This document shows positions 1 through 64,000 of a DNA stretch of 64,000 nucleotides, in pieces (position 1 is the first letter of the stretch; every line of letters begins with the position of its first letter). The stretch is from positions 62,001-126,000 of the forward strand of contig NZ_JAAGLU010000022.1 of the NCBI RefSeq assembly GCF_010550245.1, given 5' to 3'. The position numbers were made by a program, and so were the translations under genes. This DNA is from Streptomyces sp. SID12501 (GTDB lineage: Bacteria > Actinomycetota > Actinomycetes > Streptomycetales > Streptomycetaceae). The notes below the pieces were generated by a model. The model saw only the letters and a list, made by a program, of their open reading frames with translations, was not told where the DNA came from and ran no database searches.

Positions 1-191
1 TCGAGGCCTTCGTACGGGAGGGCGCGGCCGACGGGTTCGTCCTCGTCCCGTATCTCACCCCGGGCGCCCTGGACGAGTTCGTGGACCGGGTCGTGCCGCT
101 GCTCCAGGAACGTGGCGCGTTCCGTACGGAATACGCGGGGACCACGCTGCGCTCGCACCTCGGGCTGGGCGAACCCGTATGGACGGGCTGA
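1..191 (+). CDS. FMN-dependent monooxygenase, NtaA/SnaA/DszA type (3' end only)
   Basis: Only the last 62 codons lie in the window; the reading frame enters at base 3 and stops at TGA 189-191. The visible C-terminus contains DGFVLVP, then [12 protein letters not shown], then FRTEY and TTLRSHLGL. This is the usual tail of the flavin-dependent, luciferase-fold monooxygenases that use FMNH2 from a separate reductase (nitrilotriacetate or dibenzothiophene sulfone monooxygenase group). The substrate cannot be inferred from the tail. The next gene starts 137 bp downstream on the same strand. Confidence 0.75.
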
Positions 192-328
192 CTGAGCGCC
201 GCACTTACAAAGATGACATACAGGTTGTGTACGGGCCGCGCGCGGAACGCGTGGTCCGGGGCGTGTGCCGAAGGCGGCGCGCGGTGGGTTTCCAGGGAGT
301 GAGCCGGCGTGGGTTCTGGAGTGGGTTC

Positions 329-1129
329 ATGACGGCGGACGGGTCCGAGGCGTGGCAGAAGTGGCACGAACGGCGCATCGAGACGGTGTCGGCGCCCTAC
401 GGACCCCTCGCACTCGTCGGTACGCACTGGCTCGAGGACTTTCCGGACGGTCGGCTTCCGGCCATCCCCGGCCGGTGGACGGCCGACGGTGACGTGATCG
501 TCCTGGCCGCCGGGGCCGAGGACGGGCTGACGCTCGACGGCGAGCCCTTCGCCGGGGAGGCCCGGCTGACCGCCGACGCCGGTCCGGCGGGCGCGGCCCG
601 GGTCGGTTTCGGCGAACGGCGCCTGGTCGTACTGGTGCGCGAGGGCAGCTGGGGTGTGCGCGACTTCGACCCCGACGCCCAGACGCGCACGGCGTTCAAG
701 GGCGTCGAGGTGACCCCGTACGACCCGCGCTGGTCGGTACCCGGCCGGTTCACGCCGTACGACGGGCGGCGCACTGTGCGTGTCGCGAACGCGGACGGGC
801 GGGAGCGCGGGCTCGGGCTCGGCGGTGAACTGGCGTTCTCGCTCGACGGGCAGGAGCAGACGCTGCGCGTGGCCGTCGAGGAGGGCGGCACGCTGTGGGC
901 CGTCTTCGCCGACTCGACCAGCGGTGACGGCAGTTACCGCTTCCGGTTCCTGCGCCCCGGGGCCCCGGATGCCGAGGGGCGCACAACGGTGGACTTCAAC
1001 CGGTCCCTGCTCCCACCGTGTGCGTTCGCCGACCATTTCGTCTGCCCCTTTCCGCCGCCGGGCAATACCCTGGGCGTCGCGATAGCCGCAGGGGAACGCG
1101 ACCTTCTCCAGGGCGCCGTGGTTCCTTGA
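329..1129 (+). CDS. DUF1684 family protein
   Basis: A 266-residue soluble protein with no signal peptide or membrane segment. The N-terminus (SEAWQKWHERRIETVSAPYG), the central VTPYDP motif and the C-terminal DFNRSLLPPCAFADHFVCPFPP block are the landmarks of DUF1684. The C-terminal block carries the only conserved-looking cysteines. I chose ATG 329 because residue conservation begins there; the frame is open further upstream to an ATG at 179, but those residues are Arg-rich and do not look like protein. Biochemical function is unknown. The gene is followed by a 200-bp gap before the protease gene and is probably transcribed alone. Confidence 0.8.
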   Translation: MTADGSEAWQKWHERRIETVSAPYGPLALVGTHWLEDFPDGRLPAIPGRWTADGDVIVLAAGAEDGLTLDGEPFAGEARLTADAGPAGAARVGFGERRLVVLVREGSWGVRDFDPDAQTRTAFKGVEVTPYDPRWSVPGRFTPYDGRRTVRVANADGRERGLGLGGELAFSLDGQEQTLRVAVEEGGTLWAVFADSTSGDGSYRFRFLRPGAPDAEGRTTVDFNRSLLPPCAFADHFVCPFPPPGNTLGVAIAAGERDLLQGAVVP

Positions 1130-1332
1130 TCAACTTCTGCGAGCCGTATGGGGGTTGAACAACGTGAGGCCGAAAGGCGCCCTTGCGTCGACCGGTCGAG
1201 CGGCCGAATACTCCCACCCAGCGCTTGTCAGGGTCACAGCATGTTCGGAATTCGGGCGGAGTGGACCCTGACTGCGCCTCACGGGCCCCGACCCCACGCG
1301 GGCCCCCGACTTCCCATGTGGAGGAACGACAA

Positions 1333-2241
1333 GTGAGGATCAAGCGCACCACCCCCCGCAGTGGCATCACGAGACGGACCCGGCTGATCGCCGTCAGCAC
1401 CGGACTCGTGGCCGCGGCCGCCATCGCGATCCCCAATGCGACCGCCGCCGACGTCAACACCTTCAGCACCGCCCAGCTCACCAAGGCGAGCGGCTCGGTG
1501 CTCAAGGCCGACATCCCGGGCACCGCCTGGGCCGTCGACGCCAAGACGAACCGCGTTGTCGTCACCGTCGACAGCACGGTCTCCAAGGCGGAGATCGCGA
1601 AGATCAAGCGACAGGCGGGCACCACCGCCGACGCCATCACCATCAAGAAGACCCCGGGCAAGTTCAGCAAACTGATCTCCGGCGGCGACGCGGTCTATGC
1701 GAGTAGCTGGCGCTGCTCCCTGGGCTTCAACGTCCGCAGCGGCTCCACCTACTACTTCCTGACCGCCGGTCACTGCACCGACGGCGCGGGCAGCTGGTGG
1801 TCCAACTCCGCTCATACGACTCTGCTCGGTGCGACCTACGGCTCCAGCTTCCCGACCAACGACTACGGGATCGTCAAGTACGCGAGCACCTACCCCGTCA
1901 GCTCGATCTCGGGCACCGTCGGCAGCGTCGACATCACCAGCGCCGCCACCCCGTCCGTGAACACCACGGTCTACCGCCGCGGTTCCACCACCGGCATCCA
2001 CAGCGGCCGGGTCACCGCGCTGAACGCGACCGTCAACTACGGCGGCGGCGACGTCGTCTACGGCATGATCCAGACCACGGTCTGCGCCGAGCCCGGCGAC
2101 TCCGGCGGCCCGCTCTACTCCAACGGCGGCGTCGCCTACGGTCTGACCTCGGGCGGCAGCGGCAACTGCTCCTCCGGTGGTACGACCTTCTTCCAGCCCG
2201 TCACGGAGGCACTGAGCGCCTACGGCGTCAGCGTCTTCTAG
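1333..2241 (+). CDS. Streptogrisin B-like secreted serine protease (S1 family)
   Basis: A 302-residue prepro-protease. GTG 1333 is the start because GGAGGA lies 10-15 bases upstream. A twin-Arg/Ala-rich signal peptide (to about residue 38) is followed by an alpha-lytic-type propeptide (about 40-114) and a mature domain beginning ISGGDAV near Ile115. The catalytic triad is visible: His147 in TAGHC, Asp177 in NDYGIV and Ser257 in GDSGGPL. The mature sequence is nearly the textbook SGPB sequence ([51 protein letters not shown]), so chymotrypsin-like specificity for large hydrophobic P1 residues is expected. It acts outside the cell. A broken relative of this family lies 1.2 kb downstream. Confidence 0.93.
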
Positions 2242-2384
2242 GGCAGGCCACGGCACCATCGGTTTCCGCACGGTCTGACCTGCAGCCGGCAGCAGCAGGA
2301 GAGCCCTCGTACGCAACTCGTGTGCGGGGGCTCGCCCTTGTCCGCCTGGCGGAGTTACCTTCGGAGTACAGGAAGAAGTACGGA

Positions 2385-2456
2385 AAGTATCGGCAGGACG
2401 AGAAGCACCCGCCGAACGAGAAGTACACGCGGTACGGGAAGTACACGCGGTACGGG
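2385..2456 (+). repeat. Four tandem 18-bp units upstream of the slipin gene
   Basis: Bases 2421-2438 and 2439-2456 are identical 18-mers (aagtacacgcggtacggg). The two preceding 18-base blocks (2385-2402 and 2403-2420) are diverged copies that keep the leading aag and the spacing. The array ends 44 bp before the slipin ATG. One frame reads through it as hexapeptides beginning with Lys, but I see no ribosome-binding site or conserved protein around it. It is more likely a DNA-level or leader repeat. Confidence 0.7.
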
Positions 2457-2500
2457 AAGTCTCCCCTGCATACGCCCACTTCGGACCCTGGGGGGCCGGC

Positions 2501-3439
2501 ATGGTCGAGGAGCTGGTGACGGCGGGAGTCGCTGTCGCGTCCGCCGGAGTGCTGTACGTGGCGGCTGCGGCGCGGGTCGTCAAACAGTACGAGCGGGGCG
2601 TGGTGTTCCGGCTCGGGCGGCTCTTGTCGAATGTGCGCGGACCCGGGTTCACCGTGATCGTGCCCTTCGTGGACAAGATCCGAAAAGTCAACATGCAGAT
2701 CGTGACGATGCCTGTGCCCGCGCAGGAGGGCATCACGCGGGACAACGTCACGGTCCGGGTCGACGCGGTCGTCTACTTCAAGGTGGTCGACGCGGCCGAG
2801 GCGGTCGTCCAGGTCGAGGACTACCGGTTCGCGGTCTCGCAGATGGCGCAGACCTCGCTGCGGTCGATCATCGGCAAGAGCGACCTGGACGAGCTGCTGT
2901 CCAACCGTGAAAAGCTCAACCAGGGGCTGGAGCTGATGATCGACAGCCCGGCGATCGGCTGGGGTGTGCAGATCGACCGGGTCGAGATCAAGGACGTCTC
3001 CCTGCCGGAGACCATGAAGCGCTCGATGGCCCGGCAGGCCGAGGCCGACCGTGAACGCCGGGCGCGGATCATCAACGCGGACGCCGAGTTGCAGGCGTCG
3101 AAGAAGCTCGCGGAGGCCGCCGGAGTGATGTCCGAGCAGCCCGCCGCGCTCCAACTCCGGCTGCTCCAGACGGTGGTGGCGGTCGCGGCGGAGAAGAACT
3201 CGACGCTCGTCCTGCCCTTCCCGGTGGAACTGCTCCGCTTCCTGGAACGGGCCCAGCAGCCGGCCGCGCCGCCGGTCGCACCAGCGGCGGCACAGCCGGT
3301 CGCGCCCTCGGCAGCGCCGGCGCCGGTGGAGATCGCCGAGCGAACCGAGCGATCCGAGCAATCGGTGCGGGAGCAACTGCCGTCCGCCGCATCCCTGTTG
3401 GATTCGAACTCCGAAAGGGCGAGTTCAAGGCAGGACTAG
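2501..3439 (+). CDS. Slipin / stomatin-like SPFH (band 7) membrane protein
   Basis: 312 residues. A hydrophobic N-terminal anchor (about 5-25) is followed by the band 7/SPFH domain: VKQYERGVVFRLGR, then PGFTVIVPFVDKI, then DNVTVRVDAVVYFKV, then LRSIIGKSDLDELL. A helical region (ERRARIINADAELQASKKLAEAA) and the LPFPVELLRFLE segment are typical of slipins. The last 70 residues are a Pro/Ala-rich tail. SPFH proteins oligomerise on the inner face of the membrane and organise membrane microdomains; bacterial slipins often partner with a NfeD protein, but none is adjacent here. ATG 2501 is the only start in frame near the conserved N-terminus. Confidence 0.9.
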   Translation: MVEELVTAGVAVASAGVLYVAAAARVVKQYERGVVFRLGRLLSNVRGPGFTVIVPFVDKIRKVNMQIVTMPVPAQEGITRDNVTVRVDAVVYFKVVDAAEAVVQVEDYRFAVSQMAQTSLRSIIGKSDLDELLSNREKLNQGLELMIDSPAIGWGVQIDRVEIKDVSLPETMKRSMARQAEADRERRARIINADAELQASKKLAEAAGVMSEQPAALQLRLLQTVVAVAAEKNSTLVLPFPVELLRFLERAQQPAAPPVAPAAAQPVAPSAAPAPVEIAERTERSEQSVREQLPSAASLLDSNSERASSRQD

Positions 3440-3460
3440 ACCTCACGGTCCGCTCACTCG

Positions 3461-3655
3461 TTGCTCACGCGTGGTGTTCGCAGTGCGGGTGTCACCGTGG
3501 TGGGTGCGGGCATCACCGTACTCGTCGCCGCGGGAGTGACCTTCCGGAGTGCGAACGCGAGTGAGGCCGTGACCGCGGGACTGCGGCTCGGGCGGGGAGA
3601 CCTGCTTCCAGCCGGTCACGGAGGCGCTGTCGGCCATCGATAAGCAGATCGACGC
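3461..3655 (+). pseudogene. Remnant of a secreted S1 (streptogrisin-type) protease with the middle deleted
   Basis: One frame starting at TTG 3461 (or a nearby alternative) reads as a signal peptide: GVTVVGAGITVLVAAGVTF followed by SANASEA. From about 3576 a different frame reads [20 protein letters not shown], the C-terminal block of streptogrisin-like proteases (compare [18 protein letters not shown] in the intact gene at 1333-2241). Everything between, including the propeptide and the whole catalytic triad, is absent, and the two pieces are out of frame. I infer a large internal deletion near 3570. The tail frame runs on to a stop at 3851-3853 without further similarity. It cannot make a protease. 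Confidence 0.7.
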
Positions 3656-3899
3656 AGATCGGCTGAGGCTTCTCCTTCCACGCATCACCCCTTTCCCGGG
3701 CCGATTGGTCCGGGACGGTCCCGTCCCTGGTTTCCGGGAGGCGGGATTTCGTCGTTCGCGAGGCCGAACGGAGGGAGCAGGGAGGGGGCAGGGATGGGGC
3801 AGGAGCGGGCTGTGGCGGTGCCGACCGCCTCGGGTCGCCCACCGTCGCCCTTGATCAGGTCGCTGACCGGGGCCGATGGGGCTAGAGTGAACGAATCAA

Positions 3900-3915
3900 T
3901 CGAACGGAAGTGCGA
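3900..3915 (+). promoter_or_regulatory. Probable LexA (SOS) box 1 upstream of dnaE2
   Basis: TCGAACGGAAGTGCGA differs at one base from the actinobacterial LexA consensus TCGAAC-N4-GTTCGA. It is centred about 80 bp upstream of the dnaE2 ATG. Together with a second near-match 34 bp downstream it implies DNA-damage control of the dnaE2 operon. Confidence 0.6.
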
Positions 3916-3933
3916 ATCGGTGTGAGTCGATTA

Positions 3934-3949
3934 TCGAACTGGTGATCGA
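3934..3949 (+). promoter_or_regulatory. Probable LexA (SOS) box 2 upstream of dnaE2
   Basis: TCGAACTGGTGATCGA again differs at a single position from TCGAAC-N4-GTTCGA. Its centre is 34 bp (about three helical turns) from that of box 1, which fits co-operative binding on one DNA face. It ends 39 bp before the dnaE2 start. Confidence 0.6.
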
Positions 3950-3988
3950 TTAAGTGGCTGAAAAGGGGTGGAGTGATGGAGGTGCGGC

Positions 3989-6900
3989 ATGACGGGCTTC
4001 GCTCATCTGCACGTCGCGTCCGGTTACTCCGCCCGCTATGGCGCCGCCCACCCCGAGCAGCTCGCCCGGCGGGCCGCCGAACGTGGCATGGGGACGCTGG
4101 CCCTCACCGACCGGGACACGGTCACCGGCGCCGTACGGTTCGCCCGGGCCTGTGCGAAGGAAGGGGTGCGGCCGGTCTTCGGCGTCGACCTGGCGGTGGC
4201 CGCCCTCGCGCCGCCGCCCCCGGACCGGCGGCGCCGTACCCCGGTGCGCGGCGGCGCCCATGTGGTCGAGCCGCCGCTGCGGTTCACGCTGCTCGCGCAG
4301 GACGGGGCCGGATGGGCGCGGCTGTGCCGGATCACGTCGGCCGCGCATGTCGGTACGGCGTCCGGCGCGGCGCCTGTGGTGGTGCCGTGGGAGGCGCTGC
4401 GTGAGTACGGCGGCCCCGGTCTGACCGTACTGCTCGGCCCGCTCTCGGAGCCGGTGCGGGCGCTGGCGGTGGGCCGGGAGGATGTCGCGGTGCGGCTGCT
4501 GGCGCCGTGGAAGGAGATCTTCGGGAAGGGGGTCCGGTTGGAAGCCGTTGCGCAGAAACGTTTCGCCACGGGTCCGGGATCCCTGCGCCTCGCCGCCCGC
4601 ACCCTCGCCCTGGCCGACCGCACCCGCACCCCCGCCGTCCTCACCAACGCCGTCCGCTACACCGACCCGGGCCAGCACCGCCTCGCCGACGTCCTGGACG
4701 CCGCCCGGCTGCTGCGCCCGATCGACCGGAACCGCCTCGACACCGGACAGCGGTGGCTCAAGGGCGAGAGAGAAATGGCGGTCGTCGCGCGGATGGTCAC
4801 CGAGTGCGCCGGAGCGGACGTCCGAAGGGCCCGCCGTCTGATGGCGGACACCGTGGACACGGCGGCCTCGTGCCGCCTCGACCCGGCGTCGGACCTCGGG
4901 CTCGGCACCCGGCACTTCCCGGAACCCTCGCTCTTCGGCGCCGAGCATCGAGCGCATCAAGGGCATCGAGCGGACGGAGCCGCACAACTGCTGCGCCGGC
5001 AGTGCGAGGAGGGCCTGGCCCGACACGGCCTCGACCACGACCGGGAGGCGCTCGACCGGCTGGCCGAAGAGCTCAGGGTGATCTCCGCGCTGGAGTACGA
5101 CTCGTACTTCCTCGCCGTCGGCCAGGTCGTCGCCGACATCCGGGCCAGGGGCATCCGCGTCGCGGCCCGCGGTTCGGGGGCCGGCTCGCTGGTCTGCCAC
5201 GCCCTGGACATCGCCACCGCGAACCCGCTCGACCACCGCCTGCTGTTCGAACGCTTCCTGAGCGTGCGCCGCAGGTCGCTGCCCGACATCGACATCGACG
5301 TGGAATCCGCCCGGCGCCTGGAGTGCTACGACGCGATCTTCGAACGCTTCGGCAAGGAACGGGTCGCGGTCACCGCGATGCCCGAGACCTACCGGGCACG
5401 CAGGGCTCTACGAGACACCGGCCTCGCGCTCGGCATCGCACCCGCGGACGTCGACCGGATCGCCAAGAGCTTCCCGCACCTGCGCGCCTCCGACATCACC
5501 GGCGCCCTCGCCGAACTGCCCGAACTGCGTCAACTGGCAGCCGAGGCGCACCGGTTCGGACCACTGTGGGAGCTGGCGGAAGGCCTCGACTCCCTGGTCC
5601 ACGGCATGGCCATGCACCCCTGCGGCGTGGTCATCAGCGACGCCACCCTGCTGGACCGGCTGCCGGTGCAGCCCACGCCCCAGGGCGACTACCCCATGGC
5701 GATGGCGGCGAAGGAGGAGATCGAGGAACTGGGCAACATCAAGCTCGACGTCCTGGGCGTGCGGATGCAGTCCGCGATGGCCCACGCCGTCACCGAGATC
5801 GAACGCACCACCGGCAACCACATCGACCTCGACGACCCCCAACAGGTCCCGCTCGACGACGTCTTCGCGTTCAAACTCATCCAGGAGAGCCGGACCCTGG
5901 GTCTCTTCCAGCTGGAGTCGCCCGGCCAGCAGGACCTGCTCTCCCGGCTCCAGCCGCGCGACCCGCAGGACGTCATCGCCGACATCAGCCTCTTCCGCCC
6001 CGGCCCGGTCGCGGGCGGCATGCCGGAGCGGTACATCGCCGCCCGGCACGGCGGCACACCGGCGTACGCCCACCCGGACCTGGAACCGGTGCTCGCCGAC
6101 ACCTACGGCGTGACCATCTGGCACGAGCAGATCATCGAGACGCTGCATGTGATGACCGGCTGCGACCTGGCCCTCGCGGAGATCGCCCGGCGCGCGCTCG
6201 GAGACAAGGACAGGCTGCCCGCGATCAGGGACTGGTTCCACGGCCTGGCACGCCCGCGTGGCTACAGCGCGGCCGTCCGGGACGAGGTCTGGAGGACCGT
6301 CGAGGCCTTCGGCGCCTATGGCTTCTGCCGGGCCCACGCGGTCGCCTTCGCCGTGCCTGCACTGCAGAGCGCCTGGCTCAAGGCCCACTATCCGGCGTTC
6401 CTGCTGGCCGGCCTGCTCGAACACGACCCCGGTATGTGGCCCAAGCACGTCCTCGTCGCCGACGCCCGCCGGGGCGGCGTACAGGTCCTGCCCGTCGACA
6501 TCAACCGCTCCCGGGTGAGGCACACCGTGGAGAAGACCGACGGAGAGCGGTGGGGTGTGCGGCTCGCGCTGTCCGGGGTGCACGGCATCGGTGAGGAGGA
6601 GTGCGCCAGGATCGAGGAGGGGCAGCCCTACGGATCGCTGTCGGACCTCTGGCAGCGGGGCCGGCCCAGCAGGCCGGTCGCCGAACGCCTCGCCGAGATC
6701 GGCGCCCTGAACTGTCTCCACGACGGACGCCTCACCCGGCGCGATCTGCTGCTCCAGATCGCCGAGTTGCACCGGCAGTCCCGCAACCGTTCCGCGCACG
6801 AGGGCCAACTGCCCATCGAGGCAGGCGCAGTTGGCGGTGCGGAGCCGAGCGGGTTGCCCGAGATGACCGGACGTGAGGCCCTCAGCGCCGAGTTGAGCAC

Positions 6901-7462
6901 CCTCGGCATCGACGTCTCCAGGCATCTGATGGAGCACCACCACCGGCTGTTGCGGGAGATCGGCGCGACCGACGCGGCCCATCTGACCGGACTGCGCGCC
7001 GGTCGGCAGGTGCTGGTCGCCGGGGTGCGGGCCTCCACCCAGACCCCGCCGATCGCCAGCGGCAAGCGGATCATCTTCGTGACGCTTGAGGACGGCTCGG
7101 GCCTGGTCGACCTGGCCTTCTTCGAGGATTCGCACCCGGCGTGCGCCTACACCGTCTTCCACAGCGGGCTGCTGCTGGTGCGCGGCACGGTCCAGGTGCG
7201 CGGCACCCGCCGTACCGTCGTCGGCTCCATGGCCTGGGACCTCGACGAGATCGCCGCCGCCCGCCGCGACAACGGCCCCCAGGCCGCCCTCGCCCTCCTC
7301 GGCGCCGCCCGCCCGCACCCGACCCCCGCCCAGCCGCAGCGCACCCTGGCCAACGGCAGCACCGGCGCCCGGTTGCACCCCTACGCCGACCTCCAGCCCG
7401 CCGGCACCCGCTCGGCCGACCTGAAGAAGTTCGGCCACACCAGCCCCGGGAGCGCGGGATGA
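3989..7462 (+). CDS. dnaE2: Error-prone DNA polymerase III alpha subunit DnaE2 (ImuC)
   Basis: 1157 residues, the usual DnaE2 length. The N-terminal PHP domain opens with FAHLHVASGYSARYG, diagnostic of DnaE2. The palm keeps the catalytic aspartates in PDIDIDVE (residues 432-439) and the third acidic residue in KLDVLGVRMQS. The fingers block GLFQLESPGQQ and the tandem helix-hairpin-helix region (LSGVHGIGEEECARI) follow, then a C-terminal OB fold (FVTLEDGSGLVDLAFFE). DnaE2 is the translesion polymerase of the SOS mutasome and needs ImuB for access to the sliding clamp. Two LexA-type sites precede it and its stop overlaps the next start, so the pair forms one SOS operon. ATG 3989 follows a GGAGGTG ribosome-binding site. 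Confidence 0.95.
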   Translation: MTGFAHLHVASGYSARYGAAHPEQLARRAAERGMGTLALTDRDTVTGAVRFARACAKEGVRPVFGVDLAVAALAPPPPDRRRRTPVRGGAHVVEPPLRFTLLAQDGAGWARLCRITSAAHVGTASGAAPVVVPWEALREYGGPGLTVLLGPLSEPVRALAVGREDVAVRLLAPWKEIFGKGVRLEAVAQKRFATGPGSLRLAARTLALADRTRTPAVLTNAVRYTDPGQHRLADVLDAARLLRPIDRNRLDTGQRWLKGEREMAVVARMVTECAGADVRRARRLMADTVDTAASCRLDPASDLGLGTRHFPEPSLFGAEHRAHQGHRADGAAQLLRRQCEEGLARHGLDHDREALDRLAEELRVISALEYDSYFLAVGQVVADIRARGIRVAARGSGAGSLVCHALDIATANPLDHRLLFERFLSVRRRSLPDIDIDVESARRLECYDAIFERFGKERVAVTAMPETYRARRALRDTGLALGIAPADVDRIAKSFPHLRASDITGALAELPELRQLAAEAHRFGPLWELAEGLDSLVHGMAMHPCGVVISDATLLDRLPVQPTPQGDYPMAMAAKEEIEELGNIKLDVLGVRMQSAMAHAVTEIERTTGNHIDLDDPQQVPLDDVFAFKLIQESRTLGLFQLESPGQQDLLSRLQPRDPQDVIADISLFRPGPVAGGMPERYIAARHGGTPAYAHPDLEPVLADTYGVTIWHEQIIETLHVMTGCDLALAEIARRALGDKDRLPAIRDWFHGLARPRGYSAAVRDEVWRTVEAFGAYGFCRAHAVAFAVPALQSAWLKAHYPAFLLAGLLEHDPGMWPKHVLVADARRGGVQVLPVDINRSRVRHTVEKTDGERWGVRLALSGVHGIGEEECARIEEGQPYGSLSDLWQRGRPSRPVAERLAEIGALNCLHDGRLTRRDLLLQIAELHRQSRNRSAHEGQLPIEAGAVGGAEPSGLPEMTGREALSAELSTLGIDVSRHLMEHHHRLLREIGATDAAHLTGLRAGRQVLVAGVRASTQTPPIASGKRIIFVTLEDGSGLVDLAFFEDSHPACAYTVFHSGLLLVRGTVQVRGTRRTVVGSMAWDLDEIAAARRDNGPQAALALLGAARPHPTPAQPQRTLANGSTGARLHPYADLQPAGTRSADLKKFGHTSPGSAG

Positions 7463-8514
7463 GCGGGACGGGCGGGACGGCCGCACGGCAGCGGCATATC
7501 GCCCACCTCCACCTCCACCTTCATGCCGGACTGTCCGAGGCCGGCCATGACGCCGTAATCGAACTGGTGTCTGGTATCACGCCGCACATCCAGGTCGTCC
7601 CGCCGAACGCCGTGCAGCTCGACCTGACCTCGGCGCTCCGCTACTTCGACAAGTCTCCTTACGACGTCGTCCAGATGGTGATGCTCAGGCTCAAGGGCCT
7701 GTACGGCATCGACTGCAGTGCCGGGCTCGCGGGCAACCGCATGCTGGCGGCGATGGCGGCCGACGCCTCCGCGCCGGGCGAGACCACCCGGGTGTCCGCC
7801 GAGCAGGCCGCCGACTGGCTGGGTCCGCGGCCGGTCACCGCGCTGCCCGGGATCGGCCGCACCACGACGGAGCTGCTCGGCAGGTACGGCCTGCACACCA
7901 TCGGTCAGGTCGTCGACCTTCCGGCGGGGACCCTGCAGCGACTTCTCGGCGCGGGCCCCGCCCGGCTGCTGGCCGAGCGTGCGCGGGGGCACGACCCCCG
8001 CCCGGTCACCCTTTCGGAACCGTCGGCGCATCTCGTCGCCGACCTGGTCCTGGTCCGTGACTGCCTGGATCCGGCGCAGCATCACCGGGCGGTTCTGGGG
8101 CTCGCCGACCGGATCGGCGGGCGCCTGCGCGGTGAACGGCGGACCGCCGGCCGGATCACCCTCACGGTGCGGTACGCCGACCGCAGCTCCACCACCCGTA
8201 CGCGCACGCTGCCGGAGCCGACCAGTCACTCACCCGCCCTCGCCTCGGCCGCCCTGGGTCTGCTGACCGCCCTTGGACTGCAGCGGGCGAGAGTCCGCGC
8301 CTTCGTGATCCGCGCCGACGCCCTGGTGCCGGCCGACAGCTCCCACCGCCAGCTCTCCCTGGACCCCGGCGACGCCCGCGCCCACGCCGCCGAAGCCGCC
8401 GCGGACCGTGCCCGGCGGCGCTTCGGGCCGGAGGCCGTACGCCCGGCCGCGCTGGCCGTGGCTCCACGGGAGCCCTGGAACATGGCCGCCGGACCGGATC
8501 CGGCGGGCGGGTAG
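7459..8514 (+). CDS. Y-family DNA polymerase paralogue without catalytic residues (ImuB-like mutasome adaptor)
   Basis: 351 residues; the ATG overlaps the dnaE2 stop (ATGA), so translation is coupled. The fold is Y-family: NRMLAAMAA, the helix-hairpin-helix stretch ALPGIGRTTTELLGRYGLHTIGQV, and a little-finger domain with TLTVRYADRS. The active-site signatures are missing: the DinB motif DMDAFFASVE is replaced by HLHLHAGLSEA, and the SxDE motif by VQLDLTSAL. It should therefore bind DNA or partners but not polymerise. A clamp-binding-like peptide QLSLDP is at residues 298-303. These are the features of ImuB, which bridges DnaE2 and the beta clamp. It is shorter than typical ImuB, and no ImuA gene is adjacent. 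Automatic annotation would probably call it DNA polymerase IV. Confidence 0.85.
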   Translation: MSGTGGTAARQRHIAHLHLHLHAGLSEAGHDAVIELVSGITPHIQVVPPNAVQLDLTSALRYFDKSPYDVVQMVMLRLKGLYGIDCSAGLAGNRMLAAMAADASAPGETTRVSAEQAADWLGPRPVTALPGIGRTTTELLGRYGLHTIGQVVDLPAGTLQRLLGAGPARLLAERARGHDPRPVTLSEPSAHLVADLVLVRDCLDPAQHHRAVLGLADRIGGRLRGERRTAGRITLTVRYADRSSTTRTRTLPEPTSHSPALASAALGLLTALGLQRARVRAFVIRADALVPADSSHRQLSLDPGDARAHAAEAAADRARRRFGPEAVRPAALAVAPREPWNMAAGPDPAGG

Positions 8515-8892
8515 CCCCCGGTGCCGGCGCGGCTCATCCCCGGGGAGGGGGTTTCCGGGCCGGGGGATTCCCCGCCCGTCGCCGTCCGCCGTCGCCTCCG
8601 TCTGTACGGCGGGTGCCGTCATGGCGCGTTGGGATGTCTCCGGAGCCTCGAATGCAACGGGCCCCACAAGGTGGGATGCGGGTCGAGTTGTGTTTCGAAC
8701 GGATAACGATGCGTCGAGTGGGGTGTGGCTGCCCATTATCACGGTCTCGGGTTGCTGTGGGAATTTTTTACCGACGCGTAACTTCCCCGTTGCGCTACTC
8801 GCCCGTAACTTGACGAGTGAACGACATCCAGTGATCCGGATCACAGGGCGTAGAGCCGTCGCAACTCCCTTGAGCCGCAAGGAGATCACTCG
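8515..8892 (+). other. Intergenic region with lipase promoter elements
   Basis: 378 bp without a supportable gene. The left half is a Gly/Pro-type GC-rich tail of the operon. From about 8690 base composition drops (gaattttttaccgacgcgta near 8760) and the sequence looks like a promoter region for the lipase. It contains the CRP-like palindrome at 8831-8844. Short frames here have no ribosome-binding site. Confidence 0.6.
8831..8844 (+). promoter_or_regulatory. Perfect 14-bp palindrome, CRP-like site upstream of the lipase
   Basis: GTGATCCGGATCAC is its own reverse complement and fits the CRP/FNR half-site pattern GTGA-N6-TCAC. It lies 48 bp upstream of the lipase ATG, where it could act as an activator or repressor site. 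Streptomyces Crp binds related sequences, but this assignment rests on pattern alone. Confidence 0.5.
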
Positions 8893-9777
8893 ATGCTGCC
8901 CTGGAACCGCGCACTCAGACCTCTCGCCGCACTGCTGCTGGCCGCCGCGGCCACCGCAGTGCCCGCCGCCACCGCGCAAGCCGAATCACAGACCGAAACG
9001 CAAGCCGAGTCCGCCTCCAGCAGCGGCTGGAACGACTACTCCTGCAAGCCGTCCGCCGCCCATCCCCGCCCCGTCGTCCTCGTCCACGGCACCTTCGCCA
9101 ACGGAGTGGACAACTGGCTCACCCTCGCGCCGTACCTGGTGAACCGCGGCTACTGCGTCTTCTCGCTCGACTACGGCCAACTGCCCGGCGTACCCCTCTT
9201 CTACGCCCTGGGGCCCATCGACAAGTCGGCCGAGCAGCTCGCCGCCTTCGTCGACCAGGTGCTCGCCGCGACCGGCGCCGCCGAGACCGACCTCGTCGGC
9301 CACTCGCAGGGCGGCATGATGCCCCGCTACTACCTCAAGTTCCTCGGCGGCGCCGCCGAGGTGCACACCTTCGTCGGTATCGCGCCCAGCAACCACGGCA
9401 CCACCCTCAACGGCCTCACCAACCTGCTGAAGTACTTCCCCGGGGCTGCCGACCTGCTCACCACGGCCACCCCCGCCCTCGCCGAACAGGTGGCCGGGTC
9501 CGCCTTCCTCGCCAAGCTCAACGCGGGCGGTGACACCGTCCCGGGTGTCAGCTACACGGTCCTCGCGACCCGGTACGACGAGGTGGTCACGCCGTACCGG
9601 AGCCAGTTCCTGAGCGGCTCCGACGTACACAACGTCCTGATCCAGGACCTGTGCCCGCTGGACCTCTCCGAGCATGCCGCCGTCGGGCTGCTCGACCGGA
9701 TCGCGTTCCACGAGGTGACGAACGCGCTCGACCCGGCGCACGCCACCGACACCACCTGCCTGTCGGCGGTCGGCTGA
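8893..9777 (+). CDS. Secreted triacylglycerol lipase / esterase, lipase class 2 (EstB-like)
   Basis: 294 residues with a clear Sec signal peptide (ALRPLAALLLAAAATAVPAA, cleavage near residue 30). The alpha/beta-hydrolase core shows the oxyanion segment VLVHGTFANG, the nucleophile elbow GHSQGG (Ser138), an acid residue candidate in YDEVVTPY and the base in DLSEHAAV. Cysteines near the N-terminus (YSCKP), in RGYCVF and at the C-terminus suggest extracellular disulfides. The GAAE..DLVGHSQGGMMPRYY pattern is typical of actinobacterial class 2 lipases. AAGGAG precedes the ATG. It ends at a strong terminator shared with the convergent AA10 gene. Confidence 0.9.
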   Translation: MLPWNRALRPLAALLLAAAATAVPAATAQAESQTETQAESASSSGWNDYSCKPSAAHPRPVVLVHGTFANGVDNWLTLAPYLVNRGYCVFSLDYGQLPGVPLFYALGPIDKSAEQLAAFVDQVLAATGAAETDLVGHSQGGMMPRYYLKFLGGAAEVHTFVGIAPSNHGTTLNGLTNLLKYFPGAADLLTTATPALAEQVAGSAFLAKLNAGGDTVPGVSYTVLATRYDEVVTPYRSQFLSGSDVHNVLIQDLCPLDLSEHAAVGLLDRIAFHEVTNALDPAHATDTTCLSAVG

Positions 9778-9795
9778 CACCGGTCGGGGATCGTC

Positions 9796-9838
9796 CGCCG
9801 GGGCCTGACCGGCCTGAGCCGCCAGTCAGGCCCCGGCG
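9796..9838. terminator. Bidirectional terminator between the lipase and AA10 genes
   Basis: A perfect 14-bp stem (CGCCGGGGCCTGAC, 9796-9809, pairing with 9825-9838) with a 15-base loop sits between two convergent genes, 19 bp after the lipase stop. Streptomyces terminators commonly lack a U-tract, as here. Confidence 0.8.
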
Positions 9839-9852
9839 AACGGAGTGACAGG

Positions 9853-10872
9853 TCAGCGGCCGGAATGTCCGCCGCCCACCGCGCGTCGGCGGACCGAGAG
9901 GAACAGGGCAGCGGCGCCCAGCGCCAGGGTGCCCGCGCCGCCCACCGCGAGGTACGGGGTGCCGGACGTGCCGCCGGTCTCGGCGAGGTTCACCGCGGCG
10001 CCCGCTGCCTTCGGCTGCGCGACCGGCGCGCTGACGGACGTGGCGGAGGGTGTGCCGGAGCTTGCGGCGGGGGATGCCTCGGCGGACGAACCGGCCTGCG
10101 CCTCCGCATGCCCCGTGTGCCCGACCGTCGACTCGTCGGCACCGTCCTCGATCTGCTCCTCGGAGGGCGCGGAGGCGCTGCTCGACGGGCCGTCGCCCGC
10201 CCCCTCTCCCGCCCCTTCGCCGGCCCCCGAACTCGCGCCGAACGTCACGTCGGAGCACGAGTAGAACGCCTCCGGGCTGTCCGAGCGCTGCCAGATCGCG
10301 TACAGGAGCTGTCTGCCGGAACGCTGCGGCAGAGTGCCGGAGAACGTGTAGAAGCCGCCCGCCGCGACCGGGTTCGTCGCCGTCGTGACGGGGTGTTCGA
10401 GGTCCAGGCCGGCCCAGGACAAGGGCCGGGCCGGGTCGTAGCCCGCCTTGGTGAGGTACACCACGAAGGTGCCCTTGTGCGGGGCGGTCACGCGGTACCT
10501 GAAGGTGTACGGGCCGCCGTGCACGCCGGTCGCCGGCCAGTCGGCGCGGGCCAGGTCGAGGCCCTTGAACTCGTCGTTGCCCGCGCTGCACAGTTCGCCG
10601 TCCGGGATCAGCGCCTGGTGCCGTCCGCCCGCGTCACCGATGCGGATGCCGTTCCAGTCGTAGAGCGCCTGTGTACCGCCTGCCGCGACCGCCGCCCGGC
10701 ACGCGGCCGACGCGGGACGCTCGGGGCCCTCCGCGTAGCACTGGGCGACCCTGCTGACCGGGTCGCCCATGGAGCCGTGCGCGGACGCGGGCGTGGCGCC
10801 CAGGGCGAGCGCGGCGACACCGAGGGTGGTGACGGTGGTGATCGCGGCGGCCGTGCGGCGGCGTGCGGGCAT
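9853..10872 (-). CDS. Wall-anchored AA10 lytic polysaccharide monooxygenase (chitin/cellulose-active)
   Basis: 339 residues. ATG 10872 is chosen because GAGGAG lies 7 bases upstream; an in-frame start 24 bases earlier lacks one. The signal peptide ends SASA or ASA before HGSMGDP, so the mature N-terminal His can form one half of the copper histidine brace; the second His is in APHKGTFVVYLTK. The AA10 domain spans to about residue 200 (QRSDSPEAFYSCSDVTF). A Ser/Ala/Glu-rich linker leads to LAETGG, a membrane helix and RRR: a class E sortase (LAxTG) sorting signal. Most AA10 enzymes are released or carry a binding module, so this one is expected to stay on the cell wall. Confidence 0.9.
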   Translation of the reverse strand: MPARRRTAAAITTVTTLGVAALALGATPASAHGSMGDPVSRVAQCYAEGPERPASAACRAAVAAGGTQALYDWNGIRIGDAGGRHQALIPDGELCSAGNDEFKGLDLARADWPATGVHGGPYTFRYRVTAPHKGTFVVYLTKAGYDPARPLSWAGLDLEHPVTTATNPVAAGGFYTFSGTLPQRSGRQLLYAIWQRSDSPEAFYSCSDVTFGASSGAGEGAGEGAGDGPSSSASAPSEEQIEDGADESTVGHTGHAEAQAGSSAEASPAASSGTPSATSVSAPVAQPKAAGAAVNLAETGGTSGTPYLAVGGAGTLALGAAALFLSVRRRAVGGGHSGR

Positions 10873-11019
10873 GCGGTATCTCCTCGCAACGGTCAATCGG
10901 GGGCGCTCAGCAAACTAGCCCCAGGAAACCGCTGAATCGCCTGCTGGAGGCGGGTGAGGGAGATCCTTATGGTCGGCTTAAGGAAGGGTTCGGACTGCGC
11001 TCAGGCAGGGCGGCCGACT

Positions 11020-11154
11020 TCAGCCGTCCGGCCACCAGGTGCGGGCGATGTCCTTGCGGACCTCGGGACGCTCGGTGGTGCGCTCGTCGGCCTCTTTCCG
11101 CACCCGCCGGGCGTCGGACTTCTTCAGGGGCTTCTGCACGGTTACGCGGCGCAT
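11020..11154 (-). CDS. Small basic protein, 44 residues
   Basis: The reading frame MRRVTVQKPLKKSDARR... ending TWWPDG is preceded by AAGGAGG six bases before the ATG, an excellent ribosome-binding site. The product is highly charged (many Lys/Arg plus Glu/Asp) with a C-terminal WW, no signal peptide and no cysteine. It starts divergently from the methyltransferase gene at 11292. Its codon use fits the genome. I do not recognise a family; the charge pattern would suit a small nucleic-acid- or ribosome-associated protein, but that is a guess. Confidence 0.65.
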   Translation of the reverse strand: MRRVTVQKPLKKSDARRVRKEADERTTERPEVRKDIARTWWPDG

Positions 11155-11291
11155 GGCTGCCTCCTTCGGTCCACCGGGTTCCGCGTTTTCACGGAGACAG
11201 ACCATTTCCGGGAGGGTGACTCATCGGCGCCGGTCTGTCAGTGGCGGCCGTCACGATTCGATTGTCAGTGGCGGGTGTCACTCTTGGCCCC

Positions 11292-11879
11292 ATGACCGAC
11301 ATTGACTGGGACGCGGAGGCGGCCACCTTCGACGACGAGCCCGACCACGGCCTGCGTGACCCCCTCGTGCGTGAGGCCTGGGCGGCCCGGCTGCGGTCCT
11401 GGCTGCCGGACCGCCCGGCCGACGTCCTCGACCTGGGCTGCGGCACCGGCAGCCTGTCGCTCCTCGCGTCCGAACAAGGGCACCGTGTCACCGGTGTGGA
11501 CGCGTCCGCGGCCATGGTCGAGCACGCCCGGAGCAAGCTGGCCGGCCGCGCCGCGGTGTTCCTCGTCGGCGACGCGGCGGCGCCGCCGGTCGGCGAGGAA
11601 CGCTTCGACGTCGTGCTCGTACGGCACGTCCTGTGGACGCTGCCCGCCCCCGCGCGCGTGCTGCGCCACTGGCAGGGGCTGCTCAGGGCCGGCGGGCGGC
11701 TGGTGCTGGTCGAGGGCGTGTGGGGGACGGTCAGCCCGGTCGGCATACCCGCCGACACACTCACCGCACTGCTCGCGCCCCTCACCACGGACGTCCGCGT
11801 GGAGCGGCTCTCCGGCGACGCGCGGCTGTGGGGGCGCGAGGTCGAGGACGAGCGGTACGCGGTGGTCGCGACGGTGTGA
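11292..11879 (+). CDS. SAM-dependent methyltransferase (class I, methyltransferase type 11)
   Basis: 195 residues. Motif I is VLDLGCGTGSLSLLA, motif II region GVDASAAMVEHAR, the acidic loop GDAAAPP and the post-motif FDVVLVRHVLWTLP. The C-terminal half has LRAGGRLVLVEGVWG. The catalytic fold is complete but the substrate is unknown. ATG 11292 aligns with the family start (TDIDWDAEAATFDDEPDHGL); frames open upstream do not. Similar small methyltransferases act on small metabolites. It ends 6 bp before the convergent DUF402 gene. Confidence 0.85.
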   Translation: MTDIDWDAEAATFDDEPDHGLRDPLVREAWAARLRSWLPDRPADVLDLGCGTGSLSLLASEQGHRVTGVDASAAMVEHARSKLAGRAAVFLVGDAAAPPVGEERFDVVLVRHVLWTLPAPARVLRHWQGLLRAGGRLVLVEGVWGTVSPVGIPADTLTALLAPLTTDVRVERLSGDARLWGREVEDERYAVVATV

Positions 11880-11885
11880 GCGGAC

Positions 11886-12419
11886 CTACGCCAGGAGTGC
11901 CTCCAGGCCGCCCTCGACGGTTGCGAAGGTCTCCAGCTCGTCCAAGGCGGTCATTGCGGCGACTGCGGCTTCCGGATCCCGCTCCGCCAGCCCGCTCTCC
12001 TCGAACTCGTCCTCGTCCAGCCGTCGTACGTCCGTGCCGTCGGCGGAGCGCCACAGGTCCAGGTCGAGATCCTCCACGACCAGCTCGGTGCCGACGAGCG
12101 TGGCCGGGCGGGCGATGTCGCAGTACCAGCCCTTCAGCGTGCCCGTCGCGTCACGGACCTTCTTCACGGAGTACCAGCGGTCCCGCCAGTAGTACTCCGT
12201 GAACACGTCACCGGGCTCGAAGCGGACGAAGCCGAAGTCGCGCACTCCGTCACCGGCCCAGGGGGCGCGTACGGCGAGGCGGGTGCCGTTGTCGTGGAGC
12301 AGCTCGGCGGGGTAACCGATCTTCGTGCGGCCGGCCTTGACCAGGACGACGTTCACCGTGGGCGCGGATGGGGCTGGGACTGGGGATGGGGCTGTGGCCT
12401 CAGGCGAGTTCGCGGACAT
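11886..12419 (-). CDS. DUF402 domain protein
   Basis: 177 residues. A Pro/Ala N-terminal stretch is followed by the DUF402 beta-barrel: VLVKAGRTKIGYPAELL, FVRFEPGDVFTEYYWRDRWY, then GWYCDIARPA and the acidic motif VVEDLDLDLW that in characterised members co-ordinates divalent metal. Some DUF402 proteins are nucleoside di/triphosphate phosphatases or RNA-associated; activity here is not established. The start overlaps the end of the upstream GNAT gene by 20 bp, so the two are co-transcribed and probably translationally coupled. Confidence 0.8.
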   Translation of the reverse strand: MSANSPEATAPSPVPAPSAPTVNVVLVKAGRTKIGYPAELLHDNGTRLAVRAPWAGDGVRDFGFVRFEPGDVFTEYYWRDRWYSVKKVRDATGTLKGWYCDIARPATLVGTELVVEDLDLDLWRSADGTDVRRLDEDEFEESGLAERDPEAAVAAMTALDELETFATVEGGLEALLA

Positions 12420-13329
12420 ACCGCACCTCCGTCGCGCAGATCTCGTATCCGAACCAGTTGTTGATCGCGATCATCGGGCCGTTCCCGGCGTCGTTGCCCG
12501 TCAGGGCCTCCGTGCAGCCTGCGGCGCGGGCTCGGTGCAGGGAGTCGTTCTTGGCGAGCTTCGCGAGGCCGCGGCCACGGAAGTCGCGGGCCGTGCCGGT
12601 CATCGCGGTGCCGTAGCGGGTGCCGCCGTCGATACGGGCCGCACTGAAGGCGGCGGGGCGGCCGTCGACGACCGCGACCGAGGTCAGCTCGGGGCTGAAC
12701 AGGGGGTGCTGCCAGGTCTCGCGGAGCCAGGCCTCGTAGTCCGTGAACTCGTAGTCGACATCGCTCGGTTCGTCCGACGACGCCTCCGCGTCCAGGTCGA
12801 ACAGCGGGCGCGGGTCGACGGCGTAGTCGGAGGCCGGGCGGATTTCGACGCCGGGCGGGGGGTCCTGGAGCGGGGGCAGCTTGCCGTTGGCCAGGTCCAG
12901 ACGCAGGAAGTGTGCGCTACGGCCGGAGCGGTAGCCGTGGAGTTCGGCGAAGGCGCGGTTGCCGGGGGCGTCCAGCACCCAGGCGAAGGACTTGGTCGCC
13001 CCCGAGGCGGCGAGGTGACGCTCGGCGGTGCGGACGAGGAGCGCGCCGGCGCCACGCCGGGTGTGCTCCGGGTGCACGTACACGTTGACGTATCCCTGGC
13101 CGGGCTCCGCGCTGTCGTGGACGACTCCGATCTGGGCGGTGCCGATGACCACGCCGTCCTCCTCGGCGACGAGCGCCTGGTAGTGGGCGTCGGGGTGGGC
13201 GATCTCGATGTTGTACGCGACGGACTCCGGCGTGAACAGGAGGTAGGGGAGTGTGATCCGCCGGATGTGGGCGAAGGCCTCGACGCCGGGCCGGTCCTCG
13301 GTGTGCAGGGCACGCACGGTCATAGTCAT
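12400..13329 (-). CDS. Tandem GNAT N-acetyltransferase
   Basis: 309 residues with two GNAT folds. The N-terminal one carries the acetyl-CoA loop in VYVHPEHTRRGAGALLVR (the R/Q-x-x-G-x-A type motif); the C-terminal one has GTARDFRGRGLAKLAK followed by the GNDAGNGPMIAINNWFGY signature of the second domain in mycothiol-synthase-like proteins. The substrate is not predictable from the sequence. It leads an operon with the DUF402 gene. Divergent from the GntR regulator, whose start is 71 bp away. Confidence 0.85.
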   Translation of the reverse strand: MTMTVRALHTEDRPGVEAFAHIRRITLPYLLFTPESVAYNIEIAHPDAHYQALVAEEDGVVIGTAQIGVVHDSAEPGQGYVNVYVHPEHTRRGAGALLVRTAERHLAASGATKSFAWVLDAPGNRAFAELHGYRSGRSAHFLRLDLANGKLPPLQDPPPGVEIRPASDYAVDPRPLFDLDAEASSDEPSDVDYEFTDYEAWLRETWQHPLFSPELTSVAVVDGRPAAFSAARIDGGTRYGTAMTGTARDFRGRGLAKLAKNDSLHRARAAGCTEALTGNDAGNGPMIAINNWFGYEICATEVRYVRELA

Positions 13330-13400
13330 GAGCTCGGACGTTACGCGGGCGGATATGGCGGGTGCCTCTCATTTTCCGGCCGGTACGGGACAATCGCAGC

Positions 13401-13769
13401 GTGACCTTGAAGATCCGCATCCACGACAGCGCACCGCCCTACGAGCAGGTGCGCGCCCAGATCTCCGAGCAGGCCCGGGCCGGGACACTGCCGGTGGGGT
13501 ACCGGCTGCCCACCGTGCGAGGGCTCGCCGAGTCGCTCGGTCTTGCCGCGAACACGGTCGCGAAGGCGTACCGGGCGCTGGAGTCGGACGGGGTGATCGA
13601 GACGCGGGGGCGCAACGGCACGTACATCGCTGCCGCGGGCTCGGCTGCCGAGCGAGGTGCTGCGCTGGCTGCGCAGGAGTATGCGGAGCGGGTTCGGCGG
13701 CTGGGGTTGGGGGAGGGGGCGGCGCTTGACGCCGTCAGGGATGCCCTGCGGGCGGCCTATCAGGGGTGA
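13401..13769 (+). CDS. GntR-family regulator, short YtrA type
   Basis: 122 residues: a winged helix-turn-helix (PPYEQVRAQISEQARAGTLPVGYRLPTVRGLAESLGL, with NTVAKAYRALESDGVIETRGRNGTYI) and only a short helical tail, which is the YtrA subfamily layout. GTG 13401 is the conserved start (TLKIRIHDSAPPYEQV). A GACAAT hexamer ends 6 bases before the GTG and there is no Shine-Dalgarno sequence, so the transcript may be leaderless. YtrA regulators usually control adjacent ABC transporters; none is next to it, and the divergent GNAT operon is the nearest possible target. Confidence 0.85.
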   Translation: MTLKIRIHDSAPPYEQVRAQISEQARAGTLPVGYRLPTVRGLAESLGLAANTVAKAYRALESDGVIETRGRNGTYIAAAGSAAERGAALAAQEYAERVRRLGLGEGAALDAVRDALRAAYQG

Positions 13770-13807
13770 GAAGGGTGGTTCTTCGGCTGCGGGCGGGGCG
13801 GGGGCTT

Positions 13808-13898
13808 GTCGCGCAGTTCCCCGCGCCCCTGGAAGCCTGCGGTTGCCGGTGTGTCCAACGCGGCGCAATTCCCTGCGCTGCTCAAAAGCCTGCGGTTT
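13808..13898. repeat. Two diverged copies of a dispersed GC-rich intergenic repeat
   Basis: gtcgcgcagttccccgcgcc (from 13808) and a diverged copy gcggcgcaattccctgcgc (from 13860) are each followed about 15-20 bases later by gcctgcggtt. The first form is a sequence I know as a common intergenic element of Streptomyces genomes. It fills the gap between the convergent GntR and AAA genes, so it may act as a transcription end or be a passive repeat. Confidence 0.6.
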
Positions 13899-13926
13899 GT
13901 CGCGCCCCTGTAAACGCCCTCAGCGA

Positions 13927-15021
13927 CTACAAGTACAGGCCCGCGTCCGCTCCCTCTCTCTGGTCCGGGACCGTTGTCGGGCTTGTGCCTCTGCGTAGGG
14001 CGTACAGCTCGGCCAGGGTCGCGCCCTCGCGGCCCACCCCCTCCTCCGCGCCCAGCCACGTGGTTGCCTCCCGGCGCGTCAGGGGGCCCACCTCGATGCG
14101 GGCCAGGCAGCGGCCGGGGCGGACGACGGCCGGGTGGAGGCGTTCGAGGTCCTCGTTGGTGGTGACGCCCACCAGGACGTTGCGGCCCTGGCCGAGGAGG
14201 CCGTCCGTCAGGTTCAGCAGACGGGAGAGGGCCTGGCCCGCCGTGTGCTTCGCCTCGCCCCTGATCAGTTCGTCGCAGTCCTCCAGGAGGAGCAGACGCC
14301 AGCGGCCCTTCCCCGTGCCGTCCTCCTCGCCGATCGCGATGTCCATCAGATAGCCGACGTCGGAGAAGAGGCGCTCGGGGTCCAGCACGCAGTCCACCTG
14401 GCACCAGTCCCGCCAGGAGCGGGCCAGCGTGCGCAGCGCGGACGTCTTGCCGGTGCCCGGCGGGCCGTGGAGCAGCAGCAGACGGCCCGCGATGTCCTCC
14501 GGTGTCGTCTTCATCAGGCCGTCCATCGCGTCCGCGACCGGGGCGGTGTAGTTGGCGCGCACCTCGTCCCAGGTGCCCGCCGAGATCTGGCGGGTCGTGC
14601 GGTGCGGGCCCCGGCGCGGGGACACGTACCAGAAGCCCATCGTCACGTTCTCCGGCTGGGGTTCGGGCTCGTCCGCGGCGCCGTCCGTCGCCTGGTCGAG
14701 GACCTTCGCGGCCAGCTCGGGGGTGGTCGCCGTCACCGTCACGTCGGCACCCCGGTTCCAGCGGGACACCAGGAGGGTCCAGCCGTCGCCCTCCGCCAGG
14801 GTGGCGCTGCGGTCGTCGTCGCGGGCGCTGCGCAGGACGCGGGCGCCCGGCGGGAGGAGCGTCGCACCGGACCGTACGCGGTCGATGTTCGCCGCGTGGG
14901 AGTACGGCTGCTCACCCGTCGCGAAGCGGCCGAGGAACAGCGCGTCGACGACGTCGGACGGGGAGTCGCTGTCGTCGACGTTGAGCCGGATCGGCAGCGC
15001 GTCGTACGGGTTCGCAGACAT
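13927..15021 (-). CDS. DUF5925-type AAA ATPase
   Basis: 364 residues from ATG 15021 (SANPYDALPIRLNVDD); the frame is open further upstream but without conserved residues. The N-terminal 170 residues form a domain of unknown function seen with this ATPase (VTMGFWYVSPRRGPHRTTRQI). The AAA module follows: Walker A GPPGTGKTSALRTLA, Walker B LLLLEDCDEL, sensor 1 VLVGVTTNEDLERL and the arginine region RPGRCLARIEVG. It would act as a ring ATPase remodelling an unidentified partner. It is divergent from the glycoside hydrolase gene, with 175 bp between starts. Confidence 0.8.
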   Translation of the reverse strand: MSANPYDALPIRLNVDDSDSPSDVVDALFLGRFATGEQPYSHAANIDRVRSGATLLPPGARVLRSARDDDRSATLAEGDGWTLLVSRWNRGADVTVTATTPELAAKVLDQATDGAADEPEPQPENVTMGFWYVSPRRGPHRTTRQISAGTWDEVRANYTAPVADAMDGLMKTTPEDIAGRLLLLHGPPGTGKTSALRTLARSWRDWCQVDCVLDPERLFSDVGYLMDIAIGEEDGTGKGRWRLLLLEDCDELIRGEAKHTAGQALSRLLNLTDGLLGQGRNVLVGVTTNEDLERLHPAVVRPGRCLARIEVGPLTRREATTWLGAEEGVGREGATLAELYALRRGTSPTTVPDQREGADAGLYL

Positions 15022-15196
15022 GCCGCCATGATCCGGCACCCGGCCGCCGAGTGCACCCGGTTTCCGTAGTGCGCGCCGAGTGTCGCCCAATGCGGTGTCT
15101 TCGTCCCGCACGTCCGATACATCCATGTTCTGTTACCCGGCTGTGCGCTGCGGAGGTCTGCCCTCCGCCCGTACCCCGCCGTTACTGTTGCCCTTG

Positions 15197-16624
15197 ATGG
15201 GACGTCATGGGTGGAATTCGGGGGCTCGGTGGTGGCAGCTCACCGCCCTGCTCGGGGTGGGGGCCGCCGCACTGGCCCTGGTCCTCACCCTGCTCAACAC
15301 GCTGCCGTCGAATGGCGGCAGCACCGCCGGCACCTCCCGCGACGGCGACAAGGTGCACGGCACACCGTCCGTGTCCTCGCCCGGGTCGTCGGAGCCGGAC
15401 GTCGGATGGGGCTTCACCCACACCCAGTTCAGCGCCGACGAGGGCAACGCGTCGGCCGTCGGCCGGGTCGAGGGGCTGCTGTCGAAGGATGCCGGGCTGC
15501 CGCAGAACCAGCACATCATGGGCTGGGGCGCCGGCAACCCCGAGCCGGTCAAGGGGCGTTACGACTTCACTGAGATGGACCGCCGCATCGACTTCATGCG
15601 CGCCTCCGGCGCCACCCCGGTGGTCACCCTGTGCTGCGCCCCGGACTGGATGAAGGGCGGCAGGTCCGGCTCCGACAAGACCGACTGGAGCCAGTCCGCC
15701 CTGGAGACCGCCCCGGAGCGCGCGCACTACAAGGACTTCGCCGCGCTCGCCGCGACCGTCGCCAAGCGCTATCCCGACGTACGCCACTTCATCGTGTGGA
15801 ACGAGTTCAAGGGCTTCTGGAACAACACCGAGGCGCGCTGGGACTACGAGGGGTACACCGAGCTGTACAACCTGGTCCACAAGGCGCTGAAGGAGGTCGA
15901 CAAGGACATCATGGTGGGCGGGCCGTATCTCGTCATGGACAGCCTCGACCCACGTCAGAAGCCGGACGCCTCCACGACCGTCAAGGGGCCCTGGGGCGCC
16001 ATGGACCAGCGGATCCTTGACGCCTTCGACTACTGGAACGCTCACAAGGCGGGCGCCGACTTCGTCGTCGTGGACGGCTCCAGCTACACCAAGGACGACG
16101 AGCTGCTGCCCGACGAGTTCGCGGCGACCGACAAGTTCACCGCCGTCGGGAAGTGGGTGCGAGCACGGACGCGAGGGCTGCCGCTGTGGTGGGCCGAGTA
16201 CTACGTCGAGCCCGCCGACGGCAACGACGACCGCGCGGGCTGGTCCGAGACCCGCCGCGAGGCCGTCCAGGCCGCCGGCCTGATCGCGATGGCCAAGGGC
16301 GGTGCCTCCTCCGGCTTCTACTGGAACCCCGAGGAGGAGAAGGGCGCCGGTTGCGCCGGCTGTCTGTGGACTCCCACCTCAAGCGGCAGCGGGGGAGCGG
16401 CACTTCCCATGTACGACCTTGTCTCCCGCTTCGGCGCCGCGTTCCCGCCGGGCACGGACTACCGGACCGTCCCGGTGGCCCCGGACGACCGGCCCAACGT
16501 GCGTGTGCTCGCCGACGACAAGGCCGTCCTCGTCGTCAACACCCTGGACCGGCCGATCGACGCGCAGGTCGACGGGAAGCGGTTCGCGATGGGCGCGTAC
16601 GAGGTGAAGTGGCTCAGCCGCTGA
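15197..16624 (+). CDS. Membrane-anchored glycoside hydrolase, GH39/GH5-like (clan A)
   Basis: 475 residues. An N-terminal transmembrane anchor (LTALLGVGAAALALVLTLL) and a Ser/Gly linker precede a TIM-barrel: GWGFTHTQFSADEG, TPVVTLCCAPDWMKGG, then FIVWNEFKGFW (candidate acid/base Glu) and LPLWWAEYYVEP (candidate nucleophile Glu). A small C-terminal beta domain (VLVVNTLDRPIDAQV) ends the protein. This arrangement resembles beta-xylosidase/GH39-type enzymes. It is convergent with the large polysaccharide-flippase gene, 55 bp away, and probably trims or processes the surface glycan made by that locus. ATG 15197 is chosen over upstream starts because it directly precedes the membrane anchor. Confidence 0.8.
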   Translation: MGRHGWNSGARWWQLTALLGVGAAALALVLTLLNTLPSNGGSTAGTSRDGDKVHGTPSVSSPGSSEPDVGWGFTHTQFSADEGNASAVGRVEGLLSKDAGLPQNQHIMGWGAGNPEPVKGRYDFTEMDRRIDFMRASGATPVVTLCCAPDWMKGGRSGSDKTDWSQSALETAPERAHYKDFAALAATVAKRYPDVRHFIVWNEFKGFWNNTEARWDYEGYTELYNLVHKALKEVDKDIMVGGPYLVMDSLDPRQKPDASTTVKGPWGAMDQRILDAFDYWNAHKAGADFVVVDGSSYTKDDELLPDEFAATDKFTAVGKWVRARTRGLPLWWAEYYVEPADGNDDRAGWSETRREAVQAAGLIAMAKGGASSGFYWNPEEEKGAGCAGCLWTPTSSGSGGAALPMYDLVSRFGAAFPPGTDYRTVPVAPDDRPNVRVLADDKAVLVVNTLDRPIDAQVDGKRFAMGAYEVKWLSR

Positions 16625-16679
16625 GCCGGTCACCGGCCCAGCCACCCCACCCCGCCTCAGGCATCACGCCCCACCGCCG

Positions 16680-19600
16680 TCACCTCATCGTCAGGAACCG
16701 CTGCACCAGCGAGGCCAGCAGCACCGCCAGCAGCGGCAGTGAGAACCAGAAGCTGCTCTGCAGCCACCGGAGTTGCCGGACTCCCGGGCGCACCGCGACC
16801 CGTACGGCCTCCCGGGCCGTGAGCAGCAGGATCAGGGCGACGGCCGCCAGGCCGCCCACCACCGACCACGGTATCCACGTCACCTGGGGACCGATCGGGC
16901 CGGGATCGGCCTTCGGGACCCCGCCCTCCGGTTGCTGCCGCAGCGCGTACATCGTGACGTCGGAGTTGACGAACACCTTCCTCAACTCGTCCCGGCCGTC
17001 CAGGTTCTGGAGCAGCCGGTGCTCCCAGGCGGCCGAGTAGCCCACGTCCAGCCGGAGGTACACGACCTGGCTGCGGTTGACCATCAGGTACGAGTTGGGG
17101 CCCGCGTCCTTGAGCGCCTTCACCAGCCCCGACACCAGTACCGGGTCGGCCGGTGCGAGCGTCGGCTCGTACCGCACCTTCTCCATGTCCCGGGCGCCCC
17201 ACGGCAGGGCCGGCGTCACGTTGTCGACGAGGTCGTTGCTCAGCCACAGCAGCCGTACGGTCGGATCGTCGTGGGCGTACACGTAGTTCATCGCGGCGAC
17301 CTCGCCGGGGCGGGTCCGTTCGAAGGGCTCGTTGCCCCAACGGGCCACCAGGAAGCCGCCCATGAGGACCAGGCCCGCCATCAGGGCGGCCAGTGGGGCG
17401 ATGCTGATCCGGTCCCGCTCCTGTTCCTTCGGGGTCACCCCGGTGCGCGGGAAGAGCGCGAGCGCGGCGAGCAGGGCCGCGCCGGGCAGGGCGAACATGA
17501 AGACGCGCAGGGCCATCTCGCCGCCGTACGACTGCATACCGAAGCCCAGGAACGGGACGAAGGTGAGGACAAGCAGGGAGCGTTCGCGGTACTTGTGGTC
17601 GCGGCGGCGCCACCAGCCGTAGCAGGCGAGGGTCATGACCCCGCCGGCCAGCAGGACGCGCGTGTAGAGGACGAGCTTGTGGCTCGAACTGCCGCCCTCG
17701 ATACGGCCGGAGACGCTCGACGACACATTGCCGCCCACTCCGCCCAGCCCGCCGAAGAGTTCGTCGAAGTGCCCCGACCAGTACGGCTCGGCCATGAAAC
17801 CGACCCAGGCCGCGACGATGACGCCGAACAGGATGGGCAGGCCCCGCAGTTCGGACCTGCCGATCAGGACCAGGACCGCCAGCACGCCCAGCATCACGAA
17901 CGGCGTCAGCTGGTGGGCCGGGACCGTCGCCGCGAACAGGGCGATCAACACGGCCAGCAGCACGGCCTGTTGGCGGCGATTCGTCGGCTCGACCTCCGCC
18001 TCGCCCGGCCGTACCTTCGCCCACAGCACCCGCGGCGCCCGGAACCACACCAGCAGGATCGCCACGAAGACCAGATAGAGAAGGTAGGTGAAGCCCTGCG
18101 GGGAGAAGTAGTCCTGGCCCACCCAGCCGCTCAGGACGAAGATCCACACGCCGGTCCACTTGGCGCGCCAGCTCGCCCGCAGTGAGCGCGTCAGCAGGAA
18201 CAGCGGTCCCAGGTAGAGCAGTTGCATGGTCAGCGGCCACCAGCGGATGACCTCGGTGAGATCACTGACCCCGCAGGCCTTCGCCACGAACGCGGCCCCC
18301 GCGAAGAAGCCCGGCCAGCTCCAGCGCGCGTCCAGGTCCGGTACGGCGGTCCCGGTCCGGTCGACGTAGTCGATGAACCCGAGGTGCTGCCAGGCCGTCG
18401 CGAACCGCGGTTCGGCCTCGATCACCGCGGGCAGCGCGTGCAGCGACACGACGGTCGCGAGCAGCGTGAGCGCCAGCAGCGTGCGGTGTTCGCGGTTGCC
18501 CCACAGCAGTGACGAGAACACCACGACCAGCAGCGCGGCCCCGATCAGCGTCGGCAGCGGCAGTACGGAGACCAGCCCGAGCCCACCCATCCGGTCCAGG
18601 TCGGCCTCGCCGAGGCGGGACGCGGGCACCCAGTAGAGCAGGAGCGCGGCGATCAGCAGCCCGCCGAGGACCAGTCCGCCCCGGGTGGGCAGCAGACGTG
18701 CGCGCAGGGAGAGCGGAGGCGGTGTCGGCGCGGCGGACGGGGTGTGCGGGGTACGCAACTCCCTTACGAGGGAGGCCTGTACGGCGTGTACGAGTTCGGC
18801 GTCCGCGCCCGCCGGGACGGCGGCCTTCCGCGGGGCGCCCTCCAGCGGCAGTCCCATGGCCTCAGGCCCCACCTGTTTCAGGGCCCAGGTCGGCCGGCGG
18901 TCCGCACGCGGCGCCGGTGTCCCCGTGGGCGGAGTCCCCGGCCCGGGGCGGACGTCCGGGCGGCGTTCCAGGTGGTCGAAGTCGAGGTGGACACCGAGCG
19001 CGAGCGTGTCCGGGTCCAGCGCCCAACCCTGTCCGCGCCTGCGGGAGTCGGCCGCCAGGACATCGCGCGTCCCCAGGTCGGCGAGGTCCCCGTCCGGTGC
19101 CGGGCCCTCGGGGACGGCGTCGGCCGGCGCCGCCATGACCGTCCGGTACAGCCTGGGCGCGGCGAGCGTGACGATCACCGCGAGGGACGAGATCTCCGCG
19201 ACGCCCGCGCCGGTCAGCCCCATCCGGGGGAGCAGCAGCAGCGTCAGACCGAGCACCAGGACGCACAACAGGCCCTGCATCCAGGCAAGTGGGCCGGTAC
19301 GGCTCTGGGCGCGCAGCACCGCGAAGTACGTCTCCATGACGACCCGCAGCACCGCGCCGACCGCGAACCAGCGCAGCAGCGGGGTCGCCGCGTCCGCGTA
19401 GCCCGAGCCGAAGACGCTCAGGATCCAGGGTGCGCCGAAGAACAGCACAGCGGCGACCGGCAGCATGATCCGCGCCATGCGTCTGAGGGCGGCCCGGGTG
19501 TTGGTGGCCAGCCGGGCCGGATCGTGCGAGCCCTCGACGGTCAGCGAGGCGCCCATGTTGATGGCGAGCAGGTTGACCGTGCCGCCGATGGTGGTGGTGA

Positions 19601-20486
19601 TGTAGAAGTACGCGTTGTCGGTGGAACTGACCTGCGAGGCGACGATCACCGGCACCAGGTAGACCACCGCGAGGGAGAACAGCGACCCGGTGTAGTCGCC
19701 GGCCAGGAACCGGCCGATCTCCCTCGGCGTCGGCGGTTTCGTGTGCTCCTCGGTCGCCTTGACGTGCCGGGGCACCAGCCGGCGGAACACCAGCCAGCCC
19801 AGCGGCAGTACCGACATGGCGATCGCCGCGACCCACGACACGAAGACACCGCTCGTCGGGATCGCCGCCGCGAAGGCGACCAGCAGCCCCAGCTTGACCG
19901 CCGAGAACGCCGTGTTGCCGACCGGCACCCACAGCGCGCTGCGCAGCCCGGTCAGCACCCCGTCCTGGAGGGTGAGCAGGTTCCACAGGACGACGGCGCC
20001 GACGAACCCCAGGGCGGGCACCGGCCCGTGCAGGAACCGGTACGACGGCCCCCAGCTGTCCAGCGTGAGCAGGAAGACACCGCCGGCCAGCGCGACGATC
20101 ACCGAACTGCCCGCGTACGTACGGAAGATGAGCCGTCCGGTGGCGCGGCCCGCGACCGGGATGAAGCGGGCCAGGGCGCCCGTCAGCGTCACCGCCGTGA
20201 GACCGGCGAGGAGCTTCATGGCGGCGATCGCGGCGGAGCTCTGGCCGACCGCCGACTCGGTGTAGTAGCGGGCGGCGGCCAGCCAGAAGCCGAGCCCGAG
20301 CACGGCGGAGATGCCGGTGTTGAGCATCAGCGCGTAGGCGTTGCGGAACAGCTGGCTGCCGCCCCCCTGGCCCCTGCCCAGGCCGGGCAGCCGCAGCCGC
20401 AGCCGCCGCCCAGGACGCTGCTCGGGTGTCTGGGCCTCGGGAGTGTCGACGGCCTCGGTCGCGGGTGTGGTCGTCGTGTCAGACAC
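16680..20486 (-). CDS. Fused polysaccharide flippase (MVF/Wzx-like) and GT-C-like membrane protein
   Basis: 1268 residues in one uninterrupted frame. Roughly residues 40-450 are a 12-14 helix flippase of the oligosaccharidyl-lipid exporter type (LFRNAYALMLNTGISAVLGLGFWLAA split across the first helix; GDYTGSLFSLAVVYLVPVIV; FGSGYADAATPLLRWFAVGA). A hydrophilic, Pro-rich linker (about 460-610) follows. Residues about 610-1268 are a second polytopic protein with about 10 helices, a large external loop and GWVGQDYFSPQGFTYLLYLV, the pattern of actinobacterial GT-C-like transferases/polymerases. GTG 20486 overlaps the upstream deacetylase stop by 8 bp. I infer it both flips and assembles lipid-linked glycan. 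The fusion is the unusual point. Confidence 0.8.
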   Translation of the reverse strand: MSDTTTTPATEAVDTPEAQTPEQRPGRRLRLRLPGLGRGQGGGSQLFRNAYALMLNTGISAVLGLGFWLAAARYYTESAVGQSSAAIAAMKLLAGLTAVTLTGALARFIPVAGRATGRLIFRTYAGSSVIVALAGGVFLLTLDSWGPSYRFLHGPVPALGFVGAVVLWNLLTLQDGVLTGLRSALWVPVGNTAFSAVKLGLLVAFAAAIPTSGVFVSWVAAIAMSVLPLGWLVFRRLVPRHVKATEEHTKPPTPREIGRFLAGDYTGSLFSLAVVYLVPVIVASQVSSTDNAYFYITTTIGGTVNLLAINMGASLTVEGSHDPARLATNTRAALRRMARIMLPVAAVLFFGAPWILSVFGSGYADAATPLLRWFAVGAVLRVVMETYFAVLRAQSRTGPLAWMQGLLCVLVLGLTLLLLPRMGLTGAGVAEISSLAVIVTLAAPRLYRTVMAAPADAVPEGPAPDGDLADLGTRDVLAADSRRRGQGWALDPDTLALGVHLDFDHLERRPDVRPGPGTPPTGTPAPRADRRPTWALKQVGPEAMGLPLEGAPRKAAVPAGADAELVHAVQASLVRELRTPHTPSAAPTPPPLSLRARLLPTRGGLVLGGLLIAALLLYWVPASRLGEADLDRMGGLGLVSVLPLPTLIGAALLVVVFSSLLWGNREHRTLLALTLLATVVSLHALPAVIEAEPRFATAWQHLGFIDYVDRTGTAVPDLDARWSWPGFFAGAAFVAKACGVSDLTEVIRWWPLTMQLLYLGPLFLLTRSLRASWRAKWTGVWIFVLSGWVGQDYFSPQGFTYLLYLVFVAILLVWFRAPRVLWAKVRPGEAEVEPTNRRQQAVLLAVLIALFAATVPAHQLTPFVMLGVLAVLVLIGRSELRGLPILFGVIVAAWVGFMAEPYWSGHFDELFGGLGGVGGNVSSSVSGRIEGGSSSHKLVLYTRVLLAGGVMTLACYGWWRRRDHKYRERSLLVLTFVPFLGFGMQSYGGEMALRVFMFALPGAALLAALALFPRTGVTPKEQERDRISIAPLAALMAGLVLMGGFLVARWGNEPFERTRPGEVAAMNYVYAHDDPTVRLLWLSNDLVDNVTPALPWGARDMEKVRYEPTLAPADPVLVSGLVKALKDAGPNSYLMVNRSQVVYLRLDVGYSAAWEHRLLQNLDGRDELRKVFVNSDVTMYALRQQPEGGVPKADPGPIGPQVTWIPWSVVGGLAAVALILLLTAREAVRVAVRPGVRQLRWLQSSFWFSLPLLAVLLASLVQRFLTMR

Positions 20487-21288
20487 GGGAACGGATGGCC
20501 TTCCGGCGGACCTGACGTGCTCTGCGGGCCAGGGCGTACCCCTTGGTGAGGGCGCGGTCCCCGGCGAAGTTCCGGGCGATCGCACGGCCTTCGATCAGCC
20601 GCTCGAACTCCTGGATACTGGTGCTGTGGCGCACGGTGACGCGTTTCAGGGCGTACGGACCCTGCGCCCGGCGTGCCAGACCGTTGCCGACGGCGAGCGC
20701 CTGCGCGAACCCCGCCTCGCGGACAGCGGTGCGCACCCGGCGGCTGGAGTAGCCGTAGGGATAGGCGAACGACACGGGCACGGTGCCCAGTTCGTCCGCG
20801 ACGATCTCCTTGCACCGCGTCAGCTCGAAGCGCAGCGCCTCGTCGTCGAGCTGGTCCAGCTCCGGATGTGTGTGGCTGTGGCCGCCGATCTCGACGCCCG
20901 CGCCCGCGAGTTCGCGCACCTGGTCCCAGTCGAGCATCCGGTCGAGCGCGCCACCGGTGCGGTACGCGCCTCGGAGCCAGCCCGTCGAGACGAACAGTGA
21001 GGCGGAGAAGCCGTGTTCGGCCAGCACCGGCAGCGCGTGCCGGTGCACCCCCTCGTATCCGTCGTCGAAGGTGATCAGGACCGGCTGCGGGGGCAGCCCT
21101 CGCTCCATCGAGAACGGGCGGCGCCAGGAGGCGGCCAGTTGGGCCGTGGTGACCGGATGGAAGTCCCAGTCCGCGAGAAGCGCCATCTGCTCGGCGAACG
21201 CCTCGGGCGTCACGGAGAGGGTACGAGTGCGGGGATTGGGCGTCCGGGTGACCGAGTGGTACATCAGGACAGGCACGGGCGCACTCAT
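20479..21288 (-). CDS. Polysaccharide deacetylase (NodB/CE4 family)
   Basis: 269 residues. PVLMYHSV opens the domain; ITFDDGYEGVHRHALPVL holds the catalytic Asp and first metal Asp; EIGGHSHTHPELDQL supplies the metal-binding histidines; FAYPYGYSSRRVRTAV is motif 3. All CE4 metal ligands are therefore present. There is no signal peptide, so it may act on cytoplasmic or lipid-linked intermediates, or be exported another way. The basic C-terminus (RRARQVRRKAIRSRV) could contact membrane. It overlaps both neighbours (4 and 8 bp) inside the polysaccharide operon. Confidence 0.9.
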   Translation of the reverse strand: MSAPVPVLMYHSVTRTPNPRTRTLSVTPEAFAEQMALLADWDFHPVTTAQLAASWRRPFSMERGLPPQPVLITFDDGYEGVHRHALPVLAEHGFSASLFVSTGWLRGAYRTGGALDRMLDWDQVRELAGAGVEIGGHSHTHPELDQLDDEALRFELTRCKEIVADELGTVPVSFAYPYGYSSRRVRTAVREAGFAQALAVGNGLARRAQGPYALKRVTVRHSTSIQEFERLIEGRAIARNFAGDRALTKGYALARRARQVRRKAIRSRV

Positions 21289-22283
21289 GCTGTACCCCCT
21301 TCGACGCTCCGCTCGATCTCCACCACCGTGAACGTGGCCCCGCCCCGGCGCGCCCGGAGGCTCCCCAGGGCGTACCCGCCCGCCGCCGTCAGCACCCCGG
21401 CGACGATCGCGCCCGCCCGGCCCGCACCGCCCGGCCTGGCCAGCAGGGCATCGCGCAGACCGCGCGCGACCCCGGCGGGCAGCACCCGGGTGGTGTACCG
21501 GCGTTCCGACTCAAGTCCCTTGTCCGCGCCCACACTTCGGGCGACCAGAGCCTTCGACAGACCCTCGGCGTAGGTGCGGGTGCGGAAGTAGCCGAAGTGT
21601 TCGCGGACCTCGGGCACCCGGTGGTGGATCACCGCACGGTCGTCGATCAGCAGCACCGCGTCGGGTCTGGCCCGGGCGAGCCGGATGCACAGCTCCGTCT
21701 CCTCGCAGCCCAACGGCCGCTTGTCACCGTCCCGTCCGATACCGGTGGCGAAACCGCCGGCCGCGTCGAAGGCCGTACGCCGGAAGGAGGCGTTCCCGCC
21801 GAGCACGTTGCGGACCCTGACGCGTCCCCCGGGCAGCCCCTTGTACGTGCAGCCCACCACCCAGTCGAACTCCTCGGGGAACCAGGCCGGCCGGCGGCCC
21901 GACGCCCAGATCGGCATCGTCCGGCCGCCGACGGCCATCACCCGGGGGTCCGCGTACCCCTCGGCGAAGTGGCGCAGCCAGTCGCGTTCGGCCACGGCGT
22001 CGTCGTCGAGGAAGGCGATGATCCCGCCGTGCGAGGCGGCGATCCCGGTGTTGCGGCCGGCCGACAGGCCGCGCGGGCCCGCGTTGGCGAGCACCCGTAC
22101 CTCGTCGGTCTCCTTGTACTCCTTGGCCAGCCGCTCCAGGAGTGCCTGGTTGTGGTCGACGACCAGGAGTGTCTCCAGGGCCGGCCGCGACTGCGCCCGC
22201 ACCGAGGCGACCGCCGCGAGGATGTCCTCCCAGCGGTCCTCGGTGTAGACGCAGACGACCACCGAGACGTCCGGCTCGTTCAA
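21285..22283 (-). CDS. Family 2 glycosyltransferase
   Basis: 332 residues. The GT-A fold shows VSVVVCVYTEDRWEDI, the nucleotide-binding NTGIAASHGGIIAFLDDDAV (DxD-type motif DDD), then GGNASFRRTAF and the base-containing GCEETELCIRL. The C-terminal 80 residues contain one or two hydrophobic stretches (GAIVAGVLTAAGGYALGSL) that may attach it to the membrane. The acceptor is unknown, but its position between a polyprenyl-phosphate-type GT2 and a deacetylase implies assembly of a lipid-linked surface glycan. Four-base overlaps on both sides show tight coupling. Confidence 0.9.
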   Translation of the reverse strand: MNEPDVSVVVCVYTEDRWEDILAAVASVRAQSRPALETLLVVDHNQALLERLAKEYKETDEVRVLANAGPRGLSAGRNTGIAASHGGIIAFLDDDAVAERDWLRHFAEGYADPRVMAVGGRTMPIWASGRRPAWFPEEFDWVVGCTYKGLPGGRVRVRNVLGGNASFRRTAFDAAGGFATGIGRDGDKRPLGCEETELCIRLARARPDAVLLIDDRAVIHHRVPEVREHFGYFRTRTYAEGLSKALVARSVGADKGLESERRYTTRVLPAGVARGLRDALLARPGGAGRAGAIVAGVLTAAGGYALGSLRARRGGATFTVVEIERSVEGGTA

Positions 22284-23119
22284 GACACCTCTCCCCGGCT
22301 CGTGCTGAGGATGCGGGAGTGCGAACGGCTGCGCAGGTCACGCCGGTTGGAGCGCTCTCTCAGGATCACCCGCAGAACGCGCAGCCCGTCGCGCACGGCC
22401 CGCAGATTGCTCGCGCCGTGGATACGGAGGTACTCGTGGCTCGGGATCTCCTGCACCTTGAGCCCCGCCTTGACCACCCGGATGTTGATCAGGGTCTCGA
22501 TCTCGAAGCCGGTGCAGTCGAGGTCGATCTTGTCGAGGCAGTGCCGCCAGAACGCGTTGTAGCCGTAGCAGAGATCGGTGTAGCGGGCGCCGAACTTCTT
22601 GTTGACGATCGTGCACAGCGCCCAGTTGCCGAGCTTGCGGATCGGCGTCATGTCGTCGGTGCCGCCGCCGTTGGCGAAGCGCGAGCCCTTGGCGAAGTCG
22701 GCGCCCGAGACGAGCGCGGAGACGTACGACACGATCTCGTGGCCGTCCGCCGACCCGTCGGCGTCGACCATCACGATGATGTCGCCGGTGCAGGCCTCGA
22801 ACCCGGTGATCAGGGCATCCCCCTTGCCCTTGCCCTGCTGCTCGACGACCTTGACGTCGGGCCACAGCCCGCGGGCGACCTCGACGGTGTCGTCGGTGGA
22901 GTTGCCGTCGACCAGGACCACTTCGTGGATCCAGTCGGGCAGTGTCTTGAAGACGTACGGCAGGTTCTCCGCCTCGTTCATGGCGGGTATCACCACGCTC
23001 ACCGGTGGCGTGATCGCCAGGTGGGAGGAGATCGGCCGGTACACGTCGGCCGTGATCGGTTGCTGGTCGGCGATCGCGGGCTGCTGGCCCGGTATCGCCG
23101 GTCGCAGAACGGAACTCAT
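22280..23119 (-). CDS. GT2 glycosyltransferase, dolichyl/polyprenyl-phosphate sugar synthase type
   Basis: 279 residues. After a Gln/Pro-rich N-terminus the catalytic domain reads VSVVIPAMNEAENLPYV, VLVDGNSTDDTVEVA, IIVMVDADGSADGHEI and GSRFANGGGTDDMT, the pattern of polyprenyl-phosphate mannose/glucose synthases. There is no C-terminal membrane domain. It should make a polyprenyl-phosphate-linked sugar, the donor used by GT-C enzymes such as the second half of the large fusion protein. ATG 23119 is chosen because it starts the conserved part; the frame extends upstream with no ribosome-binding site. It is the first gene of the tight 4-gene operon. Confidence 0.85.
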   Translation of the reverse strand: MSSVLRPAIPGQQPAIADQQPITADVYRPISSHLAITPPVSVVIPAMNEAENLPYVFKTLPDWIHEVVLVDGNSTDDTVEVARGLWPDVKVVEQQGKGKGDALITGFEACTGDIIVMVDADGSADGHEIVSYVSALVSGADFAKGSRFANGGGTDDMTPIRKLGNWALCTIVNKKFGARYTDLCYGYNAFWRHCLDKIDLDCTGFEIETLINIRVVKAGLKVQEIPSHEYLRIHGASNLRAVRDGLRVLRVILRERSNRRDLRSRSHSRILSTSRGEVS

Positions 23120-23515
23120 GAGTCTGGACCCTCTCGTCCGGTAGACCGCCCGCCCCCGGGCAGCCCGGTTTTTTGTCCGGTTCGAAAGGGGGGTTCTCAC
23201 TTACGGCATGCCGAATTGACTCTCCGTATCGGTCTCTGGCCGTTCTCGTTCATGCCGGGTGAGCTGGCAAAGCTGGCCGAACACCGTGACCCGGTGGTCG
23301 GTTTCGCGGCACGGCCCGGCGGGATGTACGTCCACCGAGCACGGCACCCCCCTACCGCGCCCCGCTCCGACGGTCGTCGTGGACCCTGAGCCCTCCCCTG
23401 AGTCACAGGACGACGTACCGATGCGGGTGAGATGTATGACGGTATTGACGATTACGCCCTTATGGCAATACCTGAAACGAGGTCTCACGTTTTTGTTGGT
23501 TTGACCGTTACGCAA
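23120..23515. other. Intergenic region: probable promoter of the polysaccharide operon
   Basis: 396 bp with no supportable gene. It is less GC-rich than its surroundings. It contains the 10-bp palindrome CGGCATGCCG (23204-23213) and a 7-bp inverted repeat GGTATTG (23441-23447) / CAATACC (23466-23472) with an 18-bp spacer. Either could be an operator controlling the GT2-deacetylase-flippase operon transcribed leftward. Confidence 0.5.
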
Positions 23516-24655
23516 CTACTTTGATCGATTTCTGGAACGGAGTTGCCCCATCCGCTTCAGTGCCCTGTCCGCCGGCTCGAAGAGCTCCGGCCGTGACAGC
23601 ACCACATTGCGCAGCGCCCGCACCGGGGCGCGCCGCGCCCGGTGTCCGGCCGCCACCGGGTGACGACGTGTCACCCACCCCTCGGACACCAGGAGTTCAC
23701 GTGTCTTCAGGGAGTCCTTGTACTCCTTCTGGCCTCGGCCCAGATCCAGGTACGCGATACCGTCGGCGGCCGCCGCCTCGGCCATCCGCAGATGCAGGAT
23801 CAGCCCGGGAGAGTACTTCGAGTACGCCGGATCGTACGCCGGGAACCAGCAGGCCAGTACGCGTTCGGTGCGCAGTCCGAAGTGGGCGGCGATCGGCTTT
23901 CCGTCGGCGTAGAGCACCGACAGGATGCCCGCGAACGGGTCGGAACGGGTGTGGAAGAGCTGCTGTACGAGCCGGGTGATCCAGGGGTGCGCGAACCGGT
24001 CGCTGCGGCCGGTCCTGCGGTACTGGGCGGACTTCCAGGCCATCAGCCTGGTCAGCGCCTCGGGATCGCGCTCGTCGTGCACGTAGCGGACCTCGCCGAC
24101 GTCCCGGCCGAGTCTGCGCTCCTTGGCGAGCGTCGTACGCGTGAACTTCGGTGACCGCGCCCGGAGCCCGGCCAGGTAGGTCTCGTACCCCTGGTCGACG
24201 TCCATCACCGGGGACGGGAAGGTGCCGGAGGCCCCTGCCTCGAACGGCGCCTGGCCCCCCACCAGATGGTCGAACTCCCACACCGAGAGCCCGCAGGCTC
24301 GCAGCAACTCCCTTGCGTCCCAGTCGAATCCGGGGCGGTGCACCAGCCCCTGGCAGTCGGAGACACCGAGCCCGATCGCCCGGCCGACGCCGGCGGCGGA
24401 TCTCTGGAACGGGAAGAACGCGGCCGGTTCCCCGCCCTCGTGGAGCACCGCGATGCGTACGCCGCGTCTGCAGCGGCCGATCGCGAGCGTGAACTCCGGG
24501 GACAGGAAGGGGTTCGCCAGTTCGGGCGAGCCGTGCAGATGGGCCTTGGCCTGCAACGCCGTCCAGGCGGCCCGGTCGGCGGCGGTCAGTTCGCCGGGCC
24601 GGTGCACGGTGAGGGTCACGTCGGGAGTCAGATTACGAGCCATGTCACGAGCCAC
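23516..24655 (-). CDS. FemAB/BcsL-like GNAT acyltransferase (CelD type)
   Basis: 379 residues with the double-GNAT fold of the CelD/BcsL family (GNAT_6). Visible blocks are NPFLSPEFTLAIG, VAVLHEGG-like IAVLHEGGEPAAFFPFQR, then FTRTTLAKERRLGRDVG, MAWKSAQYRRTGRSDRF and the CoA-site region HFGLRTERVLACWFPAYDPAYSKYSPGLILHLRM with YLDLGRGQKEYKDSL. Family members act in cellulose and exopolysaccharide loci, probably acylating the glycan or its lipid carrier. Two in-frame ATGs lie close together (24655, 24643); the first is given. It sits one base after the preceding membrane-protein gene. Confidence 0.85.
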   Translation of the reverse strand: MARDMARNLTPDVTLTVHRPGELTAADRAAWTALQAKAHLHGSPELANPFLSPEFTLAIGRCRRGVRIAVLHEGGEPAAFFPFQRSAAGVGRAIGLGVSDCQGLVHRPGFDWDARELLRACGLSVWEFDHLVGGQAPFEAGASGTFPSPVMDVDQGYETYLAGLRARSPKFTRTTLAKERRLGRDVGEVRYVHDERDPEALTRLMAWKSAQYRRTGRSDRFAHPWITRLVQQLFHTRSDPFAGILSVLYADGKPIAAHFGLRTERVLACWFPAYDPAYSKYSPGLILHLRMAEAAAADGIAYLDLGRGQKEYKDSLKTRELLVSEGWVTRRHPVAAGHRARRAPVRALRNVVLSRPELFEPADRALKRMGQLRSRNRSK

Positions 24656-24656
24656 G

Positions 24657-25094
24657 TCAGGGGGTCCGTCTTCTCGCCGTACGGCCGCGCTGTCGCCGTA
24701 CCAGAACCAGCAGGAGGATCAGCGCGCTGATCACGGTCACGGCCACGACTCCACCGCGGACAGACCACCGGTGCGTCGCCAGCATGCCCTGGGCGACCAG
24801 GAGATCGAGTGCGACCGCCGCCGCCACGGATGTGACGATCCGGCCGAGCGGCTCCAGTCCGCGCAGCGCGGCCCCCACGGCGGCCGCCGGCGCGGCGAGG
24901 AGGAAGAACAGCGTGAGGGGGCCGCGCAGCGGGGAGGCGGTGTCGGTCAGCGCGAGGGCCGCACCGATGGCCGCGACGGCCACGGCCACGCCCGTGAGCA
25001 GCGGTAACAGGTCCTTCCCCGGCCCCTGTTCCGACGGCTCACCGTCGTCCGGTCGACTCCCGGATGAAGGTGGCTTGATACGTATGGTCTGCAT
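24657..25094 (-). CDS. Small four-helix membrane protein of the polysaccharide locus
   Basis: 145 residues. A polar N-terminus (QTIRIKPPSSGSRPDDGEP) is followed by about four hydrophobic helices (LLPLLTGVAVAVAAIGAALA; GPLTLFFLLAAPAAAVGAAL; RIVTSVAAAVALDLLVA; GGVVAVTVISALILLLVLV) and a basic tail RRQRGRTARR. I do not recognise a named family. Because its stop is one base from the acyltransferase start, it is co-transcribed with it and may be the membrane partner of that soluble enzyme. ATG 25094 is chosen because the residues upstream are not protein-like. Confidence 0.7.
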   Translation of the reverse strand: MQTIRIKPPSSGSRPDDGEPSEQGPGKDLLPLLTGVAVAVAAIGAALALTDTASPLRGPLTLFFLLAAPAAAVGAALRGLEPLGRIVTSVAAAVALDLLVAQGMLATHRWSVRGGVVAVTVISALILLLVLVRRQRGRTARRRTP

Positions 25095-25239
25095 TGGCGA
25101 CTTTGCCCCCCGACGCGCCGGATGCCGGGCTTCAATGTCGCGCAGCGGGCCGGACGAGTCAAGATGCGCAGCCCTTGCGACATCTATCCCGAATGCATAC
25201 ACGACGTTCCCCGGAGGGAACGAAGGGGTGGACGGACGG

Positions 25240-25272
25240 GTTCCCCGGAGGCGCCGGCTGCCTCCGGGGAAC
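25240..25272 (-). terminator. Terminator of the subtilase gene
   Basis: A perfect 13-bp inverted repeat (GTTCCCCGGAGGC, 25240-25252, with 25260-25272) and a 7-base loop lies 40 bp after the protease stop on the minus strand. It also separates that gene from the polysaccharide operon promoter side. Confidence 0.8.
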
Positions 25273-25312
25273 TGTCGTTCGGGTTGGGCGGGTTACCGCT
25301 GTGGGACGGGTG

Positions 25313-26524
25313 TTACGAGACGAGCTTCAGCAGGCGGTTCGGGGAGCCGGTGCCCGGGCTGGTGACCACCCCGGTGGTGGCGCCGCCCGTGAGGGCGGTG
25401 GCGACCTGGGCCGGCGTGGCCGAGGTGTGGCCCGCGAGGTAGACGGCCGCCGCACCCGCGACGTGCGGGGTGGCCATCGACGTACCGGAGATCGTGTTCG
25501 TCGCGGTGTCGCTGGTGTTCCAGCCCGCCGTGATCGAGGAACCCGGGGCGAAGATGTCCAGGACCGAGCCGTAGTTGGAGTAGCTGGCGCGAGCGTCCGT
25601 GCTGGTGGTGGCGCCGACCGTGATGGCCGTCGCGACCCGCGCGGGGGAGTAGGAGGAGGCGTTGGCGCTGCTGTTGCCGGCCGCGACCGCGTAGGTCACG
25701 CCGCTGGCTATGGAGTTGGCGACGGCCGTGTCCAGTGAGGTCGAGGCACTGCCGCCGAGCGACATGTTGGCGACCGAGGGGCTGGTGTGGTTCGCGGTCA
25801 CCCAGTCGATGCCCGCGATGACGCCGGCCGTGGTGCCCGAGCCGGCGTTGTCGAGCACGCGCACCGCCACGATCTTCGCCGCCTTGGCGACACCGTAGGT
25901 CGAGCCCGCGATGGTGGTGGCGACGTGCGTGCCGTGGCCGTTGCCGTCCTGTGCGACGGAGTCGCCGTCAACGGCGTCGTAGCCGTTGGTGGCCCGGCCA
26001 CTGATCTGGGAGTGCGTGATGCGTACGCCCGTGTCGATGACGTACGCGGTCACCCCGGCGCCGGCCGTGTCCGGGTAGGTGTAGGTGCCGGACAGCGGCA
26101 GGGCGGCCTGGTCGATGCGGTCGAGGCCCCAGGGGGCGCTGGACTGCGTGGCGTCGACGTGCACCGTCTGGTTCTGCTCGACGGTGGCCACCGCGGGGTC
26201 GGCGGCGAGTCTGCGGGCCTCGGCCGCGGAGAGGGTCGCCGTGTAGCCGTTCAGCGCGGTGCTGAACGTCTTCTTCACCGTGCCGCCGTACCCCTTGATC
26301 AGACTCTTGCCCGCGCTCGACGCGGACTTGAGGCCCGCCGCCTTCTTGAGCGTGACGATGTAGCTGTCCTTGACGGCTGTGGGGGAGCCGGCGGCCAGCA
26401 CCTTGCCCTCGGCGGGTGCCGGGGCTGCCTGGGCGGGGAGCGCGGTGAATCCGCCGACGAGAGCGGCGGCTGCCACGACGGTGGTCGCGGCGGTCCTGAT
26501 CTTCTTGCTGCGCAGTTGTGCCAT
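25313..26524 (-). CDS. Secreted subtilisin-like serine protease (S8, proteinase K subfamily)
   Basis: 403 residues. Signal peptide to about residue 33 (TVVAAAALVGGFTALPAQAA), inhibitor I9 propeptide about 50-125 (DSYIVTLKK ... AAEARRLAADPAVATVEQNQ), then the catalytic domain: Asp164 in VIDTGV, His197 in NGHGTHVA, oxyanion Asn284 in AAGNSS and Ser349 in GTSMATPHVAG. The triad is intact and the protein ends soon after the catalytic domain, without a P-domain, as in proteinase K-like Streptomyces enzymes. ATG 26524 starts the signal peptide and follows GAGGAGGA 10-17 bases upstream. It acts extracellularly in protein breakdown. Confidence 0.93.
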   Translation of the reverse strand: MAQLRSKKIRTAATTVVAAAALVGGFTALPAQAAPAPAEGKVLAAGSPTAVKDSYIVTLKKAAGLKSASSAGKSLIKGYGGTVKKTFSTALNGYTATLSAAEARRLAADPAVATVEQNQTVHVDATQSSAPWGLDRIDQAALPLSGTYTYPDTAGAGVTAYVIDTGVRITHSQISGRATNGYDAVDGDSVAQDGNGHGTHVATTIAGSTYGVAKAAKIVAVRVLDNAGSGTTAGVIAGIDWVTANHTSPSVANMSLGGSASTSLDTAVANSIASGVTYAVAAGNSSANASSYSPARVATAITVGATTSTDARASYSNYGSVLDIFAPGSSITAGWNTSDTATNTISGTSMATPHVAGAAAVYLAGHTSATPAQVATALTGGATTGVVTSPGTGSPNRLLKLVS

Positions 26525-26835
26525 AACGAGGGAGTCCTCCTCTGAGGCAGCACACGCCTGGGTGGGGGCGTGTCTGTGGGGGGATGCCCGCTGGCGCGGA
26601 CACAACCCGGAGCGTCGCGTTCCGCCCGGGCTGAGGTAAAGACTCGGTCATGAACGGGAGTTGCTCAAGGGGTTGGACGGCTTGTCACGCCCATGTCACG
26701 AATACGCAATCAAACGTAACGTGAATGCGGATGATCCGCTCCGATAGGAGCGGAAAAGTCTTGGCATGGACACTTCCGTTCAACAGGTGTGGTTGGTACG
26801 AACGTTGTGGCAGAGATCCTGCTAAGGGAGGTTCC
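26525..26835. other. Divergent promoter region between the subtilase and the SGNH esterase
   Basis: 311 bp without a gene. Two small hairpins are visible: ACACGCC (26552-26558) with GGCGTGT (26567-26573) in the subtilase leader, and CCGCTCC-GATA-GGAGCGG (26736-26753) 82 bp upstream of the esterase ATG. The middle (about 26690-26760) is AT-richer and likely carries both promoters. Confidence 0.5.
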
Positions 26836-27642
26836 ATGAGACGTTTCCGAATTACGGCATACGTGACCTCGCTCCTCCTCGCCACCGTCGCCGCCCTCAC
26901 CGGGGCAACCTCGGCGCAGGCGTCCCAACTCGCCGCCCCCACCGGCTATGTGGCCCTCGGCGACTCCTACTCCTCGGGAGTCGGCTCGGGCAGCTACATC
27001 AGCTCCAGCGGCGACTGCAAGCGCAGCACGAAGGCGTACCCGTACCTCTGGGCCGCCGCCCATTCACCCTCGAGCTTCAACTTCACGGCCTGCTCGGGCG
27101 CCCGAACGGGTGATGTTCTGGCGAACCAGCTGACCCCGCTCGGCTCCTCCACGGGCCTCGTCTCGATCAGTGTCGGCGGCAACGACGCGGGCTTCGCCGA
27201 CGTCATGTCGACCTGTGTGCTCCAGTCCGACAGCTCCTGCCTCGCCCGCATCAACACCGCGCGGGCGTACGTCGACTCGACCCTCCCCGGTCTGCTCGAC
27301 ACCGTGTACGACGCCATCAGCTCCCGGGCGTCCGCCGCCCACGTGGTCGTCCTGGGCTACCCGCGCTTCTACAAGCTCGGCCAGGCCTGCCTCGGACTCT
27401 CCGAGACCAAGCGGTCCGCGATCAACGGCGCGTCCGACTACCTGAACAGCGCGCTCGCCAAGAGGGCCGCCGACCACGGCTTCACCTTCGGTGACGTCAA
27501 GCCGGCCTTCACCGGTCACGAACTCTGCTCGGGCAGCTCGTGGCTGCACAGCCTCAACCTGCTCAACATCGGCGAGTCCTACCACCCGACGGCCGCCGGC
27601 CAGTCGGGCGGCTATCTGCCGGCGTTCACCAGCGCCGCCTGA
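26836..27642 (+). CDS. Secreted SGNH (GDSL) lipase/esterase
   Basis: 268 residues; signal peptide to about residue 30 (TSLLLATVAALTGATSAQA). SGNH blocks: GDSYSSG (nucleophile Ser44), CSGARTGDVL, VGGNDAGF (Asn of block III) and ESYHPT (His250, with the nearby acid). Cysteine pairs match the three-disulfide Streptomyces GDSL lipases (S. rimosus/S. coelicolor type), which it closely resembles throughout (SSGDCKRSTKAYPYLWAAAH). ATG 26836 has AAGGGAGG upstream. It hydrolyses fatty esters outside the cell. Convergent with the kinase gene. Confidence 0.93.
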   Translation: MRRFRITAYVTSLLLATVAALTGATSAQASQLAAPTGYVALGDSYSSGVGSGSYISSSGDCKRSTKAYPYLWAAAHSPSSFNFTACSGARTGDVLANQLTPLGSSTGLVSISVGGNDAGFADVMSTCVLQSDSSCLARINTARAYVDSTLPGLLDTVYDAISSRASAAHVVVLGYPRFYKLGQACLGLSETKRSAINGASDYLNSALAKRAADHGFTFGDVKPAFTGHELCSGSSWLHSLNLLNIGESYHPTAAGQSGGYLPAFTSAA

Positions 27643-27716
27643 CCACCCGACCTCCGACCAACTGACCCTCCGACCCCCCGGCCAACCGACTGCCCGACCG
27701 TTCGACCGGCGTCCGT

Positions 27717-29363
27717 TCAGGGCGTACCGGACGGAGTGACAGCGGGAGAGGAGACCCCGTCCGTCGGGGTCTCCGTCTCGCAAGTCACCGAGAACGGCAC
27801 GGAGTTGGACTTCACGCTCACCGGGTCGCGGACCTCCACGCCGATCGCGTTCTCGATCGTCCCGCTCTCGTCGTACGTCGTCACGAAGACCTTGTTCTCC
27901 TTGGTCTTCCCGCCGCCCGCCGGGAACGAAAGCGTCCGCCAGCCCTGCTCCGGCGCATCGCCCGTCTCCGTCACCCAGCGGTAGGAGATCTTCGCGGGTA
28001 CGTTGCCCACCGTGAACGTCGCCGTGAAGCCGGGCGCCTGGGCGTCGGGCGGCGGACAGGCCCCCGAGTAGTCGGTGCCCGAGCCGACCACCTGGACCTC
28101 CACGGTCTGCGCCGGCTGCGAGGTCCTGCTGTCACTGCTGCTCGGAGTGGGGCTCGTCTCCTCGTCGCCGGAGTCGCTGGGGCTGCTCTTCGGCGAACTC
28201 GCCGCACCCGTACCGGCATTGCTCTGCTGTGTGCTGCTGCCGGCACCGGCATCGGTGCCGTCCCCGCCGTTGTCGTGGTCCAGTAGCGCGTATGTCAGCC
28301 CGGCGATCGCCAGTGCGATGGCGACGAGGCCCGCGACCAGGACGACGGCCGCCCGGCGGTTGCGATCCGGTTCGCCCGGGCGAGTGGTCGGACGGGTGTC
28401 CGGGGGAGGCGGCACGGGCCTGGTCGCCGCCGTGGGAACGGCCATCGGCTGCGGGGGCGTCGCCGGGTGCTGCGGGAAGGCCGCCGCGATCGGCGGCGTG
28501 TACGGGGTCGTCCGGACGGTGTCCGCGCGCAGGGTGCCTCCCGCCCCGATGATCCGCAGCTCGTGCTCGGCCCGCTCGGCGGGGAGACGTTCGGCCGGAT
28601 CCTTGCGCAGCAGCCCTTCGATGACGGGCGTCAGCGGCCCCGCCCGGAGCGGCGGCGGCAACTCCTCGTCCACGATGGCGCGCAGGGTGCTGAGCGGGGT
28701 GTTCTGCCGGAAGGGCGAGTTGCCCTCGACCGCCGCGTACAGCAGCACGCCCAGCGACCACAGGTCGGACTCGGGACCAGGGGTACGCCCCAACGCCCGT
28801 TCGGGCGCCAGGAATTCGGGGGAGCCGATGAGCTCGCCGGTCATGGTGAGGGCCGAACTGCCCTCGACCGTCGCGATCCCGAAGTCGGTGAGCACCACCC
28901 GGCCGTCGTTGGACAGCAGTACGTTGGCCGGTTTCACGTCCCGGTGCAGCACCCCGGCCTCGTGCGCGGCCCGCAGCGCGGCGAGCACCTCGGCGCCGAT
29001 GTGCGCGGCCCGCTGCGGGGACATCGGTCCCTCGGCGTCCAGCTGATCGGCGAGCGATAGCCCGCGGACCACCTCCATGACGATCCAGGGCCGGCCCCCG
29101 TCGGTCGCCACGTCGTACACCGTCACGACGTTCCGGTTGGAGACGCGGGCCGCGGCCCAGGCCTCGCGCTCCAGTCGGGCGTACAGCCGTTCGACCTCGG
29201 AGGTGGCCAGTCCGGCGGGCGCGCGCACCTCCTTGACGGCGACCTCGCGGTGCAGCACCTCGTCGCGGGCCAGCCACACCGTGCCCATACCGCCCTCGCC
29301 GAGCGGTGAGAGCAGTCGGTAGCGTCCCGCGATCACACGTTCACTGCCCGGCTCTTCGGACAC
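27717..29363 (-). CDS. Membrane Ser/Thr protein kinase (PknB type) with extracellular domain
   Basis: 548 residues. The kinase domain (about 13-270) has the P-loop LGEGGMGTVWLA, Lys in EVAVKEV, HRDVKPANVLL, DFGIATVEG and the APE-like LAPERALG, so it is catalytically complete. A Pro-rich juxtamembrane stretch leads to one transmembrane helix (VVLVAGLVAIALAIAGLTYALL), then a Ser/Thr-rich linker and an extracellular beta domain of about 110 residues with a likely disulfide (SGACPPP ... FSVTCETE). There are no PASTA repeats, so it is not a PknB orthologue proper; the outer domain may sense an unknown ligand. Confidence 0.92.
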   Translation of the reverse strand: MSEEPGSERVIAGRYRLLSPLGEGGMGTVWLARDEVLHREVAVKEVRAPAGLATSEVERLYARLEREAWAAARVSNRNVVTVYDVATDGGRPWIVMEVVRGLSLADQLDAEGPMSPQRAAHIGAEVLAALRAAHEAGVLHRDVKPANVLLSNDGRVVLTDFGIATVEGSSALTMTGELIGSPEFLAPERALGRTPGPESDLWSLGVLLYAAVEGNSPFRQNTPLSTLRAIVDEELPPPLRAGPLTPVIEGLLRKDPAERLPAERAEHELRIIGAGGTLRADTVRTTPYTPPIAAAFPQHPATPPQPMAVPTAATRPVPPPPDTRPTTRPGEPDRNRRAAVVLVAGLVAIALAIAGLTYALLDHDNGGDGTDAGAGSSTQQSNAGTGAASSPKSSPSDSGDEETSPTPSSSDSRTSQPAQTVEVQVVGSGTDYSGACPPPDAQAPGFTATFTVGNVPAKISYRWVTETGDAPEQGWRTLSFPAGGGKTKENKVFVTTYDESGTIENAIGVEVRDPVSVKSNSVPFSVTCETETPTDGVSSPAVTPSGTP

Positions 29364-29455
29364 GGGCGTCCCCCCATCGCAGCCGCACGTTCACGGATTC
29401 GGTCTCATTGCACGCCGATTTTCTGCACTCCGCCTGATTTCTTCCCAAAAGTAGC

Positions 29456-31186
29456 TCAGCCGAGTGCGGATGCCGCCCCCTTGAGCACCAATCCGGCTCC
29501 CAGCGCGACAACGAGGAACGCGGACGCCAGCGGCGCGGTACGCCGGACGAACGCGAGCATCGGACCGCCGGCCAGCCCCGGACGCCGGTCCAGCAGCCGG
29601 TTGGCCCCGCTGCCCAGCCGTACGACGAGGAATCCGGCCCCGGTGAGGGTGAGCGCGAGCCCGACCCCGTACGCCAGCACGAGCAGGAACCCGAACCACG
29701 CCTTCCCCAGCGCGGCGGCCCCGACCAGCACGACCACGGCCGACGGACTCGGCACCAGCCCACCGGCGAACCCGAGCAGGATCGTGCCGCGCAGGGTGGG
29801 AGCGATGTCGTGCGTGTGGGTGAAGCCGCCGTGGGTGTGTTCGAGGGTGCTGCGGTCGTGCTTGTGCTTGCCGTCGTGGTGCTCGTGGGTGTGGCCGTGA
29901 TCGTGCTCATGACCGTGGTCGTGCTGGTGGTCGTGGTCATGGTCGTGCACATGTGCGGGAGCTGCGGCGGGTGCGGGTGCGGGTGCGAGCGCGGTGTCCG
30001 AGTGCGCGTGGGTGTGCGATGCGTGGGCGAGGACCAGTTCGCGTTCCGGCGCCTTTTCGGCGGTGTGGGGGTGCTCGTGCCCGTGATCGTGGTCGTGCTG
30101 ATGAGGGTGCGGCTGGGGAGTGAGGTGCGCGCGCTCGTGTACGCGCTGGCGCCAGGCCCGCCGTGTGAGGGTCAGGCCCGCCCCCGTCACCAGCACACCG
30201 CTCGCCACGCCCAGCCAGGCGATCACCGAGGGCGCCGCCGCCGAACCGGCCGTCACCAGCAGGCCCAGGGCGACCACGCCAAGCGTGTGGGTGACCGTCA
30301 CCGAGGCCGCCAGCGGCATGACGTCGCGCAGACGGGCCTTGCCGCCCCGGGCGGCTGCCGTGGCCGCCATCAGGGTCTTGCCGTGGCCCGGGGCGAGCGC
30401 GTGCATCGCGCCGAGGAAGATCGCGATGACCAGGGCCAGTGCGGCGAAACCGACCGTGAGGTCGTGCCGGGCCACCAGGGAGTCCAGCGCGCGGGTCCAC
30501 CGGTCCGCGCCGCGCGGCAGCACGGAGGACGCCGGTGCCGCCTCCTCGCCGCTCTCGACCAGGGCCGGGCCGCCCGGGCTCACCTGGACGGCGGCCGTCG
30601 CGGTGTCGGCCGGCGAGGAGAGCAACTCCTGTGGATAGCTGGTCAGTTCACCCGAGACCGACTTCTGCGGCACGTCGGACTCGGCGAGCGTCATCCGGTC
30701 ACCGCGTGCGGTGATCTCCCGCCAGCCGGGGCCCGACTCGATGCCCGCACTGTGGAAGCCGAGGGCGACGGTGTCCCCTTCGGCGACCTCGGGGAGAGCG
30801 GCCGTGAGCTCGCACTCCACGCGCAGGGTGTCGAGGCCGGCCTGACCGGGCCGCGTGCTTGCCTTGGCGCTGCCGACGGAGAGTGCGACCCTACGGCCCG
30901 CGACGGTGACCTTGCTGCCCTGCGCCGCGGTCGCGCATCGCTGTGCGGCCCAGTCGGTCAGGCCCAGCTTCTCGATGTCGGGCTTGGCCTGGGTGGCCGG
31001 GATCTCGGCGAGGTCCTCGACATGGGCGACCCGGAGCTGCCCGGGGGCGACGACGAGACCGTCGTACCGGTTGACGGTGAAGTTGCCGAGCGGATGCGCG
31101 CTCGCGGCCGAGGCGGGAACCAGTACGAGCGCGCAGGCGGCCGTGAACACGGCGGCACCGGCGGCGGCCGAACGACGGGGCTTCAC
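29456..31186 (-). CDS. NicO/RcnA-like nickel-cobalt (heavy metal) transporter with His-rich loop
   Basis: 576 residues from GTG 31186, which overlaps the TPR gene stop (GTGA). A signal peptide and an N-terminal extracellular domain (HPLGNFTVNRYDGL) precede membrane helices. The NicO signature HALAPGHGKTLMAATAAARG and SVTVTHTLGVVALGLL is present, and the second half has GGLVPSPSAVVVLVGAAALG. Between them lies a loop of about 110 residues dominated by His-Asp pairs (HVHDHDHDHQHDHGHEHDH and more), an obvious metal-binding store. Export or import direction is not certain; RcnA relatives export Ni/Co. It is last in a three-gene minus-strand run with the TPR and DUF4331 genes. Confidence 0.87.
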   Translation of the reverse strand: MKPRRSAAAGAAVFTAACALVLVPASAASAHPLGNFTVNRYDGLVVAPGQLRVAHVEDLAEIPATQAKPDIEKLGLTDWAAQRCATAAQGSKVTVAGRRVALSVGSAKASTRPGQAGLDTLRVECELTAALPEVAEGDTVALGFHSAGIESGPGWREITARGDRMTLAESDVPQKSVSGELTSYPQELLSSPADTATAAVQVSPGGPALVESGEEAAPASSVLPRGADRWTRALDSLVARHDLTVGFAALALVIAIFLGAMHALAPGHGKTLMAATAAARGGKARLRDVMPLAASVTVTHTLGVVALGLLVTAGSAAAPSVIAWLGVASGVLVTGAGLTLTRRAWRQRVHERAHLTPQPHPHQHDHDHGHEHPHTAEKAPERELVLAHASHTHAHSDTALAPAPAPAAAPAHVHDHDHDHQHDHGHEHDHGHTHEHHDGKHKHDRSTLEHTHGGFTHTHDIAPTLRGTILLGFAGGLVPSPSAVVVLVGAAALGKAWFGFLLVLAYGVGLALTLTGAGFLVVRLGSGANRLLDRRPGLAGGPMLAFVRRTAPLASAFLVVALGAGLVLKGAASALG

Positions 31187-33180
31187 TTCGCCGCCTCCAG
31201 GGACTTGAGAGCCGTACGGGCCTTGCGGGCGCCCAACGGGGAGAAACCGGGGTTGAGTTCGAGGGCGGCGGAGAGCGAGGCGCGGGCTTCCTTCGGGTGG
31301 CCCGTGGCCTGCTCGATCATGCCGCGGTGGTAGATGAAGGAGGCGTTGCGGTAGCCGGTCGCGGTGGCGCGGCGGGCGTACGGGAGCGCTTCCTCGTCCT
31401 GGCCGTTGACGTGCAGTGCCCACGCGAGGGCGTCGGCCGTGTGCACGGTCTCACGGCGGTCCCACTCGGCGCGGGCCGCGCGCAGCGCCGACTTCCGGTC
31501 GCCGTGGTCGGCGGCGGCCAGCGCGGTGTCCAGGTCGGCGTTGACGCCGTTGGCGCGGGCGATGGCCGTCCAGGCGTTGACGAGCGCGTACTGGTCGCGG
31601 GCCTTGGCCAGGTCGCCCTCGCCGCCCCGGACTTCGTACAGCTCGCCGAGTTCGACGAGCGGACCGGGCAGCGGATAGCGGGAGACGACGTCCTCCATGC
31701 CCAGAATCGCCCCGGCCCGGTCGCCGTCGGCGAACTGGGCGCGGGCGCGGCCCTCGAGCGCCGGAAGGTAGTTGTCGTCGGCGGCGAGGGCGCGGGCGTA
31801 GTGCTCCAGGGCGGACTTGTACTCGCCCTGGCTCCAGGCGAGTTGCCCCAGCGCCGTGGACACGTACGCGATGTCCCCGCGGGACGTGGCGGAGTCGAGC
31901 GCCTGCTCCAGCACACGCCGGGCGCTGCTGACCTCGCCGCGCAGCTCACGCACGTACGCGTACCGGGTGAAGACAGGCACCCCGGGCCGCTTGGCGTCGG
32001 CCTCGTCGGTGGCCTTCAACGCCTCGTCGTAGCGCCCGAGTTCGACCAGAGCGTCGATACGGGTGGACAGGGCGCGCTCGCTGTAGGGGTTCTGCGCGAG
32101 GGCCTGGTCCGAGTACTTGAGGGCGCCGGGAAAGGCATGGCGGGCGGCGGCGAGGGCGGCGCGCCCGGCGAGAGCGGGGTCGTTGTCGGGCTCCAGCTCG
32201 AGTGACCGGTTCAGGGCCTGCTGGGCCTGCGGATACCGGGAGGGGTCGCCCTTGGTGCGGGCCTGCTCGACATACGCGAGCCCGAGAGTGGCCCAGCTGC
32301 CGAAGTCCTTGGGCTGCGCCCGGAGATGGGCCTGCAGAGAGGCGATACTCGCGCCGATGTCCCCACTCGCGAGCAGCGCGGGAGACATCGCGGCCGGCGC
32401 CGAGGCGACAGTGGTGGCCCCGCCCCCGTCCCGAACAGCGCCCAGCACCACGGCCCCGGCGGTGAACGCCACCGCCAACGCAGCCGCACAGGCCCCGAGT
32501 TGCACGGCCCGCCACCGCCGCGACGACTCCCCGAGCCGCCGGACCGCGGTGACCCGCTCGTCGGGGCCGGACAGGTCGGAGGCGGGGGAGTGGGTGCCGG
32601 GGGCGGCGGGGGACGACCGGTCGGGGGAGACATCCGGCGCGTGCTCGGCAGCCATGCTGCCCGCGCCGGCGCCCTCGGGCGAGCCTTCGGGGCTGGGAGC
32701 CGCACCTGCCTCGCGGGTGCTGGGGGCGAGGTGGGTTTCCGGCACCTTCCGGGTCCCCGGAGCGGCTTCGGCCGCCGGGGTCTCCCGACCGGCGCCGGAC
32801 GCGGCGAGGACTCCGGAGTCGTGCTCGGAGCTGTTCGGCTCGGGGGCCGACGTGGTGCTCGGCGCGTGTGCGCGGCCGACGTCCGGCCCTGCCTTGCCTG
32901 CCTCGGCGGTGCCGGCCGGTTCGCCTGTGCCCGGCCCGGCCGTGTCCATGGGGACGCCGGCCGGCGCGGTGTTGCCCGGCCCGGCCAGGTCCGTCCCGCC
33001 CGGGACGGGCCGCGTCGCGTCGGCGTGTTGATCGGTGCCCCCGGCCTTCACCGTGCCGAGGATCCCGGCCGCCCCCGCCGTGTCGGCCGGCCGGCTGCCG
33101 AGCTCACGGCCCGGTCGCGTGAGTGGCGGCTGTGGCGCCTGCTCGCGGTCCGGTGCGTTGTCGTTCGTACGCGGGGGCAT
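31183..33180 (-). CDS. TPR-repeat membrane protein
   Basis: 665 residues. The first 225 are disordered Pro/Ala/Gly/Thr-rich sequence, then one transmembrane helix (LGACAAALAVAFTAGAVVLGAV), then about ten tetratricopeptide repeats (for example LGLAYVEQARTKGDPSRYPQA, ALGQLAWSQGEYKSALEHYA, IYHRGMIEQATGHPKEAR). The repeats would face outside. It reads directly into the NicO gene by a 4-base overlap and follows the DUF4331 gene, so the three may form one export/metal-related assembly. ATG 33180 has GAGGAGAGGGC just upstream. Confidence 0.87.
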   Translation of the reverse strand: MPPRTNDNAPDREQAPQPPLTRPGRELGSRPADTAGAAGILGTVKAGGTDQHADATRPVPGGTDLAGPGNTAPAGVPMDTAGPGTGEPAGTAEAGKAGPDVGRAHAPSTTSAPEPNSSEHDSGVLAASGAGRETPAAEAAPGTRKVPETHLAPSTREAGAAPSPEGSPEGAGAGSMAAEHAPDVSPDRSSPAAPGTHSPASDLSGPDERVTAVRRLGESSRRWRAVQLGACAAALAVAFTAGAVVLGAVRDGGGATTVASAPAAMSPALLASGDIGASIASLQAHLRAQPKDFGSWATLGLAYVEQARTKGDPSRYPQAQQALNRSLELEPDNDPALAGRAALAAARHAFPGALKYSDQALAQNPYSERALSTRIDALVELGRYDEALKATDEADAKRPGVPVFTRYAYVRELRGEVSSARRVLEQALDSATSRGDIAYVSTALGQLAWSQGEYKSALEHYARALAADDNYLPALEGRARAQFADGDRAGAILGMEDVVSRYPLPGPLVELGELYEVRGGEGDLAKARDQYALVNAWTAIARANGVNADLDTALAAADHGDRKSALRAARAEWDRRETVHTADALAWALHVNGQDEEALPYARRATATGYRNASFIYHRGMIEQATGHPKEARASLSAALELNPGFSPLGARKARTALKSLEAAK

Positions 33181-33266
33181 GCCCTCTCCTCAAGGTTCCT
33201 GGGCGGGTCATCTGCGGGGGAAGCGGGGGTCGACCGCCCGGGTGGGGCCGGGAGTCGACGGGAGTG

Positions 33267-33283
33267 CGGCGCGGCCCGCGCCG
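33267..33283 (-). terminator. Short GC hairpin after the DUF4331 gene
   Basis: CGGCGCG-GCC-CGCGCCG forms a perfect 7-bp stem 53 bp past the DUF4331 stop and 87 bp before the TPR start. It could attenuate transcription from DUF4331 into the TPR-NicO pair rather than fully separate them. Confidence 0.45.
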
Positions 33284-33335
33284 TGGGGATGGAAACGGGC
33301 CGCGCCAGTTGGTGGGGGTGAGGACGGAAAGCGGG

Positions 33336-34874
33336 TCAGTACGCCCGGTTCCCCATGTTCCGGCGCCACCACACGAAGCCGGCGGTGAGCAGCAGGAACC
33401 CGGCCGCACCGGCCGCCGCCGAACCGGCGATCAGCATGGTGTCGGTGCCACCGGAGGTGCCGGCGGGCTGCAGCGCGTCACCGAGCTGGCTGCGGACGTC
33501 GTTGGTGCCGGTCGTGCCCTTGGCGAGCGGGCCGCGCGAACCCTCGGTCGGCAGAGCCACGTACGGGAAGTACTTCTCGAAGCTCTTGTCGTTCTTGTCG
33601 ACCGCGTCACCGAGGTCGTTCTTCGCGCCGACCAGCTCACCCTCGACGACCTGGAGCGAGGCGTCGATCACGTCGTCCGTCAGACGACGGCCGTTCGGGA
33701 AGCCCGCGTTGTCACCGTCGAGGACACCGAGACGCTTGGGGTGCGCGGACGGGGCGATCGAGGTGTTGAGACGCAGTTCCTCGGCCGGAGTCACGTACGG
33801 CGGCTGGTTGAGACCCTTCACACCCTTGAGGAAGACGTCCACCAGGTCGTTGCGCGGCTCCTTGGGCGCCGGGATCTTGTAGATCGCCTCGATGAGCTTC
33901 GGCAGCTCGGGGTTGGTCACGTTCTTCAGGAACTGGGCGTCCTCCCACGGCGAGGACGCGTTGAACTTGTCCTTGTCCTTGATGGGGTTGACGACCTCGT
34001 TGACCAGCGGCATGCCCAGCCGCGAGACCTGCGCGTAGTAGCCGCTGGCGTTCTTGCGCTGGGTCGTCGACCAGATACCGACGATCGGCTGCTTCGACGA
34101 CTCCGTGATCATGTGCGTCGGCACCTGGAGCGCGATCGAGTTGACGTTGTAGCCCTTGAGCGTGTCGTTGCCGACCTCGGAGAGGTTCCCGCCGTACAGC
34201 AGGTCGAAGACGCGCAGGTCCAGGAAGAACGGGTCGTCGGCCTGCCCGGCGAACGTCGTCGAACCGTTCGTCAGCTTGTGGATGGCCTGGTCGCGCAGCT
34301 TCTTGTAGTTCGGCATCGACGCCTTGCCCACGTTCGACGGGGCGACCGGAACGTCGTCGGCGATCTTCGTCTTCGACTTGACGCGCTGGTTCTTGAGCTT
34401 GATCAGCTCTATGTCGTACGTCTGCGTGATGTTGAGGTCGGGGTCGTACAGGCTGTCGACCGCACCCGTGTTGTACAGGAACGTCTTCTTGTTCTTCACG
34501 TGTGTCTTGAAGGTGTAGCGGAACAGGAGGTCGCCCTGCGCGTCACCGTCGTTGTCGATGTGGAGGTCGTACTGGGCGTCCTCGGCGAACTGGTAGAAGT
34601 TCGGGCCGCCGGCCGGCTCCTCGAACGGGATCCAGTTCGCGACGATCGTCGTCGTGTCCTTCTTGTCCGGGCTCACGAACGCGTACACGTCCGTGTTGTC
34701 GTACTGCGGTGTGCCGGAGATCAGCGGAGCCTCGCGGTGGCTGGAGGCGGATGCCGTACCCGGTACGAGCGCGGTGACGCCGGCGGCTGCGAGCCCACCG
34801 GCGGCCAGCGCACCACAAATGAGGGTCGCGATGCTCCTGCGCCGCGAGCCGCCCTTGGAGATGGTTGTCGTCAT
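33336..34874 (-). CDS. Secreted DUF4331 protein with C-terminal membrane anchor
   Basis: 512 residues from ATG 34874 (GTG 34889 is an alternative five codons earlier). A signal peptide (ATLICGALAAGGLAAAGVTALV) ends near ASASSHREAP, the hallmark start of mature DUF4331 proteins. The body continues SGTPQYDNTDVYAFVSPDK, FYQFAEDAQYDLHIDNDGD and a long beta-rich region. The C-terminus has a helix (LIAGSAAAGAAGFLLLTAGFVWW) and RRN, a membrane or wall anchor. Its biochemical role is unknown. DUF4331 genes often sit beside ECF sigma/anti-sigma pairs, as here (divergent, about 190 bp apart), which suggests it is part of that regulon. Confidence 0.88.
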   Translation of the reverse strand: MTTTISKGGSRRRSIATLICGALAAGGLAAAGVTALVPGTASASSHREAPLISGTPQYDNTDVYAFVSPDKKDTTTIVANWIPFEEPAGGPNFYQFAEDAQYDLHIDNDGDAQGDLLFRYTFKTHVKNKKTFLYNTGAVDSLYDPDLNITQTYDIELIKLKNQRVKSKTKIADDVPVAPSNVGKASMPNYKKLRDQAIHKLTNGSTTFAGQADDPFFLDLRVFDLLYGGNLSEVGNDTLKGYNVNSIALQVPTHMITESSKQPIVGIWSTTQRKNASGYYAQVSRLGMPLVNEVVNPIKDKDKFNASSPWEDAQFLKNVTNPELPKLIEAIYKIPAPKEPRNDLVDVFLKGVKGLNQPPYVTPAEELRLNTSIAPSAHPKRLGVLDGDNAGFPNGRRLTDDVIDASLQVVEGELVGAKNDLGDAVDKNDKSFEKYFPYVALPTEGSRGPLAKGTTGTNDVRSQLGDALQPAGTSGGTDTMLIAGSAAAGAAGFLLLTAGFVWWRRNMGNRAY

Positions 34875-35065
34875 ACCGTCCGTCCTCACCGTGTCAACTT
34901 GCCTGACGACGAGGATTCGGAGCCCTCCCCGATGCGGATTGGTCGAACCTGAAAACTTTCTTGAAAACGTTTGGGCGGCGACCGGCCCGCGTTCCGGGCC
35001 CGCAGATCCGTACCCATCCGGACGCGGGTTCGCTTCGAATGCCTAAGGTGACGGTGACAAGCGTG

Positions 35066-35653
35066 ATGGAGCGGGGAGGGGCCGTGTGCGGCCATAGAGA
35101 GGGGACGCGGGTGGGAGCGGACGAGCTTCTGGTTCTCGTGGCCGGGGGAGACCAGAAGGCCTTCGAGGAGCTGTACGGGATCGTGTCGGGGCCGGTGTTC
35201 GGTCTGGTGCGGCGCGTGGTGCGGGACCCGGCGCAGTCGGAGGAGGTGTCCCAGGAGGTCCTGCTCGAACTCTGGCGCTCCTCACCCCGGTTCGACCCCA
35301 GGAAGGGCAGCGCCCTGTCCTGGATACTCACGCTCGCGCACCGCCGGGCCGTCGACCGGGTGCGCAGCGCCCGCGCGGCCGGCGAGCGCGAGCAGCGCGA
35401 CGCCGAACGCTCCCACCGTCCCGCCTTCGACCATGTGGCCGAGGAGGTCGAGGCCGGGCTCGAACGAGAATGGGTGCGCCACTGTCTGGACCGGCTGACC
35501 ACCCTGCAACGCCAGTCGGTCACCCTCGCCTACTACGACGGCTACACATACCGTGAAGTGGCGGAGCGGCTCTCGCTCCCGCTGGGCACGGTGAAGACAC
35601 GGATGCGCGACGGACTGACCCGGCTGCGCGAATGCCTGGGAGGTGTCGCATGA
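35066..35653 (+). CDS. ECF sigma factor (SigK-like, RpoE family)
   Basis: Region 2 is AFEELYGIVSGPVFGLVRRVVRDPAQSEEVSQEVLLELWRSSPRF (in pieces), with the core-binding and -10 recognition helices; region 4 has LTTLQRQSVTLAYYDGYTYREVAERLSLPLGTVKTRMRDGLTRL. No regulatory extension. The start is uncertain: ATG 35066 is given; ATG 35039 and GTG 35084 (the last with GGGGAGG four bases upstream) are in frame. The stop overlaps the anti-sigma start (ATGA), so the two are made together. It should direct transcription of an extracytoplasmic-stress regulon, with the divergent DUF4331-TPR-NicO run as a plausible target. Confidence 0.88.
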   Translation: MERGGAVCGHREGTRVGADELLVLVAGGDQKAFEELYGIVSGPVFGLVRRVVRDPAQSEEVSQEVLLELWRSSPRFDPRKGSALSWILTLAHRRAVDRVRSARAAGEREQRDAERSHRPAFDHVAEEVEAGLEREWVRHCLDRLTTLQRQSVTLAYYDGYTYREVAERLSLPLGTVKTRMRDGLTRLRECLGGVA

Positions 35654-36501
35654 GCGTGCTCGGCAGACTGTTCCGCCGCGAGGATCTCCATTCGCTCGCC
35701 GCCCCCTACGCCCTCGACGCCCTGGATCCCGACGAGCGGCGCCGCTTCGACAAGCACCTGGCCCGCTGCGACGCCTGTACCGCCGAGGTGCGCCTGCTGT
35801 CCGAGGACACGGTCAGGCTGGCCTGGTCCATAGCCGCGCCGCCCCCGTTCGCCATGCGCGACCGGGTCCTGTCCGCCGTACACGCGACTCCGCAGGAGTT
35901 CCCGGGCCAGTCCCCGGTGCGCGCCCCCGGCCGCTCCGCCGAAGCGCCCCGCAGGCGGAGCCATCAGCTGCCGGGGCACGTGTGGGGCACCGAACCGCTG
36001 CCGCCGGTCCGCCGTGCGCCCCGCATGCGCCCCATGTTCGCCCCGCTGGCCACACTCACGGCGGCGGCCGCGCTCGTCGTCGCCGCGCTGTTCGCCGTGC
36101 AGAACACGCAGACCCAGGACAAGCTGGACACCGCGCAGGCCCAGGCACGTGAGATTGCCGACGTTCTGTCAGCTCCCGACGCGCGGGCGACCGCCGACAG
36201 GGACGCGAAGGGCCAGGGAATCACCGCGATCGCCTCCGCTTCCGAGGGGAGCGCCGTGGTGACCCTCAGTGGGTACGGGGAGTTGCCGAGCGACAGCGTG
36301 CGCCAACTGTGGCTCATGCGCCCTGATGTGCAACCGCGCTCCCTGGGACTCTTCAAGGGCGACACGCCCTTGGTGGCGACGGGTCTCGACAAGTCGGCCA
36401 CATCACTCGCTGTGACCGTCGAACCGGACGGGGGCTCGGAGCAGCCCACCAGTGCACCAGTTGTCCAACTCGCCCTGGAATCGGTTGGATTCGGAGAGTA
36501 A
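35650..36501 (+). CDS. Zinc-finger anti-sigma factor (RskA type)
   Basis: 283 residues. The cytoplasmic anti-sigma domain has the ZAS motif His36-x3-Cys40-x2-Cys43 in KHLARCDACTAEV, preceded by LHSLAAPYALDALDPDERRRF. One transmembrane helix (ATLTAAAALVVAALFAVQ, about residues 130-147) and an external RskA_C domain follow (AIASASEGSAVVTLSGYGEL ... RQLWLMRPD). This is the regulated-proteolysis architecture that releases the sigma factor on envelope stress. ATG 35650 overlaps the sigma stop. The long C-terminal domain is complete. Confidence 0.92.
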   Translation: MSVLGRLFRREDLHSLAAPYALDALDPDERRRFDKHLARCDACTAEVRLLSEDTVRLAWSIAAPPPFAMRDRVLSAVHATPQEFPGQSPVRAPGRSAEAPRRRSHQLPGHVWGTEPLPPVRRAPRMRPMFAPLATLTAAAALVVAALFAVQNTQTQDKLDTAQAQAREIADVLSAPDARATADRDAKGQGITAIASASEGSAVVTLSGYGELPSDSVRQLWLMRPDVQPRSLGLFKGDTPLVATGLDKSATSLAVTVEPDGGSEQPTSAPVVQLALESVGFGE

Positions 36502-36616
36502 TCGTCAACACCCTTGTGGGGAAGGTGAATCCTGTGACCGAGATACACGAGTGCCCCGGGGGAGCGATAGGGTTAACCTGCCCGGGCCGGGTGGACTTGT
36601 ACGGGTGGGGAGTGAC

Positions 36617-36886
36617 ATGGAACAGATAACGATGCACAGCAGGGCACGTGTCCCTGCGATCACGTGCGGGAGCAATGCGACCAAGGCGCGTCTCGACCGC
36701 CATCTCTCGGTGCTGTCGGGACCCGCCGTCCCTCAGCGCGAGACGGCGGAGGCGACCTTGTTGATGCGCGAACTCACCTCACGGGACACCGTGAAGCAGC
36801 GCAGCGACCTCGGCACGCGTGTCAGCAGGCTCTCGCTCTTCGCCCCGCTGCGCCGTCTGAGCCGCACCCTTTTCGGCGGGCGCTGA
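36617..36886 (+). CDS. Small conserved-looking protein, 89 residues
   Basis: ATG 36617 follows GTGGGGAGTGAC, a reasonable ribosome-binding site. The product starts EQITMHSRARVPAITCGSN, has a central Arg/Glu-rich helical part (ETAEATLLMRELTSRDTVKQR) and ends LFAPLRRLSRTLFGGR, a basic amphipathic tail. There is no signal peptide. Codon use matches the genome. No family is recognised. It is 115 bp after the anti-sigma gene on the same strand and could be part of that transcript. Confidence 0.65.
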   Translation: MEQITMHSRARVPAITCGSNATKARLDRHLSVLSGPAVPQRETAEATLLMRELTSRDTVKQRSDLGTRVSRLSLFAPLRRLSRTLFGGR

Positions 36887-36982
36887 GCGGACCGTATCGG
36901 CGTCCCGGCGCCGTCCGTGGTTCACCGGGTCACCGACTCCGTCCACCGTCCGGTCGCTCGTCCAGTTGTTCCATGCCCGCGC

Positions 36983-38173
36983 TCAGGCGGCCACACCGTC
37001 CCGGCGCAGCGCTGCGATCTCCTCGCCCGTCATCCCCACGGCACGCAGCAGCGCCTCGGTGTGCTCCCCGAGCGCGGGCACATCACCCATCCGCGCCTCG
37101 ACCCCGCCCGGCAGCGTGATCGGGGGCAGCAGCGCCCGCAACGGCCCCACCGGCGAACCCACCTCCCGCCACCGGTCCCGCGCCGCGAACTGCGGATGTT
37201 CCGCCACCTCCTGTACGTCCCTCAGCCGCGCGCACGCGATCCCGGCCCCCTCCAGCCGCGCCAGGGCCTCGTCGACATCCAGCTCACCGAGGGCCGCGGC
37301 CACGAGAGCGTCGGTCCGCCCCCGGTTCCCGACCCGCGCCGCGTTCGTCGCGTACGCCGGATCGGACCCCAACTCGGGCCGCCCCAGCACCTGTTCGGCC
37401 AGCCTTCGCCACTCCCGGTCGTTCTGCACCGACAGCAGCACCCGGCCGCCGCCCGCCGTCGCGTAGGCGTCGTACGGGGCGATGACGGCGTGCGCGAGGC
37501 CGGTGCGCGCCGGGGGAGTGCCGTCGTGCATCGCATGGTGGAGGGGGTGTCCCATCCACTCGGCCAGCGCGTCCAGCATCGACACCTCCACCGGCCCGCC
37601 CCGCCCGGTCACGCCCCGTCGTACGAGCGCCGCCAGCACCCCGGAGAACGCGTACATGCCGGCCGCGATGTCCGCCGCCGGAATCCCGGCTTTCACCGGC
37701 TGCTCGGGCGTCCCGGTCACCGACACCAGCCCGGCCTCGGACTGCACGAGCATGTCGTAGGCCCGCTTGTCTGCGTACGGCCCCGACGGCCCGTATCCCG
37801 AGATGTCCACGGCGATCAGCCGGGGGTGCGCGGCGCAGAGGGTGGCCGCGTCGAGGCCGAGGCGGGCGGCGGCGCCGTGGGCGAGGTTCTGTACGAACAC
37901 GTCGGCGTCGGCGATCAGCCGCCGCACGACGGCGAGTCCGCGAGGATCCTTGACGTCGAGGGCGAGGGACTCCTTCCCGCGGTTGCACCACACGAAGTGC
38001 GAGGCGAGTCCGTGGGCGGCGGTGTCGTACGCGCGCGCGAAGTCGCCGCCGTCGACGCGTTCGACCTTGACGACCCGGGCGCCGAGATCGGCGAGCTGGC
38101 GGGTGGCGAAAGGGGCGGCGACGGCTTGTTCGAGGGCGATGACTGTGAGGCCGGTGAGAGGGAGGGGTTCCAT
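36983..38173 (-). CDS. CaiB/BaiF family III CoA-transferase
   Basis: 396 residues. The N-terminus LTGLTVIALEQAVAAPFATRQLADLGARVVKVE is the family III signature, with WCNRGKESLALDVKDPRG and the active-site region RAYDMLVQSEAGLVSVTG, whose Asp is the expected acyl carrier residue. GRGGPVEVSMLDALAEWMG and the C-terminal YATNAARVGNRG follow. It moves CoA between carboxylic acids; the acid pair is unknown. The start at 38173 is preferred to 38185 because similar proteins begin near PLPLTG. It lies downstream of a large nested inverted repeat, so it is probably transcribed separately from the ABC exporter. Confidence 0.88.
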   Translation of the reverse strand: MEPLPLTGLTVIALEQAVAAPFATRQLADLGARVVKVERVDGGDFARAYDTAAHGLASHFVWCNRGKESLALDVKDPRGLAVVRRLIADADVFVQNLAHGAAARLGLDAATLCAAHPRLIAVDISGYGPSGPYADKRAYDMLVQSEAGLVSVTGTPEQPVKAGIPAADIAAGMYAFSGVLAALVRRGVTGRGGPVEVSMLDALAEWMGHPLHHAMHDGTPPARTGLAHAVIAPYDAYATAGGGRVLLSVQNDREWRRLAEQVLGRPELGSDPAYATNAARVGNRGRTDALVAAALGELDVDEALARLEGAGIACARLRDVQEVAEHPQFAARDRWREVGSPVGPLRALLPPITLPGGVEARMGDVPALGEHTEALLRAVGMTGEEIAALRRDGVAA

Positions 38174-38195
38174 GCGCGGGATCATGTCGGGTTTT

Positions 38196-38378
38196 CGCCC
38201 CCGCCGCCCCTACCCGTCCCATCCTGTCCCTGGGGGCTGCGCCCCCAGCCCCCCTTCGCGCTGAACCCGCTCGTCCTCAAACGCCGGACGGGCTGACTAT
38301 CCAGCCCCTCCGGCGTTTGAGGAGCGGGGTCTGGGGCGGAGCCCCAGAAGGATGGGACGGGTAGGGGCGGCGGGGGCG
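38196..38378. repeat. Nested inverted repeat element (183 bp) between the ABC exporter and CoA-transferase genes
   Basis: The outer arms (38196-38225 and 38349-38378) are a perfect 30-bp inverted repeat. Inside are two hairpins, CTGGGGGC-TGC-GCCCCCAG (38230-38248) and CTGGGGC-GGA-GCCCCAG (38331-38347), and a second perfect 15-bp inverted repeat at 38274-38288 / 38309-38323 containing ggcgtttgagga. The inner sequence matches a family of intergenic palindromes I know to be frequent in Streptomyces. It lies just past the ABC permease stop and can serve as its terminator. Confidence 0.75.
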
Positions 38379-38397
38379 GGAACAACGACCCGAACGG

Positions 38398-39201
38398 TCA
38401 GCCCTCGCCGTCCGCGTACCGACGTACGGCAAGCGGCAGGAACACCGCGATCAGCACCCCGCACCACGCCAGCGACCCCGCGACAGGGTGGACGACCGGC
38501 CACGCTCCGTCCGCCGGGACCGGAGCGTTGCCGAACAGACTCCGCATCGCCGTCGTGACCGCGCTGATCGGGTTCCACTCGGCCAGTGTCCGCAACCAGC
38601 CCGGCAGACCGTCCGTCGGGATGTACGCGTTCGACAGCAGCGGCAGGATGAAGGTCGCCCCGCCCAGCTGTCCGGCCGCCTCCTCGCTCCGGGACAGCAG
38701 CCCGAGGTAGATCCCGATCCACGTCGTGGCGAACCGGAAGAGCAGCAACAGCCCTACCGCACCTGCCGCCCGCAGTGCGGACCCCTCGACGCGCCACCCC
38801 ACCGCGAGCCCGACGAGGAGCAGGGGCACCGTCCCCGCGGCGGTCACCACGAGGTCGGCGAGAGCCTGCCCCAGCGGTACGGCGGCCCGGCTGATCGGCA
38901 ACGTACGCAGCCGGTCGGTCACGCCCCGGTGGGTGTCCTGGGCCGCCTGGAACATCCCGGTCATGATGCCGTTGGCGGCGGTCGCCACCAGCAACCCCGG
39001 CACCAGGAAGGCGCGGTAGTCGTCCCCGGGCATCGCGAGGGCGCTGCCGAAGACGTACCCGAAGAACAGCAGCATCGTGACCGGCATGGACTGGGTGAGG
39101 ATCAGCAGCCCCGGGTTGTGCCGCAGCCGCCGCAGATGTCGGCCCAGCATGGCCGTACCGTCGTATGCCAGAGCGGACGTCGCGGATGTCAACGTGCTCA
39201 C
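38398..39201 (-). CDS. ABC-2 exporter permease (DrrB-like)
   Basis: 267 residues, six predicted helices. The N-terminus LRHNPGLLILTQSMPVTMLLFFGYVFGSA and the central FLVPGLLVATAANGIMTGMFQAAQDTHRGVTDRLRTLPIS block, including the conserved R-TLP motif, are typical DrrB/ABC-2 features, as is LSNAYIPTDGLPGWLRTLAEWNPIS near the end. GTG 39201 overlaps the ATPase gene stop by 4 bases. Together they form a drug- or lipid-exporting transporter. The substrate is not predictable. Confidence 0.9.
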   Translation of the reverse strand: MSTLTSATSALAYDGTAMLGRHLRRLRHNPGLLILTQSMPVTMLLFFGYVFGSALAMPGDDYRAFLVPGLLVATAANGIMTGMFQAAQDTHRGVTDRLRTLPISRAAVPLGQALADLVVTAAGTVPLLLVGLAVGWRVEGSALRAAGAVGLLLLFRFATTWIGIYLGLLSRSEEAAGQLGGATFILPLLSNAYIPTDGLPGWLRTLAEWNPISAVTTAMRSLFGNAPVPADGAWPVVHPVAGSLAWCGVLIAVFLPLAVRRYADGEG

Positions 39202-40142
39202 GCGGCAAGCTCCTTACGTTCCGTCAGCCGGAGAAACACGTCGTCGAGGGTCGGCGGGCGCAGGCTCACGTCGAGCAACGCGACGCCCGCGGCGTCGAGT
39301 TCGCGCACCAGCCGGGGAAGGGTGACTGTCGGGTCGGTGGTGACCGCGCCGACGGTGAGGCGGTCCCGGTCCAACGCGGGTTCGGAACCGGTGAGTCGGT
39401 CGAGGATCCCGGCCGCGCCAAGCAGCGCGCCGGCGTCGGCGACCACGACCTCGGCGTACGAGCCGATGAGCGCCTTGAGTTGGGCCGGCGATCCGGTGTG
39501 GGCGACCCGTCCGTGCTCCACGAGGGCGATCTCGTCGGCGAGTTGGTCGGCCTCCTCCAGGTACTGGGTGGTCAGGAGGACCGTTGTGCCCTCGTTCTTC
39601 AGCCCGCGCACGGCCGCCCAGATCTGGTTGCGGGCAGCGGGGTCGAGCCCGGTCGTCGGCTCGTCGAGGAAGAGCACCTCGGGCCGCTTCACCAGGCTCG
39701 CCGCGAGGTCGAGGCGGCGGCGCATCCCGCCCGAGTAGGTGGATGCGGGCCGGTCGGCGGCCTCCGTCAGCCCGAGGTGGTCGAGCAGCTCGTCGGCGCG
39801 CGCGACAGGCCCCCTGACCCGGTGCAGCCGGGCGAAGAGCCGTAGGTTCTCGCGGCCGGTGAGGTCCCCGTCGACCGACGTGTTCTGCCCGGTGACGCCG
39901 ATCCGGCGCCGTACGGCAGCCCCCTCCCGCACGAGGTCGTGCCCCGCGACGCGGGCCGAACCCGCGTCGGGCCGCAGCAGCGTGGTGAGCAGCCGCACGG
40001 CCGTGGTCTTGCCCGCGCCGTTCGGCCCGAGCAGTCCGCACACGGACCCCTCGGCCACGGCCAGGTCCAGCCCGCGCACGGCATGGACCTTCCCGAAGGA
40101 CTTCTCCAGTCCTTCACTAAGTACAGCGTACGTAGTGGTCAT
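39198..40142 (-). CDS. ABC exporter ATP-binding protein (DrrA-like)
   Basis: 314 residues from ATG 40142. Walker A is GPNGAGKTTAVRLL, the signature motif YSGGMRRRLDLAASL, Walker B VLFLDEPTTGLDP, and the DrrA C-terminal motif LRPPTLDDVFLRLT closes the protein. A GTG six codons upstream is possible but lies within the intergenic operator. The second TetR-operator copy (40115-40137) covers codons 2-9, so repressor binding would block both initiation and early elongation. Co-transcribed with the permease and divergent from the tetR gene. Confidence 0.92.
   Translation of the reverse strand: MTTTYAVLSEGLEKSFGKVHAVRGLDLAVAEGSVCGLLGPNGAGKTTAVRLLTTLLRPDAGSARVAGHDLVREGAAVRRRIGVTGQNTSVDGDLTGRENLRLFARLHRVRGPVARADELLDHLGLTEAADRPASTYSGGMRRRLDLAASLVKRPEVLFLDEPTTGLDPAARNQIWAAVRGLKNEGTTVLLTTQYLEEADQLADEIALVEHGRVAHTGSPAQLKALIGSYAEVVVADAGALLGAAGILDRLTGSEPALDRDRLTVGAVTTDPTVTLPRLVRELDAAGVALLDVSLRPPTLDDVFLRLTERKELAA
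40115..40137. promoter_or_regulatory. TetR operator copy 2, inside the start of the ABC ATPase gene
   Basis: CACTAAGTAC-AGC-GTACGTAGTG is an inverted repeat with one mismatch between arms. It shares arms, 3-bp spacer and length with copy 1, 43 bp away centre to centre. See the element at 40158-40180. Confidence 0.65.
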
Positions 40143-40157
40143 GGGGTGACCATAGCG

Positions 40158-40180
40158 CACTACGTACGCCGTACGTAACT
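40158..40180. promoter_or_regulatory. TetR operator copy 1, between the ABC exporter and tetR genes
   Basis: The core TACGTAC-GCC-GTACGTA is a perfect 17-bp interrupted palindrome, extended by CAC on the left and ACT on the right to match copy 2. It lies 15 bp before the ABC ATPase ATG and 26 bp before the tetR ATG, overlapping both likely promoters. Confidence 0.7.
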
Positions 40181-40206
40181 ATGATGGGTGGTCGAGGTGA
40201 TGATCA

Positions 40207-40920
40207 ATGGCCGGCCGAGCCGTCGTACCCGAAGTGATCTGGACCCGTCCCGAACGTGCGGGCCGGGGCCCGAAGGCCGCGTACAGCCGCGCGGACATCG
40301 CGGCTGCCGCGGTACGGATCGCGGACGCGGAGGGGCTCGACGCGGCCTCGATGCGGCACGTCGCGGCCGAACTCGGCTGCGGCACGATGTCGCTTTACAA
40401 CTACGTCCCCCGAAAGGAGGACCTGTACGAGCTGATGGTTGACGCCATCAGCGGCGAGCACGAGCTGTGGGAGCCGTCGGGCGACTGGCGCGCGGACATG
40501 CTCCGGGTGGCCCACCAGACGCGCGCCCTCATGTACCGCCACCCCTGGCTGCCCCGGCTGATGTCCCCTGTCTACGGCTTCAGCCCCAACGCCCTGCGGT
40601 ATCTCGAACACTGTCTGACCTGCCTCGACTCGTTCGATGCCACCTACGGCACGAAGTTCGAGCTGATCGCGATGCTCAACGGCCTGGTGACGACGTACGT
40701 CGGCAACGAGTTGGCGACGTACGAGCGGGCGCGGTCCCTGCCGTGGTCGGAGGAGCAGGAGAACGCGATGCGGATCGGGTATCTCGGGGGGCAGGTGGCG
40801 AGCGGGGCGTATCCGCGAATGGCGGCGGCGTTCATGGAGGACGCTGGGCCGATCGATCTGGCGGCCGTGTTCGAGCGGATGCTTCTGCGGTTGCTTGACG
40901 GGTTTGCGCCACGGCGGTGA
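40207..40920 (+). CDS. TetR-family repressor (TetR_C subgroup) of the adjacent ABC exporter
   Basis: 237 residues. After a 25-residue arm the DNA-binding domain reads YSRADIAAAAVRIADAEGLDAASMRHVAAELGCGTMSLYNYVPRKEDLYELM, and the C-terminal region (ALMYRHPWLPRLMS, FELIAMLNGLVTTYVGNEL) matches the TetR_C all-alpha class seen in drug-exporter repressors. It is divergent from a DrrAB-type exporter and two identical-type operators lie between, so autorepression and control of the exporter are very likely. GAGGTGAT precedes the ATG. Confidence 0.9.
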   Translation: MAGRAVVPEVIWTRPERAGRGPKAAYSRADIAAAAVRIADAEGLDAASMRHVAAELGCGTMSLYNYVPRKEDLYELMVDAISGEHELWEPSGDWRADMLRVAHQTRALMYRHPWLPRLMSPVYGFSPNALRYLEHCLTCLDSFDATYGTKFELIAMLNGLVTTYVGNELATYERARSLPWSEEQENAMRIGYLGGQVASGAYPRMAAAFMEDAGPIDLAAVFERMLLRLLDGFAPRR

Positions 40921-40949
40921 GCTTTCGTTGCCGGACGCGGGCTGTGCGC

Positions 40950-40980
40950 GGCTGGTCGCGCGCACGCGGCGGAGCCGCAC
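40950..40980. repeat. Dispersed 31-bp repeat, copy A
   Basis: This 31-bp element containing cacgcggcggagccgcac occurs again at 59213-59243 with one mismatch. Its core gcggc-gga-gccgc is a small hairpin. It lies between convergent genes and could end transcription. Confidence 0.65.
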
Positions 40981-41014
40981 GATGTCACAGTCCCGTACCC
41001 CTGAAGCAGGTCGG

Positions 41015-42190
41015 TCAGAGGAGTGTGAACTGGCCTTCCGGGCCTTCCTCGTGGTGGTCCAGCACCGATGCCGGTCGGCGTGGCCTGTCGGGTACCGGGA
41101 GTACGCCCGCAGTCCGTAGCTCGCTCGCCGTGATCGGTTCCTTCATCGTCAACTCGGCCTGCTGTGGGCGTAGTTCCGCCATTAGTGCCAGTGCCGTGAT
41201 CAGTTCCAGCAGCTCGGAGGTCCAGGACTGCGGCCAGGTCGCCGGCCGGATCGCCTCCAGGGTCCCGGGCTCGTCGGGACCGGACACCCGCACCGCCAGC
41301 CACTGCTCCAGCACCCGTACCCCGCCCGCCTCGAAGTCCCAGGCCTCGGGCGGTACCGGGGAGATCCGGCCCTCGTCGACCTGGAGGGTCTCCTCGGCCC
41401 GGTCGTAGTGGACGGTGAGCGGGCGGGAGGGCAACGGCGCCCGTACGTACGGGCGCCGTCCGCCGGGCAGCTTGGGTCGCTCTCCGTCCCGTCGCGTCAG
41501 CCGCAGCACCCGGCGGCCCAAATCGACGCCCCGGGACCAGAGTTCGGGGTCGGCGGTGAGCGGGACGGTGAGCCCCGGGCGTACGGCGACCAGGGTCCAG
41601 GCGAGCATGTCGAGCGGGTCGGGGCGATGGCCGAGCCGGTCGGTGAGGTGGTCCAACAGGCCCGGGGCCAGGTTGGGTTCGGTGCCGCCGGGGCGCCGGT
41701 AGAGCGGGCGGATCCGGCCCGGGCGGACCAGCGGCAGGAGGCCCGAGGCGAGCAGCAGGGGCCCGCCGGAGTCCGCCGGCGCGGTCGCCGCCTCGATGAC
41801 GAAGACCTGCCGTTCGTCCGCCACCCGCCACAGCTCCGGACGCGCCGCGTCGATCAGCCGGTGGTCCGGGATCAGCCACTGCTCGTCGAAGGGCGCGCGG
41901 AGGACCCGTACCGGCTCCGCACAGGGGCCGGTGGCGCGGGCGAGCCTCTCCGTGCCGCCGTGCCGGCCGGGCAGCTGTCCGACCGCCGAGTGGGGGGTGC
42001 GTGAGCGCGTCGGCTCGAACAGGGCCTCGCGGTCCGGTCCTTCGGCCTTGAGGAGAGCGTCCCAGCGTGCCTTCAGGGATGCCGGGTCGGGGGCCGCCGG
42101 CCACCCCCGGCCCAGCCGTGGCGGTGCGACGGACCACGGCATGAGGTCCGCGAGCGGCGGAGCGTCGTCGTCGGGCGTCACGCTCGGCAT
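41015..42190 (-). CDS. Isolated type ISP restriction-enzyme specificity (target recognition) domain protein
   Basis: 391 residues. The sequence follows the C-terminal domain of LlaGI/LlaBIII-type ISP enzymes in order: PFDEQWLIPDHRLIDAARPELWR, VRPLYRRPG-like IRPLYRRPGGTEPN, then GLLDHLTDRLGHRPDPLDMLAWTLVAV, ADPELWSRGVDLGRRVLRL and a long YDRAEETLQVDEGRI ... EAWDFEAGGVRVLEQWL block. The nuclease, helicase and methyltransferase domains of true ISP enzymes (about 1500 residues) are missing and nothing like them is adjacent. The protein starts cleanly at ATG 42190 with its own N-terminus (MPSVTPDDDAPPLADLMPW), so it looks like a stand-alone family rather than a fragment. Function unknown; it may bind DNA. 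Confidence 0.72.
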   Translation of the reverse strand: MPSVTPDDDAPPLADLMPWSVAPPRLGRGWPAAPDPASLKARWDALLKAEGPDREALFEPTRSRTPHSAVGQLPGRHGGTERLARATGPCAEPVRVLRAPFDEQWLIPDHRLIDAARPELWRVADERQVFVIEAATAPADSGGPLLLASGLLPLVRPGRIRPLYRRPGGTEPNLAPGLLDHLTDRLGHRPDPLDMLAWTLVAVRPGLTVPLTADPELWSRGVDLGRRVLRLTRRDGERPKLPGGRRPYVRAPLPSRPLTVHYDRAEETLQVDEGRISPVPPEAWDFEAGGVRVLEQWLAVRVSGPDEPGTLEAIRPATWPQSWTSELLELITALALMAELRPQQAELTMKEPITASELRTAGVLPVPDRPRRPASVLDHHEEGPEGQFTLL

Positions 42191-42217
42191 CGTACGACGC
42201 CGCCTCCCTCCCCAGTC

Positions 42218-42967
42218 CTAGGTCGCGTCGAGAGTCACCGTGAAGGAGAAGCGGTCGCCGCGGTAGTGGATGACGGCGACGTCCAGGACCCGGCCCGTCC
42301 CGTCGTACGCGACACCCGTGTAGTGCAGGATCGGGCTGAGCAGCGGGACCCGGAGCAGCCGGGCCGTCTCCGGGTCCGCGAGGCGGGCCTGGACGGTGTC
42401 AGTGATCCGGCTGATGTCCGCGCCGACGACGTCCCGCAGCACCTTGGTCATCGGCCAGCGGAGCAGGTCCCGCCGGTCGATGCGCTCGGCGAGTTCCGGA
42501 CGGACGTAGTTGCGGGCGTGGTTGGTCGGTTCGCCGGTCTCCTCGTCGCCGCGCAGCCGGTGGTACGTGGCCACCTCCACGAGATCCGGGAAGTACTCGG
42601 CGAGTTCGGTGGGCACGGGCGCGCTGCCGTGGCCGAGGAGGTCGGTGGTCATGCCGGACTGCTGCGCGACGATCGCGTCGACCGACCCCAGGAGCCGTAC
42701 GGGAACGCCTCGTCGGGCGTCCGGCTCGATGAACGTGCCGCGCCTGCGGTGGCGGCTGATCAGCCCCTCGTCCTCCAGCTCCTTGAGCGCCTGCCGCATG
42801 GTCAGCACACTCACGCCGTAGTGCCCCGCCAACTGCTCCTCGGTGGGCAGCCGCAGCGGGTCCCGCGCCGAGCGGCCGAGGATCGAGGCGCGCAGGGACT
42901 GCGAAACCTGGTACCAGAGCGGCAGTTTGCGGTTCAGGACGATCGAGTCCGGCGCGAAGGAGGTCAC
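42218..42967 (-). CDS. GntR-family regulator with UTRA ligand domain (HutC subfamily)
   Basis: 249 residues from GTG 42967 (a TTG at 42991 is an alternative). Winged helix: PLWYQVSQSLRASILGRSARDPLRLPTEEQLAGHYGVSVLTMRQALKELEDEGLISRHRRRGTFI. The UTRA domain (about 85-245) holds YHRLRGDEETGEPTNHARNYV and LLSPILHYTGVAYDGTGRVLDVAVIHYRGDRFSF. HutC-type regulators sense catabolic intermediates. It is immediately downstream of hmgA on the same strand (27 bp), so it may control tyrosine/homogentisate breakdown. Confidence 0.88.
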   Translation of the reverse strand: MTSFAPDSIVLNRKLPLWYQVSQSLRASILGRSARDPLRLPTEEQLAGHYGVSVLTMRQALKELEDEGLISRHRRRGTFIEPDARRGVPVRLLGSVDAIVAQQSGMTTDLLGHGSAPVPTELAEYFPDLVEVATYHRLRGDEETGEPTNHARNYVRPELAERIDRRDLLRWPMTKVLRDVVGADISRITDTVQARLADPETARLLRVPLLSPILHYTGVAYDGTGRVLDVAVIHYRGDRFSFTVTLDAT

Positions 42968-42994
42968 GGAGGTATCCGTACCGGTCGGCAACGC

Positions 42995-44311
42995 TCAGTG
43001 CAACGGGCGGAAGTGCCGCTGGAGGCCCGACCACACGTCGTCGTACCCAGGTTGCAGATGCTCGGCCCGCGCCGCCTGTGCCGTCAGGGTCATCGGCCAC
43101 CGTGTCTCGAACATGAACGCCAGCCCGTCGTCGATCCGTTGTGGCCGCAGCTCGGCCCCGCTCGCCCGGTCGAAGGTCTCCCGGTCGGGCCCGTGCGCGG
43201 ACATCATGTTGTGCAGCGAGCCGCCCCCGGGCAGAAACCCTTCCGCCTTCGCGTCGTACGCGCCGTCGATCAGCCCCATGTACTCGCTCATCACGTTCCG
43301 GTGGAAGTACGGCGGCCGGAAGGTGTCCTCGCCCACCAGCCAGCGGGGTGCGAAGACGACGAAGTCGATGCCCGCGAGCCCCGGTGTGTCCGACGGCGAC
43401 GTCAGTACCGTGAAGATCGACGGGTCCGGGTGGTCGTACGAGAGGCTGCCGAGGACGTTGAAACGGCGCAGGTCGTAGGCGTACGGGACATGGTTGCCGT
43501 GCCAGGCGACGACGTCGAGCGGGGAGTGGTCGTACACGGCCGTCCAGAGGTTGCCGCAGAACTTGTTGACCACCTCCACCGGACCCTCGACGTCCTCGTA
43601 CGCGGCGACCGGTGCCCGGAAGTCCCGTGCGTTGGCAAGCCCGTTGGCGCCGATCGGGCCGAGGTCGGGGAGCCGGAAAGGGGTGCCGTAGTTCTCGCAC
43701 ACGTAACCCCGGGCGGTGGCGTCGAGCAGCTCCACCCGGAAGCGCACCCCGCGAGGGACGAGCGCGACATGGCCGGGCTCGACGAACAACTGCCCGAACT
43801 CGGTGCGCAGCAGCAGCCCGCCGGTCTCCGGGACGATCAGCAGCTCCCCGTCGGCGTCGCTGAACACCCGCTCCATCGAGGAGTCGGCGTGGTAGAGGTG
43901 CACGGCCATGCCGCTGCGCTGAGCGGCGTCGCCGTTGCCGCCGAGGGTCCACAGGCCCGCCAGGAAGTCCGTCCCGGCCGGGGGCTCGGGCAGCGGGTCC
44001 CAGCGCAGCCGGTTCGGATCGGGCACGGATTCCGTGAAGGGTGCCGTGCGGATCGAGCCCCCGCCGGTGGGTGTGAACGGGGGATGCGCGGCCGAGGGGC
44101 GGATGCGGTACAGCCAGGAGCGGCGGTTGTGGGCGCGGGGCTCGGTGAACGCCGTACCGCTGAGCTGCTCGGCGTACAGGCCGAGAGGAGCGCGCTGCGG
44201 CGAGTTGCGGCCCTCGGGTAGGGCGCCGGGGACGGCCTCCGAGCTGTGCTCATTGCCGAAACCGGTGAGGTACGCAAGCCCCTCGGCCGCCTTCCGTGCG
44301 TCCCCGCTCAT
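42995..44311 (-). CDS. hmgA: Homogentisate 1,2-dioxygenase
   Basis: 438 residues, the normal size. It opens [27 protein letters not shown], which is diagnostic. The iron site is in [13 protein letters not shown] (His and Glu ligands) and [15 protein letters not shown] (His ligand). It cleaves homogentisate to maleylacetoacetate in phenylalanine/tyrosine breakdown. ATG 44311 has GAGGAG seven bases upstream; an upstream in-frame start does not. No fumarylacetoacetase gene is adjacent. It is followed by a GntR/UTRA regulator and preceded by a divergent TetR gene. Confidence 0.95.
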
Positions 44312-44336
44312 CCGTGCTCCTCGCTCTCTGACGTTC

Positions 44337-44360
44337 ATTCCTATGCTTCACCGTAGGATT
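44337..44360. promoter_or_regulatory. Imperfect inverted repeat between hmgA and the divergent tetR gene
   Basis: ATTCCTATG (44337-44345) and CGTAGGATT (44352-44360) pair at 7 of 9 positions. It lies 25 bp from the hmgA start and 66 bp from the tetR start, a fair position for an operator shared by the divergent pair. Weak evidence. Confidence 0.35.
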
Positions 44361-44425
44361 CGGCGTTCGCGGGCGCAAGAGGGGGAAAGTCAGGGGGGAG
44401 GTTCACCGGATCGTCGTGGAACGGC

Positions 44426-45046
44426 ATGATGAATCCTGTGCCCCAAGCGACCTCGCTACGTCGTGCGCCCGTACAGCGGCGCAGTGCCGAACGGCTGACC
44501 AGAATCCTCGACGCCTGCGCCGACCTTCTCGACGAGGTCGGCTACGACGCCCTGAGCACTCGGGCGGTGGCGATACGCGCCGGCGTCCCCATAGGCTCCG
44601 TGTACCGCTTCTTCGGCAACAAGCGCGCCATGGCGGACGCGCTGGCCCAGCGGAACCTGGAGCGGTACATCACGCGTGTCACCGAGCGCCTGGGGCAGCA
44701 GACCGGGGGCGGCTGGCGCGAGGCCATGGACGCCGTGCTCGACGAGTACCTGGCCATGAAACGGACCGCGCCGGGGTTCTCGCTCGTCGACTTCGGCAAC
44801 CAGATCCCGGTCGGCAAACGCGACGCCGGACCCAACCACCGCGTCGCCGACACCCTCACCGCCCTCCTCTCCGGCGTCCTCGACCGCGAACCGGACGACG
44901 ACCTGCGCCGTATGTTCCTGATCGCCGTCGAGACCGCCGACACCCTGGTCCACCTTGCCTTCCGGGTCGCCCCGGAGGGGGACGAGCGGATCATCGCGGA
45001 GGCGCGGGAGCTGCTGCGGGCGTATCTGGCGCGGGTGCTCGACTGA
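44426..45046 (+). CDS. TetR-family regulator
   Basis: 206 residues. HTH: RRSAERLTRILDACADLLDEVGYDALSTRAVAIRAGVPIGSVYRFFGNKRAMADAL. The C-terminal domain (LAMKRTAPGFSLVDFGNQIP, AVETADTLVHLAFR) is of the type found in actinobacterial regulators of small-molecule metabolism. Two ATGs in a row (44426, 44429) could both serve. Divergent from hmgA (115 bp), so that gene is the first candidate target. Confidence 0.88.
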   Translation: MMNPVPQATSLRRAPVQRRSAERLTRILDACADLLDEVGYDALSTRAVAIRAGVPIGSVYRFFGNKRAMADALAQRNLERYITRVTERLGQQTGGGWREAMDAVLDEYLAMKRTAPGFSLVDFGNQIPVGKRDAGPNHRVADTLTALLSGVLDREPDDDLRRMFLIAVETADTLVHLAFRVAPEGDERIIAEARELLRAYLARVLD

Positions 45047-45185
45047 GGTTCCAGGCCAACTCGCCCGGCTCTCCCGGACCGGCCGAGGCGGGTGTGCGAA
45101 ACCCCTCCCTTCCATCCGTACCGGTCGGTATGCTCGACTCCATCCGTGCGTCACCGTTGCCGCCACCCCCCATCCGGGAGGACCC

Positions 45186-47465
45186 GTGTCCAGCCCCACC
45201 GACTCCCGTACCGAATCCCGCGCCGAGTCCCGCACCGCCCTGCGTGTCTGCCCCCTGTGCGAGGCCACCTGCGGACTGACGCTCACCATCGAGAGCGGCC
45301 GGGTCACCGGGGCCCGTGGTGACCGCGACGACGTCTTCAGCCAGGGGTTCATCTGCCCCAAGGGCGCTTCCTTCGGAGCCCTCGACAGCGACCCCGACCG
45401 GCTGCGTACGCCCCTCGTGCGACGGGACGGCGAGTTGCGCGAGGCGAGCTGGGCGGAGGCCTTCGACGCCGTCGCCGCCGGCATCCGGGGCGCGGTCGAG
45501 CGGTACGGGCCGAACTCCGTCGGAGCCGTCTTCGGGAACCCGAACGTGCACACCATGGCCGGGGCGCTCTACCCGCCGGTCCTGCTCGCCGGTCTCGGCA
45601 CCCGCAGCGTCTTCACCGCCTCCACGGTCGACCAGATGCCCAAGCACGTCTCCAGCGGGCTGCTCTACGGCGACGCCAACGCGATCCCCGTACCCGACCT
45701 CGACCACACCGACCATCTGCTGCTCATCGGCGCCAACCCTCTTGAGTCCAACGGGAGTCTGTGCACGGCACCCGACTTCCCCGGCAAGCTCAAGGCCCTC
45801 AGGGCGCGCGGCGGCACGCTCACGGTCATCGACCCGCGCCGCACCCGCACCGCCAAACTCGCCGACCGGCACATCGCGATCCGCCCCGGGACGGACGCCC
45901 TGCTGCTCGCCGCGATGACCCACGTCCTCTTCGACGAACACCTCGTCGACCTGGGAGAGTTGGCGCCGCACGTCCAAGGCGTCGACGAAGTGCAGGCGGC
46001 CGTACGGGACTTCACGCCCGAGGCCGTCGCCGAGGCCTGTGACGTGGACGCCGGCGCCATCCGTGCCCTCGCCCGTGAACTCGCCGCCGCGCCCACCGCC
46101 GCCGTCTACGGCCGTATGGGCAGTTGCACCGTCCTGCACGGCACCCTCGCCAGCTGGCTGGTCGACGTCCTCGACATCCTCACCGGCAACCTCGACCGGC
46201 CCGGCGGCGCCCTCTTCCCGCAGGCGGCGACGGACCGGACGCCCCGGCCGGCCGGACCCGGTCACGGGTTCACGCTGGGCCGCTGGCACTCGCGGGTCGG
46301 TCAACACCCGGAGGCGAAAGGCGAGTTGCCGCTCTCCGCGCTCGCCGAGGAGATCGACACCGCCACGGCCGAGGGCGAGCCGATCCACGCCCTCATCGTC
46401 GTCGCCGCCAACCCCGTCCTCTCCGCACCCGACGGCAACCGGCTCGACAGGGCGCTGGACTCGCTCGACTTCATGGTCAGCGTCGACCCCTACCTGAACG
46501 AGACCTCACGCCACGCGCACGTCGTGCTGCCCCCGCCCCCGCCCTCGCAGAGCCCGCACCACGACTTCGCCTTCAACACCCTCGCCGTCCGCAACCAGGT
46601 CCGCTACAACCGGCCCGCAGTCCCCCTGGAACCGGGACTGATGGCCGAGACCGAGATCCTCGCGCGGCTGATCCTGGCCGCGACCGGTATGCACGGTGCC
46701 GACCCCGCCGCCGTGGACGCCATGGTCATCGACCAGACCCTCGGCAAGGCCGTCAGGGAACCCCACTCCCCGGTCCACGGCCGCGATCCGCAGCAGCTCG
46801 CCAAGGAACTCGACGGCGACACCGGTCCCGAGCGCCGCCTCGACCTGATGCTGCGCCTGGGCCCGTACGGCGACGGCTTCGGCGTACGGCCGGACGGTCT
46901 GAGCCTCGCCGAAGTGCTCGCCCACCCGCACGGCATCGACCTCGGGCCGCTCCGGTCGCGTCTGCCGCAGCCGCTGAAGACACGCAGCGGGAAGATCGAA
47001 CTGCTGCCGCAGCCCATCGCCGACGACCTGCCGCGCCTGCGCCAGGCCCTGCGTGAGCGCCCCGCCGGGATCGTGCTGATCGGGCGCCGGCATCTTCGCT
47101 CCAACAACAGCTGGATGCACAACATCCCCGCGCTCACCGGCGGCACCAACCGCTGCACCCTGCACATCCACCCCGAGGACGCCGCCCGCCTCGGCGTGCT
47201 CGACGGAGCCCCCGTGCGGATCAAGGGCGCCGGGGGAGAGGTGGTCGCCCCCGCCGAGATCACCGACGTCGTACGGCGCGGGGTCGTCAGCCTGCCCCAC
47301 GGGTGGGGGCACGACCGGTCCGGGACCCGGCTCGCGCACGCCGCCGTCGACCCCGGTGTCAACGTCAACCAGCTCCTCGACGGCAGTCTTCTCGACCCGC
47401 TGTCGGGCAACGCCGTACTGAATGGTGTACCCATCGATCTCGCCCCAGCAGGCACAACGCTGTGA
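45186..47465 (+). CDS. Molybdopterin oxidoreductase (nitrate reductase/formate dehydrogenase superfamily)
   Basis: 759 residues from GTG 45186, which follows GGGAGGA. The N-terminal 4Fe-4S motif is complete: CPLCEATC then GFICPKG about 28 residues on. The molybdopterin regions (NPNVHTMAGALYPP, LLIGANPLESNGSL, VIDPRRTRTAKLADRHIAI) and the C-terminal MoCo-binding domain (RRHLRSNNSWMHNIPAL, LPHGWGHDRSGT) are present. At the metal-ligand region (TVDQMPKHVSSGLLYGD) I see no Cys or selenocysteine, so it is not a canonical nitrate reductase or formate dehydrogenase; mycobacterial Rv0197-type oxidoreductases look similar. No electron-transfer subunit is adjacent. The reaction is unknown. Confidence 0.85.
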   Translation: MSSPTDSRTESRAESRTALRVCPLCEATCGLTLTIESGRVTGARGDRDDVFSQGFICPKGASFGALDSDPDRLRTPLVRRDGELREASWAEAFDAVAAGIRGAVERYGPNSVGAVFGNPNVHTMAGALYPPVLLAGLGTRSVFTASTVDQMPKHVSSGLLYGDANAIPVPDLDHTDHLLLIGANPLESNGSLCTAPDFPGKLKALRARGGTLTVIDPRRTRTAKLADRHIAIRPGTDALLLAAMTHVLFDEHLVDLGELAPHVQGVDEVQAAVRDFTPEAVAEACDVDAGAIRALARELAAAPTAAVYGRMGSCTVLHGTLASWLVDVLDILTGNLDRPGGALFPQAATDRTPRPAGPGHGFTLGRWHSRVGQHPEAKGELPLSALAEEIDTATAEGEPIHALIVVAANPVLSAPDGNRLDRALDSLDFMVSVDPYLNETSRHAHVVLPPPPPSQSPHHDFAFNTLAVRNQVRYNRPAVPLEPGLMAETEILARLILAATGMHGADPAAVDAMVIDQTLGKAVREPHSPVHGRDPQQLAKELDGDTGPERRLDLMLRLGPYGDGFGVRPDGLSLAEVLAHPHGIDLGPLRSRLPQPLKTRSGKIELLPQPIADDLPRLRQALRERPAGIVLIGRRHLRSNNSWMHNIPALTGGTNRCTLHIHPEDAARLGVLDGAPVRIKGAGGEVVAPAEITDVVRRGVVSLPHGWGHDRSGTRLAHAAVDPGVNVNQLLDGSLLDPLSGNAVLNGVPIDLAPAGTTL

Positions 47466-47523
47466 CCTGGAGTTTTGCGCTTATTGCTCGCACGTCAACA
47501 TCTTGTTAAGACTTGCGTGGCCG

Positions 47524-47578
47524 ACCTAACGTCAACGCACTGCCGACTCCGGTGGGAGTTCAAGGGCGAACGTTAGGT
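47524..47578 (+). promoter_or_regulatory. Perfect 9-bp inverted repeat in the CitMHS leader, overlapping the ribosome-binding site
   Basis: ACCTAACGT (47524-47532) and ACGTTAGGT (47570-47578) are exact reverse complements separated by 37 bases. The right arm includes the only Shine-Dalgarno-like bases (TTAGGTAA) before the ATG at 47588. The element could be an operator pair or an mRNA switch that hides the ribosome-binding site. Confidence 0.5.
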
Positions 47579-47587
47579 AACCCACTC

Positions 47588-49036
47588 ATGTTGACCATTC
47601 TGGGCTTCACGATGATCGCGACCTTCCTGGTCCTGATCATGCTGAAGAGGATGTCGCCGATCGCGGCGCTCGTACTGATCCCGGCACTGTTCTGCGTCTT
47701 CGTCGGGAAGGGCGCCAAGCTCGGTGACTACGTCATCGACGGCGTCACCAGCCTCGCCCCCACCGCGGCGATGCTCATGTTCGCGATCGTCTACTTCGGT
47801 GTGATGATCGACGTCGGTCTCTTCGACCCGATCGTCCGGGGCATCCTGAAGTTCGCCAAGGCCGACCCGCTGCGCATAGTCGTCGGCACGGCGATCCTCG
47901 CGGCGATCGTGTCCCTCGACGGCGACGGCTCGACCACCTTCATGATCACGGTCTCGGCGATGTACCCCCTGTACAAGCGCCTCAAGATGAGCCTCGTCGT
48001 GATGACCGGCGTCGCAGCGATGGCCAACGGTGTGATGAACACCCTGCCCTGGGGCGGCCCGACGGCCCGTGCCGCGACGGCCCTGAAGCTGGACGCCAGC
48101 GACATCTTCGTCCCGATGATCCCGGCACTCGCCGTCGGCCTGGCCTTCGTCATCGCCCTCTCGTACGTCCTCGGCCGCCGCGAGCGCAAGCGGCTCGGCG
48201 TGCTCACGCTGGACGCGGTCCTGGTGGAGGAGCGGGAACCGGACCAGGAGTCGGAGACCGTGCTCGTCGGCGCCGGTTCGGGCGCGAAGTCGGCCGTGGG
48301 ATCCGGCGCGGGCAACCCGGCGGCACCCACGGGCGGTTCGGGTGCCGAGGCCACCAGTGACGGCAGCACCGACGATGACGACGACGACCGGATGCTGAAG
48401 GTCCTCGACCCGAACCGCACCACCCTGCGCCCCAAGCTCTACTGGTTCAACGCGCTCCTCACGGTCACCCTGCTCACCTCCATGATCATGGAGTGGCTGC
48501 CGATCCCGGTGCTGTTCCTGCTCGGCGCCGCGCTCGCCCTCACGGTCAACTTCCCGCACATGCCCGACCAGAAGGCCCGCCTCGGCGCCCACGCCGAGAA
48601 CGTCCTCAACGTCTCCGGCATGGTCTTCGCCGCCGCCGTCTTCACCGGCGTCCTCAAGGGCACCGGCATGGTCGACCACATGGCCCGCTGGCTCGTCGAG
48701 AACATCCCCGACGGCATGGGCCCGCACATGGCCTTCGTCACCGGCCTGCTCAGCATCCCGCTCACCTACTTCATGTCCAACGACGGCTTCTACTTCGGCG
48801 TCCTGCCGGTCCTCGCCGAGGCCGGCGCGGCCCACGGCGTCTCCCCCCTGGAGATCGCCCGCGCCTCCCTCATCGCCCAGCCCCTGCACATGTCCAGCCC
48901 GCTCGTCCCGGCCGTGTACGTCCTCGTCGGCATGGCGAAGGTCGAGTTCGGCGACCACACGAAGTTCGTGGTCAAGTGGGCCGTGCTGACCTCGCTGGCC
49001 ATCCTCGGGTCGGGCATCCTGTTCGGCATCATCTGA
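47588..49036 (+). CDS. CitMHS-family metal-citrate/carboxylate transporter
   Basis: 482 residues, about 11-12 helices. The family blocks are LKRMSPIAALVLIPALFCVF, TAAMLMFAIVYFGVMIDVGLFDP, VSLDGDGSTTFMITVSAMYPLYKRL, TLPWGGPTARAA and, in the second half, FTGVLKGTGMVDHMA, LTYFMSNDGFYFGVLPVLAEA and QPLHMSSPLVPAVYVLVG. A central loop carries DDDDDDR. CitMHS proteins import citrate complexed with Mg or Ca/Fe. ATG 47588 begins the first helix. No two-component system is adjacent; control may involve the inverted repeat in its leader. The MFS gene follows 51 bp later. Confidence 0.92.
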   Translation: MLTILGFTMIATFLVLIMLKRMSPIAALVLIPALFCVFVGKGAKLGDYVIDGVTSLAPTAAMLMFAIVYFGVMIDVGLFDPIVRGILKFAKADPLRIVVGTAILAAIVSLDGDGSTTFMITVSAMYPLYKRLKMSLVVMTGVAAMANGVMNTLPWGGPTARAATALKLDASDIFVPMIPALAVGLAFVIALSYVLGRRERKRLGVLTLDAVLVEEREPDQESETVLVGAGSGAKSAVGSGAGNPAAPTGGSGAEATSDGSTDDDDDDRMLKVLDPNRTTLRPKLYWFNALLTVTLLTSMIMEWLPIPVLFLLGAALALTVNFPHMPDQKARLGAHAENVLNVSGMVFAAAVFTGVLKGTGMVDHMARWLVENIPDGMGPHMAFVTGLLSIPLTYFMSNDGFYFGVLPVLAEAGAAHGVSPLEIARASLIAQPLHMSSPLVPAVYVLVGMAKVEFGDHTKFVVKWAVLTSLAILGSGILFGII

Positions 49037-49087
49037 CCGGCATCCCAACCACAACTGATCCGCGCATCCGTCCGGAAGGACAACACC

Positions 49088-50308
49088 ATGAGGCCCGGTG
49101 GGAACCGCGGCTGGCTGCTCCGCCTCGTCATCGCCTTCAGCTTCACGCAGGGGGCGGTGTCGATGGCCCGGCCCGCCGTCTCCTACCGGGCCCTCGCGCT
49201 GGGCGCCGACGAGCGGGCCATCGGCGTGATCGCCGCCGCATACGCCCTGCTCCCGCTCTTCGCCGCCGTACCACTGGGCCGCCGCACCGACCACGGCCGC
49301 TGCGCACCCCTGCTGACTGTCGGCGCCGTCCTGATCTCCGGCGGCTGCGCCCTCGGCGCCACCGCCAACTCCCTTGCCGCGATGGCCGCGTGGAGCGGGG
49401 TGATGGGCCTCGGCCACCTCTGCTTCGTCATCGGCGGGCAGTCACTCGTCGCCCGCCGGTCCGCCCCGCACGAACAGGACCGCAACTTCGGCCACTTCAC
49501 CATCGGCGTCTCGCTGGGCCAGTTCATCGGCCCGATCGCGGCGGGCGCGCTGATCGGCGGCCACGACATGGCGGCCACCAGCGCCCGCGCACTGCTGGTC
49601 GCGGGCGGGGTCGCCGCGTTGTCGTTCACGTCGTTGTGGCGCGTCGAGGACCGTACGGCCGTCAAGTCCCGTACGGAGCAGGGTGATCGCGTCCCCGTGC
49701 ACCGCATCCTGCGCACCCGGGGTGTGCCCGCGGGCATCTTCGTCAGCCTCGCCGTGCTGTCCGCGACCGACATCCTCACCGCCTACCTTCCGGTGGTCGG
49801 CGAGCACCGGGGCATCGCGCCGGCGCTGATCGGCGTACTGCTCGGACTGCGCGCCGCGGCCACCATCGCGTGCCGTCTGGTGCTGACGCCCCTGCTGAGA
49901 CTGCTCGGCCGGCGCCTGCTGCTCACCGTGACCTGTCTGCTGGCGGCGGTGCTGTGCGCGGGGATCGCGCTGCCGGTGCCGGTGTGGGGGCTGGCCCTCA
50001 TGCTCGCGGCACTCGGCTTCTGCCTGGGTGTCGGACAGCCGCTGTCGATGACGACGGTCGTCCAGGCCGCCCCGGCCGACGCCCGCTCCACCGCACTCGC
50101 GCTGCGCCTGACCGGCAACCGGCTCGGCCAGGTCGCCGCGCCCGCCACGGCCGGTCTGGTCGCCGGGGTCACGGGCGTGGCGGCACCGTTCGTGATGCTG
50201 GGCGCGCTGCTGTTGCTGGCGGCGGGGACAGCGGTGCGCTCGTCGGTCCCACAGGAGCCGGCGGAGAAGCGGGAGAGGGCCGGAAGGGTGATGTCCGACG
50301 GGGCGTAG
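49088..50308 (+). CDS. MFS transporter
   Basis: 406 residues with 12 predicted helices in two halves. Helix 1 contains FSFTQGAVSMARPAVSYRAL; the loop 2-3 motif is PLGRRTDHGRCAPLL (MFS motif A variant); loop 8-9 has RLVLTPLLRLLGRRLLL. The C-terminus is short and charged. Substrate unknown. It follows the CitMHS gene after 51 bp on the same strand with GGAAGGA before the ATG, so both may be on one transcript. Its weak relation to known exporters makes either import or efflux possible. Confidence 0.87.
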   Translation: MRPGGNRGWLLRLVIAFSFTQGAVSMARPAVSYRALALGADERAIGVIAAAYALLPLFAAVPLGRRTDHGRCAPLLTVGAVLISGGCALGATANSLAAMAAWSGVMGLGHLCFVIGGQSLVARRSAPHEQDRNFGHFTIGVSLGQFIGPIAAGALIGGHDMAATSARALLVAGGVAALSFTSLWRVEDRTAVKSRTEQGDRVPVHRILRTRGVPAGIFVSLAVLSATDILTAYLPVVGEHRGIAPALIGVLLGLRAAATIACRLVLTPLLRLLGRRLLLTVTCLLAAVLCAGIALPVPVWGLALMLAALGFCLGVGQPLSMTTVVQAAPADARSTALALRLTGNRLGQVAAPATAGLVAGVTGVAAPFVMLGALLLLAAGTAVRSSVPQEPAEKRERAGRVMSDGA

Positions 50309-50347
50309 GGCGGTGCTTCCGCCTTTGCGGGTGCTTGTGTGAAAGAG

Positions 50348-50386
50348 AGTCAGAAGAAGCGTGATTTGTATGAAAATCATCTGACT
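50348..50386 (+). promoter_or_regulatory. Nested dyad immediately upstream of the ribosome-binding site of the 50401 gene
   Basis: AGTCAGA (50348-50354) pairs with TCTGACT (50380-50386), and inside TGATTT (50362-50367) pairs with AAATCA (50374-50379). It is AT-rich in a GC-rich setting and ends directly before CGGAGGAA. TGAAAATCAT within it resembles half of a Streptomyces Zur box, but the other half is poor. Confidence 0.5.
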
Positions 50387-50400
50387 CGGAGGAACCGCGC

Positions 50401-51084
50401 ATGACCACCTCTCTCCGTCCACGCCGGACCGGCGCCCGTACCGCCGCGCTCGCGGCCCTCACCCTCGCGGGCACCACCCTCATCGGGGCCACCGCCGCCG
50501 TCGCCGCCCCCGCAGCGCCCGGCGACAACGGAGACGTCAAGATCCACAAGGTGGGTACGCCCTTCACCGACCAGCGCAACGAGCCGAAGGTCTGCGACTT
50601 CTACCTCGCCGCGTTCAACTTCGACGCCGACCAGGACATCGAGTGGTCCATCGAGACCCAGCCCCTGGAGGCGAACGGCGCCACCCTCGGCGACACCCTC
50701 GACCTGGAGCCGGACGGCACCGGCCACACCCTGCCCCTCGCGCTGCCGGACGGCCAGTACAAGCTGACGTGGAACATCGTCGGCGGCCAGGGCGCGGGCA
50801 AGCACAAGGTGTTCCAGGTCGACTGTCCGATCGGCGACCCGACCGGGACTCCGACCCCGCCCAGCACAGTGCCCCCGACCGGTGGTCCGGGTGGCCCCGG
50901 CGGTGGACCCGGAGGTCCCGGCGGTGGCCCGGGCGGTCCGCACGGCGGGGTTCCCGCGGGCGGCGGCGGGGTCGCGCGGGCGGAGGCCTTCTCACCGGTC
51001 GCCGGTGCGGCTGCCGTGGGCCTGATCGTGGTCGGGGGAGTGGTCTGCTTCCGGACGCGCCGACGTACCGATGGCGCTGCCTGA
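50401..51084 (+). CDS. Secreted protein with Gly/Pro-rich stalk and C-terminal membrane anchor
   Basis: 227 residues. Signal peptide ending near VAAPAAPG, then a compact domain of about 100 residues with two cysteines (KVCDFYLAAFNFD ... FQVDCPIG) and an internal YKLTWNIVGG, then a Gly-Gly-Pro stalk (residues about 155-190), one hydrophobic helix (GAAAVGLIVVGGVVCF) and RTRRR. The C-terminus resembles a sortase substrate, but no LPxTG or LAxTG motif precedes the helix. It overlaps the sortase gene by 14 bp, so the two probably act together. GGAGGAA precedes the ATG; a symmetrical element lies just upstream. Confidence 0.8.
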   Translation: MTTSLRPRRTGARTAALAALTLAGTTLIGATAAVAAPAAPGDNGDVKIHKVGTPFTDQRNEPKVCDFYLAAFNFDADQDIEWSIETQPLEANGATLGDTLDLEPDGTGHTLPLALPDGQYKLTWNIVGGQGAGKHKVFQVDCPIGDPTGTPTPPSTVPPTGGPGGPGGGPGGPGGGPGGPHGGVPAGGGGVARAEAFSPVAGAAAVGLIVVGGVVCFRTRRRTDGAA

Positions 51085-52009
51085 CCGCGCCCGCCGGCCC
51101 CGGCCGTGGCGCCGGACGCGCGCCTACCGCCTGACCCGCACGGTCGTCCTGACCGTCACCCTGGCGGTGGGCGGCGTCTGGTGGGCCCGGGTCGACGAGC
51201 CCACCCCCGCACCCGTCACCGCCACCGACGGCACGCCGGTCGCACCGTCCACAGGGAACGGCGGGAACGCCGGGACGGGGAGGGCGGCACGGGAGCGAAG
51301 CCCGGCGCCGACCACGCCGACACCGGTGGCCGGACCCGCGAAGGGACGGTCGGAGCCCGCTGGGCCGGGACCGCACACCAGGCCGACCCGGGCGGCCGGA
51401 CCTACTGAGGGGCGTTCGGAGCCCGACGGGCCGGCACTCCCGGCCGCACCGACACCGGCGGCCGGACCAGCGAAGGGACGACCAGGGTCCGCCGGACGAA
51501 CTCCACCCACCGCCCACCCGAGCGCGCCGGCCACGCCCCGGGCGCCCGCCCTCCTCCCGCGCTCCCGCCCCACCAGGCTCGGCCTCCCCTACCTCGATGT
51601 CGAGGCGCCGGTCGTGGATCTGCGTCTCGACCGCCACGGGCAGCTCAGTGCGCCTCCGGACAACAACTCCAACCTGGTCGGCTGGTACGCGGACGGACCG
51701 TCCCCCGGGGAGAACGGCACGGTGATCGTCGTAGGGCACCGCGACACCCGTGCCGGGCCCGCCGTGTTCGTCGGCCTCGACGAAGTCACGCCCGGACGGC
51801 GGGTCGAACTCCGGCGCGCGGACGGGCGTACGGCCGTCTACACCGTCTACGCCGTGAAGACGTACGACAAGGCGAACTTCCCCAGCCGGGAGGTGTACGG
51901 CGCCCGCGCCCGCCCCGAGTTGCGGCTCATCACCTGCGGCGGAGGCTACGACCGACGGACGGGCTACACCGGCAACATCGTCGTGTACGCGCATCTGACG
52001 GCGACGTAG
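51071..52009 (+). CDS. Sortase, class F type
   Basis: 312 residues. An N-terminal membrane anchor (TRTVVLTVTLAVGGVWW) and a long Pro/Ala/Gly linker made of imperfect repeats of AGPAKGR / AGPTEGR precede the catalytic barrel (about 175-310). The catalytic His is in VIVVGHRDTRAG, Cys in LRLITCGGGYDRRTGY; the arginine expected two strands later is probably in DRRTGY. The TLITCGG-type motif with a short barrel fits actinobacterial class F sortases. It overlaps the upstream secreted-protein gene by 14 bp and converges with the DMT gene with only 6 bp between stops. Confidence 0.88.
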   Translation: MALPDRARRPRPWRRTRAYRLTRTVVLTVTLAVGGVWWARVDEPTPAPVTATDGTPVAPSTGNGGNAGTGRAARERSPAPTTPTPVAGPAKGRSEPAGPGPHTRPTRAAGPTEGRSEPDGPALPAAPTPAAGPAKGRPGSAGRTPPTAHPSAPATPRAPALLPRSRPTRLGLPYLDVEAPVVDLRLDRHGQLSAPPDNNSNLVGWYADGPSPGENGTVIVVGHRDTRAGPAVFVGLDEVTPGRRVELRRADGRTAVYTVYAVKTYDKANFPSREVYGARARPELRLITCGGGYDRRTGYTGNIVVYAHLTAT

Positions 52010-52015
52010 GCCCGT

Positions 52016-52999
52016 TCACGTCGACTCACCGGCCTTCTCGGGCCGTGGCTGCGGTTCCGCGCCCTCTTCCGCGCTCTCCTCCGTGGCCACGGACCCCGCC
52101 ACCCGCGCCCGGGACCGTGACACCGCCACCCCCGCGAGACACAGCCCGCCGCCCGCCAGGGTGAGCAGCCCCGGCACCTCGCCCAGGGCCAGCCAGGACA
52201 TCAGGACGACCAGGGCGGGGACGGCGTACGTGGTCGCGCCCATGCGGCTGGCCGTCGTACGGGCCAGGGCGTAGGCCCAGGTCGTGAAGGCCAGCGCGGT
52301 GGGGAAGACGCCCAGGTAGATCATGTTGAGGGTGGCGGAGAGCGGCGCGTCGGCCACGTCGCCGACCAGTTGCCCGGCGAACGGCAGACAGGTCACCGCC
52401 CCGATCAGGCAGCCGAACGTCGTCGCCTGGAGGGCGCTCGCCCGGCCGAGAGCAGGCTTCTGCGCGACGACACCCGCAGCCCACGAGGCCGCGGCGAGCA
52501 GACACAGCGCCACCCCGAGCACCGACGTGCCGCCCCCGCTCGACATCGACAGCCCGACGGTCACCGCTCCCGCGAACGACACCGCCATGCCCGCGAGCAG
52601 CCGGGGCGGCATCGGGTCGCCGAGCAGCCGGGTGCCGAGCAGGGCGATGAGGATCGGGCCGACGTTCACGAGCAGGGCGGCGGTCCCCGCGTCCACCTGC
52701 TGCTCGCCCCAGTTCAGGGCGACCATGTACACCCCGAACCACAGCACGCCCGAGATCGCGATCCCCCGCCAGGCCGACCGGGGCGGCAACCCCTCCCGCC
52801 GTACGAGACAGATCGCCCCCAGCGTCACGAACCCGGCGAGCATCCGCCCGAGTGCCAGCGCGCCCGGCGAGTACGCGGCCCCCGCACTGCGGATCGAGAC
52901 GAACGCGGAGGCCCACAGCACCACGGTCACACAGGCCGCGACGGCGGCGAGCACCTCCGCACGAGGAGCCCGGCGGGAGGACGGGGAGGAGGTCATCAT
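52016..52999 (-). CDS. EamA-family drug/metabolite transporter (DMT)
   Basis: 327 residues, ten predicted helices in two EamA repeats: VVLWASAFVSIRSAGAAYSPGALALGRML in the first and LCLLAAASWAAGVVAQKPAL ... YLGVFPTALAFTTWAYALARTTASRMG in the second. A charged C-terminal tail (EESAEEGAEPQPRPEK) is cytoplasmic. Such proteins export amino acids or small metabolites; the substrate is unknown. Two ATGs in a row mark the start (52999, 52996). Three 8-bp repeats lie between it and the upstream ArsR-type regulator gene, which is transcribed in the same direction and may control it. Confidence 0.88.
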   Translation of the reverse strand: MMTSSPSSRRAPRAEVLAAVAACVTVVLWASAFVSIRSAGAAYSPGALALGRMLAGFVTLGAICLVRREGLPPRSAWRGIAISGVLWFGVYMVALNWGEQQVDAGTAALLVNVGPILIALLGTRLLGDPMPPRLLAGMAVSFAGAVTVGLSMSSGGGTSVLGVALCLLAAASWAAGVVAQKPALGRASALQATTFGCLIGAVTCLPFAGQLVGDVADAPLSATLNMIYLGVFPTALAFTTWAYALARTTASRMGATTYAVPALVVLMSWLALGEVPGLLTLAGGGLCLAGVAVSRSRARVAGSVATEESAEEGAEPQPRPEKAGEST

Positions 53000-53044
53000 G
53001 CTCCAGAGGCTAGGCAGGACCGACGGCAAGGGCTCGCGATTTTC

Positions 53045-53076
53045 GGATGTACGGATGTACGGATGTACGTATGCAC
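53045..53076. repeat. 8-bp tandem repeat (GGATGTAC, three exact copies plus a diverged one)
   Basis: Units at 53045-53052, 53053-53060 and 53061-53068 are identical; 53069-53076 (GTATGCAC) is a decayed fourth. It lies between the ArsR-type regulator stop and the DMT start, in the DMT promoter region. Copy number is likely variable between strains. Confidence 0.75.
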
Positions 53077-53082
53077 GAGGGT

Positions 53083-53817
53083 TCAGCGCAGGTCCGTCGC
53101 CTCGATGCCGAGGAGCTGAGCGAAGCGGTGTTCCCCTTCCGGGGTCACCCTGACCGCCCGTTCCGAGCCGATGCGTACGCACCAGCGCGCGTCCAGGGCG
53201 TGCCGGCACAGGGCGGCGCCCGCGGTGCCCGCGAGGTGGGGGCGGCGTTCGGTCCAGTCGAGGCAGGCGCGGGTGAGGGGGCGGCGTCCGGTGCGGTCGA
53301 GGCCGATGCCCGCGGTGGCGAACCAGCGCAGCCCGGCGTCCGTGAGCGCGAACCCGGTGTCCTGGCGCAGCAGCCCCCGCCCGGTCAGGGCGTCGGTGAG
53401 GGCGATGCCGAGCCGTCCGGCGAGGTGGTCGTAGCAGGTACGGCCGCGTGCCATCGCGGACCCGGTGCCGAACTCCCGCAGCGTGCGCGGGCGTTGGGCT
53501 GCGGAGGGGCCGACATGGGCGGCCAGGTCCTCGACGAGCTGGGCCACACCGGAGTCGGCCAGCCGCACGTAACGGTGTCGCCCCTGGCGCTCCTCGGTGA
53601 GCAGTCCACCGGCCACGAGCTTGCCCAGGTGCTCGCTGGCGGTCGACGCGGCGACCCCGGCATCGCGCGCGAGTTCTCCGGCGGTCCAGGCCCGCCCGTC
53701 CAGCAGCGCCAGCAGGAAACCGGCCCGCGTCTCGTCCGCCAGCAGCCCGGCCAGCGCCGCGAGACCGGACGCGCGGCCCGGCCTACCCGTACTCCTCGCA
53801 TCCCTCATGGCGGTCAT
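53083..53817 (-). CDS. ArsR-type winged-helix regulator
   Basis: 244 residues. The N-terminal HTH reads LLADETRAGFLLALLDGRAWTAGELARDAGVAASTASEHLGKLVAGGLLTEERQGRHRYVRLAD, standard ArsR/SmtB topology without the metal-site cysteines of SmtB. The C-terminal 140 residues (MARGRTCYDHLAGRLGIALTDALTGRGLL ... LTRACLDWTERRPHLAGTAGAALCRHAL) repeat a DNA-binding-like fold common in a Streptomyces subfamily that often sits beside a DMT or MFS exporter. The start 53817 is one of several possible. It precedes the DMT gene on the same strand. Confidence 0.85.
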   Translation of the reverse strand: MTAMRDARSTGRPGRASGLAALAGLLADETRAGFLLALLDGRAWTAGELARDAGVAASTASEHLGKLVAGGLLTEERQGRHRYVRLADSGVAQLVEDLAAHVGPSAAQRPRTLREFGTGSAMARGRTCYDHLAGRLGIALTDALTGRGLLRQDTGFALTDAGLRWFATAGIGLDRTGRRPLTRACLDWTERRPHLAGTAGAALCRHALDARWCVRIGSERAVRVTPEGEHRFAQLLGIEATDLR

Positions 53818-53875
53818 GGACCCAGCATGGGGTACGCACACTTCGGCGCCCACCGAAGTGTGTGCGGCGAGCCGT

Positions 53876-54553
53876 CTACCCGGGTCGCCTCAGCTGCTCG
53901 TACTGCTGCGCCAGCCCGTCCAGCAGCGCCGTGAGGCCGGTCTCGAAGGCCCGCTCGTCGATCTTCTCCTGCTGCTCGGCGAGGAGGTGGGCCTGCCCGA
54001 GGTGGGGATAGTCGGCCGGGTCGTACGCGCTCTCGTCGTCCACGAAGCCGCCGGCGAAGGAGCCGAGCGCGGAGCCCATGATGAAGTACCGCATCAGCGC
54101 GCCGATCGACGTGGCCTGGGCGGGCGGCCAGCCCGCGTCGACCATGCCGCCGTAGACGGCGTCGGCGAGGCGCAGGCCCGCAGGGCGGCGGCCGGGACCG
54201 CGGGCGAGGACCGGAACGATGTTCGGGTGGTCGCGCAGCGCGGCCCGGTAGGAGACGGCCCAGTCGTGCAGCGCGGTACGCCAGTCGCGGGCCCGCTCAC
54301 CCCCCTTGCGCCCCTCGGCCTCCTCGCCCCTCTCGAACATCGACAGGTCGACCAGCACGCTCACCGAGTCCGCGACCGCTTCCAGGAGCTGGTCCTTCGT
54401 CCGGAAGTGGTTGTAGAGGGACGGCCCGCTGACCCCCAGCTCGGCCGCGAGCCGACGCGTCGACAGGGCGGCCAGCCCTTCCGCGTCCACCAGCGCCCGT
54501 GCCGTCTCGACGATCAGGTCGGTGCTGAGGAGGGGCTTGCGCGGTCGGGCCAT
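53876..54553 (-). CDS. TetR-family repressor, TetR_C type, divergent from an acyl-CoA dehydrogenase
   Basis: 225 residues. HTH: LSTDLIVETARALVDAEGLAALSTRRLAAELGVSGPSLYNHFRTKDQLLEAV. The C-terminal domain (TALHDWAVSYRAALRDHPNIVPVLARGPGRRPAG) is TetR_C-like. The ATG at 54553 starts MARPRKP; an ATG 9 bases upstream is the other option. A 25-bp dyad at 54577-54601 lies between it and the acyl-CoA dehydrogenase, so it probably represses both. Confidence 0.88.
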   Translation of the reverse strand: MARPRKPLLSTDLIVETARALVDAEGLAALSTRRLAAELGVSGPSLYNHFRTKDQLLEAVADSVSVLVDLSMFERGEEAEGRKGGERARDWRTALHDWAVSYRAALRDHPNIVPVLARGPGRRPAGLRLADAVYGGMVDAGWPPAQATSIGALMRYFIMGSALGSFAGGFVDDESAYDPADYPHLGQAHLLAEQQEKIDERAFETGLTALLDGLAQQYEQLRRPG

Positions 54554-54576
54554 GGCGCACATAGTAGGGCTGCGGC

Positions 54577-54601
54577 TTTAAACTAGCAGTGCTAATTTAA
54601 A
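54577..54601. promoter_or_regulatory. TetR operator, AT-rich dyad
   Basis: TTTAAACTAGC-AGT-GCTAATTTAAA: two 11-bp arms matching at 10 positions around a 3-bp centre. It stands out from the GC-rich background and is placed between the divergent tetR (24 bp) and acyl-CoA dehydrogenase (58 bp) starts. Confidence 0.7.
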
Positions 54602-54658
54602 GGGCCTCGCGATCCGACGTCTATGTGTGTCTATGCATGTTTATTGGGGTGTCTCGTC

Positions 54659-55810
54659 ATGAACCTGGAACTGAGCGAGGAGCAGACCGCCGTGCAGCGG
54701 CTCGCCCGGGACTTCGTCGAGCGCGAGATCACCCCGAACGTCGTCGCCTGGGACCGTGCCGAGGACATCGACCGGTCGATCGTGAAGAAACTGGGCGACG
54801 TCGGGTTCCTCGGGCTGACCGTCGACGAGGAGTACGGCGGCTCGGGCGGCGACCACCTCACGTACTGCCTGGTCACCGAGGAGCTCGGCCGAGGGGACTC
54901 CTCCGTGCGTGGAATCGTCTCCGTGTCCCTGGGGCTGGTCGCCAAGACCGTCGCGCACTGGGGGACCGAGGAACAGAAACGCCGCTGGCTGCCCGGGCTG
55001 ACCTCCGGGGCGTACGTCGGCTGCTTCGGCCTGACCGAGCCGGGCATCGGGTCCGACGCGGGCAACCTCACCACGCGGGCGGTGCGCGACGGCGACGACT
55101 ATGTGGTCAACGGCACCAAGATGTTCATCACCAACGGCACCTGGGCCGACGTGGTCCTGCTCTTCGCCCGCTCCACCGACGCGCCCGGACACAAGGGCGT
55201 CTCCGCCTTCCTCGTACCGGCCGACACCCCCGGACTGACCCGCCGTACCCTCCACGGCAAGCTGGGCCTGCGCGGTCAGGCCACCGCCGAACTGGTCTTC
55301 GAGGACGTGCGCGTGCCCGCCTCGGCGATGCTGGGCCCCGAGGGCAAGGGCTTCTCCGTGGCCATGTCGGCGCTCGCGAAGGGCCGGATGTCGGTCGCAG
55401 CCGGATGCGTCGGGATAGCCCAGGCCGCCCTGGAGGCGGCCGTCCGGTACGCGGGCGAGCGTGAGCAGTTCGGCGGGCCGATCGCGCGGCACCAGCTGGT
55501 GCAGGAGCTGATCAGCGACATCGCCGTGGACGTCGACGCGGCCCGGCTGCTGACCTGGCGCGTCGCCGACCTGATCGACCGCGGCCTGTCCTTCGCCACC
55601 GAGTCGTCCAAGGCCAAGCTCTTCGCCTCCGAGGCCGCCGTCCGCGCCGCGAACAACGCCCTCCAGGTCTTCGGCGGCTACGGCTACATCGACGAGTATC
55701 CGGCGGGCAAACTACTGCGCGATGCCCGCGTGATGACCCTCTACGAGGGCACGAGCCAGATCCAGAAACTGCTGATCGGCCGTGCGCTGACGGGCGTATC
55801 GGCCTTCTGA
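54659..55810 (+). CDS. Acyl-CoA dehydrogenase
   Basis: 383 residues. N-terminal helical domain (LSEEQTAVQRLARDFVEREI), the FAD-binding CFGLTEPGIGSDAGNL and MFITNGTWADVVLL segments, and the C-terminal domain with REQFGGPIARHQLVQELI, QVFGGYGYIDEYPAGKLLRDARV. Glu363 in LYEGTSQIQK is the catalytic base in the short/medium-chain position. It oxidises acyl-CoA esters to enoyl-CoA; chain length is not predictable. ATG 54659 begins the conserved sequence. Divergent TetR repressor with a dyad between. Confidence 0.93.
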   Translation: MNLELSEEQTAVQRLARDFVEREITPNVVAWDRAEDIDRSIVKKLGDVGFLGLTVDEEYGGSGGDHLTYCLVTEELGRGDSSVRGIVSVSLGLVAKTVAHWGTEEQKRRWLPGLTSGAYVGCFGLTEPGIGSDAGNLTTRAVRDGDDYVVNGTKMFITNGTWADVVLLFARSTDAPGHKGVSAFLVPADTPGLTRRTLHGKLGLRGQATAELVFEDVRVPASAMLGPEGKGFSVAMSALAKGRMSVAAGCVGIAQAALEAAVRYAGEREQFGGPIARHQLVQELISDIAVDVDAARLLTWRVADLIDRGLSFATESSKAKLFASEAAVRAANNALQVFGGYGYIDEYPAGKLLRDARVMTLYEGTSQIQKLLIGRALTGVSAF

Positions 55811-55896
55811 GGCCCGCTCCCTCCGAGTCGGGTTGAGTACCTGTCTGAGTACTTCGGCGGATGTGGCGCGGGGCACGTCCGCGCACCCTTGTCCCC

Positions 55897-56184
55897 ATGA
55901 GTGAGACACCGGTCAAGCAGCAGAGCACGGCGGCCTTCTACGGCCAGGCCGTCGCGTCCTTCGGTATCGCCATGGGGGCGACGGCCATCGGCATCTTCCG
56001 GCTCCAGGCCGACTCCTGGGTGCGCGGCTTCCTCGGGATCGCCGTCCTGTACCTGGTGACCTCGGCCTTCACCCTCGCCAAGGTCATCCGCGACCGCCAG
56101 GAGGCCGGGCAGATCGTCAGCCGGGTCGACCAGGCCCGGCTGGAGAAGCTGCTCGCCGAGTACGACCCCTTCGAGAAGCACTGA
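55897..56184 (+). CDS. YiaA/YiaB family small membrane protein
   Basis: 95 residues with two hydrophobic helices (AVASFGIAMGATAIGIFRL and WVRGFLGIAVLYLVTSAFTLAKVIRD) joined by LQADSW, the YiaAB domain layout. The soluble tail (LEKLLAEYDPFEKH) is charged. Function unknown; family members affect stress and exopolysaccharide in other bacteria. It lies 86 bp after the acyl-CoA dehydrogenase on the same strand but has its own spacing and no clear functional link. Confidence 0.82.
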   Translation: MSETPVKQQSTAAFYGQAVASFGIAMGATAIGIFRLQADSWVRGFLGIAVLYLVTSAFTLAKVIRDRQEAGQIVSRVDQARLEKLLAEYDPFEKH

Positions 56185-56250
56185 CCCCGAAGCACTGACC
56201 CCGAAGTGCTGATCCCGGAGTACTGATGCGGAAAGCCCTGAGCGGGCACT

Positions 56251-56266
56251 CTAAGCGCTCGCTCAC
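56251..56266. promoter_or_regulatory. CTAAGC-type TetR operator, site 1
   Basis: CTAAGCGCTCGCTCAC has the half-site CTAAGC on the left and GCTCA(C) on the right around 4 bp. It is 51 bp upstream of the tetR ATG. The same architecture with perfect arms occurs at 57459-57474. Confidence 0.55.
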
Positions 56267-56316
56267 CCGCGGCGGTACAGTGGGAGGTCACTGTCGGTGG
56301 AAGGGGCGAACGGGCG

Positions 56317-56964
56317 ATGAGTACGGCGGAGGAGACGGCCGGCGGCGAGGCGGCGCCGTGGGGTGAGGTGACCCCCGACGCGGCCCGGCGGCTGCTCGTC
56401 GCCGCGGTGGAGGCCTTCGCCGAGCGCGGCTACCACGCGACGACGACCCGTGACATCGCGGGCCGCGCCGGCATGAGCCCGGCCGCGCTCTACATCCACT
56501 ACAAGACCAAGGAAGAGCTGCTCCACCGGATCAGCAGGATCGGCCACGAGAAGGCCGTCGACATCCTGCGTACGGCGGCGCGGACCGAGGGCACCGCGAG
56601 CGAACGGCTGGCGGAGGCCGTCAGTTCCTTCGTCCGCTGGCACGCCGGAGGGCGCACCACCGCACGGGTCGTGCAGTACGAACTCGACTCCCTCGGCGCC
56701 GACGCCCGCGCCGAGATCCTCGCGCTGCGCCGCCAGTGCGACGCCGAGGTGCGCGGGATCCTCGAGGACGGGATGGAGACGGGCGAGTTCGACGTGCCCG
56801 ACGTACCGGGTACGACCCTCGCCGTGTTGTCGCTGTGCGTCGATGTGGCCCGCTGGTTCAACGTCAGCGGTTCGCGTACACCGGACGAGGTCGGCGCGCT
56901 CTATGCCGACCTCGTGCTGCGGATGGTGGAGCCGGGCAGCTCCCGCTCAGCGGCTCACAGGTAG
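56317..56964 (+). CDS. TetR-family regulator, fatty-acid-metabolism type
   Basis: 215 residues. HTH: ARRLLVAAVEAFAERGYHATTTRDIAGRAGMSPAALYIHYKTKEELLHRI, followed by a C-terminal domain (FVRWHAGGRTTARVVQYELDSL) seen in actinobacterial TetR proteins of lipid catabolism (KstR2/FadR-like). It converges on a MaoC gene: the two stops overlap by 10 bp. A CTAAGC-type operator lies upstream of each gene, suggesting autoregulation and maoC control. GGAAGGG lies about 15 bases from the ATG. Confidence 0.88.
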   Translation: MSTAEETAGGEAAPWGEVTPDAARRLLVAAVEAFAERGYHATTTRDIAGRAGMSPAALYIHYKTKEELLHRISRIGHEKAVDILRTAARTEGTASERLAEAVSSFVRWHAGGRTTARVVQYELDSLGADARAEILALRRQCDAEVRGILEDGMETGEFDVPDVPGTTLAVLSLCVDVARWFNVSGSRTPDEVGALYADLVLRMVEPGSSRSAAHR

Positions 56965-57416
56965 TACCGCGACACCGACTCCGCGACGCACACCGGCTTT
57001 TCGCCGCCCTCGCGCTCCACGGTGAAGGCGACGGCCACCTGTACTCCGCCGGTGACGTCCTCGACCCCGGCGATCCGGGCGGTGGCGCGCAGACGCGAGC
57101 CGACCGGGACGGGGGAGGGGAAACGGACCTTGTTCGTCCCGTAGTTGACGCCCATCTTCACGCCCTCGACCTTGATCAGCTGCGGCCCGAAGAGCGGCAG
57201 CAGCGACAGGGTGAGATAGCCGTGCGCGATGGTCGTCCCGAAGGGGCCGGTTGCGGCCTTCTCCGGGTCCACGTGGATCCACTGGTGATCGCCGGTGGCG
57301 TCGGCGAACAGGTCGATCCGCTTCTGGTCGACCTCCAGCCAGTCGGTGTAGCCCAGCTGCTCGCCCACCGCCGCCTTCAGGTCGTCCGCACCCGTGAAGA
57401 TCCTCGGCTCTGCCAT
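56955..57416 (-). CDS. MaoC-like dehydratase (R-hydratase)
   Basis: 153 residues, single hot-dog fold. The catalytic Asp/His pair is in [18 protein letters not shown], followed by [18 protein letters not shown] and [23 protein letters not shown], the standard R-specific enoyl-CoA hydratase order. It hydrates or dehydrates acyl-CoA intermediates and would pair functionally with an acyl-CoA dehydrogenase such as that at 54659-55810. ATG 57416 has GAGGAGG about six bases upstream. A perfect 16-bp palindrome is 42 bp upstream of the start. Confidence 0.92.
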
Positions 57417-57458
57417 TCCCGGCCTCCTCGCCACTGTGTCCCAGTAACCGCACTATGT

Positions 57459-57474
57459 CTAAGCAACTGCTTAG
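57459..57474. promoter_or_regulatory. CTAAGC-type TetR operator, site 2 (perfect palindrome)
   Basis: CTAAGC-AACT-GCTTAG; both arms are exact. It sits between the maoC start (42 bp) and the soxR start (76 bp) and shares its half-sites with the element at 56251-56266. Confidence 0.65.
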
Positions 57475-57550
57475 CATGGTCGGCCGGGGATTCCCTGTCA
57501 ACGGACCACGGCCGACCACCGTGGGCAGGGCTGTGGGTAGGGTTCGAGGG

Positions 57551-58066
57551 GTGCCCCAGATTCCCGAGAAGATCCACGAACTCACGGTCGGCCAGCTCGC
57601 CGCCCGCAGCGGCGCCGCCGTCTCCGCCCTGCACTTCTACGAGTCCAAGGGCCTCATCACCAGCCGCCGCACCTCGGGCAACCAGCGCCGCTACGGCCGT
57701 GACGCGCTGCGCCGGGTCGCCTTCGTCCGGGCCGCGCAGCGCGTCGGCATCCCGCTCGCCACGATCCGCGAGGCGCTCGCCGAGCTCCCCGAGGAACGCA
57801 CCCCCACCCGCGAGGACTGGTCCCGCCTCTCCGAGAACTGGCGCTCCGAACTCGACGAGCGCATCAAGCAGTTGAACCGGCTCCGGGACCACCTCACCGA
57901 CTGCATCGGCTGCGGCTGCCTGTCCCTGGAGGGCTGTGTCCTGTCCAACCCGGACGACGTCTTCGGCGAACGCCAGGCGGGGTCCCGCCTGATGGTGGAG
58001 AGGAAGGGCGCCGGTCCGGTTACTCGTACTCCGTCCCACCCTTGCGCGTCAGATACGCCGGACTGA
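57551..58066 (+). CDS. soxR: Redox-sensing MerR-family regulator SoxR
   Basis: 171 residues. The MerR HTH ([55 protein letters not shown]) and the 2Fe-2S site Cys118, Cys121, Cys123 and Cys129 ([12 protein letters not shown], the CX2CXCX5C pattern) identify it. Streptomyces SoxR responds to redox-active antibiotics and switches on efflux and oxidoreductase genes. GTG 57551 gives the conserved start [13 protein letters not shown]. The C-terminal extension after LMVERKG runs into, and overlaps by 47 bp, the end of the convergent RNA ligase gene. Confidence 0.95.
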
Positions 58067-59087
58067 CCGCCTTGGCGATAGCCCGCCCGCCGGTCACCGC
58101 GCTGTACCGCTCGACGGCCGGCCGGATCACGACCCCCTCCCGCAGATGCAGCCCCCGACCGGACACCGTCTCGCGCCCGCTCGCGATCTCCAGGACCCGG
58201 TCGATGTCGTACGGACCCTCGAACAGCCTTGGTACGAGCGGCAGTCGGCCCTCCAGCAGCACCTCCGCGTCCAGCCAGCGCACCTCCCCGTCGACCTCCA
58301 CCGACACGTCGAACACGGCGTACCCCAGCGTCTCGCGCCGCCCGTCCGCGCCGTACGTCAGGTCCTGCACGCCCGCCCCGAAGACCTCGCCGAAGATGCC
58401 GACCCGGCGGGCCCCGAGCCGCTCGGCGAGGTGGGCCGCGGTCTCGGCGACGCCGTGTGCGGTCACCGCACGCCAGTACAGATTGCGCGGATCCTCCTTC
58501 AGGGCGAGGGACTTGGCGCCGAATCCCTTCGAGGAGACCTGGACGCGCCCGTCGTCCGCGAGATACGTGAGCAGGCAGGCCGAACCGTGCAGCTTCTCGG
58601 TGAGGACGACCGGCTCGCCCGGTGTGAAGATGCCGGGGTAGCGCTGGATGTTCTCGATGTCGACCCAGCTCAGGAGGTCGGGCGCGGACTCGACGTCGCC
58701 GTTCATGGTGGGCGGGATCGGCGGCACCCATTTGACGATGCCCAGCCGCTCCGCGAAGTCGGTGCCCTCGGCTGCCGCCTGCGCGAGGTCGACGCCGTCG
58801 AGCGAGCGGGGTCGGCAGACGATGCCCTGCGAGAGCTCGCCGCGCAGCCGCACCGCCTTGACCCGGTCCGACCTGGTCCCGGCCAGCCGCCCGGTCAGGC
58901 CCAGCTCCTCGACGAGTTCGTCGGGCAGAACGGACTGCTCGGGGATGTACACGGCCGCTTCGCCCGTCCGGTAGGCCCCTTTGGCCACGACGGCGCGATA
59001 CAGGCCCACCTGGGCCAGTTCGAGTGCGTCGGCATTGGGGTGTTCGTGGACGGTCAGGACTTCGGCGGTGACGCGCAGCGTCGACAT
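58020..59087 (-). CDS. RNA ligase, DRB0094 (Rnl5) family
   Basis: 355 residues. The N-terminal 120 residues are an OB-like domain ([24 protein letters not shown] ... [20 protein letters not shown]). The nucleotidyltransferase domain has motif I EKLHGS, whose Lys165 would form the covalent AMP intermediate, then [11 protein letters not shown] (motif III area), EGVVIRP (motif IV) and [11 protein letters not shown] (motif V lysine region). Family members seal 3'-OH/5'-phosphate RNA ends, notably in nicked duplexes. The natural substrate in Streptomyces is unknown. Divergent promoter space of 460 bp upstream; 3' end overlaps soxR. Confidence 0.87.
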
Positions 59088-59212
59088 CGGGGGCTCCTCA
59101 GGTGGGTTTCATCGCCGCCAACTCTCCTTGTGGGAAAGGGGTGGAGCCATGGATTTTGTTGCTGCTATGGGCTCCGCCGGGGGTGTGGGTCTCTGTCTGC
59201 GGGCCCGGTGGG

Positions 59213-59243
59213 GGCTGGTCGCGCCCACGCGGCGGAGCCGCAC
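59213..59243. repeat. Dispersed 31-bp repeat, copy B
   Basis: Matches 40950-40980 with one mismatch (gcgcccacgc for gcgcgcacgc). The core gcggc-gga-gccgc can form a hairpin. It lies 18 kb from copy A, also between genes. Confidence 0.65.
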
Positions 59244-59297
59244 ATCGACACAGGCCCCGCGTTCCTTCAGGGCGCGTGTACTCCGCCGGCCCCGCCG

Positions 59298-59489
59298 TCA
59301 CCAACTCGGCGTTGCGCCGACCGGAACGGTGACCCGCGACCGGATCTCCGTCAGCGTCGCCGAGACCGCGCGCGGCGACAGGGTGTCCTGTCCGCAGGGG
59401 GACTTGGGGCGGACGTGGATGTCCGTGGCCCCGGCCAGGACGGTATGGGCGGCGGAGTCGGCCATGGCTCCGGCCACCACTGACATCAA
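59298..59489 (-). pseudogene. Possible gene fragment, 63 codons
   Basis: The frame reads VAGAMADSAAHTVLAGATDI, then HVRPKSPCGQDTLSP and VSATLTEIRSRVTVP before TGA. Third positions are almost all G or C and the residues look protein-like, unlike neighbouring frames, yet the ATG has no ribosome-binding site and the frame stops abruptly. A shifted frame just after the stop continues NAELVTAGPAEYTRPEGT. I infer either a decayed gene with a frameshift near 59300 or a small hypothetical gene. No family is recognised. Confidence 0.35.
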
Positions 59490-59549
59490 CAGGCACCGAC
59501 CAGCCGGTTCGATCGGGGGTGCGGCATCCCCGGCGCACCCCCGCCGTGC

Positions 59550-60155
59550 TCAGGCCGATGCGAGCAGCAGCCGTCCGCGCCTGGACTCCGCCAGGGCCTC
59601 GGGGGTCAGGACGGGCCGCGGCACCACGATGCCGCACTCCGTGCAGACGGGACCCGACGACGGCTCATGGGCCAGGTCGTACTTCCAGGAGAGGCGCTCC
59701 CCGTCGCAGACCGGGCACTCCGAGCCCGGTTCGCGCTCCAGGGCGGCGATCAGCCGTCGCAGCACCTCGGCCAGCGATTCGTGGGGGTGCACCCCCGGGT
59801 CGTCGCACCAGGCCACCCCGAACCCACCCCAGGTCAGCCGATGCCAGTCGTCCACGCTGCCGGGCCGGCGCAGCCCGTCGAACTTCTCCTTCTTGCGGCG
59901 CTTCGCGAACTCCACCTCGTAGGCCATCCACACCGAGCGCGCTTCCTCCAGCTCGTCCAGTGCGGCCACGAGCCGCGCTGGATCGGGGGAGCGGTCCTCC
60001 GGGCCGAACCCGGCCCGGGAGCAGAGATGGTCCCAGGTCGCCCTGTGCCCGTAAGGGGCGAATCGCTCAAGGCACTTACGGAGCGAGTACCGCCGCAGTG
60101 CCAGATCGCACCGCGGGTCCCGCACCTGTCTCGCCAGACTCCGGAAACCGGCCAT
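59550..60155 (-). CDS. Hypothetical protein with C-terminal zinc ribbon
   Basis: 201 residues. The N-terminal half is helical (FRSLARQVRDPRCDLALRRYSLRKCLERFAPYGHRATWDHL), with a basic stretch FAKRRKKEKFDGLRRPG; the middle has WHRLTWGGFGVAWCDDP; the C-terminus has CPVCDGERL and CTECGIVVPRP, a four-cysteine zinc ribbon. No enzyme motif is visible. It could bind nucleic acid. ATG 60155 is the first in frame. A small gene with a strong ribosome-binding site ends 38 bp upstream on the same strand, so the two form an operon. Confidence 0.75.
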   Translation of the reverse strand: MAGFRSLARQVRDPRCDLALRRYSLRKCLERFAPYGHRATWDHLCSRAGFGPEDRSPDPARLVAALDELEEARSVWMAYEVEFAKRRKKEKFDGLRRPGSVDDWHRLTWGGFGVAWCDDPGVHPHESLAEVLRRLIAALEREPGSECPVCDGERLSWKYDLAHEPSSGPVCTECGIVVPRPVLTPEALAESRRGRLLLASA

Positions 60156-60193
60156 CGCCTTGCACCTCCGTCACATCTGCACCTGTACTTCGG

Positions 60194-60346
60194 TCACTTC
60201 GGCGTCGTCGAACGGACGTCGCCGAATAGACGTATCGACACGCCATTCGGCTCCATCTGTTTTCCGATGACGGCCATAAGCCGTTCGCCGGGCCCCCTCG
60301 GGACCGACGTCAACGGCTCTAAGCCGTCCGCCGGACCACCCTTCAC
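60194..60346 (-). CDS. Small protein, 50 residues, with a strong ribosome-binding site
   Basis: GTG 60346 is preceded by AGGAGGTAACC, close to a perfect Shine-Dalgarno sequence. The product begins VKGGPADGLEPLTSVPRGPG, then ERLMAVIGKQMEPNG and VSIRLFGDVRSTTPK before the stop. It is soluble and mildly basic with no cysteines. No family is recognised. It is 38 bp upstream of the zinc-ribbon gene on the same strand, and a 226-bp gap separates its start from the divergent penicillin-acylase gene. Confidence 0.65.
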   Translation of the reverse strand: MKGGPADGLEPLTSVPRGPGERLMAVIGKQMEPNGVSIRLFGDVRSTTPK

Positions 60347-60572
60347 GGTTACCTCCTGAAACTGTCGGCCTTCTGTGCAACGCCTGTTGAGCACGGCGCC
60401 GGACCGTGCGTGCGTCCAGCGCCCCGAAGTGCCCCCGCACCCCTCCAACGCAATTGCTGTACCACGTTGTTCAAAAGTGACGCATGTTCATCTTCTATAG
60501 CGGGGATACCGGCGGTAACCTCTGGCCCACTCCGTTCGGAGTGGCCCACCCCCCCGGTCCGGAGGAGCTGCC

Positions 60573-63377
60573 ATGTCTCGGCGCACCCCAGGCAACACCG
60601 TCGATAGAACCTTCGACAGACTGAGAACTCCCCGCGGACTCTTCGGGTTCCTGAAGACCGCGGCTGTATGCACACTCATAGCCGGTCTTCTGTCGCCGCT
60701 CTCTCCGCTCTCCCCGGCGACCGAGGCTCACGCGGCGGCGGCGAACGACTACTGCGGAGGTCAGTGTTCCGACATCCTGCCGCCCGGGCAGAACGGCAAC
60801 GCGACCCTCGCGCAGATCCTGCTGAACCAGGCCTTCGGCTCCCAGCCCGACCATGCCGAAGACCAGCTCGGGCCCTATGCCAACCTGGCCACGGGCTACA
60901 CCGGTCTCACCAACACCACGATCAACAACTTCTTCAACGACTCCTCGTTCGGGGTCGCCGCCGACCAGGTCGCCTCCACCCTGGCTCCGGCCGGCCGCAC
61001 CGACGTGACGATCGTCCGTGACAAGAAGACGGGTGTGCCGCACATCACAGGCACCACCCGCTACGGCACCGAGTTCGGCGCCGGGTACGCCGCGGCCCAG
61101 GATCGCCTCTGGCTGATGGATGTCTTCCGGCACGTCGGACGCGGACAGCTCACGCCCTTCGCGGGCGGCGACCCCTCCAACCAGGGCCTCGAACAGGAGT
61201 TCTGGCGCCACGCCCCGTACACCGAGGCCGACCTCCAGGCCCAGATAGACAACGCGGTCGCCACCAACGGCGCCCGCGGCCAGCAGGCGCTCGCCGACGT
61301 CAACGCCTACGTCGCGGGCATCAACTCGTACATCGACGCCTCCGACAGTGGCCGCTACTTCCCCGGCGAGTACGTCCTCACCGGCTGGAAGGACTCCGTC
61401 ACCAACGCGGGCACCATCCAGCACTTCAAGACCACCGACCTGGTCGCGCTGGCCTCCGTGATCGGAGCGCTCTTCGGCTCCGGCGGCGGCGGTGAGGTCA
61501 ACAACGCGATCTCGCTGATGGCAGCCCAGTCCCAGTACGGCGTCGCCGAGGGCACCAAGGTCTGGGAGGCCTTCCGCGAGCGGAACGACCCCGAGGCCGC
61601 CCTCACCGTCCACAACGGCGAGAGCTTCCCCTACGCGACCACGCCCGCCGACCCGCAGGGCGAGGCCCTGCCGGACGCCGGCACGGTCGCCGAGGAACCG
61701 CTGGTGTACGACCGTACGGGCAGCGCCGCCACCACGACCGCGACCACTGCCTCCACGACGGCCACGGCCACGGCCCTCACCTCCGCCAAGCGCGGTATGT
61801 CCAACGCCCTGGTGGTGAGCGGCGCCAAGACGGCCAGCGGCCACCCGATCGCCGTCTTCGGCCCGCAGACGGGCTACTTCGCTCCCCAGCTGCTCATGCT
61901 CCAGGAGATCCAGGGCCCGGGCCTCAGCGCGCGCGGCGCCTCCTTCGCGGGGCTGAGCATGTACGTCGAACTCGGCCGCGGCCAGGACTACGCGTGGAGC
62001 GCGACGACCTCCGGGCAGGACATCATCGACTCGTACGCGGTCGAGCTCTGCCAGGACGACGTCCACTACCTCTACCACGGCACCTGCACCGCGATGGAGA
62101 AGATCGAGCAGACCAACGCCTGGAAGCCGACCACGGCCGACGCCACGGCCGCCGGCTCCTACCGGATGCAGGTGTACCGCACCAAGTACGGCCCGGTGAG
62201 CCATCGGGCGACGGTCGGCGGAAAAAAGGTCGCCTACACCAACCTGCGTTCCTCCTACATGCACGAGGCCGACTCGATCATCGGCTTCCAGATGCTCAAC
62301 GACCCCGACTACGTGAAGAGCCCGACGACCTTCCAGGCCGCGGTGCAGCACATCAACTACACCTTCAACTGGTTCTACGCCGACTCCACGCACACCGCGT
62401 ACTACAACAGCGGCGACAACCCGGTGCGCGCGAGCGGAGTCGACGCCGAGTTCCCGGTCTGGGCACAGTCCGCGTACGAGTGGAAGAACTGGAACCCGAC
62501 GACCAACACCGCCGACTACACGCCGGCCTCCGCCCACCCCAACTCGATCGACCAGGACTACTACATCTCCTGGAACAACAAACAGGCCAAGGACTACACC
62601 TCCGCCTCCTGGGGCGACGGTTCCGTCCATCGCGGCAACCTCCTGGAGGACCGGGTCAAGAAGCTCGTCGCGGCGGGCGGAGTGACGCGGGCCCAGCTGG
62701 TGAAGGCGATGGCCGACGCCGCGCTCACCGACCTGCGGGCCGAGGACGTGCTGCCGAAGCTGCTGAGGGTCCTCAACAGCTCGACGGTCACCGACACCAC
62801 GGCCGCGGCGGCCGTCAGCAAGCTGTCCGCGTGGGTGACGGCGGGCGGCAAGCGTACGGAGACCTCGGCGGGTTCGAAGGCGTACGCCAACGCCGACGCC
62901 ATCCGCATCCTCGACGCCTGGTGGCCGTTGCTGGTGCAGGCCGAGTTCCAGCCGGGCCTCGGCACCGACCTCTACACCGCCATCACCACCAACCTCCCCG
63001 TCGACGAGGCACCCTCGGCCGCACACGGCCCGACCGGGGCGCACGCGGGAAGCTCCTTCCAGTACGGCTGGTGGAGCTACGTCGACAAGGACATCCGGGC
63101 GGTCCTCGGTGACTCGGTGCAGGGCGGGCTGACGCAGAAGTACTGCGGCGGCGGCACGCTCAGCGGCTGCCGGGACATCCTGATCAGCACCCTGAAGACC
63201 GCGGCGGGCAAGACGGCCGCCCAGGTCTACCCCGGCGACACCCTGTGCGCGGCGGGCAACCAGTGGTGCGCCGACTCGATCGTCCAGCGCACCCTGGGAG
63301 GCATCAAGCACTACAACATCAGCTGGCAGAACCGGCCGACCTACCAGCAGGTCGTCGAGTTCACGTCACACCGGTGA
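60573..63377 (+). CDS. Secreted penicillin-acylase family N-terminal-nucleophile hydrolase
   Basis: 934 residues. A signal peptide (TAAVCTLIAGLLSPLSPLSP, cleavage near AHAAA) precedes an alpha chain region with VTIVRDKKTGVPHITG and GYAAAQDRLWLMDVFRHVGRG. A Thr/Ala-rich spacer (about 380-405) leads to KRGMSNALVVSG, where Ser410 would become the N-terminal nucleophile of the beta chain after autocatalytic cleavage. FNWFYADSTHTAYYNSG and SWNNKQAKDY match the beta-chain core. Relatives hydrolyse beta-lactams, homoserine lactones or other N-acyl amides; substrate unknown. ATG 60573 follows GGAGGAG. Confidence 0.92.
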   Translation: MSRRTPGNTVDRTFDRLRTPRGLFGFLKTAAVCTLIAGLLSPLSPLSPATEAHAAAANDYCGGQCSDILPPGQNGNATLAQILLNQAFGSQPDHAEDQLGPYANLATGYTGLTNTTINNFFNDSSFGVAADQVASTLAPAGRTDVTIVRDKKTGVPHITGTTRYGTEFGAGYAAAQDRLWLMDVFRHVGRGQLTPFAGGDPSNQGLEQEFWRHAPYTEADLQAQIDNAVATNGARGQQALADVNAYVAGINSYIDASDSGRYFPGEYVLTGWKDSVTNAGTIQHFKTTDLVALASVIGALFGSGGGGEVNNAISLMAAQSQYGVAEGTKVWEAFRERNDPEAALTVHNGESFPYATTPADPQGEALPDAGTVAEEPLVYDRTGSAATTTATTASTTATATALTSAKRGMSNALVVSGAKTASGHPIAVFGPQTGYFAPQLLMLQEIQGPGLSARGASFAGLSMYVELGRGQDYAWSATTSGQDIIDSYAVELCQDDVHYLYHGTCTAMEKIEQTNAWKPTTADATAAGSYRMQVYRTKYGPVSHRATVGGKKVAYTNLRSSYMHEADSIIGFQMLNDPDYVKSPTTFQAAVQHINYTFNWFYADSTHTAYYNSGDNPVRASGVDAEFPVWAQSAYEWKNWNPTTNTADYTPASAHPNSIDQDYYISWNNKQAKDYTSASWGDGSVHRGNLLEDRVKKLVAAGGVTRAQLVKAMADAALTDLRAEDVLPKLLRVLNSSTVTDTTAAAAVSKLSAWVTAGGKRTETSAGSKAYANADAIRILDAWWPLLVQAEFQPGLGTDLYTAITTNLPVDEAPSAAHGPTGAHAGSSFQYGWWSYVDKDIRAVLGDSVQGGLTQKYCGGGTLSGCRDILISTLKTAAGKTAAQVYPGDTLCAAGNQWCADSIVQRTLGGIKHYNISWQNRPTYQQVVEFTSHR

Positions 63378-63421
63378 CAACTGGTAACAACCGGTAGTGA
63401 CCGGGGTGTTGCGGCGGCGGG

Positions 63422-64000
63422 TCAGTGGATACGGCCCGCCGCCAGCACCACCTGCGCCAGCTCCGAATGGCAGATGTCGCTGTGGGCTCCCGACGGGGGC
63501 CCACCGCTCCTGACCACCGCCGTCGCGTCGACGTTCACACACCCGCTCACCGGCAGCTTCGCCGGCCGCAGCGCTTCGGCGATCGTCAACCTGACCGTCC
63601 CCGGCACCGCCTGGACACCGTCGTGGCCCATCGCGCCCCACTTGGGGCCCAGCGCCTTCGCGACGTTCAGGCCCAGGACGGACCGGTCGGCAGCGAGGAC
63701 CCCCTGGCTGTCGCCCGCCGTGCGCGAGGCCAGCGGATAGAACGTGCCGAGCGCCCCGTCGTGCTGGGAGTAGCAGCACACCAGAGGCCCGTCGATACGG
63801 CTCTGCCGACCTCGCAACGCACCCCCGGCACGCGCGTCGTGCGGCAGTTCGGCCGCGAACGCGTAGTGCGAGAAGGCCCCTTGGAGCAGCGTCACGGATT
63901 TCACCGTGCGTACCTCCTCGGGCAGCCCGCGCAGCGCGAACGACACGAGCCGTGCGCCGAAGCTGTGCCCGACGAGATGCACCCGCACCCCGGGCGCCGC
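63422..64000 (-). CDS. Alpha/beta hydrolase (serine peptidase-like), C-terminal 192 residues
   Basis: The gene enters from the right edge of the window. Visible are VRVHLVGHSFGARLVSFAL, with the nucleophile elbow GHSFG, then SVTLLQGAFSHYAFA, CCYSQHDGALGTFYPLA and, near the end, SGAHSDICHSELAQV, which could supply the catalytic His. This resembles alpha/beta hydrolases annotated as serine peptidases in Streptomyces. Its stop is 44 bp from the convergent penicillin-acylase stop. N-terminus and full length cannot be judged. Confidence 0.8.
   Translation of the reverse strand, partial: AAPGVRVHLVGHSFGARLVSFALRGLPEEVRTVKSVTLLQGAFSHYAFAAELPHDARAGGALRGRQSRIDGPLVCCYSQHDGALGTFYPLASRTAGDSQGVLAADRSVLGLNVAKALGPKWGAMGHDGVQAVPGTVRLTIAEALRPAKLPVSGCVNVDATAVVRSGGPPSGAHSDICHSELAQVVLAAGRIH

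Follow-up and report, generated by a model that had tools for sequence, protein, structure and literature searches.

The window analysed here, a stretch of 64,000 nucleotides, contains a locus in which a flippase and a GT-C-like membrane protein are joined in one frame among genes for glycan synthesis and modification. An earlier note on this DNA had seen neither a Wzy polymerase nor a priming transferase at this locus, and had suggested that the fusion may carry out assembly itself.

Gene content and occurrence of the locus

The ORFs of the window and their translations place seven genes at the locus; the GH39-like gene is on the plus strand and the six others are on the minus strand (Table 1). 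As claimed in the earlier note, short overlaps bind the core four genes: 8 bp for CE4/fusion, 4 bp for GTb/CE4 and 4 bp for GTa/GTb. Relatives of the fusion were found in genome contigs (n = 163), and 80 of these were taken into the locus counts. CE4 is present in 79 of the 80 related loci, GH39 in 79 and both in 78, while the small predicted membrane protein occurs in 75 and also in L112 and L117–L119. Both neighbours of the GNAT are present in 75 loci, of which 49 have the GNAT as well, two of them as a 17% fragment only. All seven genes reported earlier are present here, but the GNAT is not a fixed member. Given the conservation across 80 related loci, this gene grouping is not due to chance.

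Table 1. Features of the locus and their positions in the window
Feature	Position	Strand	Remarks
GH39-like glycosidase	15197..16624	+	One N-terminal signal anchor (residues 15–33, hydropathy); catalytic domain predicted outside
Flippase/GT-C fusion	16680..20486	-	1268 aa, from GTG at 20486
GT-C half of fusion	16683..18713	-	About a dozen TM helices and an alpha/beta domain predicted outside
Linker	18714..19055	-	About 114 residues; predicted cytoplasmic from flippase topology
MOP-superfamily (Wzx/MurJ-type) flippase half of fusion	19056..20393	-	PF01943 in family members; MurJ profile match
CE4 N-deacetylase	20479..21288	-	Polysacc_deac_1 4.6e-27; motifs TFDDG, HSHTH, YPYG
GTb, GT2	21285..22283	-	Pfam Glycos_transf_2; best NCBIfam match AglG
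GTa, DPM1-type GT2	22280..23119	-	ORF 22280-23200; start taken at conserved ATG 23119 rather than GTG 23200
Leader of GTa operon	23111..23510	-	Conserved and structured, ~400 nt; absent from the earlier note
Leader 3' hairpin	23129..23193	-	CCCUUUCG (23183-23190) pairs with CGAGAGGG (23129-23136); model R2
Leader 5' domain	23338..23428	-	Three stacked helices and a hairpin; loop holds invariant GGGGGG (23347-23352); model R1
GNAT/BcsL-type acyltransferase	23516..24655	-	Acetyltransf_6 (PF13480) 1e-46; optional member
Small protein, four predicted TM helices (hydropathy)	24657..25202	-	ORF extends past 25094, the end given in the earlier note

The Polysacc_deac_1 match, together with the TFDDG and H-x3-H motifs, identifies the CE4 protein as a deacetylase of this family; hydropathy gave neither a TM helix nor a signal anchor. 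The GH39-like protein matches part of Glyco_hydro_39 (PF01229; 5.2e-10, 39.2 bits against a cut-off of 26), and its best match among the GH39 beta-xylosidases of the PDB has an E-value of 1.6e-7. The stretches WNE and WWAEY occur in it and resemble those around the acid/base and nucleophile of clan A.

The ATG is the more likely true start of GTa. This protein matches Pfam Glycos_transf_2 (3.3e-23), and its best PDB match is the dolichol-phosphate mannose synthase 5mlz (3.9e-19), followed by ArnC (9hwj, 1.1e-7). By sequence relationship, it is a polyprenyl-phosphate GT2 of the DPM1/ArnC type. Its best NCBIfam match is AglJ (TIGR04182) and that of GTb is AglG (NF041394; glucosyl-dolichyl phosphate glucuronosyltransferase). 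Neither reaches the equivalog cut-off of its match, with scores of 142 bits against 325 for GTa and 227.9 bits against 440 for GTb. Eight proteins encoded at five other loci (in Deinococcus, Ensifer and three genomes from the same class) likewise have these two families as best matches, four at 114–141 bits to AglJ and four at 192–222 bits to AglG. GTa and GTb are adjacent in the Streptomyces loci and in many distant loci.

The occurrence of these proteins was evaluated in 296 genomes of the same class, at E-value thresholds of 1e-3 for GT-C and 1e-30 for GTa and GTb. By these criteria, 52 genomes have GT-C, 73 have GTa and 64 have GTb; 51 of the 52 GT-C genomes have GTa and 49 have GTb, and of the 74 genomes with at least one of the two GT2 enzymes, 63 have both. 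In 15 genomes GTa and GTb are present with no GT-C match, and a search of these with the profile of alignment A2, run with no positive control, found none. Because of the AglJ and AglG best matches and the co-occurrence of GT-C with the AglJ-like gene, GTa itself would probably be the 'missing' priming enzyme, acting on polyprenyl monophosphate. The earlier statement that no priming transferase is seen is thus not supported, while family evidence supports its suggestion that the polyprenyl-phosphate GT2 could make the donor for the GT-C half.

The flippase/GT-C fusion

The two halves lie within one stop-free frame in all 80 related loci, in agreement with the 1268-aa fusion described earlier. 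In the flippase family (alignment A3), 13 of the 25 members match PF01943 (best 3.2e-8, at E up to 1), which bears out the earlier flippase assignment; at the same limit two members match MurJ, two PelG and one MatE. The window's own flippase half, searched alone, matched neither PF01943 nor a related MOP family at E 1, and the flippase profile matched MurJ 5t77 with an E-value of 0.0023. Through its family members and this profile, the half belongs to the MOP superfamily.

The GT-C half presented no significant sequence match in Pfam, NCBIfam or PDB. Hydropathy indicated nine TM helices plus two C-terminal ones, and the alignment of 26 sequences (A2) revealed eleven invariant residues, W133, W197, Q200, Y202, Q206, H267, P271, A363, Y396, E399 and R403, in the numbering of the half. 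The AlphaFold model of residues 10–594 has a pLDDT of 67.4 and a pTM of 0.69. With this model, the best nine Foldseek matches are all GT-C proteins (ArnT, OST STT3, AftA, AftD and PglB), with weak E-values, the best being 1e-3. In the VIA fold search, matches 1–36 are GT-C proteins with Z from 16.4 to 8.9, a range to be read knowing that mostly helical models can score Z near 14 through their common arrangement alone. Matches 37 and 38 are the C-terminal domain of archaeal AglB (Z 6.5 and 5.3), and the rest among the matches listed reach at most 4.5. Across both searches, the fold matches include ArnT, AftA, AftB, AftD, Emb proteins and oligosaccharyltransferases. In the model, the half therefore has a multi-TM GT-C fold, as had been suggested.

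In GT-C enzymes, an acidic residue is expected where the first external loop begins. Asp or Glu is found at positions 99–101 in 18 of the 26 relatives, including the four Streptomyces fusion rows; this loop is poorly modelled, with a pLDDT under 50 for residues 96–123. WWDxG is a motif of the STT3/AglB/PglB oligosaccharyltransferases. It was not found in any of the 26 relatives, nor was the STT3 family matched among them at E up to 1, and the half does not belong to this sequence family (GT66).

The earlier note had named, as a finding that would refute it, halves encoded by separate genes in all relatives with no functional link; this refutation fails. The halves are separate in 21 of 25 distant loci, yet within the same stretch of 20–28 kb; GTa is present in 18 of the 25, and GTb or a paralogue in 23. 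A functional link of flippase and GT-C is likely, since the separated halves share this stretch, in most cases together with GT2 enzymes of these two types. Five genomes from the same genus (L137–L141) keep the leader, GTa, GTb and CE4 and lack the fusion and GH39 there; elsewhere, each of them encodes a 57–58% identical flippase that ends in a GT-C-like stub at its C-terminus, and a full GT-C as a separate gene no more than 6 kb away. It is as if the outer half could be exchanged as a unit.

A structured leader of the GTa operon

The 396 bp between the GNAT and the GTa ATG are non-coding and for the most part conserved, so the core four would begin behind a leader RNA. This leader was found once per genome in 21 of 61 genomes searched, exactly those with an AglJ-like gene 75–100% identical to that of the window. 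Its 5' domain has 94.0% of cells paired, against at most 53.1% in slid versions, for a structure chosen after inspection of the same sequences. Both-sided changes fall in 10 pairs and 39 cells (shuffles 5.2 and 15.7, 0/500; slid versions 5–7 and 11–16). In the 3' hairpin, 99.3% of cells are paired, against at most 63.0% in slid versions. The CGAGAGGG arm contains the GTa Shine-Dalgarno GAGAGGG, and the invariant CCCCCC at 23188-23193 overlaps the anti-SD arm. The SD helix is nearly invariable, and the changes that affect both sides of a pair (3 pairs, 5 cells) fall in the upper helix.

These features suggest that the translation of GTa, the first gene of the operon, is probably controlled by the leader, which would sequester the ribosome-binding site of this gene. 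The leader may act as an on/off switch, with a riboswitch-like role as a candidate function, and is a candidate new regulatory RNA. With Rfam riboswitch and leader families it has in common its position 5' of the gene, its length and conservation, its helices and the sequestering of a Shine-Dalgarno, and it differs from them in that no Rfam family matched the window at gathering score. A sub-threshold search of the leader returned two chance-level matches (E 2 and 3.6); Guanidine-III, the best on the leader strand, scored 14.1 bits against 36.

A proposed lipid-monophosphate glycan pathway and its alternatives

We propose, with a little more confidence than doubt, that the locus encodes a pathway like Agl and Arn, in which a glycan on lipid monophosphate is primed, extended, N-deacetylated, flipped and transferred, with flippase and transferase fused. 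From their families, GTa would load the first sugar onto polyprenyl phosphate at the cytoplasmic face and GTb would add the next. The cytosolic CE4 would deacetylate an N-acetylated sugar within the lipid-linked glycan, as ArnD does, and in strains that bear it the GNAT may install another acyl group there. The flippase half, by its fold family, would turn the glycan outward, and the OST-like GT-C half, by its modelled fold, would transfer it to an external acceptor, which could be another polymer or protein, receiving it en bloc, or the growing chain itself; it is possible that the fusion assembles the glycan by itself. The product, termed a surface polysaccharide in the earlier note, may accordingly be a polymer or a glycan passed as a whole to a different acceptor. 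The fusion would channel the lipid-linked glycan directly between the two activities, and the anchored GH39 enzyme would trim or release the product. The AglJ/AglG matches, GT-C co-occurrence, model folds, flippase family, a CE4 with no TM helix and L137–L141 speak for this pathway; the low AglJ/AglG scores, the 15 genomes lacking GT-C, the loop acid in only 18 of 26 relatives, the weak Foldseek values, the poor modelling of that loop and the high Z that mostly helical models can reach speak against it.

The haloarchaeal N-glycosylation pathway comprises AglJ, AglG, AglR and AglB. The locus shares with it the same two adjacent GT2 types, judged by best NCBIfam matches, and a MOP-type flippase, and the modelled fold and C-terminal domain of the GT-C half resemble AglB. 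On the other hand, the locus is bacterial, its flippase and GT-C are fused, the latter lacks the STT3 family and WWDxG, CE4, GNAT and GH39 are added, and the GT2 scores are far under the equivalog cut-offs. The Arn pathway uses ArnC, ArnD, the small flippase ArnEF and ArnT. The shared order is a DPM-type GT2 on polyprenyl phosphate, CE4, flipping and GT-C transfer, with ArnC among the relatives of GTa and ArnT among the GT-C fold matches; the window has instead a MOP flippase and an extra AglG-like GT2.

An ordinary Wzx/Wzy-like exopolysaccharide locus, with the flippase half as Wzx, the GT-C half as polymerase, and CE4, GNAT and GH39 modifying or trimming the polymer, is a less probable explanation that still deserves weight. 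Capsule and EPS loci of this kind share the Wzx-type flippase, GT2 enzymes, deacetylase and hydrolase, and the hydrolase, deacetylase and acyltransferase genes next to the fusion fit a polymer. However, Pfam and NCBIfam scans of eight proteins recognised no Wzy (as noted earlier), no Wzz and no PP-linked priming enzyme, GTa belongs with the monophosphate enzymes (DPM/ArnC/AglJ), and the nearest folds are not Wzy-kind polymerases, the sole O-antigen ligase listed being 7tpg (E 0.97). A precedent is the Actinoplanes imp locus, for which ImpC (flippase-domain) has been proposed to be the Wzx, and ImpE (Alg6_Alg8-type) the Wzy, of the sporangium matrix (PMC12691653). Compared by that description, it is likewise actinobacterial, with a flippase-domain and a GT-C-like membrane protein adjoining a glycoside hydrolase gene, and differs in that ImpC and ImpE are separate proteins and that it has three enzymes of family GT4 and one of GT2 (PMC12691653).

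Decoration sugar by sugar, in ArnT or Emb/Aft style, appears improbable. Here GTa would make the donor alone, GT-C would add single sugars to a wall polymer and GTb would act in another step, in keeping with ArnC among the PDB relatives of GTa, a CE4 that fits ArnD, and ArnT, AftA, AftB, AftD and Emb among the fold matches. Against it, the joint occurrence of GTa and GTb across genomes and their neighbouring positions argue for a single lipid-linked product with two or more sugars, and MOP flippases generally transport oligosaccharides. We give very little credence to the idea that the fusion arose by an error of annotation or assembly, or that the GT-C half is not an enzyme. The lack of significant sequence matches for this half and the reduction of the flippase-fused part to a stub in several relatives would fit; but the stop-free frame in 80/80 loci rules out such an error, H267, E399 and R403 are kept in 26/26 relatives, and the stub copies are accompanied by a full separate GT-C nearby.

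A more speculative extension of the Agl/Arn-like pathway, which we hold only tentatively, is that the locus is a bacterial equivalent of the archaeal kit for lipid-phosphate glycosylation, with flippase and OST-like enzyme in one protein and a first step governed by an undescribed riboswitch-like RNA, in which G6-loop/C6 pairing would free the ribosome-binding site upon a signal. In this reading, the invariant G6 hairpin loop could pair with the invariant C6 beside the anti-SD arm, and the lipid-carrier state or a sugar nucleotide would be examples of such signals.

The locus offers a concrete, testable route to an uncharacterised glycan of many Streptomyces, and its GT-C half points to a GT-C family with no name in the sequence libraries used. 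The natural flippase-transferase fusion is a handle on how a lipid-linked glycan, once flipped, gets to its transferase. In the genomes searched, the leader RNA occurs nowhere but before the GTa operon; as a cis-regulator it would be new and would link envelope glycosylation to a cell signal.

Gene content and boundaries of the locus

Open reading frames and translations place the seven genes of the locus as the earlier note had them, and the overlaps of 4–8 bp that it read among the core four were measured as 8, 4 and 4 bp. Pfam identifies GH39, CE4, the two GT2 enzymes and one PF13480 acyltransferase (GNAT); at E 0.01 neither the fusion, searched as its 1301-residue frame, nor the small membrane protein gave a match.

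Features of the locus and its flanks in the window
Feature	Position	Strand	Description
DUF5925 gene	13927-15126	-	AAA ATPase, flanking
GH39	15197-16624	+	hydrolase
Fusion	16680-20486	-	flippase/GT-C protein, 1268 aa
CE4	20479-21288	-	deacetylase
GTb	21285-22283	-	AglG-like GT2
GTa	22280-23119	-	AglJ/DPM-type GT2
Leader	23111-23510	-	candidate RNA
GNAT	23516-24655	-	BcsL/PF13480-type acyltransferase
Small membrane protein	24657-25202	-	4-TM protein
Subtilisin-like gene	25313-26605		flanking

Scanning one genome per species gave 163 relatives of the fusion, and the best 80 were retained; S. lincolnensis (L022) and S. canus (L053) are among them. All are titled Streptomyces except 'Actinobacteria bacterium OK074' (79 of the best 80 of 163), and since nearly all carry that title, genomes of the same genus are called Streptomyces. 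In these 80 loci, CE4 and GH39 are each present in 79, GTb in 77, GTa in 76, and the small membrane protein in 75; L029, L033, L056, L068 and L077 start within the locus and L005 stops within it. GNAT occurs in 49 of the 75 loci holding both its neighbours, two of the 49 being fragments. Among 28 same-genus genomes of the class draw, a close GT-C half (66–100% identity) occurs in ten and a distant one (32–33%) in two; five have the relocated form (see below) and eleven have none.

The AAA/DUF5925 gene was rejected as part of the locus, being divergent from the GH39 gene and having no match in 25 distant loci. It is nevertheless kept in 79/80 loci, and still adjoins CE4 in L137–L141, where the fusion and GH39 are absent. 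The subtilisin-like gene was also rejected, the protease being found in only 41/80 loci.

Fused, separate and relocated halves

A single frame without stops runs through the flippase and GT-C halves in all 80 loci (the best 80 of 163 relatives), which rules out an accidental fusion. The earlier note had considered that the halves could be separate genes in all relatives. This does not hold for the 80 fused loci and does hold for 21 of the 25 distant loci, which were chosen for having a GT-C match. Two distant loci present a plausible fusion (L121 and L124), L120 does not permit a judgement, and the L135 frame spanning both halves was rejected as a fusion, as the GTb gene sits inside it. The flippase is present in 24 of these 25 loci, GTb or a paralogue in 23, and GTa in 18. 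The flippase alignment (25 members) omits L118 and L136 by the author's choice, L126 because of a stop, and L120, on which the flippase is not present; L005, which reaches the contig end, is omitted from A4. The Streptomyces gene order is retained with split halves in Nonomuraea (L112) and L117–L119; Deinococcus aetherius presents the order GT2-GT2-GT-GTC-small protein-flippase. The GTa/GTb/flippase/GT-C set is also found on large replicons of Ensifer (L113), Shinella (L114) and Deinococcus (L116), and its occurrence in rhizobia and Deinococcus may reflect horizontal spread beyond actinobacteria.

In five same-genus genomes (L137–L141) the leader, GTa, GTb and CE4 are kept, and the fusion and GH39 are missing at that place. 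Elsewhere these genomes encode a flippase of 57–58% identity that ends in a shortened GT-C-like stub; a divergent GT-C as a separate gene, a GNAT, a CE4 and a GT2 lie nearby. By blastp the stub reaches significance in four of these five genomes (L132, 5e-8; L129, 2e-8; L128, 4e-5; L151, 3e-4), the L150 stub on its own does not (0.39), and that of L127 gave 0.001; each search was run against a single subject, which flatters the E-values. Stub flippases lie beside a full GT-C and GNAT in L128, L129, L132, L150 and L151, all of the same genus, and also in L127. The stubs in these six loci, weak in L150 and L127, are probably inactive. Together with the separate GT-C, they look like the decay of a fused enzyme and its takeover by a second copy, seemingly more than once. 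Such replacement speaks for flippase and GT-C working in the same process.

The GT-C half and a proposed pathway

The profile of 26 GT-C relatives found no match to PDB sequences at E 1. Scanned singly, the 26 gave scattered matches to one or two members each in Pfam (best E 0.049) and NCBIfam (best E 0.022), taken as chance. Their alignment, made without L118, L120 and L055 (author's choice) and L130 (stop within the stretch), has eleven invariant columns, including H267, E399 and R403, numbered within the GT-C half. An AlphaFold model built on the window and 79 relatives (80 rows) has pLDDT 67.4 and pTM 0.69, superseding a model from 22 rows with pLDDT 46.6.

Foldseek ranks GT-C enzymes in the first nine places for this model, at modest E-values of 1e-3 to 4e-2. 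In the VIA re-alignment, rows 1–36 are all GT-C proteins, row 20 being titled translocon and its chain taken as STT3. The scores are 16.4 for OST/STT3, 15.1 for AglB, 14.4 for PglB, 13.7 for DPY19, 13.0 for Pmt4, 12.9 for ALG12, 12.6 for Emb, 11.3 for ArnT and 11.2 for AftB. The archaeal AglB C-terminal domain follows in rows 37–38 (6.5 and 5.3), and no other listed row exceeds 4.5. Helical models may reach such Z values through a common arrangement; here, 36 rows agreeing on one superfamily, followed by a gap in score, point to a related fold. As most of these rows start near model residue 62–74, the two N-terminal TM helices are probably an addition. The model's fold matches thus support the GT-C-like second half proposed earlier, and place it closest to oligosaccharyltransferases. 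Membership in STT3 was rejected, WWDxG being absent in 26/26 and STT3 from the Pfam scan. Among viral_contigs, the GT-C profile gave 19 pattern matches and no relative.

The best NCBIfam matches of GTa and GTb are AglJ (142 bits) and AglG (228 bits), both far under cut-off. AglJ/AglG were again best for eight proteins from five loci (Deinococcus, Ensifer and three further class genomes), scanned as a part of the 41 GTa and GTb stretches in distant loci. The nearest solved structure to GTa is dolichol-phosphate mannose synthase, followed by ArnC. These similarities make GTa the natural candidate for priming, on polyprenyl monophosphate, and contradict, at the level of sequence, the earlier view that the locus has no priming transferase.

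Of 296 class genomes, 52 gave a GT-C match, 73 a GTa match and 64 a GTb match. Genomes with GT-C have GTa in 51/52 and GTb in 49/52 (Fisher, 2e-38 and 1e-38, genome relatedness being ignored). GTa occurs in 22 of the 296 genomes without a GT-C match, 15 of these also having GTb; there another transferase may perform the last step, or GT-C may be too distant to be recognised. A GT-C profile search of 30 genomes (those 15 and 15 without GTa) gave 0 matches and had no positive control. Because the genome searches for GT-C, GTa and GTb score only the best 3 to 7 first-look candidates per genome, and the leader search used stricter filters, absences are soft.

In the proposed pathway, GTa would prime on polyprenyl monophosphate and GTb would extend the lipid-linked glycan. 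CE4, without a TM segment by hydropathy, would N-deacetylate it in the cytosol; the fusion would flip and then transfer it, and the anchored GH39 would trim the product outside. Family identities and the GT-C fold come from computation, and we infer each catalytic step. The glycan may be handed en bloc to an acceptor or polymerised.

A conserved leader ahead of GTa

An alignment of the window with 75 loci (76 sequences) shows strong conservation of the leader, 396 bp between GNAT and the GTa ATG. Pairwise identity averages 0.70–0.91 per 50-bp step, with a single dip to 0.54, against 0.45–0.58 upstream and 0.58–0.73 downstream, in GTa. It was detected by blastn in 76/80 loci, and the other four (L029, L033, L068 and L077) begin downstream of its position. 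The covariance model of the 5′ domain matched 21/61 genomes, all same-genus and at a single place each, lying 88–332 bases ahead of the GTa match on the same strand in 21/21. GTa matches occur in 31/61 genomes, with 75–100% identity in the 21 leader-bearing ones and at most 61% in the other ten. In the distant loci neither leader model matched below E 0.1, matches being limited to the window and L137–L142, and Rfam gave no match at gathering scores. The leader was seen only in Streptomyces-like genomes, as a single copy where found.

Structure was assessed in A5, which combines L137, L138 and L141 with 51 of the 76 aligned leaders, and in A6 and A7, with 51 and 43 leaders. A 3′ hairpin pairs the GTa Shine-Dalgarno GAGAGGG, nine bases before the ATG at 23119: 99.3% of the cells pair, and no slid control exceeds 63.0%. 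The Shine-Dalgarno helix is nearly invariant, and its pairing rests on conservation, not covariation. In the 5′ domain 94.0% of cells are paired, against 53.1% or less in slid controls, and both-sided changes affect 10 pairs, compared with 5.2 in shuffles and 5–7 in slid versions. Both structures were derived, by RNAalifold and our own reading, from the very sequences on which they were assessed, and these are related, so the controls are biased towards them. The pairing probability of the Shine-Dalgarno averages 0.88 over 54 leaders (lowest 0.33), but in 100 controls whose upstream part was shuffled it still averages 0.59. The predicted fold would hide the GTa ribosome-binding site. Two runs are invariant across all 54 A5 sequences, six G in a hairpin loop and six C beside the anti-Shine-Dalgarno arm; computed as an isolated duplex they pair with -18.9 kcal/mol, and could form a competing pairing.

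In the literature searched, which lacked most subscription papers, no title or abstract described the locus, fusion or leader. Two Actinoplanes reports indicate that comparable clusters matter for sporangia (PMC12691653; PMC13390465). According to the former, imp resembles this locus in pairing a flippase-domain protein with a GT-C-like protein, and differs in its glycosyltransferases. In its accessible sections, a Streptomyces coelicolor transporter survey presents three MOP proteins and mentions no flippase/GT-C fusion (PMC3924187). We rate the locus as a new variant of lipid-linked glycan assembly, and the candidate new regulatory RNA is its most surprising part.
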